Below, piece after piece: positions 1-37,157 of a DNA stretch of 37,157 bases (the stretch's first letter is position 1; every line of letters begins with the position of its first letter). Under the pieces are notes generated by a model. The model was not told the DNA's origin and searched no databases. It was given only the letters and a program-made list of their open reading frames with translations. Origin of the DNA: Clostridia bacterium. GTDB taxonomy: Bacteria; Bacillota; Clostridia; TANB77; CAG-508. The DNA is taken from assembly GCA_017410505.1 (NCBI GenBank), contig JAFQQR010000055.1, positions 1 to 37,157 on the forward strand, given 5' to 3'. A program made the position numbers and the translations under genes.

Positions 1-8
1 GAATACAT
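1..8 (-). CDS. 5' end of a leftward gene cut by the window edge
   Basis: Only the first codons are inside the window (ATG at 8-6, then TAT). The call rests on a strong Shine-Dalgarno AAGGAGG on the minus strand (complement of 17-23), 8 bases upstream of the ATG. A 12-bp inverted repeat (7-18 with 65-76) places the start codon and the edge of the Shine-Dalgarno in a potential stem of the leader. The product cannot be determined. Confidence 0.5.
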
Positions 9-76
9 AAGAGATACCTCCTTTAAAAATATTTTTTTTTGCGTTAAAAATATTTTATCAAATCGGTATCTCTTAT
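7..76 (-). promoter_or_regulatory. Leader hairpin overlapping a start codon
   Basis: ATAAGAGATACC at 7-18 is perfectly complementary to GGTATCTCTTAT at 65-76. In the leftward transcript the 3' arm contains the end of the Shine-Dalgarno region and the AU of the AUG, so folding could limit initiation of the gene leaving the window. The role is inferred; the repeat is seen. Confidence 0.35.
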
Positions 77-127
77 TCAATTTTTTCTAAAATTTTCCCT
101 ACTAAAAGTTTATACTAACTTATTTTT

Positions 128-361
128 AAGTTTCAATTTTTTACAAAAGCATCGTTACATCTCAGCACAGATATATATATTAAAATGCAGTGACGCGCAG
201 TTTGGAAGGACACAAAAACATACAGACCATCCAGATTAACTCTTCAAACTCTGAGATATTCAAAAGTCACTCATATGATTAGTCCGACCAGTAAGGAACG
301 GAATTTTAATATATATATCTGTGCTAAGATGTAACGATGCTTTTGCAAAAAATTGAAACTT
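128..361 (-). ncRNA. Giant hairpin element 1 (59-bp stem, 116-nt complex loop)
   Basis: The 59-nt arms 128-186 and 303-361 are inverted repeats with only two differences. Both differences are G-U wobbles if the minus strand is transcribed, but A-C mismatches on the plus strand, which weakly favours a leftward RNA. The 116-nt loop has internal complementarity (AGTGAC near 189, GTCACT near 267). It lies between two leftward genes. A second element of the same design is at 20955-21180, and the loops share their ends (CGTTC at the start, TCACTNC at the end, read in the inferred RNA sense). It could be a structured RNA, a MITE-like element or an invertible segment. No known family was recognised. 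Confidence 0.6.
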
Positions 362-379
362 AATATCTTATTAAGATTC

Positions 380-423
380 AGTAAATGTGAGCTTGACAGA
401 AATATTTCAAGCTCACATTTACT
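380..423 (-). terminator. 17-bp hairpin after the 434-862 gene
   Basis: Perfect 17-bp inverted repeat, 380-396 with 407-423, with a 10-nt loop, eleven bases beyond the stop codon of the leftward gene. No clean U-tract follows on either strand, so it may be an mRNA 3'-end or processing hairpin rather than a canonical intrinsic terminator. Confidence 0.55.
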
Positions 424-433
424 AAAAGTTAAA

Positions 434-862
434 TTAATCTAATCTGTCGTTATTGTTATGATTATTGTTTGTAAGACGCATTGAATAATACCAAATAACG
501 GCAATTATTGCGATAGCAGCTATTCCAACTATAAGCCAAGTCCATGTAGAATTTGTCATTCCCATTATAGTATTACCAGTAGATGTTCTCGAAGTAGTAT
601 ATTTGCCATCAGTAGTATATCCATTATTATGAGTACCATTATTCATTTTATTTTCAGTTGCACCAGTTACATTTTTAGAAGTATTAGAAACATCTTTGGC
701 TGCATTTTCAACTGTATTTTCAACACCACCAACAAAATTTCTTACATTATTTGTAGTATTACTTAAAGCTTGTCCAGCATTATTGTCAGCTGCAAAACAA
801 ACTGAAAAAGAGAAAACAGCACATAAAATAATAGCTAAAGAAACAAAAAATCTTTTGTTCAT
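434..862 (-). CDS. Small exported Asn-rich membrane-anchored protein, function unknown
   Basis: 142 residues from the ATG at 862-860. This start is preferred because AGGAGG lies at 871-876; the open frame upstream to 955 is AT-rich leader. The N-terminus is a signal peptide (MNKR, hydrophobic core, cleavage probably after FAA or CFA). A polar Asn/Thr/Lys-rich segment follows, then a C-terminal membrane helix beginning near STWTW and running to VIWYYS, and an Asn-rich tail ending DRLD. I recognise no family. It has the same plan as the neighbour at 1061-1429 (signal peptide, low-complexity stretch, C-terminal helix), so both may be cell-surface or envelope proteins with exposed disordered segments. 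Confidence 0.75.
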   Translation of the reverse strand: MNKRFFVSLAIILCAVFSFSVCFAADNNAGQALSNTTNNVRNFVGGVENTVENAAKDVSNTSKNVTGATENKMNNGTHNNGYTTDGKYTTSRTSTGNTIMGMTNSTWTWLIVGIAAIAIIAVIWYYSMRLTNNNHNNNDRLD

Positions 863-983
863 AGAAATGTCCTCCTTCAAAAATTTAAACAAAATAATAG
901 ATTTAAATTCAATAAATCTATTAATATTATTTTTAAATTTGGACAAAATATACATACAAAAAATGACTATAAAAAATAAAAAA

Positions 984-1016
984 ACTAAAATTTTTTATAA
1001 TAAGAAAAATTTTAGT
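984..1016 (-). terminator. Intrinsic terminator for the 1061-1429 gene
   Basis: 12-bp stem (984-995 with 1005-1016) and 9-nt loop. On the minus strand it is followed by a long T-rich run (complement of 971-983), as expected for Rho-independent termination of the leftward gene. Confidence 0.75.
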
Positions 1017-1060
1017 CTTTACTTTAATATATAAGCTATATATGACAATATATTTTAAAA

Positions 1061-1429
1061 TTAATTTTTTAATTTAATTAAAATAGCTATTGCTAATAAA
1101 ATTAAAAGAATTCCAATAACAATTAAAAATATATTTAATATATTTGATAAATCTAAGCTAGACTCTGAAAGAGTAGTTGTTTTAACTGTTGCTGAAGGAG
1201 TAGATGTAGTTGATGTAGTAGTACTAGTAGTATGAGTATTAGATGATGAACTACTAGTTGTTTCATCTGTATCTTCATTATTATTTGTGCTGTCAGATGA
1301 GGTAGAAGTTGTATTAGATGATGAGTTTTTTGTTGAATTGGTGTTTGCAGCATTTACATAGGTAATGTTAAATGATAGAAACATTACAGTTATTAAGATT
1401 GTTAATATTATTTTTGCTAATTTTGTCAT
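1061..1429 (-). CDS. Small exported Ser/Thr-rich membrane-anchored protein, function unknown
   Basis: 122 residues, ATG at 1429-1427 behind a strong AGGAGGT ribosome binding site. A signal peptide (MTKLAKI, hydrophobic stretch, cleavage near VNA) is followed by about 55 residues made almost only of Ser, Thr, Asn and Asp, then a C-terminal hydrophobic helix (roughly residues 95-118) and a short basic end (KLKN). This resembles a stalk-like surface protein held by its C-terminal helix. No sortase motif is visible. It has its own terminator at 984-1016. Homology cannot be judged because of the low complexity. Confidence 0.75.
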   Translation of the reverse strand: MTKLAKIILTILITVMFLSFNITYVNAANTNSTKNSSSNTTSTSSDSTNNNEDTDETTSSSSSNTHTTSTTTSTTSTPSATVKTTTLSESSLDLSNILNIFLIVIGILLILLAIAILIKLKN

Positions 1430-1612
1430 AAATTACCTCCTAATATTTTTTCATTTGATTTAGTAAATAATATCACAAAATATTTAATCAGTCTAGTAGG
1501 TTTGGAAAATTTGTTGATAAATTAGAAACTATTACAGACTAAATGTTCAAAGCCACAGGAAAAGGTTGTTATATAATAAATTTAACTAATTTATATTTAA
1601 AAATTATAAAAA

Positions 1613-1628
1613 ACTGACCGTTCAGAAT
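1613..1628 (+). promoter_or_regulatory. Candidate operator upstream of the fatty-acid operon
   Basis: CTGACCGTTCAG is an interrupted palindrome (CTGA, 4-nt spacer, TCAG) about 50 bases before the first gene of the FAS-II operon. CTGACCGNTCAG-like sequences are often bound by TetR-type repressors. No clear -35/-10 pair is visible nearby (a weak TAAAAT lies near 1653). It does not resemble the FapR box I know from Bacillus. Inference only. Confidence 0.3.
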
Positions 1629-1684
1629 AGTACAAAAAATAAAAAAATATTGTAAAATATTAAAAATAATGTTTGGAGGAAAAA

Positions 1685-2203
1685 TTGATAATAGAAAGAT
1701 ATGAAGAACTTAATTCTACTCATAAATATATAAAGGAAAATTATAAAAAATATAATTCTAATGTGGCAATAATAGCAAATAGGCAGACAGCTGGAATTGG
1801 TACAAATGGAAGAAGTTGGTTTACAGGTTCGGATAAAAACATAGCAATGAGTATGTTATATAAAACGTCATGTAAAGTGGAAGAGCTTGAAGGATTAACA
1901 GTAAAAATAGCGGAGATATTAAAAAAAGTAATATTTGATTTATATGATATAGAATTGAGAATAAAAAAACCAAACGATTTGATGTTAAATAATAAAAAAA
2001 TATGTGGAATATTAACAGAGATCAATAGTATGGGTAATAAGATTAATTACCTAATAATAAGTATTGGATTTAATGTCAATGAAAGTAATTTTCCTAATGA
2101 ATTAGAAAATATAGCAACATCATTATATAAAGAAATAGGAAAAGAATTTGATAAAGAAGAGATATTACAAAGGTTTATTATGTCTTTAGATAATATAATT
2201 TAG
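1685..2203 (+). CDS. birA: Biotin-[acetyl-CoA-carboxylase] ligase, catalytic domain only
   Basis: Activates biotin as biotinyl-AMP and transfers it to the carboxyl-carrier lysine, here probably Lys114 of AccB encoded downstream. About 172 residues from TTG 1685, which lies 5 bases after GGAGG; an alternative TTG at 1673 would put that GGAGG inside the gene. Family landmarks are NSTH near residue 10, GIGTNGRSW at 37-45, KKPND at 94-98 and KKICGIL at 104-110. There is no N-terminal HTH and no C-terminal domain, so it is a monofunctional ligase. The normally conserved GRGRRG of the biotinyl-AMP loop reads GIGTNG, with most arginines lost. First gene of the FAS-II operon; it ends 8 bases before fabH. 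Confidence 0.85.
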   Translation: MIIERYEELNSTHKYIKENYKKYNSNVAIIANRQTAGIGTNGRSWFTGSDKNIAMSMLYKTSCKVEELEGLTVKIAEILKKVIFDLYDIELRIKKPNDLMLNNKKICGILTEINSMGNKINYLIISIGFNVNESNFPNELENIATSLYKEIGKEFDKEEILQRFIMSLDNII

Positions 2204-2211
2204 AGGTGAAT

Positions 2212-3144
2212 ATGAAAAATATAGAAATAGTTGCAACTGGAAGTTATTTGCCCCCAAATAAAGTTGATAATGAACAACTTGCAAATGAATTAGAGGTTGC
2301 AGAGCAATTTATTTATAAAAGAACAGGAATTAAAACAAGATATTATTCAGAAAATGAAACAATTGAACAATTAGCAATAAAGAGTATACATAATTTAATA
2401 GATAAAAAACCACAAATAAATATAGATGATATAGATATGATTGTTGTGGCAACAACATCAACGAATTTATTAATGCCAGGAATATCATACAAAGTGCAAG
2501 AAAATTTAAAAATTAAAAATTGTATGTGTTTAGATATTTTAGCTGGATGTGCTGGCTTTATAAATGCAATAGATATAGCAAGAACTTATATTGCAATAGG
2601 TAAAGTAAATAGAGCTTTAGTGATTGGAGTAGATATATTATCAGAATGTATAGATAAACAGGACATGTCTACATCAATAATTTTATCAGATGGTGCAGGT
2701 GCAGTAGTAGTGCAAAAAACAGAAGATAAAACATTATATGAATCAAATATAATAAGTGAAGGTGAGAAAGGAAATTTACTTACATATAAGGCGAATGAGA
2801 AAATAAAGATGAATGGAAAAGAGATATATAAATATGCAGTAACAGAAACAATAACTAATATCAATAATTTGCTTAAAAAGAGTAATACAGATATTGATGA
2901 AATTAAATATATAGTACCACATCAATCAAATATGAAAATAATGAAGTCTATAGCAAACAGATTAAATATGAATAGTCAAAAATTATATATGAATATAGAA
3001 AATGTAGGAAATACATTTTGTGCTAGTATACCAATTGCTATTGATGAAATGTTTGAAAAAAAATTACTACAAAAAGGAGATAAGATAATTCTTCTAGGAT
3101 ATGGTGGTGGATTAAATACAGGAAGCATTTTAATGGAGGTTTAG
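2212..3144 (+). CDS. fabH: Beta-ketoacyl-ACP synthase III (FabH)
   Basis: Starts fatty-acid synthesis by condensing an acyl-CoA primer with malonyl-ACP in the cytoplasm. 310 residues from ATG 2212; a GTG at 2206 is in frame but overlaps the AGGTG that serves as ribosome binding site. The catalytic triad is visible: Cys113 (AGCAGF), His237 (PHQSN) and Asn267 (GNT). Length and motifs are ordinary for the family. It sits between birA and fabD with a 1-base gap to fabD, so it is cotranscribed. Confidence 0.95.
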   Translation: MKNIEIVATGSYLPPNKVDNEQLANELEVAEQFIYKRTGIKTRYYSENETIEQLAIKSIHNLIDKKPQINIDDIDMIVVATTSTNLLMPGISYKVQENLKIKNCMCLDILAGCAGFINAIDIARTYIAIGKVNRALVIGVDILSECIDKQDMSTSIILSDGAGAVVVQKTEDKTLYESNIISEGEKGNLLTYKANEKIKMNGKEIYKYAVTETITNINNLLKKSNTDIDEIKYIVPHQSNMKIMKSIANRLNMNSQKLYMNIENVGNTFCASIPIAIDEMFEKKLLQKGDKIILLGYGGGLNTGSILMEV

Positions 3145-3145
3145 T

Positions 3146-4135
3146 ATGAAAATAGCATTTTTATTCCCAGGGCAAGGAAGCCAAAAAGTAGGAATGGGAA
3201 AAGATTTATATGAAAAATATGATGAAGTAAAAAGTATATATAAAAGAGCTTCAGAAATTACAGGAATTGATATAGCAACATTATGTTTTAATGGGATTAG
3301 AAAAGAGTATAAAGGTAATGATTACATAGAAACAGAGGAAGTAGGAGATGACTTAATTAAAACTGAAAATACACAAATAGCTATAGCTACAATGAGTTTA
3401 GCAATTTTGGAGATATTAAAAAAATATAATATAAAAGCAGATATAGCAACAGGATTAAGTTTAGGAGAATATCCAGCTTTGATTTATGGAGGACAACTTG
3501 AATTTGAAGATGGTGTTAAATTATTAAAACAAAGAGGATATTTAATGCAAAACAAATTACCTCAAGGTGATTATTCAATGCTTGCTATAATTGGATTGCA
3601 ATCTTCTAAAATTGAAGAAATATGTGAAGAGTTAAATCAAACAGGAATGTTTATAGTTCCTGCAAATTATAATTATTCAGGTCAAACTGTCGTTTCAGGA
3701 AATAAAGAATCAATTGAAAAAGCAAGTGCAATTTTTAAAGAAAATGGAGCAAAAAAAGTTATTGAGCTTAAAACAAGTGGTCCTTTTCATACAAAGGCAT
3801 TACAAGATGCTAAAAATGAATACATAAAAGAATTAGAAAATGTAAAATTTGAAAAAGGTAATATAAAAGTTATTAAAAATATTAATGGAAATTTTTATGA
3901 TGATTGCGATAATATAGAACAAATTTTAGCAAATCATATAGTAAGTCCAGTTAGATTCGATAAAACAATTAGTCTTATGAATGAAGAGGGAATAGATACT
4001 TTTATTGAGATAGGACCTGGAAAGACATTAACAGGATTTATAAAAAAAGAACTTAAAGATGTTAATATTTTTAATATTTTCGATGTAGAATCTTTAGAAA
4101 AAACAATTGAGGAGGTAAGTTATGGAAGAGAATAA
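3146..4135 (+). CDS. fabD: Malonyl-CoA:ACP transacylase (FabD)
   Basis: Moves malonyl groups from CoA to ACP for chain elongation. 329 residues with the N-terminal PGQGSQ motif, nucleophile Ser105 in GLSLGE (the usual GHSLG has Leu for His here) and catalytic His215 in GPFHT. An insertion around residues 50-72 (acidic, EETEEVGDD-like) is slightly longer than in well-known FabDs. The stop overlaps the start of fabG by 14 bases, implying translational coupling. Confidence 0.95.
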   Translation: MKIAFLFPGQGSQKVGMGKDLYEKYDEVKSIYKRASEITGIDIATLCFNGIRKEYKGNDYIETEEVGDDLIKTENTQIAIATMSLAILEILKKYNIKADIATGLSLGEYPALIYGGQLEFEDGVKLLKQRGYLMQNKLPQGDYSMLAIIGLQSSKIEEICEELNQTGMFIVPANYNYSGQTVVSGNKESIEKASAIFKENGAKKVIELKTSGPFHTKALQDAKNEYIKELENVKFEKGNIKVIKNINGNFYDDCDNIEQILANHIVSPVRFDKTISLMNEEGIDTFIEIGPGKTLTGFIKKELKDVNIFNIFDVESLEKTIEEVSYGRE

Positions 4136-4862
4136 AGTAGCATTAATTACAGGTGGTGCTAGAGGAATAGGTAAAGCAATTGCAATCAAATTTGCAAAAG
4201 AAGGATATAATTTAGTTATTAATTATGTATCTGATAAAACAGATGTAAAGAGATTAGAGGAAGAATTTAGACAATATAATATTGATGTTTTATTAGTGAA
4301 AACAGATGTTTCTAATTTTGATGATTGTGAGAAAATGGTAAAAGATGCAATAGAGAAATTTGGACATATTGATGTTTTAGTAAATAATGCTGGTATTACT
4401 AAAGATAATTTAATATTAAGAATGTCAGTAGAAGATTTTGAAAGAGTTATAGACATTAATTTAAAAGGAACATTTAATGTTACAAAAAATGTTGTTCCAT
4501 ATATGATGAAAAAAAGAGCAGGAAGAATTATAAATCTAGCATCTGTAGTAGGAGTATCAGGAAATGCTGGTCAATGTAATTATGCAGCTTCTAAAGCAGG
4601 TATAATTGGTTTTACTAAAAGTATTGCAAAAGAGCTTGCTAGCAGAAACATTTTAGCAAATTGTGTAGCTCCTGGATTTATAGATACTGATATGACATCA
4701 GTATTAAATGATAGTGTAAAAGAAAGTATTGGTACACAAATTCCATTAAAAAGAATGGGAACTGCAGAAGAAGTAGCTAACATAGTTCATTTTTTAGGTG
4801 GAGAGGAAAATACATATATAACAGGGCAAGTTATAAACATAGATGGCGGTATGTTAATGTAA
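4122..4862 (+). CDS. fabG: 3-oxoacyl-ACP reductase (FabG)
   Basis: NADPH-dependent short-chain dehydrogenase that reduces beta-ketoacyl-ACP. 246 residues. Rossmann glycine motif GGARGIG (11-17), NNAG near 88-91, catalytic Ser141, Tyr154 and Lys158 (YxxxK). ATG 4122 follows GGAGG inside the fabD 3' end. Standard length. Confidence 0.95.
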   Translation: MEENKVALITGGARGIGKAIAIKFAKEGYNLVINYVSDKTDVKRLEEEFRQYNIDVLLVKTDVSNFDDCEKMVKDAIEKFGHIDVLVNNAGITKDNLILRMSVEDFERVIDINLKGTFNVTKNVVPYMMKKRAGRIINLASVVGVSGNAGQCNYAASKAGIIGFTKSIAKELASRNILANCVAPGFIDTDMTSVLNDSVKESIGTQIPLKRMGTAEEVANIVHFLGGEENTYITGQVINIDGGMLM

Positions 4863-4907
4863 AATAAAAAAGTTATATAATTTTATAAAAGAGAGGAAAG
4901 TAAAAAT

Positions 4908-6146
4908 ATGAATAGAAGAGTTGTAGTAACTGGTTTGGGAGCAATAACTCCAATAGGAAATGATGTAAATGAATTTTGGGAAGGAATAAAATCAAGCAAA
5001 TGTGGAATAGACAATATTTCATTATTTGATGCAACAGATTTTAAAGTTAAATTGGCTGGAGAAATAAAAAACTATGATCCAGAAGAGTATTTTGATAAAA
5101 GAAGTTGTAGAAGATTAGATAGATTTACTCAATTAGCAATTATTGCATCAAAAGAAGCAATGAAAGATAGTAAGATAAGTGAAGAAAATACAGATATGGA
5201 AAGAGTAGGTTGTATTATAAGTTCAGGAATTGGTGGAATTAAGACAATTGAAAAAGAAAATCAAGCACATTTAGAAAAAGGACCAGATAGAGTAAGTCCT
5301 ATGTATATTCCTATGTCAATTTGTAATATGGCTACAGGAAATGTTGCGATAGAACTTGGATTAAAAGGTGAATCTTTAGCAATTGTTACAGCATGTGCTG
5401 GTGGAACTCATGCAATAGGTGAAGCTTATAGACTTGTAAAACATGGATATCAAGATGCTGTTTTAGCAGGAGGTACAGAAGCATCTATTACTCCACTTAG
5501 TATAGCAGGATTTACAAATATTAAAGCACTAACACAAGAGACAGATAAAACAAGAGCTAGTATTCCTTTTGATAAAGAAAGAAGCGGTTTTGTAATGGGT
5601 GAAGGTGCTGGAATTTTAGTATTAGAAGAATTAGAACATGCTAAGAAAAGAAATGCTAAAATTTATGCAGAAGTAGTAGGATATGGAGCATCATCAGATG
5701 CATATCATATCACATCACCAGCTCCAGAAGGAGAAGGTGGAGCAAGAGCAATGATAAATGCTATCAAAGATGCAGATATAAAACCAGAAGAAATTACATA
5801 TATAAATGCTCATGGAACATCAACACATTTGAATGACTCATGTGAGACTTCAGCAATAAAAAAAGTTTTAGGAGAACATTCAAAAAAAGTAATGGTAAGT
5901 TCAACAAAAGGAAATACAGGACATCTTCTAGGGGCAGCTGGTGGAGTAGAAGCGGTAGTTTGTGCAAAATCTATTGAAGATAATTTCGTACCACCAACAA
6001 TAAATTACAAAGTTCCAGATGAAGAATGTGATTTAGATATAGTGCCAAATGAAGGTAGAAATATTGAAGTTAAATATGCTATGTCAAATTCATTAGGATT
6101 TGGAGGACATAATAGTTCAATAATATTAAAAAAATATGAAGACTAA
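4908..6146 (+). CDS. fabF: Beta-ketoacyl-ACP synthase II (FabF)
   Basis: Condenses malonyl-ACP with growing acyl-ACP. 412 residues with catalytic Cys163 (TACAGG), His302 (NAHGTST) and His339 (KGNTGH). The 45-base gap from fabG contains only the ribosome binding site (GAGAGGAAAG). In many Clostridia an acpP gene sits near this point, but none is present here. Confidence 0.96.
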   Translation: MNRRVVVTGLGAITPIGNDVNEFWEGIKSSKCGIDNISLFDATDFKVKLAGEIKNYDPEEYFDKRSCRRLDRFTQLAIIASKEAMKDSKISEENTDMERVGCIISSGIGGIKTIEKENQAHLEKGPDRVSPMYIPMSICNMATGNVAIELGLKGESLAIVTACAGGTHAIGEAYRLVKHGYQDAVLAGGTEASITPLSIAGFTNIKALTQETDKTRASIPFDKERSGFVMGEGAGILVLEELEHAKKRNAKIYAEVVGYGASSDAYHITSPAPEGEGGARAMINAIKDADIKPEEITYINAHGTSTHLNDSCETSAIKKVLGEHSKKVMVSSTKGNTGHLLGAAGGVEAVVCAKSIEDNFVPPTINYKVPDEECDLDIVPNEGRNIEVKYAMSNSLGFGGHNSSIILKKYED

Positions 6147-6168
6147 TTTTAATTAGTAGGAGGTTTTT

Positions 6169-6615
6169 ATGAATTACGAGGATATAAAAAAATTAATAGA
6201 TGATATGGGTACAGCAAATATTGATGAATTAGAAATAGAATTTCCAGAAGGAATGAAAATCAGTATGAAAAAAAATACTAATAAACAAGTTATATCATCA
6301 ATTGCACAAACAGGTGCACCTACAATACAGGTAAATAATGAAAATAATATTGTAAAAGAAGAAACAAAATGTGAGGAAAATTACAAAGTAATTAAATCAC
6401 CTATGGTGGGAACATTTTATTCAAAGCCATCACCTGATAAAGATGCTTTTGTTAAAGTAGGAGACTCTATAAAAAAGGGTACAGTTGTTTGTATAGTTGA
6501 AGCAATGAAATTGATGAACGAGATTGAATCAGAATTTGATGGAGAAGTTGTAGAAATTTGTGTAAACGACGGTGATGTTGTTGAATATGGAATGCCATTG
6601 TTTAAGATAAAATAG
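6169..6615 (+). CDS. accB: Biotin carboxyl carrier protein of acetyl-CoA carboxylase
   Basis: Carries biotin between the biotin carboxylase (AccC) and the carboxyltransferase (AccDA). 148 residues: an N-terminal helix region, a flexible linker around 35-72 and a C-terminal biotinyl domain with the target Lys114 in EAMKLMNEI. AGGAGG precedes the ATG. It is presumably the substrate of the ligase encoded at the start of the operon. Confidence 0.95.
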   Translation: MNYEDIKKLIDDMGTANIDELEIEFPEGMKISMKKNTNKQVISSIAQTGAPTIQVNNENNIVKEETKCEENYKVIKSPMVGTFYSKPSPDKDAFVKVGDSIKKGTVVCIVEAMKLMNEIESEFDGEVVEICVNDGDVVEYGMPLFKIK

Positions 6616-6632
6616 AAAAGAAAGGGTAAAAA

Positions 6633-7055
6633 ATGTTAGATAAAGAAGAAATTAAAAAAATAATACCACAAAGAGAGCCATTTTTGATGATAGACAAAGT
6701 AGAAGAATACATACCAGGAGAAAGCTGCATTGCTTATAAAAATGTTAATGAAGACGAATATTATTTTAAAGGACACTTTCCAGGAAATCCAATAATGCCA
6801 GGAGTTCTAATGGTAGAAGCTTTGGCACAAACAGGAGCAGTAGCAATACTTTCTATGGAAGAAAATAAAGGAAAAAATGCTCTATTTGGAGGAATAAATA
6901 ATTTGAAATTTAAAAAACAAGTAGTGCCTGGAGATACATTAAAATTAGAAGTTAAAATCATAAAGAAAAAAGGACCTATAGGAATAGGAGAAGCATTAGC
7001 AACAGTAGATGGAAAAGTTGCAGTAAAAGGAGAATTGACTTTTGCAATAGTTTGA
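6633..7055 (+). CDS. fabZ: 3-hydroxyacyl-ACP dehydratase (FabZ)
   Basis: Dehydrates 3-hydroxyacyl-ACP to trans-2-enoyl-ACP. 140 residues, hot-dog fold, with catalytic His48 in [11 protein letters not shown] and Glu62 in MVEALAQTG. Its TGA stop (7053-7055) lies in the first bases of the inverted-repeat element that follows, so the insertion may have supplied the present stop codon. Confidence 0.95.
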
Positions 7056-7184
7056 GACACTCTGGACAGTCCAAAAGTGTCTCATAAATTAGGTCGAAAT
7101 AAAGCGAAAAATGCGGAAAATAAAAAACGACAAAAAAATATAAAGATAATGAGACACTTTTGGACTGTCCCATGTGTCTCAAAG
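7053..7184. repeat. MITE-like inverted-repeat element between fabZ and accC
   Basis: Two roughly 31-bp copies in inverted orientation (about 7053-7084 and 7150-7182), each itself a near-palindrome (GAGACACT ... AGTGTCTC around a GGACNGTCC core), flank about 65 bp of A-rich sequence. The element touches the fabZ stop and ends just before the accC ribosome binding site. It has no coding capacity. A short partial match (CTTTTGGAC) occurs before murD at 16797-16806. It could be a REP/MITE-like repeat or a processing signal within the operon mRNA. Confidence 0.65.
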
Positions 7185-7192
7185 GAGGAAAA

Positions 7193-8536
7193 ATGCTAAA
7201 TAAAGTATTAATAGCAAATCGTGGAGAAATAGCAGTAAGAATAATAAGAGCTTGTAGAGAAATGGGAATTAAAACAGTGGCCGTTTATTCTGAGGCTGAT
7301 AAAAATTCATTACATAAAGAATTGGCAGATGAAGCTGTTTGTATTGGACCGGCTCCATCAAATAAAAGTTATTTAAATGTAAAAGCGATAATAGAAGCTG
7401 CATGCCTAAAAGGCTGTGATAGTATACATCCAGGTTATGGCTTTCTATCTGAAAATAGTAGTTTTGCTAAAATGTGTAATGAAATAGGAATAAAATTCAT
7501 TGGACCATCTCATGAAATGATAGAATTAATGGGAAATAAGTCAAAAGCTAAAGATACAATGAAGAAAGCTGGAGTTCCAGTAGTTCCTGGTTCAGATGGA
7601 ATAGTAGATAATGTGATAGAGGCAGTAGAAGTAGCTTCACAAATAGGATATCCTGTAATATTAAAAGCATCAAGTGGCGGCGGAGGAAAAGGAATTAGAG
7701 TTGCTTATAATAAAGATGAGTTGGTGAAATTTTATGATATTGTAAAACAAGAAGCTAAAATATCATTTAATGATGATTCTATATATATAGAAAAATTTAT
7801 AGAAAATCCAAGACATATTGAAATTCAAATAATAGCAGATGAATATGGAAATGTTATACATTTAGGTGAAAGAGATTGCACAGTACAAAGAAAAAATCAA
7901 AAAATATTTGAGGAAACACCATCTGGAATAATATCTGAAAAATTAAGACAAAAGATGGGGAAAGTTGCTGTAAATGCAATGAAACAGATAGGATATAGTA
8001 GTGTTGGAACAATAGAATTTTTAGTAGATAAAAACAAAGATTTTTATTTTATGGAAACAAATACAAGAGTACAAGTAGAACATCCAATAACAGAAGCTAT
8101 TACGGGAATCGATATAATAAAAGAGCAACTTAAAATAGCATCAGGAGAAAAATTGCAATATAAACAAGAAGATATAAAATTTGTAGGTCATAGTTTAGAA
8201 GCTAGAATAAATGCCGAAAATCCAAATAAAAACTTTATGCCTTGTCCTGGAGAAATAAAAGAACTACATATACCTGGAGGAAATGGAATAAGAATAGATA
8301 CAGCAATATATCAAGGATATAAAATACCACCAACATATGATTCTATGATGGCAAAAGTTATAGTTCACGGAAAAGACAGAAATGAATCTATTTCAAAAAT
8401 GAAAAGTGCTTTAGGTGAGTTCGTTGTTGATGGAATTGATACTAATATCGATTTCTTATATAAAATTTTGGAAAATGAGAATTTTATAAATAATAATTAT
8501 GATACATCTTTTATAAGTAAAGAATTTTTTATGTAA
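7193..8536 (+). CDS. accC: Acetyl-CoA carboxylase, biotin carboxylase subunit
   Basis: ATP-grasp enzyme that carboxylates the biotin on AccB using bicarbonate. 447 residues from ATG 7193, chosen over an in-frame TTG at 7160 that lies within the repeat element, because AGGAGG is directly upstream. Visible motifs are IANRGEIA at the N-terminus, the ATP-binding glycine loop SSGGGGKGIR (about 160-169), ERDCTVQRKNQK and ETNTRVQVEH. Length is normal. Confidence 0.96.
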   Translation: MLNKVLIANRGEIAVRIIRACREMGIKTVAVYSEADKNSLHKELADEAVCIGPAPSNKSYLNVKAIIEAACLKGCDSIHPGYGFLSENSSFAKMCNEIGIKFIGPSHEMIELMGNKSKAKDTMKKAGVPVVPGSDGIVDNVIEAVEVASQIGYPVILKASSGGGGKGIRVAYNKDELVKFYDIVKQEAKISFNDDSIYIEKFIENPRHIEIQIIADEYGNVIHLGERDCTVQRKNQKIFEETPSGIISEKLRQKMGKVAVNAMKQIGYSSVGTIEFLVDKNKDFYFMETNTRVQVEHPITEAITGIDIIKEQLKIASGEKLQYKQEDIKFVGHSLEARINAENPNKNFMPCPGEIKELHIPGGNGIRIDTAIYQGYKIPPTYDSMMAKVIVHGKDRNESISKMKSALGEFVVDGIDTNIDFLYKILENENFINNNYDTSFISKEFFM

Positions 8537-8584
8537 TAAGAGGGGTTGAAAAAATAATTATAATTTAGAAAAGGAGAATAAGAT

Positions 8585-9661
8585 ATGAAGTTAGAAAGCT
8601 TAAAAATAGGAGAGCTTATTTCCAAATATCCAATAATGCAAGGAGGTATGGGAGTAGGAGTATCAATGCATAAATTGGCTGGGAATGTGGCTAAAGAAGG
8701 TGGTATTGGAATAATATCTACTGCAGATATTGGTTATCAAGATGAAGAGTTTAATCAAAATCCAATGAAGGCAAATTTGAAAGCAATAGGTAACGAAATA
8801 GAAAAGGCAAGAAAAATAGCACCAAATGGAATAATTGGCGTAAATATAATGGTAGCTTTAAATAATTATGGAGAAATAGTAAAAGAATGCGTAAAAAATA
8901 AAATTGATTTAATAGTATCAGGTGCAGGTTTACCAAAAGATTTACCATCATTTATTAAAGGTACAAAAACTAAAATAGCACCGATAGTTTCATCAGGAAG
9001 AGCTACAAAATTAATCTCAAAAGTCTGGATGAATAAATATAATTATGCACCAGATATGATTGTTATTGAAGGGCCAGAAGCAGGTGGACATTTAGGTTTT
9101 AAAGAAGATGAGTTGAAATCTGAAAATAAACCTAAATTGGAAGATATAACAAGAGATGTTATAAAAGAGGTAAAAGAGATTGAGAAAGAATCAGGAAAAG
9201 AAATACCAGTAGTTGTTGCTGGAGGAATATTTGATGGAAAAGATATTGCTAAATATATGAAACTTGGAGCAAGTGGTGTTCAAATGGCAACAAGATTTGT
9301 AGCAACTGAAGAGTGTGATGCCTCAAATGAGTTTAAAGAGGCATATGTAAATGCAAAAAAAGAGGATGTAAAGATTATTAAAAGTCCTGTTGGTATGCCA
9401 GGAAGAGCAATTAGAAATGAATTTATAAAAAAAGTAGAAGAAAGCAAGAGTAAAATAACCAAATGTTATAGATGTATAAAAACATGTAATCCTGCAGAAA
9501 CACCATATTGTATAACAAAAGCATTAGTAAATGCTGTAAAAGGAAATATAGATGAGGGTTTGGTTTTTTGCGGAAGTAATGTTGATAGAGTTGATAAAAT
9601 TGTTACGGTAAGAGAGTTGATGCAAGAATTAGTTCAAGAGGCGGAAATGGAGCTTTGTTGA
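8585..9661 (+). CDS. fabK: FabK-like enoyl-ACP reductase / nitronate-monooxygenase family flavoprotein
   Basis: TIM-barrel FMN protein of the NPD/FabK superfamily. 358 residues with YPIMQGGMG at 15-23, EGPEAGGHLG (His169), VVAGGI near 211-215 and GVQMATRFVATEEC at 231-244. Its place between accC and accD supports enoyl-ACP reduction. However, it is longer than typical FabK and carries a C-terminal cysteine cluster (Cys294, 297, 301 and 309, in CYRCIKTC and PYC) seen in some clostridial nitronate-monooxygenase-like proteins. An unrelated FabI is encoded in the same operon, so the true substrate is uncertain. ATG 8585 follows AAGGAGA. Confidence 0.75.
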   Translation: MKLESLKIGELISKYPIMQGGMGVGVSMHKLAGNVAKEGGIGIISTADIGYQDEEFNQNPMKANLKAIGNEIEKARKIAPNGIIGVNIMVALNNYGEIVKECVKNKIDLIVSGAGLPKDLPSFIKGTKTKIAPIVSSGRATKLISKVWMNKYNYAPDMIVIEGPEAGGHLGFKEDELKSENKPKLEDITRDVIKEVKEIEKESGKEIPVVVAGGIFDGKDIAKYMKLGASGVQMATRFVATEECDASNEFKEAYVNAKKEDVKIIKSPVGMPGRAIRNEFIKKVEESKSKITKCYRCIKTCNPAETPYCITKALVNAVKGNIDEGLVFCGSNVDRVDKIVTVRELMQELVQEAEMELC

Positions 9662-9712
9662 GACTTAACTAATATTAAAAGATAAAATTGGTCGAGTGAT
9701 GAGGTGAATGTA

Positions 9713-10567
9713 TTGATAATAGACAAGATTAGAAAAATAAATAAAGAAGAAGAAACAGTAAAAAATGAAAAAGCGTCAGATATGTTAGTTGGTAAATGGG
9801 TTAAATGTAGTAATTGTAAAGAAATTTTATATAAGGAAGATGTTAAAAAAAATTATAGCGTTTGCCCTAATTGTGGTAAACATTTTAGAATATCAGCTAG
9901 AAGAAGGGTTAAACAAATTGTAGATGAAGGTACTTTTGAAGAATTAGACGCAGATATGCAAACAAGCGATATTTTAAATTTTGAAGGTTATAAGGATAAA
10001 ATTAAGTTGTTACAAGAAAAGACAAAAATACAAGAAGCTATAAAAACTGGAATTGGAGAAATTAATGGTGAAAAAGTAGCAATTGGAGTAATGGATAGCA
10101 ACTTTTTTATGGGAAGTATGGGAAGTGTTGTTGGTGAAAAAATTTGCAGATTAGTTGAAAAAGCTCTACAAGAAAAATTACCAGTAATTTTATTTTGCGT
10201 GTCAGGTGGAGCGAGAATGCAAGAAGGAATGGTATCATTGATGCAAATGGCTAAAACATCAGCTGCAATAGCAAAATTAGATGAAGCTGGACTTTTATAT
10301 GTGTCAGTATTAACGGATCCTACAACAGGTGGTGTTACAGCAAGTTTTGCAAGCCTTGGTGATATAATTTTAGCAGAACCAGGTGCCTTGATTGGATTTG
10401 CAGGTCCTAGAGTTATAGAACAAACTATAAAACAAAAACTACCTGAAGGATTTCAAAGTTCGGAGTTTTTATTAGAACATGGATTTATTGATAAAATTGT
10501 TGAAAGAAATAAAATGAAACAAACTTTATATGAAATTTTAAAATTACATAAAAGTCAAAGGAAGTGA
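9713..10567 (+). CDS. accD: Acetyl-CoA carboxylase carboxyltransferase subunit beta
   Basis: With AccA transfers the carboxyl group from carboxybiotin to acetyl-CoA. About 284 residues from TTG 9713, six bases after AGGTG; a GTG at 9704 is in frame but lies inside that ribosome binding site. The N-terminal zinc ribbon is complete (Cys32, 35, 51, 54). The crotonase-like core has SGGARMQEG and the [10 protein letters not shown] segment. The stop lies four bases before accA. Confidence 0.94.
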
Positions 10568-10571
10568 AAAA

Positions 10572-11372
10572 ATGAAAAATAAAACTGCGTGGGACAGAGT
10601 AACAATTGCAAGGACACCAGAAAGGCCTAAGGCGTTAGATTATATAAACGAAATATTTACAAATTTTATAGAATTACATGGAGATAGAGCATTTAGTGAC
10701 GATAAATCAATAATTGGTGGAATAGCAAAGTTAGAAGGCATTCCTGTAACGGTTATAGGAGAACAAAAAGGAAAAAATGCTAAAGAAAATATAGAAAGAA
10801 ACTTCGGAATGCCAAATCCAGAAGGATATAGAAAAGCATTAAGACTGATGAAGCAAGCAGAAAAATTCGGAAGGCCAATCATAACATTTATAGATACACC
10901 AGGGGCATACCCAGGAATGGAAGCAGAAGAAAGAGGCCAAGGAGAAGCTATAGCAAGAAATCTATTTGAAATGTCAAAACTAACAGTTCCAACAATATCA
11001 GTGGTTATAGGAGAAGGTTCAAGTGGAGGAGCTTTAGCAATCGGTGTAACAGATATAATAATAATGCTTGAAAACTCTATCTATTCAATACTGTCACCAG
11101 AAGGATTTGCAAGTATTTTATACAAAGATGCAACTAAATCACAAGAAGCAGCAGATAAAATGAAAATTACTGCTAAGGAATTAAAAAAACTAGAAATTAT
11201 AGATGAAATAGTAGAAGAACCAGAAGGTGGAGCTCAAGAAGATTTTGAAAATGTTTGCCAAAATTTAAGAAATATGTTATCAAAAGATATAAAAAGATTA
11301 TCAAAAATTAAAAAGGATGATTTAGTAGAACAAAGATATCAAAAATATAGAAAAATAGGAGGAATTTTATAA
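10572..11372 (+). CDS. accA: Acetyl-CoA carboxylase carboxyltransferase subunit alpha
   Basis: Partner of AccD. 266 residues, shorter at the N-terminus than the E. coli subunit, which is common in Firmicutes. Shows [21 protein letters not shown] and the oxyanion-hole region [12 protein letters not shown]. The stop TAA (11370-11372) shares its last A with the ATG of fabI. Confidence 0.95.
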
Positions 11373-12142
11373 TGATATTAAAAGGTAAAAAAATATTAAT
11401 AATGGGAATAAGAAACAAGTGGAGCATAGCTTGGGGTGCAGCATTAGCTGCATACGAAAATGGAGCAGAAGTAATTTTTACACATAGTTCTTTTGAAGCA
11501 TCAGAAAAAGTAGAAAAACTAATAACTGAAATACCAGGTGCAAAATCATACCCATGTGATGCTTCAAGTGATGACTCAATAAAAGAATGTTTTGAAACAA
11601 TATTAAAAGAACATGGTAAAGTGGATGGAATTTTACATGCAATAGCTCATGCAAATACTGAAGATTTAAGAAATGATTTTATAAAAACATCAAGAGATGG
11701 TTTTGCACACGCAGGAGATGTAAGTGCATATTCACTAGTTGCTGTAGCAAGAATAGCAAAAGATTTAGAAATGTTAAATGAAAATTCTAGTATAGTAGCC
11801 TTAACATATTATGGTTCAGAAAAATCAATAGAAGGATATAATGTAATGGGAGTTGCAAAAGCAGCTTTAGAAGCTAGTATAAGATATTTAGCAAGAGACT
11901 TAGGAAAAGACGGAATAAGAGTAAATGCTATTTCAGCAGGACCAATAAAAACACTTTCTGCTAAAGGAATAAAAGATTTTGGAACTATTCTAGATATTGT
12001 TGAAGAAAAAGCACCATTACATAGAAATGTAACAACAAGAGAAGTAGGAGATTGTGCAGCATTTTTATTTAGTAGTATGTCTAATGCAATTACAGGAGAA
12101 GTAATTCATGTTGATAATGGATTTTCTACGGTTGGAGTTTAA
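11372..12142 (+). CDS. fabI: Enoyl-ACP reductase (FabI)
   Basis: NAD(P)H-dependent enoyl-ACP reductase of the SDR class. 256 residues. FabI hallmarks: IRNKWSIAWG at 13-22, LHAIAHAN at 88-95, the Tyr-x6-Lys arrangement with Tyr156 and Lys163 (GYNVMGVAK) plus upstream Tyr146, and GPIKTLSAKGI. Last gene of the operon, coupled to accA by a one-base overlap and followed by a strong terminator. Together with the FabK-like protein this gives two non-homologous candidates for the same step. Confidence 0.95.
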   Translation: MILKGKKILIMGIRNKWSIAWGAALAAYENGAEVIFTHSSFEASEKVEKLITEIPGAKSYPCDASSDDSIKECFETILKEHGKVDGILHAIAHANTEDLRNDFIKTSRDGFAHAGDVSAYSLVAVARIAKDLEMLNENSSIVALTYYGSEKSIEGYNVMGVAKAALEASIRYLARDLGKDGIRVNAISAGPIKTLSAKGIKDFGTILDIVEEKAPLHRNVTTREVGDCAAFLFSSMSNAITGEVIHVDNGFSTVGV

Positions 12143-12150
12143 GTTAAAGA

Positions 12151-12211
12151 CAATAAAAAATAGATGATTTTAATTTCAAAAAATCATCTATTTTATTGTA
12201 TGTTTTTCTTT
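12151..12211 (+). terminator. Intrinsic terminator of the FAS-II operon
   Basis: Long stem 12151-12170 with 12181-12198, loop TAATTTCAAA, followed by a T-rich run from 12199. It separates the fatty-acid operon from the hydrogenase operon. Confidence 0.85.
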
Positions 12212-12247
12212 TTTCGACAAAAATGTAAATATAGTACAAAAAAATTG

Positions 12248-12276
12248 TTGTATAAAAAAATTACTTTTGATATAAT
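12248..12276 (+). promoter_or_regulatory. Promoter of the hydrogenase operon
   Basis: TTGTAT (12248-12253), a 17-bp spacer and a perfect TATAAT (12271-12276), about 44 bases before hydC and directly after the preceding terminator. Confidence 0.65.
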
Positions 12277-12319
12277 TTCAATGGTTACTAAAATATATAT
12301 TATTATAGGAGGTAAATAA

Positions 12320-12901
12320 ATGTTAGAAAATGAAAAGGAAATTTGTAATTGCAATATGATAGAAGAATTTATGAATAAGATTTTTAAAACCTACTTACCA
12401 GAAAAAGACAATTTGATTCAAATCCTAAATGAAGTTCAAGATGAATTTGGATATATACCAAAAACAGCACAAGAAAAAATATCAGAATTTTTAAAAATTC
12501 CGATGGCAGAAATATATGGAGTAATAACATTTTATTCAAGATTTACATTAGAACCTAAGGGGAAATATACTATATCTGTTTGTTTAGGGACAGCTTGTTA
12601 TGTAAAAGGATCTCAAAAGATAATGGACAGATTAAAAGAAAGACTAAAAATAGAACCTGGTCAAACAACAGAAGACGGAATGTTTTCTATTGACCAAACA
12701 AGATGCGTTGGAGCATGTGGTTTAGCTCCTGTATTTACTGTTAATGGAGAAGTTTATGGAAAAGCTACAGTGAAAAAATTAGATGAGGTATTAGATAGGA
12801 TTAAAATTCGGAGAATTCGGGGATTAGGATTCGGGGACGGGTTTAAAATCCTAATTATTAAAAATAGGGATTTTAAACCCGTCCCCGAATCCCTATTTTG
12901 A
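12320..12901 (+). CDS. hydC: NuoE-like [2Fe-2S] subunit of [FeFe] hydrogenase (HydC)
   Basis: Thioredoxin-fold subunit of the trimeric NAD/ferredoxin-linked hydrogenase. 193 residues. The [2Fe-2S] ligands are Cys88, Cys93, Cys129 and Cys133 (CLGTAC, CVGACG). Family proteins end near residue 162 (DEVLDRIK). The last ~31 residues here (IRRIRGLGFGDG onward) are read through a GC-rich palindrome at 12825-12895 and look like an accidental extension. First gene of hydCBA; AGGAGG precedes the ATG. Confidence 0.93.
   Translation: MLENEKEICNCNMIEEFMNKIFKTYLPEKDNLIQILNEVQDEFGYIPKTAQEKISEFLKIPMAEIYGVITFYSRFTLEPKGKYTISVCLGTACYVKGSQKIMDRLKERLKIEPGQTTEDGMFSIDQTRCVGACGLAPVFTVNGEVYGKATVKKLDEVLDRIKIRRIRGLGFGDGFKILIIKNRDFKPVPESLF
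12825..12895. repeat. GC-rich palindromic repeat inside the 3' end of hydC
   Basis: Arms 12825-12853 and 12865-12895 are complementary over about 29 bp (core GGATTCGGGGACGGGTTTAA and its complement), separated by about 11 bp. The arms are clearly GC-richer than the surrounding genes. The element encodes the odd C-terminal tail of HydC and ends just before the hydB ribosome binding site. A looser direct repeat (ATTCGG) at 12806-12822 precedes it. It resembles the REP-like palindromes found in many Firmicute genomes. Confidence 0.8.
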
Positions 12902-12914
12902 AAGGAGAAAATTT

Positions 12915-14771
12915 ATGAAAACATTAGAAGAAATTCATAAAATAAAAGAAGAAAAAAGAAAAGAATTAGAATTAAGAGTACACACAGACCTAGATACTAG
13001 AGAAAAACATATACTAGTATGCCATGGAACAGGTTGTACATCTTCTAAATCAATAGAAATATTAGAAAATTTTAAAAATATAATAAAAGAAAAAAACATA
13101 AAAAATGTAAGGGTAGTAAAAACAGGATGTTTTGGTTTATGTGCGAAAGGACCTATTGTTATAATAAGACCAGAGGATACTTTTTATGCTAATTGCAAAC
13201 CTGAAGACTGTGAAGAGATAATACAAACACATATAGTGGAAGGTAATAAAGTAGAAAGATTATTATGCAAAGATATTGATGGGAAAATTGTAAATAGCCT
13301 AGATGAACTAAATTTCTACAAAAAGCAAAAAAGAATTGCGCTAAAAAATTGTGGAGTAATAAATCCAGAAGATATTGATGAGTACATAGCTTTTGATGGA
13401 TATATGGCATTAGAAAAAGTTTTAAAGAACATGAGTCAAGATGAAGTAATTGATGAAATAAAAAAATCAGGTTTAAGAGGTCGTGGTGGAGCAGGTTTCC
13501 CTACAGGACAAAAATGGGAATTGACTAAAAACGTAGATTCAGAACAAAAATATGTAGTATGTAATGCAGATGAAGGAGATCCAGGAGCTTTTATGGACAG
13601 AAGTATTTTAGAGGGTGATCCACATTGTGTATTAGAAGCAATGATTATTGCTGGATATAGCATAGGGGCGAACAAAGGTTACATATATGTAAGAGCTGAG
13701 TATCCAATAGCTGTTCAAAGATTACAAACAGCAATTGACCAAGCGAAAGAATATGGAATATTAGGTAAAAATATTTTTGAAAGTGGATTTGATTTTGATA
13801 TAGAAATAAGATTAGGAGCCGGAGCATTTGTTTGTGGAGAAGAAACAGCATTGTTAGAATCAATAGAAGGAAGAAGAGGCCATCCAAGAGTTAAACCACC
13901 ATATCCTGCACAGAGTGGATTATGGGGTAAACCTACTCTTATAAATAATGTAGAGACATATGCTAATATAACAAAAATTATTATAAATGGAGCAGATTGG
14001 TACAATAAAATAGGGACTAAAAATTCAAAGGGAACAAAAGTTTTTGCTTTAGGTGGAAATGTGAATAATACTGGATTAGTAGAAGTACCAATGGGAACAA
14101 CACTAAGAGAAATTGTTTATGATATAGGTGGAGGAATACCTAATAATAGAGAATTTAAAGCTGCGCAAACAGGTGGTCCATCAGGAGGATGTATACCAAA
14201 AGAACATTTAGACACACCTATAGATTATGAATCATTAAAAGAGATTGGTTCAATGATGGGGTCAGGTGGACTTATTGTAATGGACGATACAAAATGTATG
14301 GTAAGTTTAGCAAAATTTTATCTAGATTTTACAGTATCAGAAAGTTGTGGTAAATGTACACCATGTAGAATTGGAACAAAAAGAATGCATGAAATATTAG
14401 AAAAAATATGTAATGGTGATGGAACAGAAATAGATATAATTAGACTAGAAAAGCTAGCATTAAATGTAAAAGATTCTAGTATTTGTGGCTTAGGTCAAAG
14501 TGCACCAAATCCAGTATTAAGTACATTAAAATATTTTAGAGAAGAATACAAAGAACATGTTACATATAAACAATGTAGAAGTAAAGAATGTAAAAATTTA
14601 GCACAAATAGAAATAGATGCAAGCAAATGTAAAGGGTGTGGAATATGTCAAAAAAATTGCCCTGTAAATAGTATTGAAGGAGAAGGAAGAGAGATTAGAA
14701 AAATTAATCAAGATAAATGTATTAAGTGTGGTACATGTTTGACAAAATGTCCTTTCAACGCAATTAAATAA
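12915..14771 (+). CDS. hydB: NuoF-like NADH/FMN subunit of [FeFe] hydrogenase (HydB)
   Basis: Binds FMN, NAD(H) and several Fe-S clusters and links pyridine nucleotide to the hydrogenase subunit. 618 residues: N-terminal [2Fe-2S] thioredoxin-like domain (Cys36, 41, 72, 76), a NuoF core with GLRGRGGAGFPTG (187-198), CNADEGDPGAF (216-226) and GAGAFVCGEETA, N3-type [4Fe-4S] ligands Cys478, 481, 484 and 524, and a C-terminal 2x[4Fe-4S] ferredoxin domain (Cys572/575/578/582 and 602/605/608/612). Order hydC-hydB-hydA matches the bifurcating hydrogenase of Thermotoga and related anaerobes. Confidence 0.95.
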   Translation: MKTLEEIHKIKEEKRKELELRVHTDLDTREKHILVCHGTGCTSSKSIEILENFKNIIKEKNIKNVRVVKTGCFGLCAKGPIVIIRPEDTFYANCKPEDCEEIIQTHIVEGNKVERLLCKDIDGKIVNSLDELNFYKKQKRIALKNCGVINPEDIDEYIAFDGYMALEKVLKNMSQDEVIDEIKKSGLRGRGGAGFPTGQKWELTKNVDSEQKYVVCNADEGDPGAFMDRSILEGDPHCVLEAMIIAGYSIGANKGYIYVRAEYPIAVQRLQTAIDQAKEYGILGKNIFESGFDFDIEIRLGAGAFVCGEETALLESIEGRRGHPRVKPPYPAQSGLWGKPTLINNVETYANITKIIINGADWYNKIGTKNSKGTKVFALGGNVNNTGLVEVPMGTTLREIVYDIGGGIPNNREFKAAQTGGPSGGCIPKEHLDTPIDYESLKEIGSMMGSGGLIVMDDTKCMVSLAKFYLDFTVSESCGKCTPCRIGTKRMHEILEKICNGDGTEIDIIRLEKLALNVKDSSICGLGQSAPNPVLSTLKYFREEYKEHVTYKQCRSKECKNLAQIEIDASKCKGCGICQKNCPVNSIEGEGREIRKINQDKCIKCGTCLTKCPFNAIK

Positions 14772-14785
14772 GGAGGAAAGATAAT

Positions 14786-16522
14786 ATGGAAGAATTAGTA
14801 AATATAACTATAGATAATCAAAAAATAACAGTACCAAAAGGAACAACAATATTAGAAGCTTCAAAAAAAGCAGGAATTGATATACCTACTCTATGTTTTT
14901 TAAAAGATATAAATGAAATTGGTGACTGTAGAATGTGTATAGTACAAGTAGAAGGTAAACGTGGATTTGCAACTTCTTGTATTCAAAAAGTAGAGGAAGG
15001 TATGGTTATAAAAACTCATACACCTGAAATAATAGAAGCAAGACATGTTATGTTAGATTTAATAATATCAAATCACGATAAAGATTGTTTAACTTGTACT
15101 AGAATGGGAAATTGTGAATTACAACAATTAGCTGCTAAGTTTAATATTCAATCATTAGAGTTTTCAGGAGAGAGAAAAGAGCATCCAATAGATAATTTAT
15201 CACCAGCAATAATAAGAGACCCGAACAAATGTATACTATGTAGAAGATGTGTTGCTGTTTGTAAAAATATACAAAAAATAGGTGCAATTGATTGTAGTAA
15301 TAGAGGGTTTGAATCAAGTATCTCAACATCATATAATAAAAGTTTAAAAGATACTAATTGTGTTTATTGTGGACAATGTATTCAAGCATGTCCAACAAGT
15401 GCATTAAGAGAGAAAGAAACTATTGATGATGTATGGGCTAAGCTAAAAGATCCAGATACATATGTAGTTGTTCAAACTGCACCAGCAGTTAGAGTTGCAT
15501 TAGGTGAAGAATTCGAAATGCCAATTGGTACAAATGTTACTGGAAAAATGGTAACAGCATTAAAGAGACTAGGATTTGATAAAGTATTTGATACAAATAC
15601 AGGTGCAGATTTTACTATAATGGAAGAAGCAAATGAGTTTATAGAAAGATTTAATGAAAATAATAATATTCCTATGATAACATCATGTTGTCCTGGTTGG
15701 ATTAGATATATAGAAATAAATTATCCAGAATTAACACCACACTTATCTAGTTGTAAATCACCACATGAAATGCTAGGAAGTTTAATAAGAACATATTATG
15801 CAAAAAAAGAAAATATAGATCCTGAAAAAATATTTGTTGTTTCAGTAATGCCATGTATTGCTAAAAAATATGAAAGACAAAGAAATGAATTATCAAACAA
15901 TGGACTTTTTGATGTTGATTGTGTAATTACAACAAGAGAACTTGCTAGAATGATTAAACATGCAAATATTAGATTTGACAATTTAGAAGATAGTGAATTT
16001 GATAATCCATTAGGAATGTCAACTGGTGCAGCTGCAATATTTGGAACAACAGGTGGTGTTATGGAAGCGGCTTTAAGAACTGCTCAAGATATTTTAACAG
16101 GTAAAGATTTAGATAAAATAGATTTTGAGCAAGTACGAGGAGAAAAAGGAATTAAGAAAGCAACAGTAAATATAAATGGAAAAGATATTAAAACAGTTGT
16201 AGCAAGTGGATTAGGAAATGCTCAAAAAATCATGGAAGAAATAAAATCAGGAGAAGCGGATTATCAATTTGTAGAAATAATGGCATGTCCTGGTGGATGC
16301 ATAATGGGTGGAGGCCAACCTATTAAAAACTCTACAACACGTGCAGAAATAGATATTAGGAAATTAAGGTCAGACGCTTTATATTCAATAGATGAAAAAT
16401 CAAACATTAGAAAATCACATGAAAATCCAGTACTAAAAAAAGTGTACGAAGAATTTTTAGAAACTCCAGGTAGTTATAGAGCTGAAAAATTATTACATAC
16501 AACACATGGAAAAAATATATAA
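14786..16522 (+). CDS. hydA: [FeFe] hydrogenase catalytic subunit (HydA)
   Basis: Produces or oxidises H2 at the H-cluster in the cytoplasm. 578 residues. N-terminal [2Fe-2S] (Cys37, 48, 51, 65), a His-ligated [4Fe-4S] (His97, Cys101, 104, 110) and two [4Fe-4S] clusters (Cys149-159 and Cys192-202). H-cluster motifs: L1 TSCCPGW (299-305), L2 MPCIAKKYE (355-363), L3 EIMACPGGCIMGGGQP (498-512). With HydB and HydC this is the group A3, electron-bifurcating or confurcating type. The maturases HydEFG are not in the window. Confidence 0.97.
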   Translation: MEELVNITIDNQKITVPKGTTILEASKKAGIDIPTLCFLKDINEIGDCRMCIVQVEGKRGFATSCIQKVEEGMVIKTHTPEIIEARHVMLDLIISNHDKDCLTCTRMGNCELQQLAAKFNIQSLEFSGERKEHPIDNLSPAIIRDPNKCILCRRCVAVCKNIQKIGAIDCSNRGFESSISTSYNKSLKDTNCVYCGQCIQACPTSALREKETIDDVWAKLKDPDTYVVVQTAPAVRVALGEEFEMPIGTNVTGKMVTALKRLGFDKVFDTNTGADFTIMEEANEFIERFNENNNIPMITSCCPGWIRYIEINYPELTPHLSSCKSPHEMLGSLIRTYYAKKENIDPEKIFVVSVMPCIAKKYERQRNELSNNGLFDVDCVITTRELARMIKHANIRFDNLEDSEFDNPLGMSTGAAAIFGTTGGVMEAALRTAQDILTGKDLDKIDFEQVRGEKGIKKATVNINGKDIKTVVASGLGNAQKIMEEIKSGEADYQFVEIMACPGGCIMGGGQPIKNSTTRAEIDIRKLRSDALYSIDEKSNIRKSHENPVLKKVYEEFLETPGSYRAEKLLHTTHGKNI

Positions 16523-16526
16523 AGAT

Positions 16527-16559
16527 AAAGAACAGATATTAATAAGATATCTGTTCTTT
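16527..16559. terminator. Bidirectional terminator between hydA and the 28-codon leftward gene
   Basis: 13-bp perfect stem (16527-16539 with 16547-16559), followed by T-rich sequence on both strands. It serves hydA on the plus strand and the small gene at 16568-16654 on the minus strand. Confidence 0.75.
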
Positions 16560-16567
16560 TAATAATA

Positions 16568-16654
16568 TTATCTGCAGTTATTATTATTTTGTTTTTCACT
16601 ATTTTGATTGTTTTTATTATTGTTTTGGTTATTTTTTTTATTTGATTTTGCCAT
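16568..16654 (-). CDS. 28-residue Asn/Lys/Gln-rich peptide
   Basis: Very short gene with convincing signals: GGAGGTG seven bases upstream of ATG (16654-16652) and a terminator hairpin directly after the TAA. The peptide begins MAKSNKKNN, is almost entirely Asn, Lys and Gln, and ends NNNNCR with a single cysteine. It is too short and biased to assign. Such peptides occur in spore-forming Clostridia, but a spore role is only a guess. Confidence 0.55.
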   Translation of the reverse strand: MAKSNKKNNQNNNKNNQNSEKQNNNNCR

Positions 16655-16723
16655 TAAAATGCACCTCCATTCAAATCATAAAAATATTGTAACCTAAAAG
16701 CTAGAAAAATATTCTATTAAAAT

Positions 16724-16752
16724 TTGTTTTTTTACAAAAAATGATATATAAT
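16724..16752 (+). promoter_or_regulatory. Promoter of murD
   Basis: TTGTTT (16724-16729), a 17-bp spacer and a perfect TATAAT (16747-16752), 73 bases before the murD start. The leader carries a small hairpin (GTCC CTTTT GGAC near 16795-16807) that shares CTTTTGGAC with the fabZ-accC repeat. Confidence 0.6.
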
Positions 16753-16824
16753 AATAACCGAAAAAAATAAAGTGAATATAATAAATAAAGAAACGTCCCT
16801 TTTGGACAGACAGGAGGAAAAACA

Positions 16825-18225
16825 ATGAATTATGAAAATAAAAAATTAGAAGAATTTAATGAATATATAAGATTTAGAAAAGTAGCAGTTATAGGATTAG
16901 GTGTAAGTAATTTACCATTATTAGATTATTTATACGAAAAGAAAGCACAAGTCACAGTGTTTGATGAAAGAGTAATTGACGAAATTCCTCAAAATGTAAT
17001 GAATAAAATAACTACATATGGATTTAGCTTTTCATTTGGCAAAAATTGTCTTGAAAAACTAATTGGATTTAATATTATATTTAGATCACCAAGTTGTTTA
17101 CCAACAAAACCAGAATTACAAAAAGAAGCAATTAGAGGAGCTATAGTAACAACAGAAGTTGAAATGCTAATGGAAATGTGTCCTTGCAAAATGATAGGAA
17201 TTACTGGAAGTGATGGTAAGACCACTACAACAAGTATGATAAATGCTATTTTACAAAAAGCAGGATATAATACTTTTCTAGGTGGAAATATAGGAACACC
17301 TTTATTTACAAAATTGCCAGAAATAAAACCAGATGATATTGTTGTATTAGAATTAAGTAGTTTTCAATTAATGAATATGCAAGTAAGTCCAGATATAGCA
17401 GTTATTACAAATATAACTCCAAATCATTTAAATATACATAAAGATTATGAAGAATATATAGAAGCCAAAAAGATGATTTTTAAAAATCAAGATGATAAAG
17501 GAATATTAATTTTAAATTATGACAATGATATAACTAGAAATTGTGCAAAAGAAGTAAACGGAAAAGTTATGTTTTTTAGCAATAAAAATAAATTAGATGA
17601 TGGTTTTATTGTAGATGAAAATATTATAAAAGAATGTGAAGATAAAGTAAGAAAACATATTTTAAATACAGATGAAGTAATTTTAAGAGGAAACCATAAT
17701 TTCCAAAATATAGCAACTGCATTAGCAGCTACTAAAACATTAGTTGATATAGATATTGCAGTTCAAGCGATAAAAGAATTTAAACCTGTTGAACACAGAA
17801 TTGAATTTATAAGAGAAATTGATGGAGTTAAATGGTATAATGACTCAGCAAGTTCTTCGCCAACAAGAACAATATCTGGAATAAATGCTTTTAAAGAAAA
17901 TATTATTTTAATTGCAGGAGGATATGATAAAAATCTGGATTATAAACCACTTGCAAAACCAATAGTAGAAAAAGCTTCTACACTTATATTAATAGGTCAA
18001 ACTGCTGAAAAAATATTTGATGTAGTAAAAGAAGAATCAGAAAAACAAAATAAATCAATAAATATACATATGTGTGACAATTTAGAACAAACTATAGATA
18101 TAGCTAAAAAATCAGCAAAGAAAGGTGATGTAGTTTTATTTTCTCCAGCAAGTGCAAGTTTTGATATGTTTAAAAATTTTGCAGATAGAGGAGAAAAATT
18201 TAAAAAATTAGTAAATAACATATAA
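16825..18225 (+). CDS. murD: UDP-N-acetylmuramoyl-L-alanine-D-glutamate ligase (MurD)
   Basis: Cytoplasmic peptidoglycan precursor enzyme adding D-glutamate. 466 residues: N-terminal UDP-binding Rossmann-like domain (VIGLGVSNLPL near 22-32), ATP-binding GITGSDGKTTTT (125-136), ELSSFQL, PNHLNIHKDYEEYIEAK with the lysine expected to be carbamylated, and a C-terminal ligase domain with FSPASASFDMFKNFADRG. AGGAGG lies before ATG 16825. It stands as a single gene, away from other mur genes. Confidence 0.93.
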   Translation: MNYENKKLEEFNEYIRFRKVAVIGLGVSNLPLLDYLYEKKAQVTVFDERVIDEIPQNVMNKITTYGFSFSFGKNCLEKLIGFNIIFRSPSCLPTKPELQKEAIRGAIVTTEVEMLMEMCPCKMIGITGSDGKTTTTSMINAILQKAGYNTFLGGNIGTPLFTKLPEIKPDDIVVLELSSFQLMNMQVSPDIAVITNITPNHLNIHKDYEEYIEAKKMIFKNQDDKGILILNYDNDITRNCAKEVNGKVMFFSNKNKLDDGFIVDENIIKECEDKVRKHILNTDEVILRGNHNFQNIATALAATKTLVDIDIAVQAIKEFKPVEHRIEFIREIDGVKWYNDSASSSPTRTISGINAFKENIILIAGGYDKNLDYKPLAKPIVEKASTLILIGQTAEKIFDVVKEESEKQNKSINIHMCDNLEQTIDIAKKSAKKGDVVLFSPASASFDMFKNFADRGEKFKKLVNNI

Positions 18226-18229
18226 CCAG

Positions 18230-18278
18230 AATAAAGCCTTCCTCATATAATATATAATAAAAAAGAGGGAGGTTTATT
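18230..18278 (+). promoter_or_regulatory. Hairpin that can mask the ribosome binding site of 18279-18917
   Basis: AATAAAGCCTTCCTC (18230-18244) pairs with GAGGGAGGTTTATT (18265-18278), which holds the Shine-Dalgarno and ends at the ATG. The 20-nt loop contains TATAATATATAATA, so the same bases may also serve as a -10 element. It may be a translational switch or an accidental terminator-like structure after murD. Confidence 0.4.
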
Positions 18279-18917
18279 ATGTATAATGAAACATATGATG
18301 AATACATAAGAAGTATTTTGGGATATCCGCCTATGCGTTCATATGAAAATGATTTCCAAGATTATAGAAGTCAAAATATGGATTATAATATGACTTCAAA
18401 TATGAATACTAATTCAATAAATAACATATCAGATACAAACTTAGAAAGTTGCTATCCCGAAATATATAAAATAGTTTATCCTATGGTTACCAAAAAATGT
18501 AGTAATGTTAGAATGCCTGTAACAGATGAAGATATTCAAAATATGACTGATGAAATATATTTTGCCTTAGAAGGGAGAACAGAAGTTCAGATTAATATTA
18601 ATTTAGGTAATGACGTAAGAAACACAGAAACAACTAACACAAATACAACAAGAACATCAGATAAAAAACCAGAAGTAAAAGTGACTGAAGTATCTGGCGA
18701 GAAAAGAGAGACAAGACAAATTAATAGGGGGTTACGTGATTTAATACAAATCTTATTAATAAGAGAATTATTAAATAGACCTGGAAGACCACCAATACAA
18801 CATCCGCCTATGACGAGACCAAGACCTCCAGTAAGACCACCATTTAGACCAGGAGATAGAAGATTTCCATTTAGTAGGGAGTTTGAAGCTTCTAATTATG
18901 ATATTTTTGAATATTAA
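18279..18917 (+). CDS. Protein of unknown function with CYPEIYKIVYPMV motif and Pro/Arg-rich tail
   Basis: 212 residues, no signal peptide or membrane helix. N-terminal Tyr/Asn/Met-rich segment (1-55), a compact region with Cys58 and Cys74 (CYPEIYKIVYPMV ... KKC), a Thr/Asn-rich linker (about 105-145) and a C-terminal run rich in Pro and Arg (about 170-198). Similar CYPEIYKIVYPMV proteins occur, as far as I recall, in spore-forming Clostridia, and a spore-coat or surface role is possible but unproven. Preceded by a ribosome-binding-site hairpin and followed by a strong hairpin. Confidence 0.7.
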   Translation: MYNETYDEYIRSILGYPPMRSYENDFQDYRSQNMDYNMTSNMNTNSINNISDTNLESCYPEIYKIVYPMVTKKCSNVRMPVTDEDIQNMTDEIYFALEGRTEVQININLGNDVRNTETTNTNTTRTSDKKPEVKVTEVSGEKRETRQINRGLRDLIQILLIRELLNRPGRPPIQHPPMTRPRPPVRPPFRPGDRRFPFSREFEASNYDIFEY

Positions 18918-18919
18918 AA

Positions 18920-18962
18920 CAGAAAATCGGCAAGTAAAAATTATTTACTTACCGATTTTCTG
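18920..18962 (+). terminator. Hairpin after the 18279-18917 gene
   Basis: 19-bp stem (18920-18938 with 18944-18962) with one mismatch, three bases after the stop codon. No strong U-tract follows, so termination efficiency is uncertain. Confidence 0.6.
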
Positions 18963-18985
18963 ATAATGGGTTTTGCATAATAAAA

Positions 18986-19036
18986 AAACAAAAAAAAGGG
19001 GGATATGAAATACATCTTCAGTTGAAGATATACTTC
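18986..19036 (-). terminator. Terminator of the tRNA-like gene
   Basis: 13-bp stem with two G-U pairs (19007-19019 with 19024-19036). On the minus strand it is followed by CCCCC and a long T-run (complement of 18986-19002). It lies four bases beyond the 3' end of the tRNA-like sequence. Confidence 0.75.
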
Positions 19037-19040
19037 AAAA

Positions 19041-19108
19041 GGAGTAATAAGGAATCGAACCTTATATACATAAATTTTAATTATGTGCTTTTCCAAGCAA
19101 GCTACTCC
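19041..19108 (-). tRNA. tRNA-like gene, apparent anticodon AAA, atypical
   Basis: On the minus strand the 68-nt sequence folds as a cloverleaf. Acceptor GGAGTAG/TTACTCC; short D arm (TGCT/AGCA or GCTT/AAGC) with GG in the loop; anticodon stem CATAA/TTATG with loop TTAAAAT; 4-nt variable region; T arm TAAGG/CCTTA with a canonical TTCGATT loop. The anticodon position reads AAA (would be Phe UUU), which is very unusual in bacteria. U8 is not conserved and no CCA follows. It has its own consensus promoter (19153-19180) and terminator, so it is transcribed. It may be a degenerate tRNA or a tRNA-like RNA with another role. Confidence 0.55.
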
Positions 19109-19152
19109 TAAATCCTATAATACATAAGAAAATTCTCTTAAAACTGTCCATT

Positions 19153-19180
19153 ATTATATCACAAATTTTTCAAATGTCAA
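19153..19180 (-). promoter_or_regulatory. Consensus promoter of the tRNA-like gene
   Basis: On the minus strand there is a perfect TTGACA (complement of 19175-19180), a 16-bp spacer and a perfect TATAAT (complement of 19153-19158), about 45 bases before the tRNA-like 5' end. Confidence 0.8.
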
Positions 19181-19275
19181 TACTTTCCATAAAAAAAATT
19201 TAAATTTTAAAAAATGCATAAACTTTTTATTATTGCCCAAACTAAAGAAGAGAAATTTTGAAAGGTGGTATAAAA

Positions 19276-19722
19276 ATGAAAGTAAAAAATTGCATGTGTC
19301 AAAATGCTTACTGTGTGAAACCAGAAACAAAAATAACTGAAATCGCTAAAATAATGAGAGATAATCATATTGGATGCATTCCTGTATGTGACACTAATAA
19401 TTGTATATGTGGAATTTTAACAGATAGAGATATATTATTAAGAACAATAGCTTGCAACAAAGATGTAAATCAAACAACTGCAAGTGAAATAATGTCAACA
19501 AATGTATGTACTTGTAGAGAAGACGACGATATAATTAATGCTGAAAATAAGATGTCTAATAATCAAATAAGAAGATTACCAGTTTGTGATAAAAACAATC
19601 ATGTAATTGGAATTTTAACTTTAGGAGATCTAGTCCAAAATGATAAAGAATTAGGAAAACAAGAAGTTTGTACTACAATAAGTAATATTTGTGATTGTAC
19701 TACTCATAAAAATGATCAATAA
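19276..19722 (+). CDS. Cysteine-rich tandem CBS-domain protein
   Basis: 148 residues from ATG 19276; the ribosome binding site AAAGGTGG lies between it and an in-frame TTG at 19258. Two CBS motifs are visible: first VKPETKITEIAKIMRDNHIG ... GILTDRDIL, second ENKMSNNQIRRLPV ... GILTLGDL. CBS pairs usually sense adenine nucleotides. Unusually, 14 of 148 residues are Cys, many spaced as CxC or at equivalent places in the two repeats (IPVCD, LPVCD), suggesting metal or redox sensing. Single gene with a hairpin downstream. Confidence 0.85.
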   Translation: MKVKNCMCQNAYCVKPETKITEIAKIMRDNHIGCIPVCDTNNCICGILTDRDILLRTIACNKDVNQTTASEIMSTNVCTCREDDDIINAENKMSNNQIRRLPVCDKNNHVIGILTLGDLVQNDKELGKQEVCTTISNICDCTTHKNDQ

Positions 19723-19737
19723 TTAAAAATAAGAAAA

Positions 19738-19762
19738 CCGGATAATTTTTATAATTATCCGG
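19738..19762 (+). terminator. Hairpin after the CBS gene
   Basis: Perfect 10-bp stem CCGGATAATT/AATTATCCGG (19738-19747 with 19753-19762) with a 5-nt loop. It is followed by only a weak T-run. Confidence 0.55.
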
Positions 19763-19862
19763 GAAAATTTACAGTTAAAAATTTAGAAACCTATCTATGG
19801 TGGAAGTATAGGAATATAAAACAAAAAAACAACGTATAATATATACATAGGAGAAAATTAGT

Positions 19863-20960
19863 ATGATTATAGATATGTCTTATTGGACAAGAGTAATAAG
19901 AAGAATTTTATATGTGGCATTTATTTTAATTGGATTATATCTGTCATTTAAATTATCTATATTTTATATGCCATTTTTAATAGCGTTTATAATATCATTA
20001 ATAATAGAACCAGCCATAAGATTTATTATGAAAAAAATGAACCTAACAAGAAAAACAAGTTCGATTATTATATTTATAATAGTATCTGCTATAATACTTG
20101 GAGGAGTTATATGGGGGATAATTGCACTATTTTCGGAAGCATCAAATTTATTACAAAGCTTAAATGAATATGTAGAAAAAGTTTACATATTATTTCAGAA
20201 TTTAACTAATCAATTTGATTTTGATAAAATACATTTACCAAATGAAGTAACAAATATTTTACAAAGCTCTACAGGAGGATTATTAAACGCTGTATCAAGC
20301 TGGATCAGAAATGCTTTAAATGGTTTATTAAATATAATAACATCAATCCCAACAATAGCAATATATTTTGTTATAACAATTATGGCATTATATTTAATAT
20401 GTGTAGATAAAGTATATATTTTGGATCAAATAGAGCATCATTTTCCTAAAAAATGGGTGTTTAAATTAGGAACACATATTAGAGAATTAACAAAAACATT
20501 AGGAGGCTATTTAAAGGCAGAGGTAACACTTGTTTTAGTTTCATTTATTATATCTTTAGTAGGATTATATATATTAAAATTTGCTAAATTTAATATTGAA
20601 TTTCCGATGTTGATGGCATTATTTATAGGCTTTGTTGATGCTTTGCCAATTTTAGGTTCTGGAACAGTTATGGTTCCATGGGCTATTATTTGCGGGCTAA
20701 ACGGAGATTTAAAATTAGGAATTGCTATAATAATTTTGTTTGCATTAATGTCTATAATAAGGCAATTTTTAGAGCCTAAATTAGTAAGCAAAAATATTGG
20801 AACACATCCGATTTTTACTTTAATCGCCATGTATACTGGATTTAAATTTATAGGAGTTTTTGGAATGTTAATTGGTCCTATAATATTGATTATAATTAAA
20901 AATGTTTTTGCGACTTTGATTGATGAGGGTGTGATGAAAACTATATTTGATAGAAGGTGA
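19863..20960 (+). CDS. AI-2E/UPF0118 (PerM, YtvI-like) family membrane permease
   Basis: 365 residues with about seven or eight membrane helices: a pair at the N-terminus (about 12-50), one near 60-85, a soluble amphipathic section (about 90-140), then helices to the end with the family-typical central GFVDALPILGSGTVMVPW and the GTHPIFTLIAMYTG ... GPIILIIIK region. The family includes autoinducer-2 exporters, ion antiporters and the sporulation protein YtvI; the substrate cannot be told. A TATAAT at 19835-19840 is the likely -10. The stop codon lies in the first bases of giant hairpin element 2. Confidence 0.85.
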   Translation: MIIDMSYWTRVIRRILYVAFILIGLYLSFKLSIFYMPFLIAFIISLIIEPAIRFIMKKMNLTRKTSSIIIFIIVSAIILGGVIWGIIALFSEASNLLQSLNEYVEKVYILFQNLTNQFDFDKIHLPNEVTNILQSSTGGLLNAVSSWIRNALNGLLNIITSIPTIAIYFVITIMALYLICVDKVYILDQIEHHFPKKWVFKLGTHIRELTKTLGGYLKAEVTLVLVSFIISLVGLYILKFAKFNIEFPMLMALFIGFVDALPILGSGTVMVPWAIICGLNGDLKLGIAIIILFALMSIIRQFLEPKLVSKNIGTHPIFTLIAMYTGFKFIGVFGMLIGPIILIIIKNVFATLIDEGVMKTIFDRR

Positions 20961-21180
20961 TTTTTTAAATTTTATATTTACTGGAAATCTGGTCATAAGA
21001 AGTATATATATTATTTTTTCGTTCGTCCCAACTGCCTAACAATATGTAATAGAATTCCACTACGTTTCATTCTATAAGATATTGTAAGTTGCTGGTCCCC
21101 CCACAAGCTCACTTCAAAAATAATATATATACTTCTTATGACCAGATTTCCAGTAAGTATAAAATTTAAAGAATCATCCT
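20955..21180 (+). ncRNA. Giant hairpin element 2 (about 63-bp stem, 97-nt loop)
   Basis: Arms 20955-21018 and 21116-21180 are inverted repeats: 38 perfect bp at the loop end, then a further stretch with two differences that are both U-G wobbles in the plus-strand RNA, and one 1-nt bulge at the base. The loop 21019-21115 contains its own hairpin (AACAATAT near 21039 with ATATTGTAAGTT near 21080) and a CCCCCC run. It is co-directional with the gene whose stop it overlaps, and its design matches element 1 at 128-361. No known RNA family was recognised. Confidence 0.6.
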
Positions 21181-21186
21181 ATTTAT

Positions 21187-21215
21187 TTGACAAATATCTT
21201 TTTAATAAATATAAT
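21187..21215 (+). promoter_or_regulatory. Consensus promoter of the PHP gene
   Basis: Perfect TTGACA (21187-21192), 17-bp spacer, perfect TATAAT (21210-21215), 26 bases before the ATG at 21242 and immediately after giant hairpin element 2. Confidence 0.8.
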
Positions 21216-21241
21216 AAACTAAATAATTAGGAGGGAATAAT

Positions 21242-22123
21242 ATGATAGATTTACATATGCACACAAAGTATTCAGATGGAACTAACACATGCACAGAAAT
21301 TTTAAAAAAAGCAGAAGAAAAGCAATTAACATATATTTCTATAACTGATCATAATACATGTAAAGCTTACGAGGAGCTTAAAAACTTAAATATTAAAGAA
21401 CTGTATAAAGGGAGAATTATAAAAGGGGTAGAATTAAATACCAAAGTATTAGGAATTCCTATTGAAATTTTAGGATATGGAGTAGATACAGATTGTATAA
21501 ATCAAAATATTGATAAATTATATATTTCAAATCAAGAAAGAAATATTATAGAAGTAAAAAGAATTTATGAAATTTGTTTAAAAAACAATATTGATGTAGG
21601 TGAAGATTTTATAGAAAATTATAATCCACAAATGTATGCTTCAAAATACCTGCATCAAATTATTACAAAAAGTGAAAAAAATAAATTTTTAATAGATGAG
21701 GATAGTTGGAATAATAGTAACATATTTTATAGAAAATTTATGTCTAACCCAGATACTTTATTTTTTGTTAACACAGATGACATAGTTCCAACTTTTGAAG
21801 AAGCTAGTAAATTGGTAAAAGATGCAGGAGGATTAGTATTTATACCACATATTTTCGAATATAGAGATAATGCAGAAAAAATTTTAAAATATATATTAGA
21901 AAATTATGTAATAGATGGTATTGAATGTTTTTATACAACATTTACAGAAAAACAAAAAGAAGATTTAATAAAAATTTGTAAAGATAGAAAATTATTTATG
22001 TCTGGCGGAAGTGATTACCATGGAGATTTTAAACCAGATGTAGACATGGCTACAGGATTTGGAAATTTAAAAATAGAAGAAAATATTATTAATGATTGGA
22101 AAAATGATGTTAACACAATTTGA
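21242..22123 (+). CDS. PHP-domain metal-dependent phosphoesterase
   Basis: 293 residues. Metal-binding PHP motifs are visible: HMH at 5-7, SDGT, TDHN (Asp36, His37), GVELN, FIPH and SGGSDYHGD near the C-terminus. Related proteins (YciV/RNase AM-like, TrpH) hydrolyse phosphoesters such as 3',5'-bisphosphonucleotides or RNA 5' ends; the substrate here is unknown. ATG 21242 follows AGGAGGG. Its TGA is embedded in the -35 box of the next promoter. Confidence 0.85.
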   Translation: MIDLHMHTKYSDGTNTCTEILKKAEEKQLTYISITDHNTCKAYEELKNLNIKELYKGRIIKGVELNTKVLGIPIEILGYGVDTDCINQNIDKLYISNQERNIIEVKRIYEICLKNNIDVGEDFIENYNPQMYASKYLHQIITKSEKNKFLIDEDSWNNSNIFYRKFMSNPDTLFFVNTDDIVPTFEEASKLVKDAGGLVFIPHIFEYRDNAEKILKYILENYVIDGIECFYTTFTEKQKEDLIKICKDRKLFMSGGSDYHGDFKPDVDMATGFGNLKIEENIINDWKNDVNTI

Positions 22124-22148
22124 CATAACATAAATAAATTGTTATAAT
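22120..22148 (+). promoter_or_regulatory. Consensus promoter of the thymidylate-kinase-like gene
   Basis: Perfect TTGACA (22120-22125), 17-bp spacer, perfect TATAAT (22143-22148). The -35 hexamer contains the TGA stop of the PHP gene. Confidence 0.8.
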
Positions 22149-22209
22149 ATATACGTAACATTTTAAAATAACCTATAGTTTTATATAGGGAAATAACAGG
22201 AGGAGTTTT

Positions 22210-22860
22210 ATGCAGAAAAAAGGTCTATGGATTGTAGTAACAGGTTTAGATGGAACAGGGAAAACAACTTTAAAACATAGACTCGTAGGTTTTTTTAAAG
22301 AACGGAATCTAAGAGTTAAAGATTTTAAGTTTCCTTACGATAAACATCTACTAGAGCTACTTAACAACACCGTGGGAGATGGCTTGCCTTGGCAAGACAA
22401 TTATTCTGACCAAATGCTTTTTGCACTTGATAACAGAATATTAGGAACAGTCCATATTAGGGACTGGAAGAATGCGTCAGATGTATTAATCTCTCAAAGA
22501 GGTTACATTGATTCATTTGTACATGGGGAGTGCAGAGGTTTTTCTTATGCAGAGTCTGATAAACTTCAAAGAACCTGGGAACTAGAAAGATGTAGTGCCA
22601 TGATTCATTTAAATGCAGATCCAGTTGTAGCATTTAATAGAATCAAAGATGACCCAGAGGCTGATAAATTTGAAACTTTGGAGTATATCAAAAAACAAGC
22701 AAAAGCAACAAAAAAAGCTTATGATTCATTAGTGAATGAGGATCCAGCATTAAGTGCTTTTAAAGGAATTCCTAATATCTACATTGATACGACGGATTTG
22801 ACTTGTCAGGAAACATTCGAGATAGCTTTAAAAGAATTAAAAAAGCTGTCTTTAATCTAA
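22210..22860 (+). CDS. Thymidylate-kinase-like P-loop nucleotide kinase
   Basis: 216 residues. P-loop GLDGTGKTT at 12-20, SQRGYIDSF in the position of the DR(Y/G) motif, and HLNADPVVAFNRIKDD resembling the LID region of thymidylate kinases. It is divergent enough that dTMP may not be the substrate. Codon and base use are visibly less AT-rich than in its neighbours (for example GACTGGAAGAATGCG), suggesting more recent acquisition. Own consensus promoter; AGGAGG before ATG 22210; followed by a strong bidirectional terminator. Confidence 0.75.
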   Translation: MQKKGLWIVVTGLDGTGKTTLKHRLVGFFKERNLRVKDFKFPYDKHLLELLNNTVGDGLPWQDNYSDQMLFALDNRILGTVHIRDWKNASDVLISQRGYIDSFVHGECRGFSYAESDKLQRTWELERCSAMIHLNADPVVAFNRIKDDPEADKFETLEYIKKQAKATKKAYDSLVNEDPALSAFKGIPNIYIDTTDLTCQETFEIALKELKKLSLI

Positions 22861-22864
22861 GACC

Positions 22865-22901
22865 AAAAGCTTACAACTTTATTTAAAGTTGTAAGCTTTT
22901 T
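22865..22901. terminator. Bidirectional terminator between convergent genes
   Basis: Perfect 16-bp stem (22865-22880 with 22885-22900), 4-nt loop, with A/T tracts on both sides. It ends both the kinase gene (plus) and the TIGR03943-like gene (minus), whose stop lies at its edge. Confidence 0.85.
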
Positions 22902-23355
22902 ATATTATTCCAGCAGTAGGAATATAACTATCATCAGGTGGGTAAACATATTCTTCTTGACTAGGTTTATCAACGTTTTTTATATCAGTAATTTTTATAA
23001 TAGGCATATCACCGTGATAATCACCTTTTATAATTTCACCAGTAACTTGAACCCAAGAATTATCAGCAAAATCTTTTGCACTATCATGTTCACATAGAAA
23101 ACCAACAACGACAGTTTGAGAATTGGAATTTATAATCATATCTCTAGCTAAAACAAATTGGTTATCTTGTAAATCTAGGACTCTATAGACATAGCCTGTA
23201 AAACAAATTTTTTTACCAACGTAAGAATCGATATTTTCATGGACAGCTTTTAGAATATTTGTGTAATTTTTAACCGATATTTGAGAAACTCCATCTTTTG
23301 GTGAACAACTATCAGATTTAGGATGATTAGAGGCTCCACTAAAAACTTTATACAC
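22900..23355 (-). CDS. TIGR03943/DUF1980-like OB-fold protein with probable frameshifted N-terminus
   Basis: The 151-residue open frame from GTG 23355 contains GYVYR, FVLARDMII, VVVGFLCEHD, WVQVTGEI and YVYPP. I recognise these as the C-terminal domain of TIGR03943 (YcgQ-like) proteins; the function of that domain is unknown. The reading frame continues upstream of the GTG through a clear membrane helix (IGVIILLVIILGIVVYKVF) to a stop. A good AGAGGA + ATG sits at 23452-23450 but is one base out of frame. A single-base insertion near 23422-23428 would explain this. The intact gene would be a membrane-anchored extracytoplasmic protein from 23452. Confidence 0.65.
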   Translation of the reverse strand: MYKVFSGASNHPKSDSCSPKDGVSQISVKNYTNILKAVHENIDSYVGKKICFTGYVYRVLDLQDNQFVLARDMIINSNSQTVVVGFLCEHDSAKDFADNSWVQVTGEIIKGDYHGDMPIIKITDIKNVDKPSQEEYVYPPDDSYIPTAGII

Positions 23356-23510
23356 AACAATTCCTAATATAATAACTAAAAGTATAATGACTCCAATAAA
23401 AAAATATTTGAAGATTTTACTTCCGATTTACTTTAACATTAAAAACAAACATATTAAATCCTCTTTTCTAATAGTGGTATTAATAAAATGTATGTGAGAA
23501 TTGGCTAAAT

Positions 23511-23539
23511 ATGACAGGTGGGAGTGAGTTTGGTATAAA
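23511..23539 (+). promoter_or_regulatory. Promoter-like sequence in the secA upstream region
   Basis: ATGACA (23511-23516), 17-bp spacer, TATAAA (23534-23539). It would give a transcript starting near 23546 that contains an AAAGGA/TCCTTT hairpin (23596-23611) before the proximal secA promoter. It could be a second secA promoter or a small RNA. Confidence 0.35.
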
Positions 23540-23629
23540 ATAGAAGTATTCCCAAATGCAGGGCTACTCTATAAATTCTGTTAAGTGAAAAATTAAAGGA
23601 ACTATCCTTTAAAATATTTAAAAAAACTC

Positions 23630-23658
23630 TTGATAAAAAAATATTTTAGTGATATAGT
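23630..23658 (+). promoter_or_regulatory. Proximal promoter of secA
   Basis: TTGATA (23630-23635), 17-bp spacer, TATAGT (23653-23658), 43 bases before the secA ATG. Confidence 0.6.
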
Positions 23659-23701
23659 AACTTAGGAATATAAAAAATAAACTTAGGAGGAATGTACCAA
23701 T

Positions 23702-26455
23702 ATGAAACTATTTAAATCATATAGTGAAAAAGAAGTAAAAAGGGTAATGCCAATAGTAAACAAAATTAACAGTTTAGAAGATGAGATATCAAAATTAACA
23801 GACAGTGAATTAAGAGGAAAAACAGATTATTTTAAGAAAGAATTAGCTAATGGAAAGACATTAGATGACATATTACCAGAAGCATTTGCAGTAGTTAGAG
23901 AGGCTTCAAAAAGAGCATTAGGAATGAGACATTTCGATGTACAATTAATAGGTGGAATTATATTACACCAAGGAAGAATTGCAGAAATGAAAACTGGTGA
24001 AGGAAAAACATTAGTTGCAACATTACCAGTATACTTAAACGCACTAGAAGGAAAAGGAGTTCATGTAATAACAGTAAATGACTACCTAGCAAAAAGAGAT
24101 AGTGAATGGATGGGGAAATTATACAAATTCTTAGGACTATCAGTTGGATTAGTAATAGCTGGAATGGACCCACAAGCAAAACAAAAAGCATATGCAGCAG
24201 ATATTACATATGGTACAAATAACGAATTTGGATTTGATTACCTAAGAGATAACATGGTAATTTATAAAAATCAATTAGTGCAAAGAGATTTACGCTATGC
24301 AATAGTCGATGAAATTGATAGTATTTTAATAGATGAAGCAAGAACACCACTTATTATTTCAGGAAGAGCAAATGAATCATCAGATTTATATAAAAAAGCA
24401 AATGACTTTGTAAGAAAATTAGAAGCAAAAATAATAGTAGAAGAAGATGTAAAAGATTTTGAACAAGCAGAAGATAATGAAAATTATGATTATATAGTTG
24501 ATCTAAAAGCAAAATCAGCATCATTAACACAAAAAGGTATAAAAAAAGCAGAAGAACATTTTGGATTAGAAAACTTTAATGATTTAGAAAACTCTACATT
24601 AGTACACCATGTAAACCAAGCATTAAGAGCACATGGAGTAATGAAAAAAGATATAGATTATATAGTAAAAGATGGAGAAGTTTTAATTGTAGATGAATTC
24701 ACAGGTCGTATCATGTATGGAAGAAGATATAATAATGGTTTACATCAAGCAATTGAAGCAAAAGAAAGAGTAAAAATAGCAGATGAATCTAAAACATTAG
24801 CAACAATAACATTCCAAAATTACTTTAGAATGTATGATAAGTTATCAGGAATGACAGGTACAGCTATGACAGAAGAATCAGAATTCCAAGAAATATATAA
24901 TTTAGATGTTGTAGAAATACCAACAAACAAACCTATGGTAAGACAAGACGAAAATGATGTAATTTACAAAAATGAAGCAGCTAAATTTAGAGCTGTAGTA
25001 AACAGTGTAAAAGAAAGTCATGAAAAAGGTCAACCAGTTCTAATAGGTACAGTATCAATTGAAAAATCAGAAAAATTAAGTAAACTATTAAATCAAGAAA
25101 GAATACCACATGAAGTATTAAATGCTAAATCACATGAAAAAGAAGCTATGATAGTTGCACAAGCTGGTAAATTTGGAGCAGTTACAATAGCAACAAACAT
25201 GGCAGGACGTGGTACTGACATTATGCTAGGTGGAAACAGTGAATATCTAGCAAAAGAAGAAATGAAGAAAAACAGAGTTCCAGAAAACTTAATTGAAGAA
25301 TCAAATACTTATTACGAAACAGATGACCAAGAAATATTAAGAGCTAGAGAAGAATTTAATAAATTAGTAAAAAAATATGATGAACAAATAAAAGAAGAAA
25401 AACAAAAAGTTATAGATGCCGGAGGACTAAAAATAATTGGTACAGAAAGACATGAATCAAGAAGAATTGACAACCAATTAAGAGGACGTAGTGGTCGTCA
25501 AGGAGATGTCGGAGAATCAAGATTCTTTATAGGTCTAGACGATGACTTAATGAAAATTTTCGGTGGAGATGCTATAACAAAAGTATACAACACATTAGGT
25601 GCAGATGAAGATATGCCAATAGCATCTAGAATGATTTCAAAAGCTGTTGAAAATGCTCAAAAGAAAGTAGAAGGAAGAAATTTTAGTATTCGTAAAAATG
25701 TATTAAAATATGATGATGTTATGAATGCACAAAGAGAAATTATCTATAAACAAAGAAGAGAAGTTCTTGATGGAGAAGACATCCATAGCAACATATTAAA
25801 TATGATAAACACTATAGCAGAAGAAACTGTATTAATGTTTATAGAAGGTGAAGACGAAAAAACTGTAAATATTGAAAGTTTAAATGCAGAAATAACAAAT
25901 ATTTTTGGTTTAGATATATTTGATTATATAAAAGAACATAAAGATGATTCAAATGCGATTATTGAAGAACTTAAGAAACAAGCAACTGAAAAATATCAAA
26001 CAAAAGAAGAAGAAATTACTTCTGATAAAATGAGAGAACTTGAAAGAGTTGTAATGCTTAAAGTTGTTGATGAAAAATGGATGAACCATATTGATAGTAT
26101 GGATGAACTAAAAAATGGTATAGGATTAAGAGCTTATGGACAACAAGACCCTGTTGTTAAATACAGAATGGAAGGTATGGATATGTTTGAAGAAATGGTT
26201 GCAAACATAAAAGTAGATGTTGTTAAGATTCTTATGAATATCAGAAAACAAAATGGAGAAGTAAAAAGACAAGAAGCAGCAAAAATTACAGGAGCAGCTT
26301 TAGAGGCAATCAATAGTGTTGATGGTGGAAAGAAGATTACTACTCCAGAATATAGTCAAACAGTTGTTAATGATGGACCAAAAGTTGGAAGAAATGATCC
26401 ATGTCCATGCGGTTCGGGTAAAAAATATAAACAATGCTGTGGTAAAAACGCTTAA
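23702..26455 (+). CDS. secA: Preprotein translocase ATPase SecA
   Basis: Motor of the Sec export pathway, acting at SecYEG. 917 residues. Walker A MKTGEGKT at 96-103, [19 protein letters not shown] (Walker B region and NBD1), [58 protein letters not shown] (NBD2), and a C-terminal SEC-C zinc motif with Cys901, 903, 912 and 913 ([13 protein letters not shown]). Full length and intact. It is the likely export route for the surface proteins in this window. Strong AGGAGG ribosome binding site. Confidence 0.97.
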
Positions 26456-26492
26456 TAACAATACTTTGAATAATTTAAATAATAATTGAAAT

Positions 26493-26519
26493 TTGGTGAC
26501 AAAAATAGTTTGTCATCAA
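26493..26519 (+). terminator. Hairpin after secA
   Basis: 11-bp stem TTGGTGACAAA/TTTGTCATCAA (one G-U) at 26493-26503 and 26509-26519, about 38 bases after the secA stop. The T-run is weak. Confidence 0.5.
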
Positions 26520-26678
26520 AAATTAAATAAAAATCTTATAAATACTTAAAATTAAAGGAGTGAAACCTAAATATAAAATGGGTGACACTTCTTTTTTACA
26601 TTAAAATTTACAAATGATATAAATAAGTATATAAAAAATTTTAGGGGGGATTTGTATGAGAAAAATCAAGGAGATAGG

Positions 26679-26867
26679 ATGCGAGAAGTATATATAAAAG
26701 GTATAAGTGATAGAGATGATATAACTCATAACAAAACAATAAAATTAGATAATATTTCTATAGGCATATATGAAATAGTTTCAAAATTGAACTACATAAT
26801 GATTTTGAATTATATTGGTATTGCTGTAATACAAACACAAGTTCTACAAAACAATATTATGAACTAA
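26679..26867 (+). CDS. Small hypothetical protein (62 aa)
   Basis: ATG 26679 follows AAGGAGATAGG. An in-frame TTG at 26652 is less likely. A 13-codon ORF starting at 26656 behind GGGGGGA overlaps it in another frame and might couple translation. The sequence (MREVYIKGISDRDD...) has no family I recognise. The central segment NYIMILNYIGIAVIQ is hydrophobic but short. It lies 27 bases upstream of the nuclease-like gene; it could be its partner or part of a decayed larger gene. Confidence 0.4.
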   Translation: MREVYIKGISDRDDITHNKTIKLDNISIGIYEIVSKLNYIMILNYIGIAVIQTQVLQNNIMN

Positions 26868-26894
26868 AACTATAAATCAAAAGAAGGTAATAAG

Positions 26895-27290
26895 TTGCAA
26901 TATATAACAAATTTAGATAGAAAGAAGCTTGGAGTATATGAAAGGAAGCTAATAACAGAAGAAGTTATTTTAACAGATGAAAGACTATATGAACACATAC
27001 TTCTATTTCATGAAGAAGATTATAAACAATTAAGACCATATATAAAAAATATAATTGAAGATCCTGATTATATAGTTGAAGACAACAGACATGAAGATAC
27101 GATGATATATTTAAAAGAAATTGATTCCATTGGTAAAAATGGTAGAGTTGTTATAAAATTAGCATTGGGAAAAGATGAGGAACATAATAAAAATTCTATA
27201 ATAACATTAATGAAACTAAACAAGAGGACATGGAATCAAACTATAAGGAATAGAGGAAAAATCATTTGGAAAAAAACTAGACAAAAATGA
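26895..27290 (+). CDS. PBECR-type (phage Barnase-EndoU-ColicinE5/D-RelE-like) nuclease-fold protein
   Basis: 131 residues from TTG 26895, preceded by AGAAGG. The pattern YEHILLFH, IIEDPDYIVEDN, VVIKLALG, NSIITLMKLNKRTWNQTIRNRGKIIW fits the PBECR2-like domain found in phage-associated and toxin-like proteins of Firmicutes, as far as I remember it. The predicted fold is an RNase-like module; whether this copy is active is unknown. Together with the small gene upstream it may be a mobile-element remnant or a toxin-antitoxin-like pair. Confidence 0.6.
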   Translation: MQYITNLDRKKLGVYERKLITEEVILTDERLYEHILLFHEEDYKQLRPYIKNIIEDPDYIVEDNRHEDTMIYLKEIDSIGKNGRVVIKLALGKDEEHNKNSIITLMKLNKRTWNQTIRNRGKIIWKKTRQK

Positions 27291-27306
27291 ATAAAAGTTG
27301 TATAAT
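27278..27306 (+). promoter_or_regulatory. Promoter of the 27313-27450 RNA
   Basis: TAGACA (27278-27283), 17-bp spacer and a perfect TATAAT (27301-27306). It overlaps the 3' end of the upstream gene. Confidence 0.6.
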
Positions 27307-27312
27307 AAAAGT

Positions 27313-27450
27313 ACAATATAAGTAGGTTATTTGAGGTGGACAATAGTGCCCTCCACACACCTAAATGGTCAAAAGAGATGCAGGGTTTGGCACACCTGCC
27401 AGATAACCGCAAGTTTAAAGGAGCTATGGAAACATAGCTCTAAATTTTTA
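27313..27450 (+). ncRNA. Structured small RNA of unknown class
   Basis: A non-coding stretch of about 138 nt, GC-richer than its surroundings, bounded by a promoter and a terminator. Outer stem GGTTATTTG (27325-27333) with CAGATAACC (27400-27408). Inside are a branch around 27334-27362 (AGGTG/CACCT or GTGGA/TCCAC as alternatives) and a hairpin GCAGG/CCTGC (27380-27384 with 27395-27399). It ends with terminator GAGCTATG-GAAA-CATAGCTC (27421-27440) and a T-rich tail. It does not match SRP RNA, 6S, tmRNA or the riboswitch classes I know by sight. No gene follows within 200 bases, so it looks like a free-standing RNA. Confidence 0.55.
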
Positions 27451-27669
27451 GTAATTACAAGATAAATATTAACTATTATATAAATTAAGAAAAGTCAGAT
27501 TAAAACGATTTTTGTCAAATTTATTATTATAATATTAGAAGTAAACAAATAAGCAGTATATATAAAATGTTTAATAACTAAAAAGCTAATTTATCTTATA
27601 TATTAATAAGATGTCAATGACATCGATTTGACAGCGGGTAACAAATATTATAAATATTATAAGTATTGA
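27451..27669. other. AT-rich non-coding gap with one palindrome
   Basis: No ORF or RNA recognised between the RNA terminator and the DUF4097 fragment. GATGTCA-A-TGACATC at 27610-27624 is a perfect 15-bp palindrome of operator type. Base composition changes to GC-richer just after it. Confidence 0.4.
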
Positions 27670-28059
27670 AAATATGTTAACATTCCCACACAGACATTTG
27701 AGTTACTGAACGTGATTAACTATAACGGAGATATATCTGTCAAAAACGGAATTTCCGCAAAGAAAATTCGACTTGACAATCACAACGGGGACGTGGAGAG
27801 CCAGGGGAATTTTTCCGAAATTTCTGCGACAACGCACAATGGCAACGTCGACGTCTACATTGACGCTAAAAACAACGTACAAATCGAAGCGTCTTCTCAT
27901 AACGGCAATGTGTCGGTAGAGTTGCAGAATGTTGCCACGAGCAATATCTATATATCTACTCACAAGGGCAATGAGAGAAATCATTTTCGTGGAAGAAACG
28001 GCGGTTATACTGCGTATGGAAGTGCAACATCACATAATGGCAATGTTGCCGTAAAGTAA
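27670..28059 (+). pseudogene. 5'-truncated fragment of a DUF4097-type beta-helix (putative adhesin) protein
   Basis: The frame is open from 27670 to TAA 28057-28059, but the only start is a GTG at 27712 without a ribosome binding site, and protein-like sequence (IPTQTFELLNV) continues upstream of it. The product shows repeated short strands, YNGDISV, HNGDVES, HNGNVDV, HNGNVSV and HNGNVAV, typical of the C-terminal beta-helix of DUF4097 proteins. GC content is visibly much higher than in neighbouring genes (many GC-ending codons such as AAC, GAC, GTC). This suggests a horizontally acquired gene that lost its 5' part. The stop and strong terminator are intact. Confidence 0.6.
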
Positions 28060-28078
28060 CTGTAATAACCCAATAATG

Positions 28079-28126
28079 AATGAGAGCGAGTGTAAATGCA
28101 CTCGCTCTCATTAGTATTAAGTTTTT
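28079..28126 (+). terminator. Strong intrinsic terminator
   Basis: Perfect 14-bp GC-rich stem (28079-28092 with 28099-28112), 6-nt loop, followed by AGTATTAAG and TTTTTT. Probably inherited with the DUF4097 fragment. Confidence 0.85.
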
Positions 28127-28142
28127 TGTTTCAAATAATTAG

Positions 28143-28244
28143 TTAGTACTAGTTCACAATAGTATTTGGGATATTGATAAATATTATAAAACTTATGATC
28201 CCGAACCATTTGAAGACTTAAAAGAAGTATTTGTTTTATCATGA
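28143..28244 (+). pseudogene. Short coding-like remnant
   Basis: A 33-codon open frame without a start codon or ribosome binding site ends ...YDPEPFEDLKEVFVLS and a TGA. The protein-like composition (DKYYKTYDPEPFEDLKE) suggests the 3' end of a deleted gene. No family recognised. Confidence 0.25.
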
Positions 28245-28336
28245 AGAGGCTTGAATAAAGTGAATGATACAATAAAATTTAAAAAATTAATACAAATATA
28301 GCGAAATATGATATAATTTGTACAGGAGTTGACAAT

Positions 28337-28375
28337 ATGAATAGTGATATAAATATAAGAAAAAGATGGAATTAA
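28337..28375 (+). CDS. 12-residue ORF (leader or precursor peptide?)
   Basis: ATG 28337 has AGGAG eight bases upstream and a TGATATAAT extended -10 box at 28309-28317. It encodes MNSDINIRKRWN and stops where the ribosome binding site of the next gene begins. It could be a leader peptide coupling translation of the downstream exporter genes, or a tiny exported peptide. No supporting homology is available. Confidence 0.35.
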   Translation: MNSDINIRKRWN

Positions 28376-28386
28376 GGTGAGATTAA

Positions 28387-28647
28387 ATGGAAAAAGAATT
28401 AGATTCAAGAATATTTATGCTTAATGACTATGCTAGTAAAAGCAATATGGAAGAACAAATAAAAAAATATATTAGAAAATTGAAGAGTGAACATCCTTCA
28501 GCATGTATTACAAAAGAATTTTATAAAGGGGAAAACATTTTAGTTAGAGCAACAGAAATAAATAGTATAAATAATAAACAAAAAGCTAATGTGAAAGAAA
28601 AATCAAGAGAAGATGATTGGTACATAAGACAAAGAGGTGAAAGATAA
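28387..28647 (+). CDS. 86-residue protein of unknown function, coupled to the ABC exporter
   Basis: ATG 28387 follows AAGGTGA. Charged and soluble, with no signal peptide. Residues about 18-35 look helical (NMEEQIKKYIRKLKSEH), then a strand-like section (ACITKEFYKGENILVRATEI) and a polar tail ending DDWYIRQRGER. The TAA stop shares its last A with the ATG of the transporter gene, so translation is coupled. No family recognised. Confidence 0.55.
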   Translation: MEKELDSRIFMLNDYASKSNMEEQIKKYIRKLKSEHPSACITKEFYKGENILVRATEINSINNKQKANVKEKSREDDWYIRQRGER

Positions 28648-30245
28648 TGAAAGAATTAGTAAAAGTAATTGTAAAAAAATTGTTTATCTATTCTATAATT
28701 TTTAATACATTGTATTCAATAGCAGATTATGGTGAAGCATTCGCGTTATCATATTTTTGTAAAAGTCCATTAACATTAGATAAACTAACTAAATTAGCTA
28801 TTTGTATTGCAGTAACACATGTAATAATGCTTATAGCTGGAAAAATAGCATCATACATAGATAATGTTAATAATCAAAAAACACAGACAAAGATACAAAA
28901 GTATTATTTTAATAAATTACAATCAATGACAATGGAACAGATTTCAAATACACATACAGGATATATACATAAATTAATAACAAATTTATCTTTCTATTTT
29001 TTTGAGATGACATGGCAATTTGAAATAAGTGTAATTCCATTAATTATTGGTGGAGCTTCTATCTTGATAATGGTATGCAGACAATCTATTGTAACAGGTA
29101 TTATATGTATTTCAATATCAGCATTGGCTGTCTATCTGAAATATAAAATGATAAAAAATAAACAAAAGTACCAAAAGAAAGTGAATGAGGCAGAATCAAG
29201 ATATAATGCAACATTTATTGATTTTATACAAAACATAATAGCTGTTAGAAAATTGAATATATCTAAATTTTGTAACGATAAAATAACTGAAAATTCAGAA
29301 GAATATTTAAAAGTAACAAAATTAAATGAAAGAAAAAGATCAAATGCAAACAGCGTGTTTACAGGATTGATGGATTTACTTTATTTAATAGTTATTACAA
29401 GCACAATTATTATGGTTTCAAATGGAGAAGATGGTTTGCCATATTTATTATTCTATTTATCAGCAATAGGAAAATTATATTCAAATTTGAATAGTCTTGT
29501 AAGATTAATAGATATAACAGAAAGATTTAAAACTACTAAAAAACAATTAGATGATTATTTTAAAGACAGTAAAGAAGTGAAGCTATTAAAAAAATTTAAT
29601 AATATTAGATTAAATAATGTTATATTTTCATATACAAAGGATTCAACAAAAATAAAAATTCCAGAATTTATATTAAATAAGGGAGATAAAATTAGTATTA
29701 TAGGCGAATCAGGACAAGGAAAAACAACAACAATGAACATATTAGCAGGTTTATATCCATTTGAAAAAGGAGAATTGCTAGTTGACGATCAATTAAAAAA
29801 AGATTGCAGAATGGATTTAGTATTTGTATCACAAGAAGTTGAGTTGTTTGATTTAAGCATAAGAGATAATTTATGTTTAGGAAAAACTATTCCTGAAGAA
29901 AAAATAATGCAATTACTTGATGAAGCTGGATTGATAAGTTGGTATAAAGAATTACCAAATGGACTTGAAACAAGGGTTGGAGAAAAAGGAATAAAATTAT
30001 CAGCTGGGCAAAAACAAAGATTAAATTTAATACGAGGAATACTAATAGATAAGGACTTATATTTCTTTGATGAACCAACATCAAATTTAGATGCAATTTC
30101 TGAAGAAAAAATAACAAATATGATTGAAAAATATTTAAAAGATAAAACTTATGTAATAGTAACACATAGACCAAGAATTAAAGAATTATGCAATAGACAT
30201 TATAAATTTGAAAATCATATAATGAAAGAAGTTGTAAATATTTAA
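28647..30245 (+). CDS. ABC exporter, fused permease and ATPase
   Basis: 532 residues: an N-terminal transmembrane domain with about six helices (roughly residues 8-290), then a nucleotide-binding domain with Walker A GESGQGKTT (353-361), VFVSQE Q-loop, signature LSAGQKQR (a variant of LSGGQ), Walker B LYFFDEPTSNLD and switch His in VTHRPR. Half-transporter of the type that exports peptides, lipids or drugs as a dimer. No peptidase C39 domain. It follows a coupled 86-residue gene and is 28 bases upstream of an MFS transporter gene, forming a small export locus. Confidence 0.9.
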   Translation: MKELVKVIVKKLFIYSIIFNTLYSIADYGEAFALSYFCKSPLTLDKLTKLAICIAVTHVIMLIAGKIASYIDNVNNQKTQTKIQKYYFNKLQSMTMEQISNTHTGYIHKLITNLSFYFFEMTWQFEISVIPLIIGGASILIMVCRQSIVTGIICISISALAVYLKYKMIKNKQKYQKKVNEAESRYNATFIDFIQNIIAVRKLNISKFCNDKITENSEEYLKVTKLNERKRSNANSVFTGLMDLLYLIVITSTIIMVSNGEDGLPYLLFYLSAIGKLYSNLNSLVRLIDITERFKTTKKQLDDYFKDSKEVKLLKKFNNIRLNNVIFSYTKDSTKIKIPEFILNKGDKISIIGESGQGKTTTMNILAGLYPFEKGELLVDDQLKKDCRMDLVFVSQEVELFDLSIRDNLCLGKTIPEEKIMQLLDEAGLISWYKELPNGLETRVGEKGIKLSAGQKQRLNLIRGILIDKDLYFFDEPTSNLDAISEEKITNMIEKYLKDKTYVIVTHRPRIKELCNRHYKFENHIMKEVVNI

Positions 30246-30273
30246 TTTTGGAGGAAGAATAAGGAAGTATGAT

Positions 30274-31506
30274 ATGAAAAATAATGTATATAAAAAAGAA
30301 TATAAAAAATATTTAATTTCATCAGTTTTAGATACAGCAAATAATAAAATAGCAAGTAATTCATTTATTACAGCATTTGCTGTTTATCTTGGATTATCTA
30401 ATTTTGCGATTGGAATTTATGCAGTATTAGATACTATGACTAATATAATTCAAATATTTGCAGCACCATTATTTTCAAGAATTGGTCAATCTAAATTTGT
30501 TGTATTAACAAATTATACTCTTTATAGATTATCATCTATATGTTTTGCATTTATACCATTTATATCTGAGGACATTAGTATAAGAACAACGTTGTTTTTT
30601 ATTTTCGCTGCTATATATGCTATAACTGGGGAATTAGGTTACATAACTTTTGTTAATTGGAGAATGACATTAATAAAAAAAGAAGATAGAACTAAATTTG
30701 CATCAACAAGAAATATATATAAGAATACATTAGTAATGGTATTTAGTTTAATTATGGGTGTAGTACTAGATAAATTTACAGCTAGTGGATATGAATTATA
30801 TGGATTTATGATTTTATTTATAATAGTATTTGTAATTGCATTTATAGATATTTTCATTAGGATAAACACATATAAGCCATTAATAGAAGATAAGAAAATA
30901 AGTGTTAAAGAAACTGTTGTGAAACCTGCAACAGATAAAGACTTTAGAAAAATTCTACTTGTAGGTGGAATTAATAGATTTGCTAATGGAATAGGTATGA
31001 TGTATTTAAATGTTTTCTTATTAAGGTATTTAAATATTGATTATTTGTACTATAGTATTTTAAATATGCTAATACATTTCTCTGACGCACTATTTAGTAA
31101 GTATTGGGCTAAAAAGTCTGCAAATAGAAATTGGGTTAATGTATTATCTCCAATGTGTTTAATATATATTATAGCGTTTTCACTACTATTTATTTTAGAT
31201 AATAGTATTATCATTTATTTATTACCAATAGTTTATATATTAATTGGTTTTGGAAATAGTGCTTATGAGATGTTTGATCATATAGCAATATATGAGCATT
31301 CAAAAGAAGAATATAAGACTTCTTATGTTACATTTGAAAGATTTATAGAAGGAATAGTTACAACCATTCTTCCAATAATCTCATATACTATTTTTCCTGA
31401 AGGTTCTAACACAATAAAAATTACGTTTTTAATATCAATTATTGCTTATCTAGTTTTCTACATATATGTAAAAATTAGAAAGAATTATTTACGTGGTAAC
31501 ATGTAA
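30274..31506 (+). CDS. MFS-type membrane transporter
   Basis: 410 residues with about twelve hydrophobic helices, a central loop near 200-225 (ISVKETVVKPATDKDF) and a basic C-terminus. The general layout fits the major facilitator superfamily efflux type; the substrate is unknown. Same strand and close spacing to the ABC exporter suggest one operon. A promoter for the next gene begins 18 bases after its stop. Confidence 0.8.
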   Translation: MKNNVYKKEYKKYLISSVLDTANNKIASNSFITAFAVYLGLSNFAIGIYAVLDTMTNIIQIFAAPLFSRIGQSKFVVLTNYTLYRLSSICFAFIPFISEDISIRTTLFFIFAAIYAITGELGYITFVNWRMTLIKKEDRTKFASTRNIYKNTLVMVFSLIMGVVLDKFTASGYELYGFMILFIIVFVIAFIDIFIRINTYKPLIEDKKISVKETVVKPATDKDFRKILLVGGINRFANGIGMMYLNVFLLRYLNIDYLYYSILNMLIHFSDALFSKYWAKKSANRNWVNVLSPMCLIYIIAFSLLFILDNSIIIYLLPIVYILIGFGNSAYEMFDHIAIYEHSKEEYKTSYVTFERFIEGIVTTILPIISYTIFPEGSNTIKITFLISIIAYLVFYIYVKIRKNYLRGNM

Positions 31507-31523
31507 AGTGTTAGCTTTTTACA

Positions 31524-31552
31524 TTGTAAAAAAATAAAAAATATGTTATAAA
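31524..31552 (+). promoter_or_regulatory. Promoter of the surface-ubiquitin gene
   Basis: TTGTAA (31524-31529), 17-bp spacer, TATAAA (31547-31552), about 38 bases before the ATG. It suggests that the ubiquitin gene is transcribed on its own. Confidence 0.55.
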
Positions 31553-31590
31553 TAAAAAAAGAATACTAATGAAGAAAGGAAAATTTTGAT

Positions 31591-32379
31591 ATGAAAAGAA
31601 AAATTTTAATTAGCAGTACAATTTTATTAATATCTATATTTCTATTTATACCCAATGTCTATGCTATGCAAATATTTGTAAAAACTTTAACAGGAGCGAA
31701 TATTACATTAGAAGTAGAACCAAATGATTCTATTGATGCTATAAAAGCAAAAATTCAAGAAAAAGAAGGAATACCGCCAGACCAACAAAGGCTTATTTTT
31801 GCAGGAAAACAATTAGAAGAAGGTAAAACTTTGTCAGATTACAACATTCAAAAAGAAAGTACACTTCATTTAGTTTTAAAGTTAAAAGAACATTTTTCAG
31901 TAACATATAATATGACGAACATTACAAGTAATGGAGAAGTTTCTACAACAAATGAAAGTGATTATACAGCAACATTAAGTGCAGGATATGGATATAAATT
32001 ACCAGAAACTATAATAGTAAAAGTAGGCGAAAATGAAATATCAACTGGATATACTTATAATAATGCTACTGGTACAGTTGTAATTAAAAATGAAGCGATT
32101 ACAGATGATATTGAAATTATTGCAGAAGCAATAAAATTTCCTGAACATACAGTTGAAACAAATCAAGTAGAAGATTCAACAATTATTACAAAAAATGAAA
32201 ATACAAACAACAATACTACTATTGATAATAAAAGCAATGTAGCAAATAATACAACAAGTATTACAACAAACAATCCGCAAACTGGTGATAATATCATATA
32301 TTTCTTTGGAGTGTTTGGAATATCCTTAATAGGTATTTTAATTACAACAAAATTTAGAAAAAATTACAAAAATAAATAA
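31591..32379 (+). CDS. Secreted, surface-anchored protein with an N-terminal eukaryotic-type ubiquitin domain
   Basis: 262 residues. Signal peptide 1-25 (MKRK, hydrophobic core, ends NVYA), so the mature protein would begin at Met26, which is ubiquitin Met1. Residues 26-101 align without gaps to human ubiquitin as I recall it, with 62 of 76 identical. Retained: Leu8, Ile44, His68, Val70 and Lys6, 27, 29, 33, 48, 63 (ubiquitin numbering). Lys11 is Ala, and the tail RLRGG is KLKEH, so E1 activation is not expected. Residues about 102-181 form a bacterial surface-type domain ([10 protein letters not shown] ... [10 protein letters not shown] ... DIEIIAEA). An Asn/Thr-rich linker (182-227) leads to NPQTG (228-232), a hydrophobic helix and KFRKNYKNK, a variant sortase signal. 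Codon use matches the host genome. Confidence 0.93.
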
Positions 32380-32385
32380 TTAAAT

Positions 32386-32418
32386 AAATAGACTAGCATT
32401 ACAAAAGCTAGTCTATTT
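32386..32418. terminator. Bidirectional terminator between the ubiquitin gene and tetR
   Basis: Perfect 12-bp stem AAATAGACTAGC/GCTAGTCTATTT (32386-32397 with 32407-32418). The T-run follows on the plus strand. The TAG stop of the convergent tetR gene lies within the right arm. Confidence 0.8.
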
Positions 32419-33012
32419 TAATAATCTTACAACAATTTCAATTACTTCATTTTTCATAATATCATAATTAATTTTATCATGCTTATGATAAACAATTTCA
32501 TGACACAAATTTTCAATTATTCCAATAATAATATGTATTTTTTCAACTGCATTTTCAAGTTCAATATTGTTATATTTTAAAATCTCAACTATTTTATTAG
32601 TCATTTCAAATTCAGATTCTTTAAAAATCTTAGCAACATCATCATCCAAATGAGACATAGCTACTAATTCTTCATGAGCTTTTTTAGATATAGTATGATT
32701 TTTAATGAAGATATCTATTATATTACCCAAAAGCTCTTCTATATTATCAATTTTTATTTTTTCTGTTTCAAGGATAGTAAACATAGGGAACATTATAGTA
32801 TTTGAATAGTTTTTCACACCTTCAATAAAAATATCTTTTTTATCATTAAAATATTGATAAATGATACCAGTTGAAACTCCAGCAACACTAGCAATATCAG
32901 GTGTAGATATATTATAATATCCTTTTTCACACATAAGCTCAAAACCTTTTTCAATTATTCTATTTCTCTTCTCTATAGACCTTTTTTGAGTAGGTATTCT
33001 AGTATCAGACAT
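32413..33012 (-). CDS. TetR-family transcriptional regulator
   Basis: 199 residues, ATG at 33012-33010 behind AGAGGTGATT. The N-terminal helix-turn-helix is typical: RNRIIEKGFELMCEKGYYNISTPDIA, SVAGVSTGIIYQYFNDKKDIF. The C-terminal ligand domain is not assignable. Divergent from the ABC/FtsX genes, with two 22-bp operator-like sites in the shared intergenic region. It most likely represses that efflux locus, and perhaps itself. Confidence 0.9.
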   Translation of the reverse strand: MSDTRIPTQKRSIEKRNRIIEKGFELMCEKGYYNISTPDIASVAGVSTGIIYQYFNDKKDIFIEGVKNYSNTIMFPMFTILETEKIKIDNIEELLGNIIDIFIKNHTISKKAHEELVAMSHLDDDVAKIFKESEFEMTNKIVEILKYNNIELENAVEKIHIIIGIIENLCHEIVYHKHDKINYDIMKNEVIEIVVRLLK

Positions 33013-33034
33013 TTTTTAATCACCTCTAAAATCC

Positions 33035-33063
33035 ATTATACAATGATATAAAATAAAAATCAA
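33035..33063 (-). promoter_or_regulatory. Promoter of tetR
   Basis: Minus strand: TTGATT (complement of 33058-33063), 17-bp spacer, perfect TATAAT (complement of 33035-33040), directly beside operator site 1. Confidence 0.65.
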
Positions 33064-33067
33064 GAAA

Positions 33068-33089
33068 AATATGAAAAACTTTTCATATT
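33068..33089. promoter_or_regulatory. Operator site 1, perfect 22-bp palindrome
   Basis: Half-sites AATATGAAAA and TTTTCATATT around a 2-bp centre. It lies between the two divergent promoters, adjacent to the tetR -35 and just upstream of the rightward -35. Probable TetR binding site. Confidence 0.65.
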
Positions 33090-33092
33090 CTA

Positions 33093-33119
33093 TTGACTTT
33101 ATTTAATCAAGCATATATA
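33093..33119 (+). promoter_or_regulatory. Promoter of the ABC/FtsX efflux genes
   Basis: TTGACT (33093-33098), 15-bp spacer (short), perfect TATAAT (33114-33119). It is flanked on both sides by the operator-like 22-mers. Confidence 0.55.
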
Positions 33120-33128
33120 ATGTTATAC

Positions 33129-33150
33129 GAAATATGAAAAAAAGTTCACA
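33129..33150. promoter_or_regulatory. Operator site 2, imperfect copy of site 1
   Basis: Same length and same left half (AATATGAAAA) as site 1; the right half is AGTTCACATT, an imperfect match. It covers the expected transcription start region up to the ribosome binding site, a position suited to repression. Confidence 0.55.
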
Positions 33151-33163
33151 TTAAGGAGGAGTT

Positions 33164-33874
33164 ATGAAAAAAATAGTAGAATTAAAAAATGTAAGTAAAA
33201 TCTATAAAACAGGTGAAAAAGAATATAAAGCACTAGATAATATAGATTTATCAATTAACAAAGGAGAAATGGTAGTAATACTTGGGCCTTCAGGAGCAGG
33301 AAAGTCTACTTTATTAAATTTAATCGGAGGAATGGATATTCCAACATCAGGAACAATAAAAATTGATGGAGAAGATATATCAAAATACAATGAAGAAAAA
33401 TTAAGCGATTACAGAGCAGAAAACATAGGATTTATATTTCAGTTTTATAATATTTTACCAACACTAACAGTATTAGAAAATGTAGATATTGTAAAAGATA
33501 TAGTGAAAAATCCAATAGACAGTAAAGAAGCAATAAAAGATGTTGGACTTATAGAACATATAAACAAGTTTCCAAACCAATTATCTGGAGGTGAACAACA
33601 AAGAGTATCAATAGCAAGAGCAATTGCAAAAAATCCTAAATTACTATTATGTGACGAACCAACTGGAGCATTAGATTCTAAAACAGGTGTAGATGTGCTC
33701 AAATTATTAAGAGAACAATGTGATAGAAATAATGGAAGTAATACTGTAATAATAGTAACTCATAACAATCTTTTTGAAGAAATAGCTGACACAGTAATAA
33801 GAGTAAAAAATGGAAAAATAGAAAGTGTAATTGCAAACGAGAATCCTAAAAAGATTGATGAGGTGAAGTGGTAA
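33164..33874 (+). CDS. ABC transporter ATPase, MacB/LolD-like
   Basis: 236 residues. Walker [10 protein letters not shown] near 43-51, Q-loop [16 protein letters not shown], signature [15 protein letters not shown], Walker [13 protein letters not shown], switch His in VTHNN. It pairs with the FtsX-type permease whose ATG overlaps its stop (TAATG). Typical of Firmicute export or antimicrobial-peptide-resistance systems; the substrate is unknown. Under the divergent TetR regulator. Confidence 0.93.
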
Positions 33875-36165
33875 TGAAAATATTAAATAAAAAAATATAC
33901 AGAGATGTAAAACTAAATTTATCACAATTCATAACTATTTTTCTTATGGTATTTTTAGCAATATTTGTATTTGCTGGAATACATGCCTATATGGATGGAA
34001 TGCAAGTAAGTGGAGATAATTTTTATGAACAAAATAATCTTCAAGATATATGGCTAACAGGTGAAAACTTTTCAAAAGAAGATTTAGAAAAAGTAAAAGA
34101 AACAGCAAATGTAAAAGATGCAGAAAGACAACTAACAATTACTACTACTTTAGATGGATTTGATGATGTAACTTTAGAAACAAACTTTATTGAATCAAAT
34201 AACATTTCAAAAATGTATATAGTAGATGGAGAAGAATTTGATAAAGAAAAAAGTGGAGTTTGGTTAGATAGTTATTTGGCCAAAAATTTAGATTTAAAAG
34301 TAGGAGATGAAATTACTTTTACATATCAAACATACAAAATAACAGAAAAGATAGTAGGATTAGTAAATACACCAGACCATGTATATTCAATTAAAAGTGA
34401 TAATGAGATATTTCCAACACATGAAAATTATGGATATATATACTTATCTATAAATGAATTTCCAGAAGATTATGATGTGTTTAATTCAATTATTGTAGAT
34501 GTAGAAGATACAACAAAAATAAATGAAACAAAATCAGATTTAGAAAATAATATAGAATCAGCATTAGCAGTTACAGATAGAGAGTCATCAGTTTCTTATA
34601 GTGGCTATAATTCAGAAATAGAAGAAGGAACAACCTTTTCAGGAGTATTTACAATTTTATTCTTATTTATAGCAATTTTATCAGTAATAACGACAATGAA
34701 CAGATTTGTAAGGAAACAAAGAATGCAAATAGGAACATTAAAAGCACTCGGAATAAAAAGAAAAAGAATAATAAGACACTATGTAAGTTATGGTTTCTGG
34801 ATAAGTTTAATTGCAAGTATTTCGGGATTAATAATTGGAGAACTAACACTGGGCAAATTCTTTTTAAATATGGAAATGGGATATTTTGAAATACCTACAT
34901 ATGATACAGTATTACTACCAATAGTTTATATAGTAGCGATGGCTGTTGTAGTTATTATAACATTTGTAACATATTTATCTTGTAAGAAAGTATTGAAAGA
35001 GCCTGCATCAGAGGCATTAAGACTAGAAATACCAAAAGTAAAAAAGACAAAATTTGATTTAACAACAAAAGGAATATTAAAAAAAGCATCATTTTCGACA
35101 AAATGGAATTTAAGAGATATGGCAAGAAATAAAGCAAGAACATCAATGGCGATTGTTGGAATTGTAGGATGTACAATGCTTATAGTATGTGCATTTGGAT
35201 TGTTAGATTCAATGAATGCATACTTAGATTGGGAATTTGATGAAATATGCAATTTTGAATATAAATTAGCTTTAGAGAGTAATTATACAAATGAAGAGTT
35301 TAATAATTTAACATCAAAATATGGAAATTCAACAAGTCAAACTTTAGGGATAGAAATAAAAAATAAAGATACAAAAGAAACAAATATAATCACAGTAAAT
35401 GATAGTAATAATAAATTAAGATATACAGACCATAATAAAGATTATATAGAATTAAACAGTGATGGAGTATATATCACAGAAAAATTATCAAAAACGCTCA
35501 ACCTAAATGTTGGAGATGAAATAACTTGGCATATATTTGGAGATGATAATTGGTATACCACAAAAATCGTCGGATTAAATCGTGATCCACAAAGCCAGCA
35601 ATTAAATATGACAAGAGAATATTACGAGAGCTTAGGATTAACATATCATGCAGATTCTATTTATACAGATGAAAATTTAAGAGGAACAAAAGAATTAGAC
35701 GGAGTAGAAACAATTCAAAGTATAGATTCATTAAAAAGTGGAATGCAAAGTATGCTTGGGACAATGAAAACAGTAGTGGTATTGTTAATTATAGTATCAG
35801 TTATATTAGGATTTGTAATTATCTATAATTTAGGAATATTATCATTTACAGAAAAACAATATCAATTTGCTACATTAAAAGTTTTAGGGTTCAAGGATAA
35901 TCAAATAAAGAAAATATTTATAAAACAAAATACTTGGATAACAGTTATTGCAATCGTTTTAGGCTTACCATTAGGATTTTTTATGACAGATTTCATATTT
36001 AAATCAGCATTAGGTGATAGTTATGACTTTAATGCAGAAATAAAAATAATATCATATATGTATGCAATAATTGGAACATTAATCGTATCTTTTGTTGTAA
36101 ACAAAGTGCTTGCTAAAAAAGTAAAAACAATAGATATGGTAACGAGTCTAAAAGGAAATGAATAG
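33874..36165 (+). CDS. FtsX-type ABC permease (MacB-like, two FtsX domains)
   Basis: 763 residues from ATG 33874; an in-frame GTG at 33868 is less likely because GAGGTG (33860-33865) spaces well to the ATG. One helix at the N-terminus (about 15-40), a large extracytoplasmic domain (40-250), three helices about 255-375, a second helix and external domain from about 425, and three C-terminal helices with VLGFKDNQIKKIF-type FtsX sequence. The partner ATPase is immediately upstream. Intact. Confidence 0.92.
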   Translation: MKILNKKIYRDVKLNLSQFITIFLMVFLAIFVFAGIHAYMDGMQVSGDNFYEQNNLQDIWLTGENFSKEDLEKVKETANVKDAERQLTITTTLDGFDDVTLETNFIESNNISKMYIVDGEEFDKEKSGVWLDSYLAKNLDLKVGDEITFTYQTYKITEKIVGLVNTPDHVYSIKSDNEIFPTHENYGYIYLSINEFPEDYDVFNSIIVDVEDTTKINETKSDLENNIESALAVTDRESSVSYSGYNSEIEEGTTFSGVFTILFLFIAILSVITTMNRFVRKQRMQIGTLKALGIKRKRIIRHYVSYGFWISLIASISGLIIGELTLGKFFLNMEMGYFEIPTYDTVLLPIVYIVAMAVVVIITFVTYLSCKKVLKEPASEALRLEIPKVKKTKFDLTTKGILKKASFSTKWNLRDMARNKARTSMAIVGIVGCTMLIVCAFGLLDSMNAYLDWEFDEICNFEYKLALESNYTNEEFNNLTSKYGNSTSQTLGIEIKNKDTKETNIITVNDSNNKLRYTDHNKDYIELNSDGVYITEKLSKTLNLNVGDEITWHIFGDDNWYTTKIVGLNRDPQSQQLNMTREYYESLGLTYHADSIYTDENLRGTKELDGVETIQSIDSLKSGMQSMLGTMKTVVVLLIIVSVILGFVIIYNLGILSFTEKQYQFATLKVLGFKDNQIKKIFIKQNTWITVIAIVLGLPLGFFMTDFIFKSALGDSYDFNAEIKIISYMYAIIGTLIVSFVVNKVLAKKVKTIDMVTSLKGNE

Positions 36166-36206
36166 GATTGATAAAAATTATATAAAAATAGAAAAGGGGG
36201 AATGTT

Positions 36207-36983
36207 ATGCAATTAGTTATTGGACTTATGATACCATTTTTAGGAACAACATTAGGTGCAGGAATGGTATTTTTAATGAAAAATAAAATGAGCAAAAAAG
36301 TAGAAAAAATATTATTAGGTTTTGCATCTGGAGTAATGATCGCAGCTTCTGTTTGGTCTTTGTTAATTCCTTCAATAAATATGTCCGAAGAACAGGGAAA
36401 AATAGCATGGATTCCGGCAGCAATTGGATTTTTACTAGGAATTGTGTTTTTATTAGTTTTTGATAGTGTAATCCCGCATTTACACTTAAATGATGACAAA
36501 CCAGAAGGGGTTAAATCAAAACTAAAGAAAACAACGATGATGGTATTAGCAGTAACACTTCATAATATACCAGAAGGAATGGCAGTTGGAGTTACTTTTG
36601 CAGGTGCTTTAATGGGGAATGCAGGAATAACAATAACAGGAGCTTTTGCTTTGGCAATAGGAATCGCAATTCAGAATTTTCCAGAGGGAGCAATTATTTC
36701 TATGCCACTCAAGAGTGAAGGAATGTCAAAACCAAAAGCATTCTTATATGGTGCATTATCTGGAATCGTAGAACCATTAGGAGCTATAATTACAATATTG
36801 CTTATAAATTCGATAACACCAATACTACCATACTTTTTATCATTTGCAGCCGGAGCAATGATATATGTTGTAGTTGAAGAATTAATACCAGAATCACAAG
36901 CAGGAGAACATTCAAATATTGGAACAATTGGAGTAGCGATGGGATTTGTGATTATGATGATACTAGATGTGGCACTAGGATAA
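36207..36983 (+). CDS. ZIP-family divalent metal transporter
   Basis: 258 residues, about eight membrane helices. The metal-binding HNIPEG in helix 4 and QNFPEG in helix 5 are clear (family consensus HNxPEG / HNxxEG; the second has Gln for His). The variable loop 55-100 includes HLHLNDD. Bacterial ZupT/GufA-like proteins import zinc, iron or manganese. It follows the permease by 41 bases and might be cotranscribed; GGGGGA ribosome binding site. Confidence 0.92.
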   Translation: MQLVIGLMIPFLGTTLGAGMVFLMKNKMSKKVEKILLGFASGVMIAASVWSLLIPSINMSEEQGKIAWIPAAIGFLLGIVFLLVFDSVIPHLHLNDDKPEGVKSKLKKTTMMVLAVTLHNIPEGMAVGVTFAGALMGNAGITITGAFALAIGIAIQNFPEGAIISMPLKSEGMSKPKAFLYGALSGIVEPLGAIITILLINSITPILPYFLSFAAGAMIYVVVEELIPESQAGEHSNIGTIGVAMGFVIMMILDVALG

Positions 36984-37077
36984 TGTCAAGAATTTAAAAA
37001 ATCACTAAAAAAATATCTGTCAATAATTTTTAAAAATGTCATAAAAAAATATTAAAATTATTTTTTAATTATGTCAT

Positions 37078-37107
37078 AGTGAACTGCTTGAATGCAGTTC
37101 ACTTTTA
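37078..37107. terminator. Terminator after the ZIP gene
   Basis: Perfect 10-bp stem AGTGAACTGC/GCAGTTCACT (37078-37087 with 37094-37103) followed by TTTTA on the plus strand. It may serve a convergent gene entering from the right edge as well. Confidence 0.75.
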
Positions 37108-37109
37108 TG

Positions 37110-37157
37110 TTAAGATGATGTAAGAACAGGTTCTTTTTCTTTAGCATTGTAAGTTAA
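37110..37157 (-). CDS. Possible 3' end of a leftward gene cut by the window edge
   Basis: Minus-strand frame open from the right edge encodes LTYNAKEKEPVLTSS and stops at TAA (37112-37110), just before the terminator hairpin. Position and orientation fit a convergent gene, but fifteen codons are too few for certainty. Confidence 0.35.
   Translation of the reverse strand, partial: LTYNAKEKEPVLTSS

What the first reader, a model, noticed from the sequence alone, without database searches (positions are those of the whole stretch)
31591..32379. Near-exact eukaryotic ubiquitin built into a secreted, surface-anchored bacterial protein
Residues 26-101 match human ubiquitin without gaps at 62 of 76 positions, including long identical blocks such as [20 protein letters not shown] signal peptide ends exactly before ubiquitin Met1, and the chain continues into a bacterial surface-type domain, an Asn/Thr linker and an NPQTG anchor. 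Secreted ubiquitin is known in Bacteroides fragilis (BfUbb). A Gram-positive version presented on the cell wall would be a different design and suggests host mimicry, for example decoying ubiquitin-binding proteins, toxins, autoantibodies or chemokine-receptor signalling. The AT-rich host-like codons argue against contamination.
Basis: partly seen in the sequence, partly recalled or inferred. Interest (0 to 1): 0.97.

Follow-up and report, generated by a model that had tools for sequence, protein, structure and literature searches.

The report
Gut bacterium wearing amoeba ubiquitin
A gut bacterium carries a ubiquitin gene nearly identical to that of the gut amoeba Entamoeba, fused to a predicted export signal and a predicted cell-wall anchor, so the protein would be displayed outside the cell, where it likely acts as bait for ubiquitin-binding proteins of other organisms; dozens of other bacteria carry the same kind of fusion.

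Summary
ORF 31591-32379 (262 aa) is a predicted signal peptide, a ubiquitin starting exactly at Met1 (62 of 76 identical to human), a second predicted beta-domain, an Asn/Thr linker and an NPQTG-helix-tail anchor, on an AT-rich bacterial contig. The interpretation changes in three ways. (1) The ubiquitin is Entamoeba-type, not human-type: it differs from E. histolytica ubiquitin (PDB 4gsw) at 6 of 76 positions, four in the tail, and carries all eight residues that separate Entamoeba from human. In a tree, 28 of 47 bacterial copies join Entamoeba ubiquitin (98/88); three others are closest to Trichomonas-type. (2) It is one of a scattered class: 46 of 47 copies have a signal-peptide-like -3/-1 site directly before Met1, 1 of 46 readable tails keeps Gly-Gly, and carriers use sortase, S-layer, autotransporter or type IX modules. 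Ruminococcus albus 7 has one on a plasmid. (3) In 7 of 11 pairs the ubiquitin has a clearly lower dN/dS than the adjoining part. Best reading: a surface-displayed, non-conjugable ubiquitin ligand, probably aimed at gut protists. BfUbb-like killing of bacteria and a structural role remain open; no partner has been tested.

The parts
31518..31547 (+). promoter-like site (TTTACA-18-TATGTT) in the 85-bp gap before the gene
   Evidence: Consensus scan, 9 of 12 matches; 15 such sites found in the region against 11.7 expected by chance, so weak.
31523..31590 (+). upstream stretch shared with locus L003
   Evidence: Part of the 398-base, 84% identical match of window 31523-31919 to L003.
31591..32379 (+). 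gene for exported, wall-anchored ubiquitin (262 aa)
   Evidence: ORF; Pfam; homologues P0122, P0123, P0125, P0126.
31591..31665 (+). predicted signal peptide, residues 1-25, cut predicted directly before ubiquitin Met1
   Evidence: Sequence: KRK, hydrophobic core, VYA then M; 46 of 47 bacterial ubiquitin rows have A or G at -1 and A, V or T at -3.
31666..31893 (+). ubiquitin domain, residues 26-101, Entamoeba type, tail LKLKEH in place of LRLRGG
31894..32145 (+). second domain, residues 102-185, predicted beta strands at 124-177
   Evidence: AlphaFold2 model, blocks of pLDDT 62-81 for residues 121-180; residues 100-262 62% identical to P0122; no Pfam hit.
32146..32271 (+). Asn/Thr-rich linker, residues 186-227, probably disordered
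   Evidence: Sequence; pLDDT under 50 for residues 185-235.
32272..32286 (+). NPQTG sorting motif, residues 228-232
   Evidence: Sequence; pattern hits; 10 sortases in the genome; a sortase gene lies next to the ubiquitin gene in relatives L003, L004 and L030.
32287..32376 (+). predicted membrane helix and basic tail, residues 233-262
   Evidence: Predicted helix 232-261; weak Gram_pos_anchor match 14.1 bits.
32390..32419 (.). inverted repeat AGACTAGC / GCTAGTCT then ATTTT, terminator-like, overlapping the end of the opposing TetR gene
   Evidence: Read from the sequence; not reported by the scan, whose loop limit is 8 bases.

Best explanation
This gene encodes an Entamoeba-type ubiquitin fused to a predicted export signal and a predicted sortase anchor, and it likely works as a surface-displayed ubiquitin that cannot be conjugated and would bind ubiquitin-recognising proteins of gut protists that meet or graze on the bacterium. 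Shown: the ubiquitin sequence and its Entamoeba type; loss of Gly75-Gly76, so by established ubiquitin chemistry it should not be charged by E1 or joined to substrates; the same layout in relatives; lower dN/dS in the ubiquitin than in the adjoining part in 7 of 11 pairs. Predicted: export, cleavage before Met1, anchoring by a sortase. Inferred: the gene came from a gut amoeba; the constraint reflects an outside partner that recognises ubiquitin; the partner is a protist rather than the mammal. One possible outcome would be interference with the predator's ubiquitin-dependent sorting of engulfed bacteria; this is untested.
For: Entamoeba type: 4gsw matches at 96% over 73 columns and is the best single-copy PDB match (142.1 bits; the standard human chain 129.6); 69 of 72 positions against 61 for human; at all eight Entamoeba-human differences the window has the Entamoeba residue, while 0 of 644 other eukaryotic units (203 different) carry more than 4 of the 8. 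Tree: Entamoeba ubiquitin sits inside a set with 28 bacterial rows, support 98/88. Three further rows (L015, L035, L050) are closest to Trichomonas-type ubiquitin (for L015). Display: 46 of 47 rows have the -3/-1 site at Met1; sortase-type motifs in 13 of 47 by a loose pattern; SLH, autotransporter and type IX domains in L048, L018 and L032; a sortase gene 62, 122 and 6 bases from the ubiquitin gene in L003, L004 and L030 and a type IX PorP/SprF gene next to it in L032. No Gly-Gly in 45 of 46 readable tails. Selection, ubiquitin against adjoining part: window-L003 dN/dS 0.030/0.699 against 0.512/0.848; L005-L006 0.024/0.306 against 0.127/0.203; L024-L025 0.012/0.185 against 0.074/0.179 (ratios recounted). 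The nine recalled Ile44-face residues are all intact in the window's copy and in 16 of 47 bacterial rows. 16 of the 24 loci in the Entamoeba set name a ruminant gut in their titles.
Against: The Ile44 face is not more conserved than other exposed positions (permutation p 0.44 for all 47 rows, 0.25 for the Entamoeba clade); Leu8-Ile44-Val70 are all intact in only 28 of 47 rows: no sign that the class as a whole keeps the usual ubiquitin-receptor face. In the three L014/L019/L023 pairs dN/dS is not clearly lower in the ubiquitin (0.15, 0.21, 0.20 against 0.16, 0.29, 0.12), and L017-L020 are too alike to tell. A stable fold alone might explain part of the low dN. Donor identity may reflect opportunity for transfer, not the partner. 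Some carriers are not gut bacteria. No partner, expression or surface data exist here; the anchor match is below the Pfam cut-off.
Confidence: 0.4

Rival explanations
1. It is an antibacterial factor that works like BfUbb: the displayed or shed ubiquitin binds a target in competing bacteria and stops their growth.
For: BfUbb is the only bacterial secreted ubiquitin with a tested function known to me; it has a signal peptide ending at Met1, lacks the terminal Gly, is patchy among strains and seems to need no immunity gene (PMC5705921). The present genes share the first three features, and the neighbours that recur next to them are sortase or TetR genes, not candidates for immunity.
Against: BfUbb is soluble and 63% identical to human (48 of 76; abstract and passage of PMC3352274); this copy has an anchor and is 70 of 76 identical to Entamoeba ubiquitin. 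Purifying selection is not what one expects of an arms-race toxin (inference).
Confidence: 0.25
2. The ubiquitin fold is merely a stable, protease-resistant tip or spacer domain of a surface protein, with no partner that recognises ubiquitin as such.
For: Many bacterial surface proteins recruit sturdy small domains (general knowledge); the Ile44 face shows no excess conservation; in the L014/L019/L023 pairs the ubiquitin is not more constrained than its neighbour.
Against: In 46 of 47 rows it is the predicted mature N terminus, cut at Met1, and in window-L003 its dN/dS is 0.04 against 0.60 for the adjoining part; a spacer need not keep 69 of 72 Entamoeba residues.
Confidence: 0.22
3. It imitates mammalian extracellular ubiquitin to dampen host immunity or engage CXCR4.
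For: Extracellular ubiquitin has reported anti-inflammatory activity in mammals and a proposed, disputed CXCR4 route (passages of PMC10892293). Phe4 and Val70, recalled as CXCR4 contacts, are intact in the window's copy.
Against: The sequence is amoeba-type; carriers include Methylotenera and Pontibacter, which I recall as free-living; the CXCR4 claim is itself contested.
Confidence: 0.08
4. It is an assembly chimera or amoeba DNA joined to a bacterial contig.
For: The genome is a draft of 57 contigs, and 0 of 34 other same-genus genomes has the gene.
Against: Same architecture in several genomes; the protein on 4 contigs; one continuous reading frame from signal peptide to anchor; a named strain with a complete plasmid carries another member.
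Confidence: 0.01

Closest known systems
BfUbb (ubb) of Bacteroides fragilis
   Same: Eukaryotic-type ubiquitin with a bacterial signal peptide ending exactly before Met1, no C-terminal Gly, no conjugation enzymes seen in the genome by its authors, patchy distribution (PMC3352274, PMC5705921).
   Different: BfUbb is a free 76-aa protein, 48 of 76 identical to human; here the ubiquitin is 62 of 76 identical to human and 70 of 76 to Entamoeba, and is fused to a second domain and a sortase-type anchor.
Entamoeba histolytica ubiquitin (PDB 4gsw, 4gu2)
   Same: 70 of 76 residues, including all eight that differ from human.
   Different: Ends in LRLRGG, as a conjugated ubiquitin does; here K11A, T12N, R72K, R74K and Gly-Gly replaced by Glu-His, with export and anchor parts added.
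RUMAL_RS21475 (WP_013483628.1) on plasmid pRUMAL01 of Ruminococcus albus 7
   Same: Signal-peptide-like start, then ubiquitin, then a further part, in a Gram-positive named strain.
   Different: Ubiquitin of a human-like rather than Entamoeba type (65 of 72 to human, 57 to Entamoeba); no sorting motif by the loose pattern.
Secreted ubiquitin effector of the cyst nematode Globodera, as described in PMC5705921
   Same: Signal peptide plus ubiquitin plus C-terminal extension.
   Different: From an animal and soluble, acts in plant cells; its extension is reported to be cleaved off (passage).

Membership tests
Ubiquitin family (PF00240) | Sequence and beta-grasp fold of ubiquitin | tested here: met
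   100.9 bits, cut-off 25.4; model matches ubiquitin structures, TM to target 0.94-0.97 for the top three.
Ubiquitin family (PF00240) | C-terminal Gly-Gly for E1 charging and conjugation | tested here: not met
   LKLKEH in place of LRLRGG. A ubiquitin-fold protein, not a working protein modifier.
Ubiquitin family (PF00240) | E1/E2 machinery in the same cell | tested here: inconclusive
   No E2 match, but none of the control genomes rang either, so absence is not shown; one ThiF-type match with stops in the stretch read, a family that rang in 12 of 14 control genomes.
BfUbb-type secreted bacterial ubiquitin | Signal peptide ending exactly before Met1 | tested here: met
   VYA then M, by eye; 46 of 47 rows.
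BfUbb-type secreted bacterial ubiquitin | No terminal Gly | tested here: met
BfUbb-type secreted bacterial ubiquitin | Free, soluble single-domain protein | tested here: not met
   161 further residues with a predicted second domain and anchor.
BfUbb-type secreted bacterial ubiquitin | Inhibits other bacterial strains | not testable with these tools
   Needs a bench assay.
Sortase-anchored surface protein | Sorting motif, membrane helix, basic tail at the C terminus | tested here: met
   NPQTG at 228-232, predicted helix 232-261, tail KFRKNYKNK; against it, Pfam PF00746 only 14.1 of 20 bits.
Sortase-anchored surface protein | Sortase in the genome | tested here: met
   10 PF04203 matches over the cut-off; which one serves NPQTG is unknown; sortase genes adjoin the ubiquitin gene in L003, L004, L030, not in the window.
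Sortase-anchored surface protein | Covalent attachment to the wall | not testable with these tools
   Needs wall fractionation.

The most novel reading that the evidence does not exclude
Bacteria of animal guts have repeatedly taken ubiquitin from the protists that eat them, Entamoeba and trichomonads, removed its conjugation tail and hung it on the outside of the cell by whatever anchor they own (sortase, S-layer, autotransporter, type IX), as molecular camouflage or bait against grazing: a widespread class of predator mimicry.
Probability: 0.3. Interest if true: 0.95.

Novelty: new variant of a known kind. Interest (0 to 1): 0.86.

Why it matters
Ubiquitin is the textbook eukaryote-only protein; one bacterial secreted copy (BfUbb) is well known. 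Here are 47 different bacterial ubiquitins, 46 of them with export-type starts, 28 of an amoeba type, on display devices of several kinds and, in 7 of 11 pairs, held more tightly by selection than the part next to them. If the partner is a protist it would reveal a molecular layer of bacterium-protist conflict in the gut; if mammalian, a source of ubiquitin-like antigen; if bacterial, a new family of contact weapons. A named strain that carries one (R. albus 7) makes the question testable.

Tried and rejected
Human mimicry as the prime reading: set back once Entamoeba ubiquitin proved the closest. My own earlier conclusion, that the eight-residue signature is bacterial and absent from eukaryotes, was wrong: Entamoeba was missing from the eukaryotic set; corrected. 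E32, one of the eight, is favoured by the scan word KAKIQEKE and should not be counted as independent there.

Specific conservation of the Ile44 face: not found. The face and core residue lists were recalled, not derived from a structure.

Proof of several separate acquisitions: suggested by the tree (12 label changes, at least 4 forced by starred branches), but AU tests do not reject one clade of all 47 bacterial rows (p 0.059), nor the 29-row Entamoeba-side clade plus the Trichomonas-type rows (p 0.23), nor plus R. albus (p 0.46); 72 columns are few. These tests were run on the tree without Entamoeba.

A neighbour common to the class: one search showed only the window's neighbours, none of which is closely matched in the other loci. 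Looking again at all 492 ORFs of the window and 43 loci showed that near relatives do share surroundings (L005/L006, L013/L016, L014/L023, L017/L020) and that a sortase adjoins the ubiquitin gene in L003, L004 and L030 and a TetR gene adjoins it in L014, L020, L022, L023 and the window; most other neighbours are unrelated. The window's TetR was not matched to the other TetR genes at 35% identity.

Mobile element: no phage match. Empty site: the upstream MFS gene has homologues in 6 of 146 genus genomes, own included; the stretches around the other five have different neighbours, so no empty site could be shown. A loose text flag for ubiquitin in two ORFs of L077 is chance: that genome (G170) had no PF00240 match. 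Protein searches with the ubiquitin part were swamped by eukaryotic polyubiquitin and listed 120 of almost 8,000 hits each. Weak PF00240 matches below the cut-off (G043; G501, G540) were not used.

Literature: ten searches (the last only for a PDB code) in open-licence papers found BfUbb; no account of anchored or Entamoeba-type bacterial ubiquitin stood out in the listings. Subscription papers are not covered. The Jiang et al. paper on BfUbb was seen only as a reference. PMC4378268, PMC10892293, PMC10579323, PMC12853789 and PMC8860606 were seen as passages.

Full report
OBSERVATION. The window is contig 51 of a 1.53-Mb, 57-contig genome (completeness 91.5, contamination 2.9). The ORF at 31591-32379 encodes 262 aa. 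Residues 26-101 match human ubiquitin without gaps at 62 of 76 positions; PF00240 scores 100.9 bits. Before it lie 25 residues with the look of a signal peptide ending VYA; after it a stretch with predicted beta strands, an Asn/Thr-rich linker with low model confidence, NPQTG, a predicted helix and a basic tail. The AlphaFold2 model is modest overall (mean pLDDT 60.7, nine sequences) but better in the ubiquitin part (blocks of 75-88 for residues 31-90). The gene's G+C (0.259) fits the window (0.278). It has a promoter-like site before it and an inverted repeat after the stop. Neighbours: ABC and MFS transporter genes upstream, a TetR gene downstream on the other strand and, by their sequence, an ABC transporter pair beyond it.

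WHOSE UBIQUITIN. The structure search placed E. histolytica ubiquitin (4gsw) at 96% identity over 73 columns; most other listed ubiquitins lie at 79-85%. I recalled the Entamoeba sequence, and its score against 4gsw (154.4 bits, E 2.2e-45) equals its local self-score, so it is taken as the deposited sequence. Entamoeba and human ubiquitin differ at eight positions (20, 22, 24, 25, 26, 32, 52, 54); the window has the Entamoeba residue at all eight and departs from Entamoeba at 11, 12, 72, 74, 75 and 76. Of 644 full-length eukaryotic units (203 different) from two protein searches, none carries more than four of the eight; those searches did not contain Entamoeba.

A CLASS, NOT A SINGLETON. One scan of 84,980 species genomes, which looks only for six peptide words of this protein and so is far from complete, gave 36 loci. 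Family searches not tied to those words gave, over the cut-off, 1 of 55 relatives, namely the window's own genome (0 of 34 other same-genus genomes), 5 of 287 genomes of the order and 5 of 391 of the class, own included each time. A plasmid search gave three records: Ruminococcus albus 7 and two weaker ones in Pseudoalteromonas; phages gave none. After removing duplicates, two short rows (L038, L041) and three viral units (L039), 47 bacterial ubiquitins remained. In 46 the residue before Met1 is A or G and the one at -3 is A, V or T; the exception, L037, has no room for a signal peptide. Of 46 readable tails only L048 keeps Arg-Gly-Gly. The C-terminal parts vary: sortase-type motifs in 13 of 47 by a loose pattern; of ten proteins scanned with Pfam, an S-layer domain in L048, an autotransporter domain in L018 (and a match below the cut-off in L027), a type IX signal domain in L032.

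NEIGHBOURS. The window's own neighbours are not closely matched in the other loci. But a sortase gene lies 62 bases after the ubiquitin gene in L003, 122 bases before it in L004 and 6 bases after it in L030, the loci whose proteins are built most like the window's, and in L032 a type IX PorP/SprF gene follows it: the export or anchoring device sits beside the displayed ubiquitin. A TetR-type regulator adjoins the gene in L014, L020, L022, L023 and in the window. Near relatives share wider surroundings (L005/L006, L013/L016, L014/L023, L017/L020); most other adjoining genes scanned are unrelated housekeeping or unknown genes.

ORIGIN. In a tree of 96 rows and 72 columns, Entamoeba ubiquitin sits with zero branch length inside a set with 28 bacterial rows from Bacillota and Bacteroidota (98/88); L031 (Fibrobacter) is next. 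L015, L035 and L050 group with P0231 (99/93), whose repeat unit scores best among single copies against 5xy3 chain m, a Trichomonas vaginalis ribosome entry (passage of PMC8860606). The others lie among various eukaryotic types. L007 carries two neighbouring secreted ubiquitin genes, one in the Entamoeba set and one not. The plain reading is gene flow from gut protists to gut bacteria more than once, but AU tests do not reject one clade. 16 of the 24 loci in the Entamoeba set name ruminant gut sources in their titles; the other 8 carry codes that do not name a source.

SELECTION. Eleven pairs were compared (ratios). In seven, dN/dS is 2.5 to 14 times lower in the ubiquitin than in the adjoining C-terminal part, at similar dS: window-L003 0.030/0.699 and 0.512/0.848; L005-L006 0.024/0.306 and 0.127/0.203; L024-L025 0.012/0.185 and 0.074/0.179; L013-L016 0.091/1.136 and 0.209/1.044; likewise L003-L004, window-L004 and window-L030. 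In the three L014/L019/L023 pairs the ratio is not clearly lower (0.15, 0.21, 0.20 against 0.16, 0.29, 0.12); L017-L020 are too alike to tell. So in the window's own kin the ubiquitin is what selection holds most tightly. Between unlike architectures high synonymous divergence (median pS 0.88 over 231 pairs of 22 copies) may include separate transfers and is not used as evidence.

WHAT IT DOES. Without Gly-Gly it should not be conjugated (established chemistry). With predicted export and anchor it would be displayed with ubiquitin at the free end. The window's copy keeps all nine Ile44-face residues, so it could bind ordinary ubiquitin receptors; but across the class this face is not specially conserved, which speaks against a single shared receptor. 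I judge a ubiquitin-recognising partner outside the cell most likely, and a gut protist more likely than the mammal because of donor type and habitat; BfUbb-like action on bacteria and a structural role are real rivals. None of this has been tested at the bench.

AGAINST WHAT IS KNOWN. BfUbb shares the signal peptide at Met1 and the missing Gly but is soluble and more diverged (PMC3352274 and PMC5705921: abstracts as passages, further passages and both discussion sections read). The window's protein fails the soluble single-domain feature, so it is filed as a new variant, not a member.

Noticed in passing
L040 (R. albus 7 plasmid pRUMAL01), 3853-8273: The ubiquitin gene lies in a run of small hypothetical genes with a phosphatidylinositol phospholipase C-type gene upstream and a dockerin gene downstream.
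   Followed up: partly
L007, 6001-6860: Two secreted ubiquitin genes side by side, one Entamoeba-type and one of another type.
   Followed up: partly
L014 5232-5957, L023 1751-2476, L020 4895-5713, L022 5218-5898: A TetR-type regulator lies directly upstream of the ubiquitin gene (5 bases away in L014 and L023), as a TetR gene also adjoins the window's gene: a possible regulator of display.
   Followed up: partly
L014, 6439-7953: A BspA-type leucine-rich-repeat protein gene follows the ubiquitin gene 40 bases on.
   Followed up: no
L018, L027, L028: Exported ubiquitin in Pseudomonadota; L018 (Methylotenera) is fused to a clear autotransporter beta-barrel, L027 to a weak match.
   Followed up: partly
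L048, 1408-3216: The only copy with an intact Arg-Gly-Gly before the next domain, ending in S-layer domains; it might be cut by eukaryotic deubiquitinases.
   Followed up: no
L022, about 6168: Ubiquitin reading frame interrupted by a stop: a probable decayed copy.
   Followed up: no
L037, 6034-6357: A diverged ubiquitin without a signal peptide and with a Cys-rich tail; I recall the sample naming as a termite gut, which no call confirms.
   Followed up: no
L039, 2011-2745: A probable eukaryotic virus contig with three ubiquitin units joined by Gly/Thr/Ser-rich linkers, two of them strongly diverged.
   Followed up: no
G000:C27:92164-93077: An NPQTS motif shortly before a sortase gene, a hint of which sortase may serve the NPQT motif.
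   Followed up: no
L041: A Pseudoalteromonas plasmid encodes a very long Ig-like protein whose N terminus is a diverged ubiquitin after a signal-peptide-like start.
   Followed up: no
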